This document shows positions 1 through 11,637 of a stretch of 11,637 bases of DNA, piece by piece. The translations under genes and the position numbers were made by a program. The first letter of the stretch is position 1. Every line of letters starts with the position of its first letter. This DNA is from Acidimicrobiaceae bacterium (GTDB taxonomy: Bacteria; Actinomycetota; Acidimicrobiia; Acidimicrobiales; Salinilacustritrichaceae), in NCBI GenBank assembly GCA_003476595.1, contig DMTU01000332.1, positions 987-12,623 of the forward strand, in the 5' to 3' direction. Below the pieces are notes generated by a model, which worked only from the letters and a program-made list of their open reading frames with translations, did no database searches and was not told the origin of the DNA.

Positions 1-1583
1 GCGTACTCGATGCGGCCCTTGCCGGCGCGCTTGGCCCGGTACGACGCGGCGTCGGCCCGGGTGAGGAGGGCGGTGGGGTCCTCCTCGCCGTGGGCGTGCC
101 CGATGCCGACGCTCGCGCCCACCCGGATCGGGTCCCCGGTGAGGCCGACGATCGGCGTGCGCACCGCACCGAGGATCCGCTCGGCGAGCAGCGACACGTC
201 GTAGGCGGTGCGGGCCCGCGTCGTCACGACGACGAACTCGTCGCCGCCGTAGCGGGCCACCAGCTCGTCCTCACGGGCCGCGCTGCGCAGCCGACGGGCG
301 ATGGTCCGCAGGACCTCGTCGCCGGTCTGGTGGCCGTGCTCGTCGTTGACCGGCTTGAAGTCGTCGAGGTCGAGGAACAGCACGACCAGGTGGTCGTCGG
401 CCCGGCGGCGGGGTCCGAGGTTCGACGTCAGGAAGCTGTCGAGGTAGCGGCGGTTGGGCAGGCCGGTGAGGTGATCGTGCGTCGCCCAGTAGGCGAGGTC
501 CTCGGACGAGTCGGCCATGTCGATGAGGGCCTTGCGCCCGGAGATGTCCTCCACGTGGGACACGAAGTGGCTGACGGCACCGGCGGCGTCGTGCACGGCC
601 GAGACGGTGAGCTCGACCCACACCTCGTGGCCGGCCCGGTGCAGGAACCGCTTCTCCATCTGGTAGCCGCCCCGGCGGCCGGCCCGGACCTCGGCGAGCA
701 GCTCCTCGTCGACGGCCAGATCGTCGGGATGGGTGATCTCGGCGAAGCCCCGTCCGAGCAGGTCGTCGGCCGGGCGACCGCAGATCATCGCCAGGGCGTC
801 GTTCACCTGGACGAAGCGGCCGTCGAGGTCCACCACGGCGGTCGCGACGGGCGAGCCGTCGAACACGGCACGGAAGAGACCCTCGGCCGCCCGCTGGCTC
901 GTGACGTCCTCGAGGGAGGCGACGGCGAGGAGCAGGCGGTGCTCGTCATCCCAGGTCGGCACGACGCGGAGGCGCAGGGAGCGGCCATCGACGGCGAGGT
1001 CAGCCACCGCCTCGCCGGCCCCCGAGCCGGTGTCGGTGTCCGTGGTGTCGAGGGCGGCGCGGATGCGGGCCTCGACCTCGTCCCGACCGGCGCCGACCAG
1101 CGCGGAGAAGCGGCTGTTCTCGAACGACACGCTGCCGTTGCCGCTGCGCACCTGGAGCCCGACCGGTGCGGCCTCGGCCAGGGAGGACATGGCCCTCCCG
1201 GCCTCGGCGCCCTCCAGTGCGGCGGCATCGAAGTCGACCAGCCAGGCGTGGACGAGGAGGCCGAACGGCACGCTGGCGCTCACGTCGTGGGCGACGATCA
1301 TCAGCGAGCTGCCGACCTCGGCGGCGTGGTCGGGGTGGACCCGGGCCACGGTCGAGCGGCTCCCGCCATCGTGCGCGGCGCCCGCCAAGGCGTCGAGCAC
1401 GGCCGGCAGGTCGTCGGGGTGCATGAAGGTGATGGCGCGCGCCGTCGGTGACTCCGGAAGGTGCAGGCGGCTGGTGGTCGGGTCGTACCAGCGGTGGATC
1501 GACCGCCCGGTGCTGGCATCGACGAGGACGGTGACGTCGGCGGACCGCTCGAGCAGGTGGTGCAGGACGGTCTCGGACAGCAC
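1..1583 (-). CDS. PAS-PAS-PAS-GGDEF diguanylate cyclase (3' end outside window)
   Basis: This enzyme probably makes cyclic di-GMP from two GTP under control of sensory PAS domains. The frame is read from about 1583 down to base 1 with no stop, so the C-terminus is missing. A PAS-like fold with an FMHPDD motif lies at about residues 1-110, a degenerate PAS at about 133-228, and a typical PAS (SPVATAVVDLDGRFVQVN, then ITHPDD) at about 229-347. The GGDEF domain starts near HDHLTGLPNRR (369-379). Its active-site loop is an intact RYGGDEF, with GGDEF at 446-450, and the domain seems nearly complete (GASVGIGHAHG, then KRAGKGRIEYA at the edge). The inhibitory I-site position reads RxxE instead of RxxD. 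No membrane segment or signal peptide is visible, so it is probably cytosolic. I chose the GTG at 1583 because GGAGG lies 7 nt before it; an in-frame ATG at 1628 is the alternative. An EAL domain could follow beyond the window. It lies 81 nt downstream of a double-TetR gene on the same strand. Confidence 0.9.
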   Translation of the reverse strand, partial: MLSETVLHHLLERSADVTVLVDASTGRSIHRWYDPTTSRLHLPESPTARAITFMHPDDLPAVLDALAGAAHDGGSRSTVARVHPDHAAEVGSSLMIVAHDVSASVPFGLLVHAWLVDFDAAALEGAEAGRAMSSLAEAAPVGLQVRSGNGSVSFENSRFSALVGAGRDEVEARIRAALDTTDTDTGSGAGEAVADLAVDGRSLRLRVVPTWDDEHRLLLAVASLEDVTSQRAAEGLFRAVFDGSPVATAVVDLDGRFVQVNDALAMICGRPADDLLGRGFAEITHPDDLAVDEELLAEVRAGRRGGYQMEKRFLHRAGHEVWVELTVSAVHDAAGAVSHFVSHVEDISGRKALIDMADSSEDLAYWATHDHLTGLPNRRYLDSFLTSNLGPRRRADDHLVVLFLDLDDFKPVNDEHGHQTGDEVLRTIARRLRSAAREDELVARYGGDEFVVVTTRARTAYDVSLLAERILGAVRTPIVGLTGDPIRVGASVGIGHAHGEEDPTALLTRADAASYRAKRAGKGRIEY

Positions 1584-1587
1584 ACGC

Positions 1588-1596
1588 TCCCCTCCC
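1588..1596 (-). promoter_or_regulatory. Strong Shine-Dalgarno of the GGDEF gene
   Basis: The minus strand reads GGGAGGGGA, then GCGT, then GTG. The GGAGG core (1591-1595) is 7 nt from the GTG at 1583 and decides this start over the ATG at 1628, which has only a weak GAGGTG close to it. The three minus-strand genes to its right have no such site, so this gene is probably translated from a longer transcript. Confidence 0.55.
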
Positions 1597-1664
1597 ACCA
1601 CCACTCCTAGTCCCCCTCCGAGATCCATGGCACCTCGATCGGCACTTTCGGCCCGGAACTGGAG

Positions 1665-2993
1665 CTATCCGTCGCTCGGCGCCACCAGCGCACCGTCGAA
1701 GATCAGCGACATGGTCTCGTCGACGATGCGCTCGTCGGACTCCTGGCCGAACAGCAGGGCCTGCATCGTGCAGAGGTGCACCAGGGAGCGGGCCAGCCGG
1801 ACCGTCTCCATGCGCCGGCGGAGGCGACCCACGGCGCGCAGCTCACGGATGAGCGGGAGGAGGATGCCGGGCAGCGGGACCATGGTGCGGGTGTCGCGAG
1901 GCCACTCCCGCTCCTTCTGCGGCGCCGCCTCGGCGACGATCTGGGCGGCCAGCGCCTCCGTCGCGCCGCGGTTCTCCCGGGCCAGCTGCACGTAGCGGAG
2001 CAGCACCTGCTCGATCCGCTGGATCGGACCCTCCTCCGCGGTGATCGGCACCGACGCGATCGCCTCCAGCTCGGGCATGTGCCGGACCCACGCTGCTGCG
2101 GCGACCGCGTTCACGGTGCCGAAGTGGTGGTACACGGTCGTCGCGCTCACCCCTGCCGCCGCGGCGACCTCGGACACGCGCACGTCCGCCGGGCTCCGGT
2201 CGACGAAGAGGTGGGCGGCGGCGTCCGCGATGTGGCGCCAGGTCTCGATCGGCGCATCGGACCCCTCATCCTCGGTCTCGGCCCGGCGGGGGCGCACCAG
2301 CAGGCGTGACTCGAGCGTCGAGAGCTCGGGGGCCGGTGCGATGTCCGAGCGCTCGACCCGGGGGCGGGTGATCCCGAGGACGACCGCGGTCACCGTGTCG
2401 GAGTAGAGGCCGTCGCGCACCGCGTCCGGGTCGGCCCCGTGTCGCCGCTGGAGGCCCTCGGCGATGGCGGTCATGATCACGGTCAGGTCACGCCCGGTGA
2501 AGGGCGGGAGCATCTCGCGCCCCAGCTGGCGCACGCCCCGCAGGTAGGTGGTCTCGACGCGCTCGGTGAGGGTCCGGTAGGCCTCGCCCAGCACGTCGCC
2601 CGCGGTGCGGGTCGTCTCCTCCCCCAGCGGCTGGTGCCGCACGGACCACAGCAGGTGCTGGAGCACGGCAAGCTCCTCCTCGTCGGCGACGAGACCGGCC
2701 CACTCCTCGGCGGCGGCGGGTCGGATGCCGTCGATGCCCTGCCGGTCGTTCGAGTCCGACGCGGCGCCCGCCAGGCGGTCGACCCGCTCGCTCCATCGGG
2801 TCGCGAAGGCCTGGGCCACGGCCTGGGTGAAGTGCGAGCGGCTCCGGAAGTGGTGGAAGAACGAACCGGTCGTCACCCCGACCTCGTCCGCGATCGAGCG
2901 GGTCTCCACTGCGGTGAGGAGGTCTTGGAACCGCTGCTGCGCGAGCAGAGAGATCCCGGCGTCGATCATCTCTTGCCGCCGGTCGACCGTCAC
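1665..2993 (-). CDS. Double-TetR regulator A (two TetR units in one chain)
   Basis: This is a 442-residue putative transcriptional regulator, about twice the usual TetR length of near 200. Residues about 4-62 form a first TetR DNA-binding domain (DAGISLLAQQRFQDLL, then GVTTGSFFHHFRSRSHF). Residues about 250-305 form a second (TWRHIADAAAHLF, then AGVSATTVYHHFGTVNAV). Each is followed by a helical region of the length expected for a ligand and dimerisation domain. A single polypeptide could thus fold as a covalent pseudo-dimer. The next gene upstream (3257-4522) is a clear paralogue with the same layout. I chose the GTG at 2993 because it aligns with the paralogue's MSDRR start (here VTVDRR) and has TACGTT exactly 8 nt before it. 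The longer reading from 3071 adds 26 unlikely residues and runs into a palindrome. The ligand and target are unknown. One possibility, from the acyltransferase two genes upstream, is a lipid or acyl-CoA signal; that is inference only. Confidence 0.85.
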   Translation of the reverse strand: MTVDRRQEMIDAGISLLAQQRFQDLLTAVETRSIADEVGVTTGSFFHHFRSRSHFTQAVAQAFATRWSERVDRLAGAASDSNDRQGIDGIRPAAAEEWAGLVADEEELAVLQHLLWSVRHQPLGEETTRTAGDVLGEAYRTLTERVETTYLRGVRQLGREMLPPFTGRDLTVIMTAIAEGLQRRHGADPDAVRDGLYSDTVTAVVLGITRPRVERSDIAPAPELSTLESRLLVRPRRAETEDEGSDAPIETWRHIADAAAHLFVDRSPADVRVSEVAAAAGVSATTVYHHFGTVNAVAAAAWVRHMPELEAIASVPITAEEGPIQRIEQVLLRYVQLARENRGATEALAAQIVAEAAPQKEREWPRDTRTMVPLPGILLPLIRELRAVGRLRRRMETVRLARSLVHLCTMQALLFGQESDERIVDETMSLIFDGALVAPSDG

Positions 2994-3001
2994 GGCGGGC
3001 G

Positions 3002-3007
3002 AACGTA
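3002..3007 (-). promoter_or_regulatory. Putative -10 box for leaderless double-TetR gene A
   Basis: The minus strand reads TACGTT, then CGCCCGCC (8 nt), then the GTG start at 2993. No Shine-Dalgarno is present. TAnnnT just before a start codon is the usual mark of leaderless transcription in actinobacteria. No convincing -35 box is seen at 16-19 nt. Confidence 0.5.
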
Positions 3008-3061
3008 GTCGCAGGTCAGGGCGCTTCCGGCCACCAGGACGGCAATTGTCCGGACCGGACG

Positions 3062-3081
3062 CACATAGCACCTGCTACGTG
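3062..3081. promoter_or_regulatory. 20-bp imperfect palindrome, candidate TetR operator
   Basis: The arms are CACaTAGCA and TGCTAcGTG around a central CC; 16 of the 20 bases pair. It lies about 69 bp upstream of the GTG of double-TetR gene A, in the gap between the two paralogues. Size and symmetry fit a TetR-family operator, and autoregulation is the simplest reading. A second short palindrome, GTCCGGAC (3048-3055), lies closer to the promoter. Which protein binds is not shown by the sequence. Confidence 0.4.
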
Positions 3082-3196
3082 GCTGCATACCGGGGGCAAT
3101 GTCTTGGCACGGCACGAGTCACCTCTCGGTGGTTCACTGATCACGCAGCGGGAACCTGTGGACAGCCCTTCCCGGGCCGTCCTTCCAGCCCCTGGC

Positions 3197-3230
3197 GGCG
3201 AAGCGGTCGGCGCACCCCGGCCGCTTCGCC
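3197..3230 (-). terminator. Hairpin after double-TetR gene B
   Basis: GGCGAAGCGG (3197-3206) pairs perfectly with CCGCTTCGCC (3221-3230). The stem continues through one wobble into CGG/CCG and leaves a 6-nt loop. It begins 27 nt after the stop of the gene at 3257-4522. There is no T-tract, which is common for terminators in very GC-rich genomes. It would separate transcription of the two paralogues. The rest of 3072-3256 shows no gene. Confidence 0.6.
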
Positions 3231-3256
3231 CTCGGGTTGCTCGTCACCCGTGCCCC

Positions 3257-4522
3257 TCAGCGACCTTCTCGGGCCAGCGCACCCTCGAGCAGCATGCCGA
3301 GCGTGTCGTCGATGACGCGCTCATCGGGTTCGTCGGGCACGGCCAGCACCCGCATGGCCACGAGCTGGGTGATCGATCGGGCCAGGCTGACGCTGTCGAC
3401 CCGTCGGCGCAGGAGCCCCCGGGTGCGCAGCTCGCGCACGTGAGGGATGAGCAGCGACGGGATCGGGGCCACCGGGAACGGGCCCTCGCCGGTCCGGTTC
3501 ACCGATTCGATCACCAGCCCCTCGAGCGCGCCCCGGTTGGCCCGCGCCACCTCGATGAAGCGGGTGAGCACCTGCTCCATCCGCACGATCGGCCCCTCCT
3601 GCGCGGTCAGCGGCTCGGTGGAGATGGCCTCCAGCTCGGGCAGGTACCGGATCCACCCGGCGGCCGCGACCGCGCTGACGGTGCCGAACTGGTGGTAGAC
3701 GGTGCTGGCGCTGACCCCGGCGGCGGCGGCGACCTCGGCCACCTTCACCTCGCCGACCCGCCGATCCGAGAACAAGGGTGCGGCCGCCTCGGCGATGTGG
3801 CGCCACGTCCCGCTCCCCGCCTTCGGGGGCAGCACGCTGCTCGGCGGGCTGACCAGCTGGCGCTCGAGCGACGACAGCTCGCTGCCCTCGACCTGCTCCC
3901 CCACCGGCCGGGTGACGCCGATGACCAGGGCGGACACGAGATCCGCGTACAGCTCGGGCCGGACCGCATCGGGGTCTGCGATCCGACGGGCCTTGAGCCC
4001 GGCACCGATGGCCGTGAGGGCGACCGCCAGGTCGCCGTCGGTGAAGGGCGGCATCATCTCGCGACCGATGGAGGCGAGGCCCCGCCGGTACGCCGGCAGC
4101 ACCGACGCCTGCAGGGCCCGGTAGCGGGCGGCCAGCACGTCGCCGGCAGTTCGGTCGGCATCCTCGCTGATCGGCTGGCCCGCCACCGCGAGGAGGAGGT
4201 GCTGGAGGGTGCTGGACCGCTGCTCCGATTCGAGGCGCTGCCACTCCAGAGCCGCCGCGGCGCGGAACTCGACGCCCTCGGTGAAGCCGTCGATCGCCGA
4301 CAGCGACCGCTGGGTGGATTCCGCCCACAGCTGCTCGAGGCGCTCGATCACCGCGTCGGTGAACTGGCCCCGGTTGCGGAAGTGGTGGAAGAAGGAGCCG
4401 GTGGTGACCCCGGCCTTCCCCGTGATGGAACGGGTGTCGACGCTGGCGAGGAGGTCCTGGAAGCGCTGCTCCAGGACCAGATCCAGCCCGGCGTCGACCA
4501 GCGCAGCGCGACGGTCGGACAT
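3257..4522 (-). CDS. Double-TetR regulator B (paralogue of its neighbour)
   Basis: This is a 421-residue putative transcriptional regulator made of two fused TetR units. The first DNA-binding domain is at about residues 3-60 (DAGLDLVLEQRFQDLL, then GVTTGSFFHHFRNRGQF). The second is at about 238-295 (TWRHIAEAAAPLF, then AGVSASTVYHQFGTVSAV). It matches the gene at 1665-2993 along its whole length, with long shared stretches such as QRFQDLL, GVTTGSFFHHFR, PELEAI and EEGPI/QEGPI. The pair therefore arose by tandem duplication after the internal fusion. In both proteins the second helix-turn-helix ends FGTV, where many TetR proteins have a basic residue (FGTK-like), whereas the first halves keep FRSR/FRNR. 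The two halves may therefore contact DNA differently. The ATG at 4522 has no Shine-Dalgarno but has TAGCGT 8 nt upstream. The upstream neighbour on the same strand is the HAD-PlsC gene, 126 nt away. Ligand and targets are unknown. Confidence 0.87.
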   Translation of the reverse strand: MSDRRAALVDAGLDLVLEQRFQDLLASVDTRSITGKAGVTTGSFFHHFRNRGQFTDAVIERLEQLWAESTQRSLSAIDGFTEGVEFRAAAALEWQRLESEQRSSTLQHLLLAVAGQPISEDADRTAGDVLAARYRALQASVLPAYRRGLASIGREMMPPFTDGDLAVALTAIGAGLKARRIADPDAVRPELYADLVSALVIGVTRPVGEQVEGSELSSLERQLVSPPSSVLPPKAGSGTWRHIAEAAAPLFSDRRVGEVKVAEVAAAAGVSASTVYHQFGTVSAVAAAGWIRYLPELEAISTEPLTAQEGPIVRMEQVLTRFIEVARANRGALEGLVIESVNRTGEGPFPVAPIPSLLIPHVRELRTRGLLRRRVDSVSLARSITQLVAMRVLAVPDEPDERVIDDTLGMLLEGALAREGR

Positions 4523-4530
4523 CGGCGGCG

Positions 4531-4536
4531 ACGCTA
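4531..4536 (-). promoter_or_regulatory. Putative -10 box for leaderless double-TetR gene B
   Basis: The minus strand reads TAGCGT, then CGCCGCCG (8 nt), then ATG at 4522. It has the same geometry as the boxes before the genes starting at 2993 and 6079. There is no Shine-Dalgarno. Confidence 0.5.
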
Positions 4537-4545
4537 GCCAGCCAT

Positions 4546-4563
4546 GGGCACGCGACGGTGCCC
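4546..4563. promoter_or_regulatory. Inverted repeat GGGCAC-N6-GTGCCC, candidate operator
   Basis: Two perfect 6-bp arms surround GCGACG, 23 bp upstream of the ATG at 4522. The repeat covers the place where the -35 region would lie for the TAGCGT box. A protein bound here would block the promoter, as expected for a TetR-type repressor. It differs in sequence from the palindrome at 3062-3081, so the two paralogues may recognise different sites. The remainder of 4523-4648 shows nothing else clear. Confidence 0.4.
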
Positions 4564-4648
4564 CCGCACGAGGCGGCGGTGGGCATCCTCCTCGAACTGG
4601 CAGTCGTGGTGTCGCACTTCGCGGGGAGAGGCGCGCGCCGACCCGGCC

Positions 4649-6079
4649 TCAGGTGTCGGTGCCCGGCCGCCGCTCGAGCTCGGACTCCGGGTCGCCCTCG
4701 TAGCCGGGCGGGTAGGTCCGGGCCAGCTCCTCGGCCGTCGGCGTCCGCTTCTTGCGGGACTCCTTGGGCAGCAGCTCGCTGATGGCGGCCATGATCCGCT
4801 TCGTGTCGGGGTCGGGCGAGCGGTACTTGAGGTCGACCGGCTCCCCCACCCGCACCGTGACGAGCGGCGGGTTGGTGACGTTGAGCAGGTTCGGCAGGCG
4901 CGACGAGCGGGGCCAGACCTGCTCGGTGCCCCACATGCCCACCGGGATCACCGGCGCCTTGGTCATGGCGGCCAGCTTGGCGGCGCCCCAGCGGCCCTTC
5001 AGCTCCGGGTCGAAGAACGCCGGCCCACGGGGGATGGTGCCCTGGGGCATGAGGGTGATGAGCTCACCGGCCTCCACCGCCTCGGCGGCGGCGCGCAGGG
5101 GCTCGTCGGAGCCGGAGCCCCGCTCGACCCGGATGCCGCCCATGGCCGTTGCGAGCTGGCCGACGACGGGAGCGTCGAACACCTCCTTCTTGCCGAGGAA
5201 GCGCACGGGCCGGCCCGTCTTGGAGATCGTGAGCGCCATGGCCAGGGTGTCGAAGTACGAGCGGTGGTTGGCGACGACGATGCAGCCGCCCTCGGGCGGG
5301 ATGTTCTCCGTGCCGGCGATGTCGAAGCGGGCGTAGGGCACCAGCTCGGGGCGGGCGAACGGCAGCAGCGCCTCGGCCGGTTCGACCAGGCCGAGCAGCT
5401 TGGGCACGCCCTCGGGCTTGTCGAGGTAGCGGATCGGCCAGCGGCGCAGCGTGGCGAGGGCGAACATGCGCGGGTCGGGGTTCACGACCCTGGGGTGCGC
5501 GACCGCCGACAGCAGCGGGATGTCGTAGAAGCTGTCGGAGTAGGCCCACGACTCGTCGAGGTCGACCCCGTTGGCCTCGGCCCACTCCTCGCAGGCCGAG
5601 AGCTTGCCCGGACCCCACACGAAGTGGCCGTTGATCGTGCCGTCGTAGTGGCCGTCGCTGTCGGTGCCGTAGCGGGTGGCGATGACGTCGTCGAGGCCGA
5701 GCTGGTCGGCGAAGGGCTTCACCAGGTCGTAGGGCGAGGTGGTGGCCAGGACGACCGGCCGACCTTCCTCGCGGTGCTTCTCGATGACCGGTTGGGCGTA
5801 GGCGCCCACCATCGGCACGAGCAGCTCGGCGGCCAGCTCGCCGGCGTGCTGGACGTCGGTCCGCTTCTGACCCTTGCTGAACCTGGCGCCCTGGCGGGCG
5901 AGCAGCATGGCGGGCCGGTTCTCGCCGACCGCGTTGAACAGCCGGTACAGCAGGTTCTCGCCCGGGATCACTCGTTCGCTGATGACGCCGGCGGCTCGCA
6001 GCGCGCCGGTGAGGATCGGACCGCTCGCCCCCCGGAGCAGCGTGCGGTCGAGGTCGAAGAAGGCAGCGGGCGTCGACAT
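4649..6079 (-). CDS. HAD-IB phosphatase fused to PlsC-type 1-acylglycerol-3-phosphate acyltransferase
   Basis: This is a 476-residue bifunctional-looking enzyme. The N-terminal half is a HAD-IB (SerB-like) phosphatase with motif I FFDLDRTL (D9 nucleophile, D11), motif II in LATTSPYD, the motif III lysine in GPGKLS and motif IV YSDSFYDIPLL. The C-terminal half is a lysophospholipid acyltransferase. It has NHRSYFD (the HX4D pair, H272 and D277), GGIRVERG for phosphate binding, MPQGTIPRG (about 344-352) and PVIPVGMWGTEQVWP. It would acylate a lysophosphatidic-acid-like lipid at the membrane face; the phosphatase substrate is unknown. The same fusion is known in mycobacteria, annotated as plsC (Rv2483c-like). 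Motif III has Q where most PlsC proteins have E. The last 40 residues are charged. The ATG at 6079 directly precedes the phosphatase motif and has TACCGT 8 nt upstream. Longer in-frame starts run through the small-RNA region and give arginine-rich nonsense. A C-rich small RNA lies just upstream on the same strand. Confidence 0.92.
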   Translation of the reverse strand: MSTPAAFFDLDRTLLRGASGPILTGALRAAGVISERVIPGENLLYRLFNAVGENRPAMLLARQGARFSKGQKRTDVQHAGELAAELLVPMVGAYAQPVIEKHREEGRPVVLATTSPYDLVKPFADQLGLDDVIATRYGTDSDGHYDGTINGHFVWGPGKLSACEEWAEANGVDLDESWAYSDSFYDIPLLSAVAHPRVVNPDPRMFALATLRRWPIRYLDKPEGVPKLLGLVEPAEALLPFARPELVPYARFDIAGTENIPPEGGCIVVANHRSYFDTLAMALTISKTGRPVRFLGKKEVFDAPVVGQLATAMGGIRVERGSGSDEPLRAAAEAVEAGELITLMPQGTIPRGPAFFDPELKGRWGAAKLAAMTKAPVIPVGMWGTEQVWPRSSRLPNLLNVTNPPLVTVRVGEPVDLKYRSPDPDTKRIMAAISELLPKESRKKRTPTAEELARTYPPGYEGDPESELERRPGTDT

Positions 6080-6087
6080 CGCTGCGG

Positions 6088-6093
6088 ACGGTA
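6088..6093 (-). promoter_or_regulatory. Putative -10 box for leaderless HAD-PlsC gene
   Basis: The minus strand reads TACCGT, then CCGCAGCG (8 nt), then ATG at 6079, with no Shine-Dalgarno. It lies downstream of the small-RNA terminator, so the gene can be transcribed independently of that RNA. Confidence 0.5.
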
Positions 6094-6199
6094 CCCGGTG
6101 GGGCCCTGGGCGTGTCCGGCGCTCTGCGGTTCTGAGCCGCGGTGCACGCCGTCGCGGGCGTCGTGCTGCAGCCCGGTCGCGTGGAGGGCGGTGACTCCG

Positions 6200-6345
6200 G
6201 GGGAAAACTGAGGGGAGCCGGCCCAAGGGGGGGACGGACCGGCTCCACACCTCAATTTTGGTGCATCCGACGGATGGGGGGACATCCTTGGTGTCGGGCA
6301 CGCTGTGCTCGGAGCGGTCGGGGGGACGATCCGCTCCGGCGTTGT
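6200..6345 (-). ncRNA. 6C-like small RNA with three C-rich hairpin loops
   Basis: Read on the minus strand, this protein-free stretch forms three hairpins. Hairpin 1 is CGGAGCGG/CCGCTCCG (6310-6338) with loop ATCGTCCCCCCGA. Hairpin 2 is GGATG/CATCC (6272-6287) with loop TCCCCC and a sixth C starting the 3' arm. Hairpin 3 (6204-6259) has a GGAGCCGG/CCGGCTCC stem, loop TCCGTCCCCCCCTTGGG and a closing terminator stem. The actinobacterial 6C RNA is defined by hairpins whose loops carry six or more C's. It acts as a trans small RNA that pairs through these loops with G-rich mRNA. In M. tuberculosis the 6C RNA (B11), as I recall, lies next to Rv3661, a HAD-IB protein; here it is also next to a HAD-IB gene. 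Family members typically show two C-rich loops, so a third is unusual. The 5' end is estimated from the first stem and a weak promoter. Alternatives are a cis leader of the HAD-PlsC gene or a protein-bound DNA repeat. Confidence 0.82.
6204..6259 (-). terminator. Intrinsic terminator of the 6C-like RNA, with a 7-C loop
   Basis: On the minus strand AAAA-T-TGAGG, a TGT bulge and GGAGCCGG pair with CCGGCTCC, CCTCA, G and TTTT. Together they make about 18 base pairs, including one U-G wobble. The 3' TTTT run gives a normal rho-independent terminator, which is rare among the GC-rich hairpins elsewhere in this window. The loop holds seven C's, so this stem may be both terminator and antisense loop. 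Confidence 0.75.
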
Positions 6346-6352
6346 GAAGATC

Positions 6353-6382
6353 AGTGTGCCGATCGCACAAGCATCTGTCCAA
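6353..6382 (-). promoter_or_regulatory. Weak candidate promoter for the 6C-like RNA
   Basis: On the minus strand TTGGAC (6377-6382) is followed after 18 nt by CACACT (6353-6358). This would start transcription near 6345, a few bases before the first hairpin. The -35 is good, but the -10 fits TAnnnT only at its A and last T. Alternative sigma factors could use a different site. Confidence 0.3.
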
Positions 6383-6420
6383 CAGTTCTCACAGATGCCT
6401 ACCATCTAGTAGACAGATGG
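6371..6420. promoter_or_regulatory. ACAGATG/CATCTGT repeat cluster, candidate LysR operator
   Basis: GCATCTGT (6371-6378) and ACAGATGC (6391-6398) form a perfect 8-bp inverted repeat around 12 bp. A third copy, ACAGATGG (6413-6420), overlaps the regulator's start codon and also pairs with CCATCT (6402-6407). A smaller CTGT-N3-ACAG (6375-6385) lies inside the first repeat. LysR-type regulators normally bind dyad repeats with several half-sites between themselves and a divergent target. The divergent unit here is the 6C-like RNA. TACCAT (6400-6405) could be the -10 box of the regulator gene. Confidence 0.55.
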
Positions 6421-7373
6421 GCATGGATCTGCGCCAGCTGACCGCCCTGCTCGCCGTCGCCGAGCACGGGTCGTTCTCCGCCGCGGCCCGGGCCATCCAC
6501 ACGGTGCAGTCGAACGTGTCCACCCACGTGGCCCGGCTCGAGAAGGAGCTCGGCGTGCAGCTGGTCGACCGCTCCTCCGGCGGCCTCACCGAGGAGGGCG
6601 AGGCCGCGGTGGCCCGGGCCCGGCGCATCCGCAGCGAGCTCGACGCCCTGCAGAGCGACGTCGCCGCCCTGCGGGCCAAGGTCGTCGGCCACGTCCGCAT
6701 CGGCATGATCGGCTCCATCGCCCGCTGGCTGGCGCCGAGCCTGCTGGCCGGCATGCAGGAGCGCCACCCCGGGGTGGAGCTCGTGATCGTCGACGCCACG
6801 ACCACCTCGCTCCTCCCCCAGCTGCTGGAGGGCTCCCTCGACCTGGCGGTGGTCAACCTGCCGGTGGCCGACCCCGAGATCGGGGCCGAGCCGCTGTTCG
6901 CCGAGGAGCGGATCCTGGTCGTGCCCGGCGGCCACGACCTCACCTTCGACCCCCGGGACGAGACGGCGGTGGCCCACGAGGCGTCCTTCGCCCGGCTCGC
7001 CGAGCACCGCCTCGTCCTCGAGCCGAAGGGCACCGCCTTCCGCGACGAGCTGGACCGGGTCGCGGCCGAGGCCGGCGTGGAGCTGCGCCCGCTCGCCGAG
7101 GTCGACGGCATGATGCTCGTCGCGTCCCTGGCCTTCGGCGGCTTCGGCCCGGCCATCCTGCCGACGACGGCCACGCTCGAAGAACCCCCCGGCGACTGGG
7201 TGCGCGTCCACGTGCCCGAGCTGCTCCACCGCGACGTCGGCCTCGCCCGCCGGCGCAGCGGCCGGCTGGCGGCACCGGCCCGCGCGCTGCGCGACCTGCT
7301 CCGCGAGCTGGTCGCGGCCGAAGCGCCGCGCCACCCGGGCGTGGACCTGCCCGGGCCGACCCCGGCACCGTGA
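6417..7373 (+). CDS. LysR-family transcriptional regulator
   Basis: This is a 318-residue LysR-type regulator. A winged helix-turn-helix occupies about residues 1-62 (MDLRQLTALLAVAEHGSFSA, then QSNVSTHVARLEKELGVQL, then LTEEGEA). A linker helix follows, then a periplasmic-binding-protein-like effector domain starting VVGHVRIGMIGSIARWLAPS and running to about residue 290. Such proteins are usually tetramers that repress their own gene and activate a divergent target when they bind a small ligand. The ligand is not predictable here. The start is ambiguous: ATG at 6417 or at 6423, the latter giving the family-typical MDLRQL. Neither has a Shine-Dalgarno, and a TACCAT box just upstream suggests a leaderless or very short leader. 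Repeats overlapping the promoter suggest autoregulation. The divergent transcription unit is the C-rich small RNA. Citrate synthase lies 124 nt downstream on the same strand and is a second possible target. Confidence 0.93.
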   Translation: MGMDLRQLTALLAVAEHGSFSAAARAIHTVQSNVSTHVARLEKELGVQLVDRSSGGLTEEGEAAVARARRIRSELDALQSDVAALRAKVVGHVRIGMIGSIARWLAPSLLAGMQERHPGVELVIVDATTTSLLPQLLEGSLDLAVVNLPVADPEIGAEPLFAEERILVVPGGHDLTFDPRDETAVAHEASFARLAEHRLVLEPKGTAFRDELDRVAAEAGVELRPLAEVDGMMLVASLAFGGFGPAILPTTATLEEPPGDWVRVHVPELLHRDVGLARRRSGRLAAPARALRDLLRELVAAEAPRHPGVDLPGPTPAP

Positions 7374-7420
7374 GGCACCGGGTACGGTCCACCGCTGCAC
7401 GGTCGAGGACCGACGCCACG

Positions 7421-7453
7421 GCGGGTGTCACCCCCGCTCCCACCGCGTAGTCT
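7421..7453 (+). promoter_or_regulatory. Candidate citrate synthase promoter with overlapping palindrome
   Basis: GTGTCA (7425-7430), 17 nt and TAGTCT (7448-7453) form a plausible promoter giving a leader of about 38 nt. The palindrome GGGTG-T-CACCC (7423-7433), inside GCGGG...CCCGC (7421-7437), covers the -35 box and could be an operator. A small hairpin, CGGTC-GAG-GACCG (7400-7412), just upstream may mark the end of the LysR transcript. Confidence 0.4.
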
Positions 7454-7482
7454 CCGACCCGACCACCGATCCGACTGCGACA

Positions 7483-7489
7483 CAAGGGG
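7483..7489 (+). promoter_or_regulatory. Shine-Dalgarno of citrate synthase (CAAGGGG)
   Basis: AAGGGG ends 8 nt before the GTG start at 7498 and fixes that start. The 7-base CAAGGGG is exactly complementary to CCCCUUG in the third loop of the 6C-like RNA, so it is a candidate pairing site. Confidence 0.5.
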
Positions 7490-7497
7490 CACCCAGC

Positions 7498-8766
7498 GTG
7501 GGCGAGTCCATCACGATCACCGACAACCGCACGGGCGAGTCCGTCGAGATCCCGATCGAGTACGGCGGCATCAGCTCGGAGCCGTTCAAGAAGCTGCTCC
7601 CGGGGGTCTGGTTCGAGGACGAAGCGTTCACCGCCACCGCCGCCACCCGCAGCGCCATCACCGAGATCGACGGCGACGCCGGCATCCTGCGTTACCGGGG
7701 CTACCCGATCGAGCAGCTGGCCGAGCACTCCACCTACCTGGAGGTCGCCTACCTGCTGATCTTCGGCGAGCTGCCCACCACGGACCAGCTCGAGCAGTGG
7801 ACCCACGACATCACGTACCACACCTACATCCACGAGAACATGCGCAAGCGGTTCCTCGAGGGCTTCCACTACGACGCCCACCCGATGGGGATGCTGGTCT
7901 CCTCGGTGGCCGCGCTGTCCACCTTCTACGAGAACGCCAAGGACATCTTCGACGAGGACATCCGCTACAAGCAGATCACCCGCCTCATCGCCAAGATGCC
8001 CACGCTCGCTGCCGCCGCCTACCGCTTCAGCGTCGGCATGCCCTTCGTCTACCCGGACAACAGCCTGAGCTTCTCGGCCAACTTCCTGTCCACCATGTGG
8101 AAGGTCGCCGAGCCCCGCTACGACGCCAACCCGGCGCTGGCCAAGGCCCTCGACGTGCTGTTCATCCTCCACGCCGACCACGAGCAGAACTGCGGCACCA
8201 CCGCCATGCGGGTCGTGGGCTCGAGCCACGCGGACCCGTACTCGGCCACCGCCGCGGCCGCCGCCGCCCTCTACGGCCCCCGCCACGGCGGCGCCAACGA
8301 GGCCGTCATCAAGATGCTCACCGAGATCGGCAGCCCCGACAACGTGCCCGCCTTCGTGGAGTCGGTGAAGCAGGGCAAGGGCCGCCTCCAGGGCTTCGGC
8401 CACCGGGTGTACAAGAACTACGACCCCCGGGCCCAGATCATCAAGCAGACCGCCGACGAGGTCTTCGAGGTCACGGGCAAGAACCCGCTGCTCGACATCG
8501 CGCTGAAGCTGGAGGAGGTCGCGCTCTCCGACGACTACTTCATCAGCCGCAAGCTCTACCCGAACGTCGACTTCTACTCGGGCCTCATCTACCAGGCGAT
8601 GGGCTTCCCGACCGAGATGTTCACCGTGCTGTTCGCCATCCCCCGCACGGCCGGCTGGCTGGCGCACTGGCAGGAGCTCATCGAGCAGGACCAGCGCATC
8701 GCCCGGCCCCGCCAGCTCTACACCGGCGCCGGCGAGCGCCCGTACGTACCGATCAGCCAGCGCTGA
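7498..8766 (+). CDS. gltA: Citrate synthase (type II, hexameric class)
   Basis: This enzyme condenses acetyl-CoA with oxaloacetate to citrate, the entry step of the TCA cycle, in the cytosol. It has 422 residues, normal for the bacterial type II class, including the N-terminal extension with the LLPG and ATAATRSAIT segments. All catalytic residues are present. H263 in GPRHGGANE, H302 in GFGHRVYKNYDPRA and D358 in YPNVDFYSG correspond to E. coli H264, H305 and D362. The conserved LHADHEQNCGTT is also present. The GTG start follows an AAGGGG Shine-Dalgarno. It is the first gene of a three-gene unit; the next start is 1 nt after its stop. A methylcitrate synthase role cannot be fully excluded by sequence reading alone, but the length and motifs favour ordinary citrate synthase. 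Confidence 0.97.
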   Translation: MGESITITDNRTGESVEIPIEYGGISSEPFKKLLPGVWFEDEAFTATAATRSAITEIDGDAGILRYRGYPIEQLAEHSTYLEVAYLLIFGELPTTDQLEQWTHDITYHTYIHENMRKRFLEGFHYDAHPMGMLVSSVAALSTFYENAKDIFDEDIRYKQITRLIAKMPTLAAAAYRFSVGMPFVYPDNSLSFSANFLSTMWKVAEPRYDANPALAKALDVLFILHADHEQNCGTTAMRVVGSSHADPYSATAAAAAALYGPRHGGANEAVIKMLTEIGSPDNVPAFVESVKQGKGRLQGFGHRVYKNYDPRAQIIKQTADEVFEVTGKNPLLDIALKLEEVALSDDYFISRKLYPNVDFYSGLIYQAMGFPTEMFTVLFAIPRTAGWLAHWQELIEQDQRIARPRQLYTGAGERPYVPISQR

Positions 8767-8767
8767 G

Positions 8768-9712
8768 ATGCGCGCGGTCACGATCCGCGACAAGGCGATC
8801 CACTGGGCCGAGGCAGCCGACCCGGTGCCGGGCGCCGGCGAGGTGCTCGTGCGGGTGCGAGCGGCCGGCATCAACGCCGCCGACCGCCTCCAGGTGATGG
8901 GCTTCTACCCGGCCCCGCCCGGCAGCCCGGCCGACATCCCCGGCCTCGAGCTGGCCGGCGAGGTCGTCGGGCTCGGCCCCGGCGCCACCGCCTTCGCCGA
9001 GGGCGACCGGGTCATGGCCGTCGTCGGTGGCGGTGGCATGGCCGAGCTGGCCGTGGTCCACGAGCGCCACCTCCTGCCCGTGCCCGAGTCGCTGTCGTGG
9101 GAGCAGGCCGGCGGCTTCGCCGAGACCTTCACCACCGCGCACGACGCCTTGTTCTCCCAGGTCGGCCTCTCGATGGGCGAACGGGTCTGCATCCACGGCG
9201 CCGCCGGCGGCGTCGGCACCGCCGCCGTGCAGCTGGCAGCTGTCGCGGGCGCGCAGGTCACCGCCACCGTCCGCAACCCCGAGCACCACGACACCGTGGC
9301 GTCGCTCGGGGCGCAGCGCGTCGTGCTGCCGGAGGACTTCGTCGACGCCGGCCCCTACGACGTCATCCTCGAGCTGGTCGGCGCCCCGAACTGGCCGGGC
9401 AACATCACCGCGCTCGCGACCTGGGGCCGGATCATGGTGATCGGCGTCGGCGCCGGCCCGAAGACCGAGCTGTCCCTGGTCGACCTCATGCAGAAGCGGG
9501 GCACGATCCGGGCCTCGACCCTGCGGTCCCGCCCGCTGGAGGAGAAGGCCGACGCGGCCCAGGCCATGATCCGCCACGTCCTGCCCCTCGTCGATGCCGG
9601 GGCGCTCACGGTGCCGGTGGAGGCGACGTTCCCGATGGCCGACGTCGAGGCCGCCTTCGATCGCTTCGCCGAGGGCGGCAAGCTCGGCAAGATCGTGTTG
9701 GTCGCAGCATGA
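8768..9712 (+). CDS. NADPH:quinone oxidoreductase-like MDR enzyme
   Basis: This is a 314-residue, zinc-free medium-chain dehydrogenase/reductase of the quinone oxidoreductase (PIG3/QOR) type. It probably reduces quinones or related electrophiles with NADPH in the cytosol. The N-terminal GroES-like domain has GAGEVLVRVRAAGINAADR and the IPGLELAGEV segment. The Rossmann domain starts near residue 140 with HGAAGGVGTAAVQLA (H143 to G150 covers the AAGGVG cofactor loop). The cysteine ligands of zinc alcohol dehydrogenases are absent. The C-terminus GGKLGKIVL is typical of the family. The ATG lies one base after the citrate synthase stop, and the stop overlaps the next gene's ATG (ATGA). Translation is therefore coupled in an operon. 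The true substrate is not determined. A link to respiratory or redox balance alongside citrate synthase is inference. Confidence 0.93.
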   Translation: MRAVTIRDKAIHWAEAADPVPGAGEVLVRVRAAGINAADRLQVMGFYPAPPGSPADIPGLELAGEVVGLGPGATAFAEGDRVMAVVGGGGMAELAVVHERHLLPVPESLSWEQAGGFAETFTTAHDALFSQVGLSMGERVCIHGAAGGVGTAAVQLAAVAGAQVTATVRNPEHHDTVASLGAQRVVLPEDFVDAGPYDVILELVGAPNWPGNITALATWGRIMVIGVGAGPKTELSLVDLMQKRGTIRASTLRSRPLEEKADAAQAMIRHVLPLVDAGALTVPVEATFPMADVEAAFDRFAEGGKLGKIVLVAA

Positions 9713-10554
9713 CCGCCGCGCTGGTCGACACCGTCCGGGCCCGCAAGTGCTGGCGAACCCTCGAGCCGTACCACGGGTTCATCTACTTCGCCCCCGAGGC
9801 GGCCGAGGAGTACGCCACCCTCGGCGTCGAGGGCCGCACCGGCTACTTCCTCTCCCGCTCGGCGGCGATGGGTCGGGTGTCGGCCGCCACGGTCGTGGCC
9901 ACCTTCTACAACTTCAACCCGTCGCTGGTGCGCCACGCCATGGACGGCGTCCCCGAGGGCATCGACGTCGCCGACGTGCTCACCGCCCGCCACCGGGCCG
10001 TCGACCGCGTCCTACGGGCCCGGCTCGGCGATGCCGTCACCTCACCCGAGATGACCCGCGCCGCCGACCTGGCCGAGCAGGCCACCACCGGGCTGGTCGA
10101 GCGCTGCGTCGGCCGACCCCTCGCCGCCGCCCACGCGGCCCTGCCCGTCCCCGAGGACGATCACCTGCGCCTCTGGTGGGCGATCACCGCGCTGCGGGAG
10201 TACCGGGGCGACGGCCACCTGGTCGCGCTGGTCGACGCGGAGCTCTCCGGGCTCGAGGCCCTCGTCGTGCACGCCGCGTCCGGCGACGTCGGCGCCGACG
10301 TCCTCAAGGCGACCCGGGCCTGGCCCGACGTCGAGTGGGCGGAGGCCGTCGAGGCGCTGGCCGCCCGCGGGCTGCTGCGAGCGGACGGGTCCTTCACCGA
10401 TGCGGGACGGGACCTGCGCCAGCAGATCGAGGACCGCACCGACCGCCTGGCTGCGCCGGCGTGGTCGCAGCTGACCGACGACGAGGGCGCCGAGCTGCGC
10501 GAGCTCGTCCGACCTTGGTCGAAGGCGGTCTTCGCCGGGATGTCCGCCGGCTGA
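9709..10554 (+). CDS. SCO6745-family protein of unknown function
   Basis: This 281-residue cytosolic protein has no signal peptide or membrane segment. It resembles the actinobacterial SCO6745 family, recognised by the N-terminal pattern RKCWRTLEPYHGFIYFAPEA, then GRTGYFLSRSAAMGRVSA and ATFYNFNP. The middle has WWAITALREYRGDGHLVAL, and the C-terminal 80 residues look like a winged-helix fold (VEWAEAVEALAARGLL, then DGSFTDAGRDLRQQIEDRTDRLAAPAW). This suggests nucleic-acid or protein binding rather than catalysis, but no function is established to my knowledge. Its ATG overlaps the stop of the quinone-oxidoreductase gene by 4 nt, so it is the last gene of the operon with citrate synthase. A strong hairpin begins right after its stop. 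Confidence 0.85.
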   Translation: MTAALVDTVRARKCWRTLEPYHGFIYFAPEAAEEYATLGVEGRTGYFLSRSAAMGRVSAATVVATFYNFNPSLVRHAMDGVPEGIDVADVLTARHRAVDRVLRARLGDAVTSPEMTRAADLAEQATTGLVERCVGRPLAAAHAALPVPEDDHLRLWWAITALREYRGDGHLVALVDAELSGLEALVVHAASGDVGADVLKATRAWPDVEWAEAVEALAARGLLRADGSFTDAGRDLRQQIEDRTDRLAAPAWSQLTDDEGAELRELVRPWSKAVFAGMSAG

Positions 10555-10613
10555 GACATCCCGGGCTCCGGCGCCACACCATTGGAGCGCCAGAGCCCGG
10601 TGATCGGGATGTC
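10555..10613 (+). terminator. Hairpin ending the citrate synthase operon
   Basis: It starts at the base after the stop. CCGGGCTC (10561-10568) pairs with GAGCCCGG (10593-10600). GGCGC (10570-10574) pairs with GCGCC (10587-10591) inside it. GACATC (10555-10560) pairs with GATGTC (10608-10613) outside it, with a 7-nt bulge on the 3' side. There is no good T-run, so termination may rely on the hairpin alone or on Rho. Confidence 0.65.
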
Positions 10614-10693
10614 ATTGCTTCCCGGTTCCGTAACCAGGCGTGCCGCCCGTCACCCCTGGATCTTTGCCGCATTCCGGGCATCCGACCGATCGA

Positions 10694-10762
10694 AACTGGC
10701 AGTGCTGCGGTCACACCGCCCCTTCGCCAGCGCCGGTGCGTGTGACGTGGCGGCTGCCAGTT
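10694..10762 (-). terminator. Long inverted repeat after the DUF354-like gene
   Basis: AACTGGCAG (10694-10702) matches CTGCCAGTT (10754-10762), and GTCACAC (10710-10716) matches GTGTGAC (10740-10746). The two stems are separated by equal 7-nt internal loops, and a loop of 23 nt is left. On the minus strand the structure starts 3 nt after the stop at 10766 and ends in a short TTT, so it may terminate that gene. The neighbouring bases 10614-10693 hold nothing I can identify. Confidence 0.5.
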
Positions 10763-10765
10763 CGC

Positions 10766-11637
10766 TCAGGGGGTGCCGCGGAGCAACCGGCGCCGGCCGG
10801 GGGGCTCGGGGCGAGCGACCAGCTCGTCGAGCAGGGCTCGGTACCAGGCGGTGACGTCGTCGCAGTCGGCGATCAACCGGGCGGCCGCCGCCTGCGCGCC
10901 GGCCTTGGCCCTCGGCAGGTCGGCGAGCACCTCGCCGAGCGCGGCGTCGAAGCCGGCCCGGGTGTCGGGGGTGAAGCACCGGACGAGGCCGTAGTCGCGC
11001 TCCATGCATCCGAGGTAGCCGCGCACCGGGCCGACCCAGGACGACAGCCGCAGTGACGGGGTGCCGAGCACGCCGGCCTCGGCGGCCATGGAGCCGGAGT
11101 CGCCGACGAAGAGGTCGGCGGCGGCGAGCACGTGGTGGATGCGCTCGGGACCGAGGCGGTAGCGGAGCGGCTCGAGCTCGTCGGGCAGCGCCTCCTCGCT
11201 GGAGATGACCACGTGGCCCCGCGCCTGCAGGCGCTCGACGAGGGCGGTGCGCTGGGCGGCGTCGAGGCCGACCGTGTGGGCGTCGTGGACGGCGTCGTTG
11301 GCCACGAAGCGGACCACGAACAGGGGCTGGCCGTCCGGGACGCCGAGCTCGGCCCGCACGCCGGGATCCGCCGTGAACCGGTCCGGGTGGAGGTAGGCCA
11401 GCTCCTTGGGCCCCCGGTAGCGGCGGTGGCGGGGGCCGTAGTCCTCGTCCAGCCAGTTCGGCGACGTGATCACGTGGGCCAGCGGGGCACCGAGCTGGAA
11501 GTGCACGCCGGCGGCCCGTCCGTCGACGCTGTCGTACACGGTCCACGCCCCGACGAGGCGCCCGGCGTGGACGCCGGCGGGATTGCGGGTGAGCACGACG
11601 TCGGGCCGGAAGCGGCGGGCCCAGCGGGTGAGGGCGA
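10766..11637 (-). CDS. DUF354-like GT-B-fold protein (5' end outside window)
   Basis: About 290 residues are visible; the N-terminus lies beyond the right edge, since the frame stays open upstream of the GTG at 11596 (reading RRFRPDVVLTRNPAG). The pattern VITSPNWLDEDYG, then YRGPKELAYLHPDRF and FVVRF matches the DUF354 family. These proteins resemble UDP-GlcNAc 2-epimerases and GT-B glycosyltransferases. The C-terminal HHVLAAADLFVGDSGSMAAEAGVLGTPSLRL corresponds to the epimerase-type sugar-nucleotide site (SDSG-like, then EA and GTP). A role in surface polysaccharide or glycan assembly is likely from the family, but the reaction is unknown. It converges on the citrate synthase operon. A UDP-GlcNAc 2-epimerase-related glycosyltransferase is the main alternative. 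Confidence 0.72.
   Translation of the reverse strand, partial: ALTRWARRFRPDVVLTRNPAGVHAGRLVGAWTVYDSVDGRAAGVHFQLGAPLAHVITSPNWLDEDYGPRHRRYRGPKELAYLHPDRFTADPGVRAELGVPDGQPLFVVRFVANDAVHDAHTVGLDAAQRTALVERLQARGHVVISSEEALPDELEPLRYRLGPERIHHVLAAADLFVGDSGSMAAEAGVLGTPSLRLSSWVGPVRGYLGCMERDYGLVRCFTPDTRAGFDAALGEVLADLPRAKAGAQAAAARLIADCDDVTAWYRALLDELVARPEPPGRRRLLRGTP

Follow-up and report, generated by a model that had tools for sequence, protein, structure and literature searches.

We propose that the window, our term for the whole 11,637-nucleotide stretch of DNA analysed here, encodes on its minus strand a small regulatory RNA (sRNA) with a predicted length of about 142 nt. In the reading that we hold to be fairly probable, this RNA belongs to an Acidimicrobiia branch of 6C-like RNAs, is controlled by a divergently encoded LysR-family regulator, and pairs through C-rich loops with G tracts near start codons. 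Comparison with related genomes places the element in a real and widespread family of predicted sRNAs, which is coupled to the LysR regulator and has no Rfam match at cut-offs. The features of the locus are collected in Table 1.

Table 1. Predicted sRNA gene of the window and neighbouring features (positions are those of the window)
Feature	Position	Strand	Basis
sRNA gene, predicted transcript of ~142 nt	6345-6204	minus	fold, R1 and R2 matches; both ends predicted
Predicted sRNA ends	start near 6345; end in TTTT 6207-6204	minus	predicted
Hairpin 1, C6 loop 6325-6320	6311..6337	minus	C run read from sequence; fold; paired stem changes in ANT-92
Hairpin 2, C6 loop 6281-6276	6261..6301	minus	C run read from sequence; fold; paired inner-stem changes in ANT-92
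Hairpin 3, C7 loop 6233-6227, terminator-like	6204..6259	minus	C run read from sequence; fold; covariation of family helix 3
Putative -35, TTGGAC	6377..6382	minus	read from sequence; relatives share a like hexamer and its spacing
Putative -10, CACACT, 18 nt from the -35	6353..6358	minus	predicted from relatives
Palindrome GAT-N7-ATC, putative LysR operator	6394..6406		co-occurrence with the RNA
Divergent LysR-family regulator, PF00126 + PF03466	6423..7373	plus	domains; start codon from conservation
HAD-IB hydrolase fused to acyltransferase (HAD-PlsC), PF12710 + PF01553; not part of the RNA	4649..6079	minus	domains

The core of the element is a series of three C runs on the minus strand (C6, C6 and C7), spaced 44 nt and then 48 nt apart, all of which form hairpin loops in the minimum-energy fold. 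Folding of 156 nt gave -75.1 kcal/mol (z = -7.2), a stability that none of 200 shuffled sequences equalled. The window has four minus-strand stretches of at least six consecutive C, and the three runs are all but one of them. These results bear out the three C-run hairpins described in a first-pass annotation of this DNA. Its further claim, that the last hairpin is an intrinsic terminator, fares differently for the family and for the window. In the window, the long stem of hairpin 3 is followed by only four T, which pair with A's of the extended stem, and a consensus terminator scan of the window did not include this hairpin among its listed terminators. Among three-loop relatives, at least four T lie 3' of the third C run in 31 of 41, compared with 11 of 660 control windows, so the putative terminator is a good reading for the family and a weak one for the window alone. 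The same annotation held that no protein reading frame explains the stretch. Open reading frames do overlap it on both strands; alignment of the sRNA stretch with its counterpart in Acidimicrobiales bacterium ANT-92 contains gaps of 1, 2, 3 and 4 nt, which would break their frames.

BLAST searches of 59 genomes at the DNA level returned strong matches only in the window's own genome and in two others of the genus, Acidimicrobiia bacterium EGI L10123 (99%) and ANT-92 (73%); the remaining matches were chance-like, and a search of a plasmid collection with the element gave none. The ANT-92 copy keeps all three C-loops on changed stems. Two outer-stem pairs of hairpin 1 differ from the window on both sides (C-G to G-C and G-C to T-A), as do four of the five inner-stem pairs of hairpin 2, with pairing kept, and the core of hairpin 3 is nearly identical. 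A pairwise count of changes in hairpin 3 was set aside, since the two stems compared differ in their loop edges.

More distant relatives were compared using two family models. R1 was built from four close members, the window not among them, and R2 from 40 R1 matches of 40 chosen sources. Both models omit the inner stems, since these cannot be aligned column by column, and both model alignments skip hairpin 2 of the window as an insert; MAFFT alignment of distant members misplaces the loops, and N-padded seeds were dropped as well. At E <=1, R1 found 69 of the 73 sources given to it, always on the LysR-divergent strand; the 73 had been chosen for C-loops or a member-like look and include R1's own four. 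One of the matched loci (L077, 51.3 bits) is that of Aquihabitans sp. G128, a complete chromosome that carries no MAG label; C runs in its second and third loops are shorter, and the RNA predicted there would measure about 115 nt. On the window, R1 scores 16.5 bits (E 0.0096), and R2, which has the window among its 40 training rows, scores 43.1 bits over 6205-6345.

With 40 members aligned to R1, 95.6% of cells form the modelled pairs (25 in all), compared with 58.6% in shuffles. Double changes occur in 25 of 25 pairs, and covariation scores 0.770, whereas shuffling gives 0.168 and sliding no more than 0.121; the alignment was fitted to R1, however, and the covariation count therefore leans towards the model. 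Helix 3 of the family is paired in 98.8% of cells, with double changes in all 13 of its pairs. A comparison free of any model used 186 C-run hairpins from 76 regions, whose energies average -18.2 kcal/mol; chimeras that carry the 3' half of another hairpin average -9.5 kcal/mol. Roughly half of the genuine hairpins lie below the lowest 5% of chimera energies, and all five loop-adjacent pairs form in 60% of 196 real runs, compared with 19% when arms are swapped. Compensatory changes in relatives, which had been suggested as a check on the original observation, are thus found both in the model-fitted rows and in the stems of ANT-92.

Counts from R2 searches of genomes are lower bounds: a search of the window's own genome, in which 150 of 7953 candidates were scored, missed the window's copy. 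At least 45 of 296 genomes matched, with the window's own copy again missed, and for this reason we make no claim that the RNA is single-copy. A survey of 80 named loci, which overlaps the genomes behind R2 and hence is no independent test, gave 57 matches, of which 56 lie on the LysR-divergent strand and one on the opposite strand. One genome (G096) contains a second R2 match of 34.7 bits with two C-loop hairpins (G096:C4:63301-63425, minus strand; L335), possibly a second copy of the RNA.

Orthologs of the LysR gene are present in 234 of the 298 genomes of the order (Acidimicrobiia). We inspected 110 LysR-upstream regions, corresponding to the 111 best-scoring LysR places minus one at a contig edge (G249); two of them (L075 and L086) end at contig ends and were counted as zeros. 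Hairpins within 400 nt were scored if they presented C5 or more in the loop and had at least four pairs. On the divergent strand, 34 regions had no such hairpin, 12 had one, 27 had two, 29 had three and 8 had four; on the opposite strand of the same regions, the counts were 97 with none, 11 with one and 2 with two. Any C-loop hairpin was therefore found in 76 regions on the divergent strand versus 13 on the other. At least two occur on the divergent strand in 64 regions and at least three in 37, the latter spanning 16 families by hand count, and in the 34 regions scored as zero the RNA is absent or unrecognised beside LysR. In six of the eight four-hairpin regions the extra hairpin sits further downstream and may not belong to the RNA. 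The largest C-loop count was seen at two loci of one family (L162 and L166; f59), where a C4-loop hairpin is followed by four successive C5-C6 loops, divergent from LysR; L078 and L093 are examples with just two C-loops. As judged from these regions, C-loop number varies among two, three and four, and three is a common form of the family that is not special to this genome.

The promoter region of the predicted RNA offers a candidate operator. The palindrome of the window, GATGGTAGGCATC (6406-6394), starts 24 nt before the -35, and in 47 of the 49 regions in which a -35-like hexamer was recognised, palindrome and hexamer starts are likewise 24 nt apart. Of the 78 regions in which a C5 run stands where it is expected, 74 have GAT-N7-ATC ahead of their first C run; by comparison, it occurs in 1 of 78 control windows and in 2 of the 32 regions that lack a C5 run, and so the RNA, at that place. 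Because the palindrome accompanies the RNA in this way, LysR probably controls it through GAT-N7-ATC as a putative operator, a claim based on co-occurrence and spacing. A promoter scan of the window did not list CACACT, the putative -10. At one locus (L127), which showed no C-loop RNA, a half-kept palindrome and a AACTGTTA remnant lie upstream of LysR, as though the RNA had recently been lost.

This arrangement resembles that of OxyR and OxyS in Escherichia coli, where the gene of a LysR-family regulator lies divergent from that of an sRNA. In the window, too, a LysR-family gene is divergent from the predicted sRNA gene, with a putative operator, recognised by its sequence, between them. The resemblance does not extend to identity of the regulator, which scores 87.6 bits with the NCBIfam OxyR model, below the cut-off of 329, and exceeds no family's cut-off among the best 25 of its 52 matches. 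To our knowledge, OxyS is without C6 loops.

The relation of the window RNA to 6C is best divided into membership and kinship. RF01066, the Rfam model of 6C, scores 20.9 bits on the window, under its gathering score of 47, and at most 36.5 bits among 20 relatives; at the gathering score, Rfam yields no match in the window or in 18 related loci. The window RNA is therefore formally outside RF01066, and the 6C covariance-model hit that the first-pass annotation had proposed as a check falls short of the Rfam cut-off. Kinship of the LysR-linked RNA with 6C is nonetheless likely, to judge from the reciprocal comparison and from gene neighbourhood. We gathered 22 RF01066-model loci from 246 genomes of the phylum, 10 over the cut-off and 12 under it. 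R2, which was built solely from the LysR-linked family, matches 20 of these 22 at their place (E 3.6e-8 to 3e-3), including all 10 over the cut-off, and none of 27 control loci composed of chance BLAST matches of the same total length. The cross-match by itself could be convergence, since C-rich loops are the shared feature.

Gene neighbourhood provides a second line of comparison. An HAD-IB gene, a homologue of the HAD portion of HAD-PlsC in the window, adjoins 14 of the 22 6C loci, including 9 of the 10 that exceed the cut-off, in divergent orientation from 6C. This adjacent gene ranks first among the HAD matches of its whole genome in 12 of the 14 cases and second in two, with a narrow margin in G389; the 14 genomes come from three families. 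The window RNA also has an HAD-IB neighbour, but it points towards that gene, whereas 6C points away from it, and the 6C loci showed no LysR relative within 1.5 kb. Common descent therefore needs a rearrangement, and an inversion or a separate origin of the window RNA must be allowed for. Among studied 6C loci, we take SCO3558 and Rv3661 to be HAD proteins. SCO3558 is reported to lie between the 6C RNA gene and scr3559 (PMC8539372), and mycobacterial 6C to be generally one gene distant from Ms1 RNA (PMC9569102).

What the window RNA shares with 6C (B11 in mycobacteria, scr3558 in Streptomyces) is its predicted short length, hairpins with C-rich loops, two of them in 6C and three here, and a terminator hairpin in last place, weak in the window and better in its relatives. 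It also shares occurrence in Actinomycetota, its nearest named relatives being Acidimicrobiia. B11 of M. marinum is likewise described with three stem-loops (PMC12395582), although two of these are C-rich as opposed to all three in the window RNA. Apart from its score and its orientation, the window RNA differs from 6C in having longer linkers, a LysR partner with a palindrome, and an HAD neighbour that is fused to an acyltransferase. The designation as a 6C-type sRNA with three C-loops is supported by conserved place and strand, paired stem changes, cross-detection with 6C and the HAD neighbour, and does not extend to membership in RF01066.

The strongest competing explanation is that an unrelated sRNA family has become 6C-like by convergence, its C-loops being a simple means to block G-rich ribosome sites and its HAD neighbour a coincidence. 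We consider this unlikely, though worth serious attention. The low RF01066 scores are compatible with it, as are the differing HAD orientation and the lack of a LysR relative at the 6C loci examined. C-rich loops in stable hairpins also characterize alphaproteobacterial ar7 and ar14 (RF02342 and RF02344), as well as Pxr (RF01812), RNAs from phyla other than that of the window RNA; these models score similarly to RF01066 on the window RNA or its relatives, in every case below their gathering scores. Convergence accounts less readily for R2 finding 6C-model loci at their place while ignoring the controls, and for the recurrence of the genome's best HAD match beside 6C, even if within three families. 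Six loci in other Actinomycetota families (L293 and L295-L299) reach 35-40 bits with R2. Their genomes are not among the 20 with an RF01066 match, and some of these genomes may have lain outside the sample searched with RF01066. An HAD-IB gene adjoins the match at L296, and the six may be unannotated 6C relatives.

Less probable still is that the element serves as a cis-acting leader or attenuator of HAD-PlsC and not as a free sRNA, a possibility to which we assign little weight. The HAD-PlsC gene starts 125 nt downstream of the RNA on the same strand, and 6C itself is typed Cis-reg in Rfam. In EGI L10123, however, whose RNA is identical over 6345-6204 and whose LysR is 98% identical, about 3 kb separates the RNA from HAD-PlsC, which makes the RNA a unit independent of that gene. 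A VapB/PIN pair and a DUF222 gene, absent from the window, lie 3' of the sRNA within this interval (L172:2-2685). By our reading of the sequences, 12 of the 30 best HAD-PlsC loci lack the RNA ahead of that gene, yet several of these 12 genomes have it beside LysR (G184, G159, G268, G211, G015 and G046). The frequent T runs 3' of hairpin 3 in relatives also speak against a leader. Finally, we give hardly any credence to a DNA or terminator feature, such as a strong terminator or hairpin cluster, devoid of trans function: long GC-rich hairpins beside a divergent gene would suit it, but C runs remain in loops as stems change pairwise, C-loops lie mainly on one strand, promoter-like boxes precede the RNA, and a terminator has no need of a conserved C loop.

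Under the preferred reading, that of a LysR-controlled, 6C-like sRNA, the LysR protein would bind the palindrome beside its own start codon and control the RNA from a sigma-70-type promoter, and the RNA would end at the third hairpin. Its stems would keep the C6 and C7 runs open in the loops as preformed seeds, and these would pair with G tracts beside start codons, such that ribosomes are blocked and the decay of several mRNAs is promoted. Three loops would probably confer redundancy or allow one RNA to hold several mRNAs.

Such action of three C-loops is no new mechanism. In M. abscessus, either of the two C-rich loops of B11 is reported to suffice for repression of an eccB4 5' UTR reporter with six G (PMC10470900). 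For M. marinum, the terminator loop of B11 is reported as needed and a change of loop 2 as without effect on the tested targets (PMC12395582). On the first-pass suggestion that a triple-loop version could take on more targets or serve as a sponge, the published evidence therefore points two ways. If the window RNA behaves like B11, it should act on G tracts close to ribosome sites, and with a third C-rich loop. In three genomes, 64 occurrences of G6A before ATG compare with 13 of the reversed pattern, an excess that ordinary G-rich ribosome sites could cause, and a G-tract target search gave no convincing target set.

A LysR-linked C-loop RNA family is not named in the titles and abstract beginnings of the open-licence literature that we searched. 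The work on 6C known to us is from mycobacteria, Streptomyces and Corynebacterium; if our reading is true, the RNA reaches another actinobacterial class, likely with a dedicated regulator whose operator is recognisable, and exists in natural two-, three- and four-C-loop versions. The benefit of extra C-loops would then be testable by nature's own series, and in organisms that are not known to us to be pathogens. A bolder extension, which we offer tentatively and with more doubt than belief, is that a multivalent C-loop sRNA under LysR control has long served Acidimicrobiia as a global regulator and shares descent with 6C. Hairpin number (two to four, or perhaps five if a C4 loop is counted) would be an evolving setting of how many mRNAs are held at once, and an ancestral actinobacterial RNA would have stood beside HAD-IB before the classes split.

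Elsewhere on the minus strand of the window, two adjacent TetR-family proteins (1665-3071 and 3257-4522) are unusually long, with listed lengths of 468 and 421 aa. Two TetR_N stretches occur in the former, as if two TetR proteins had been fused.
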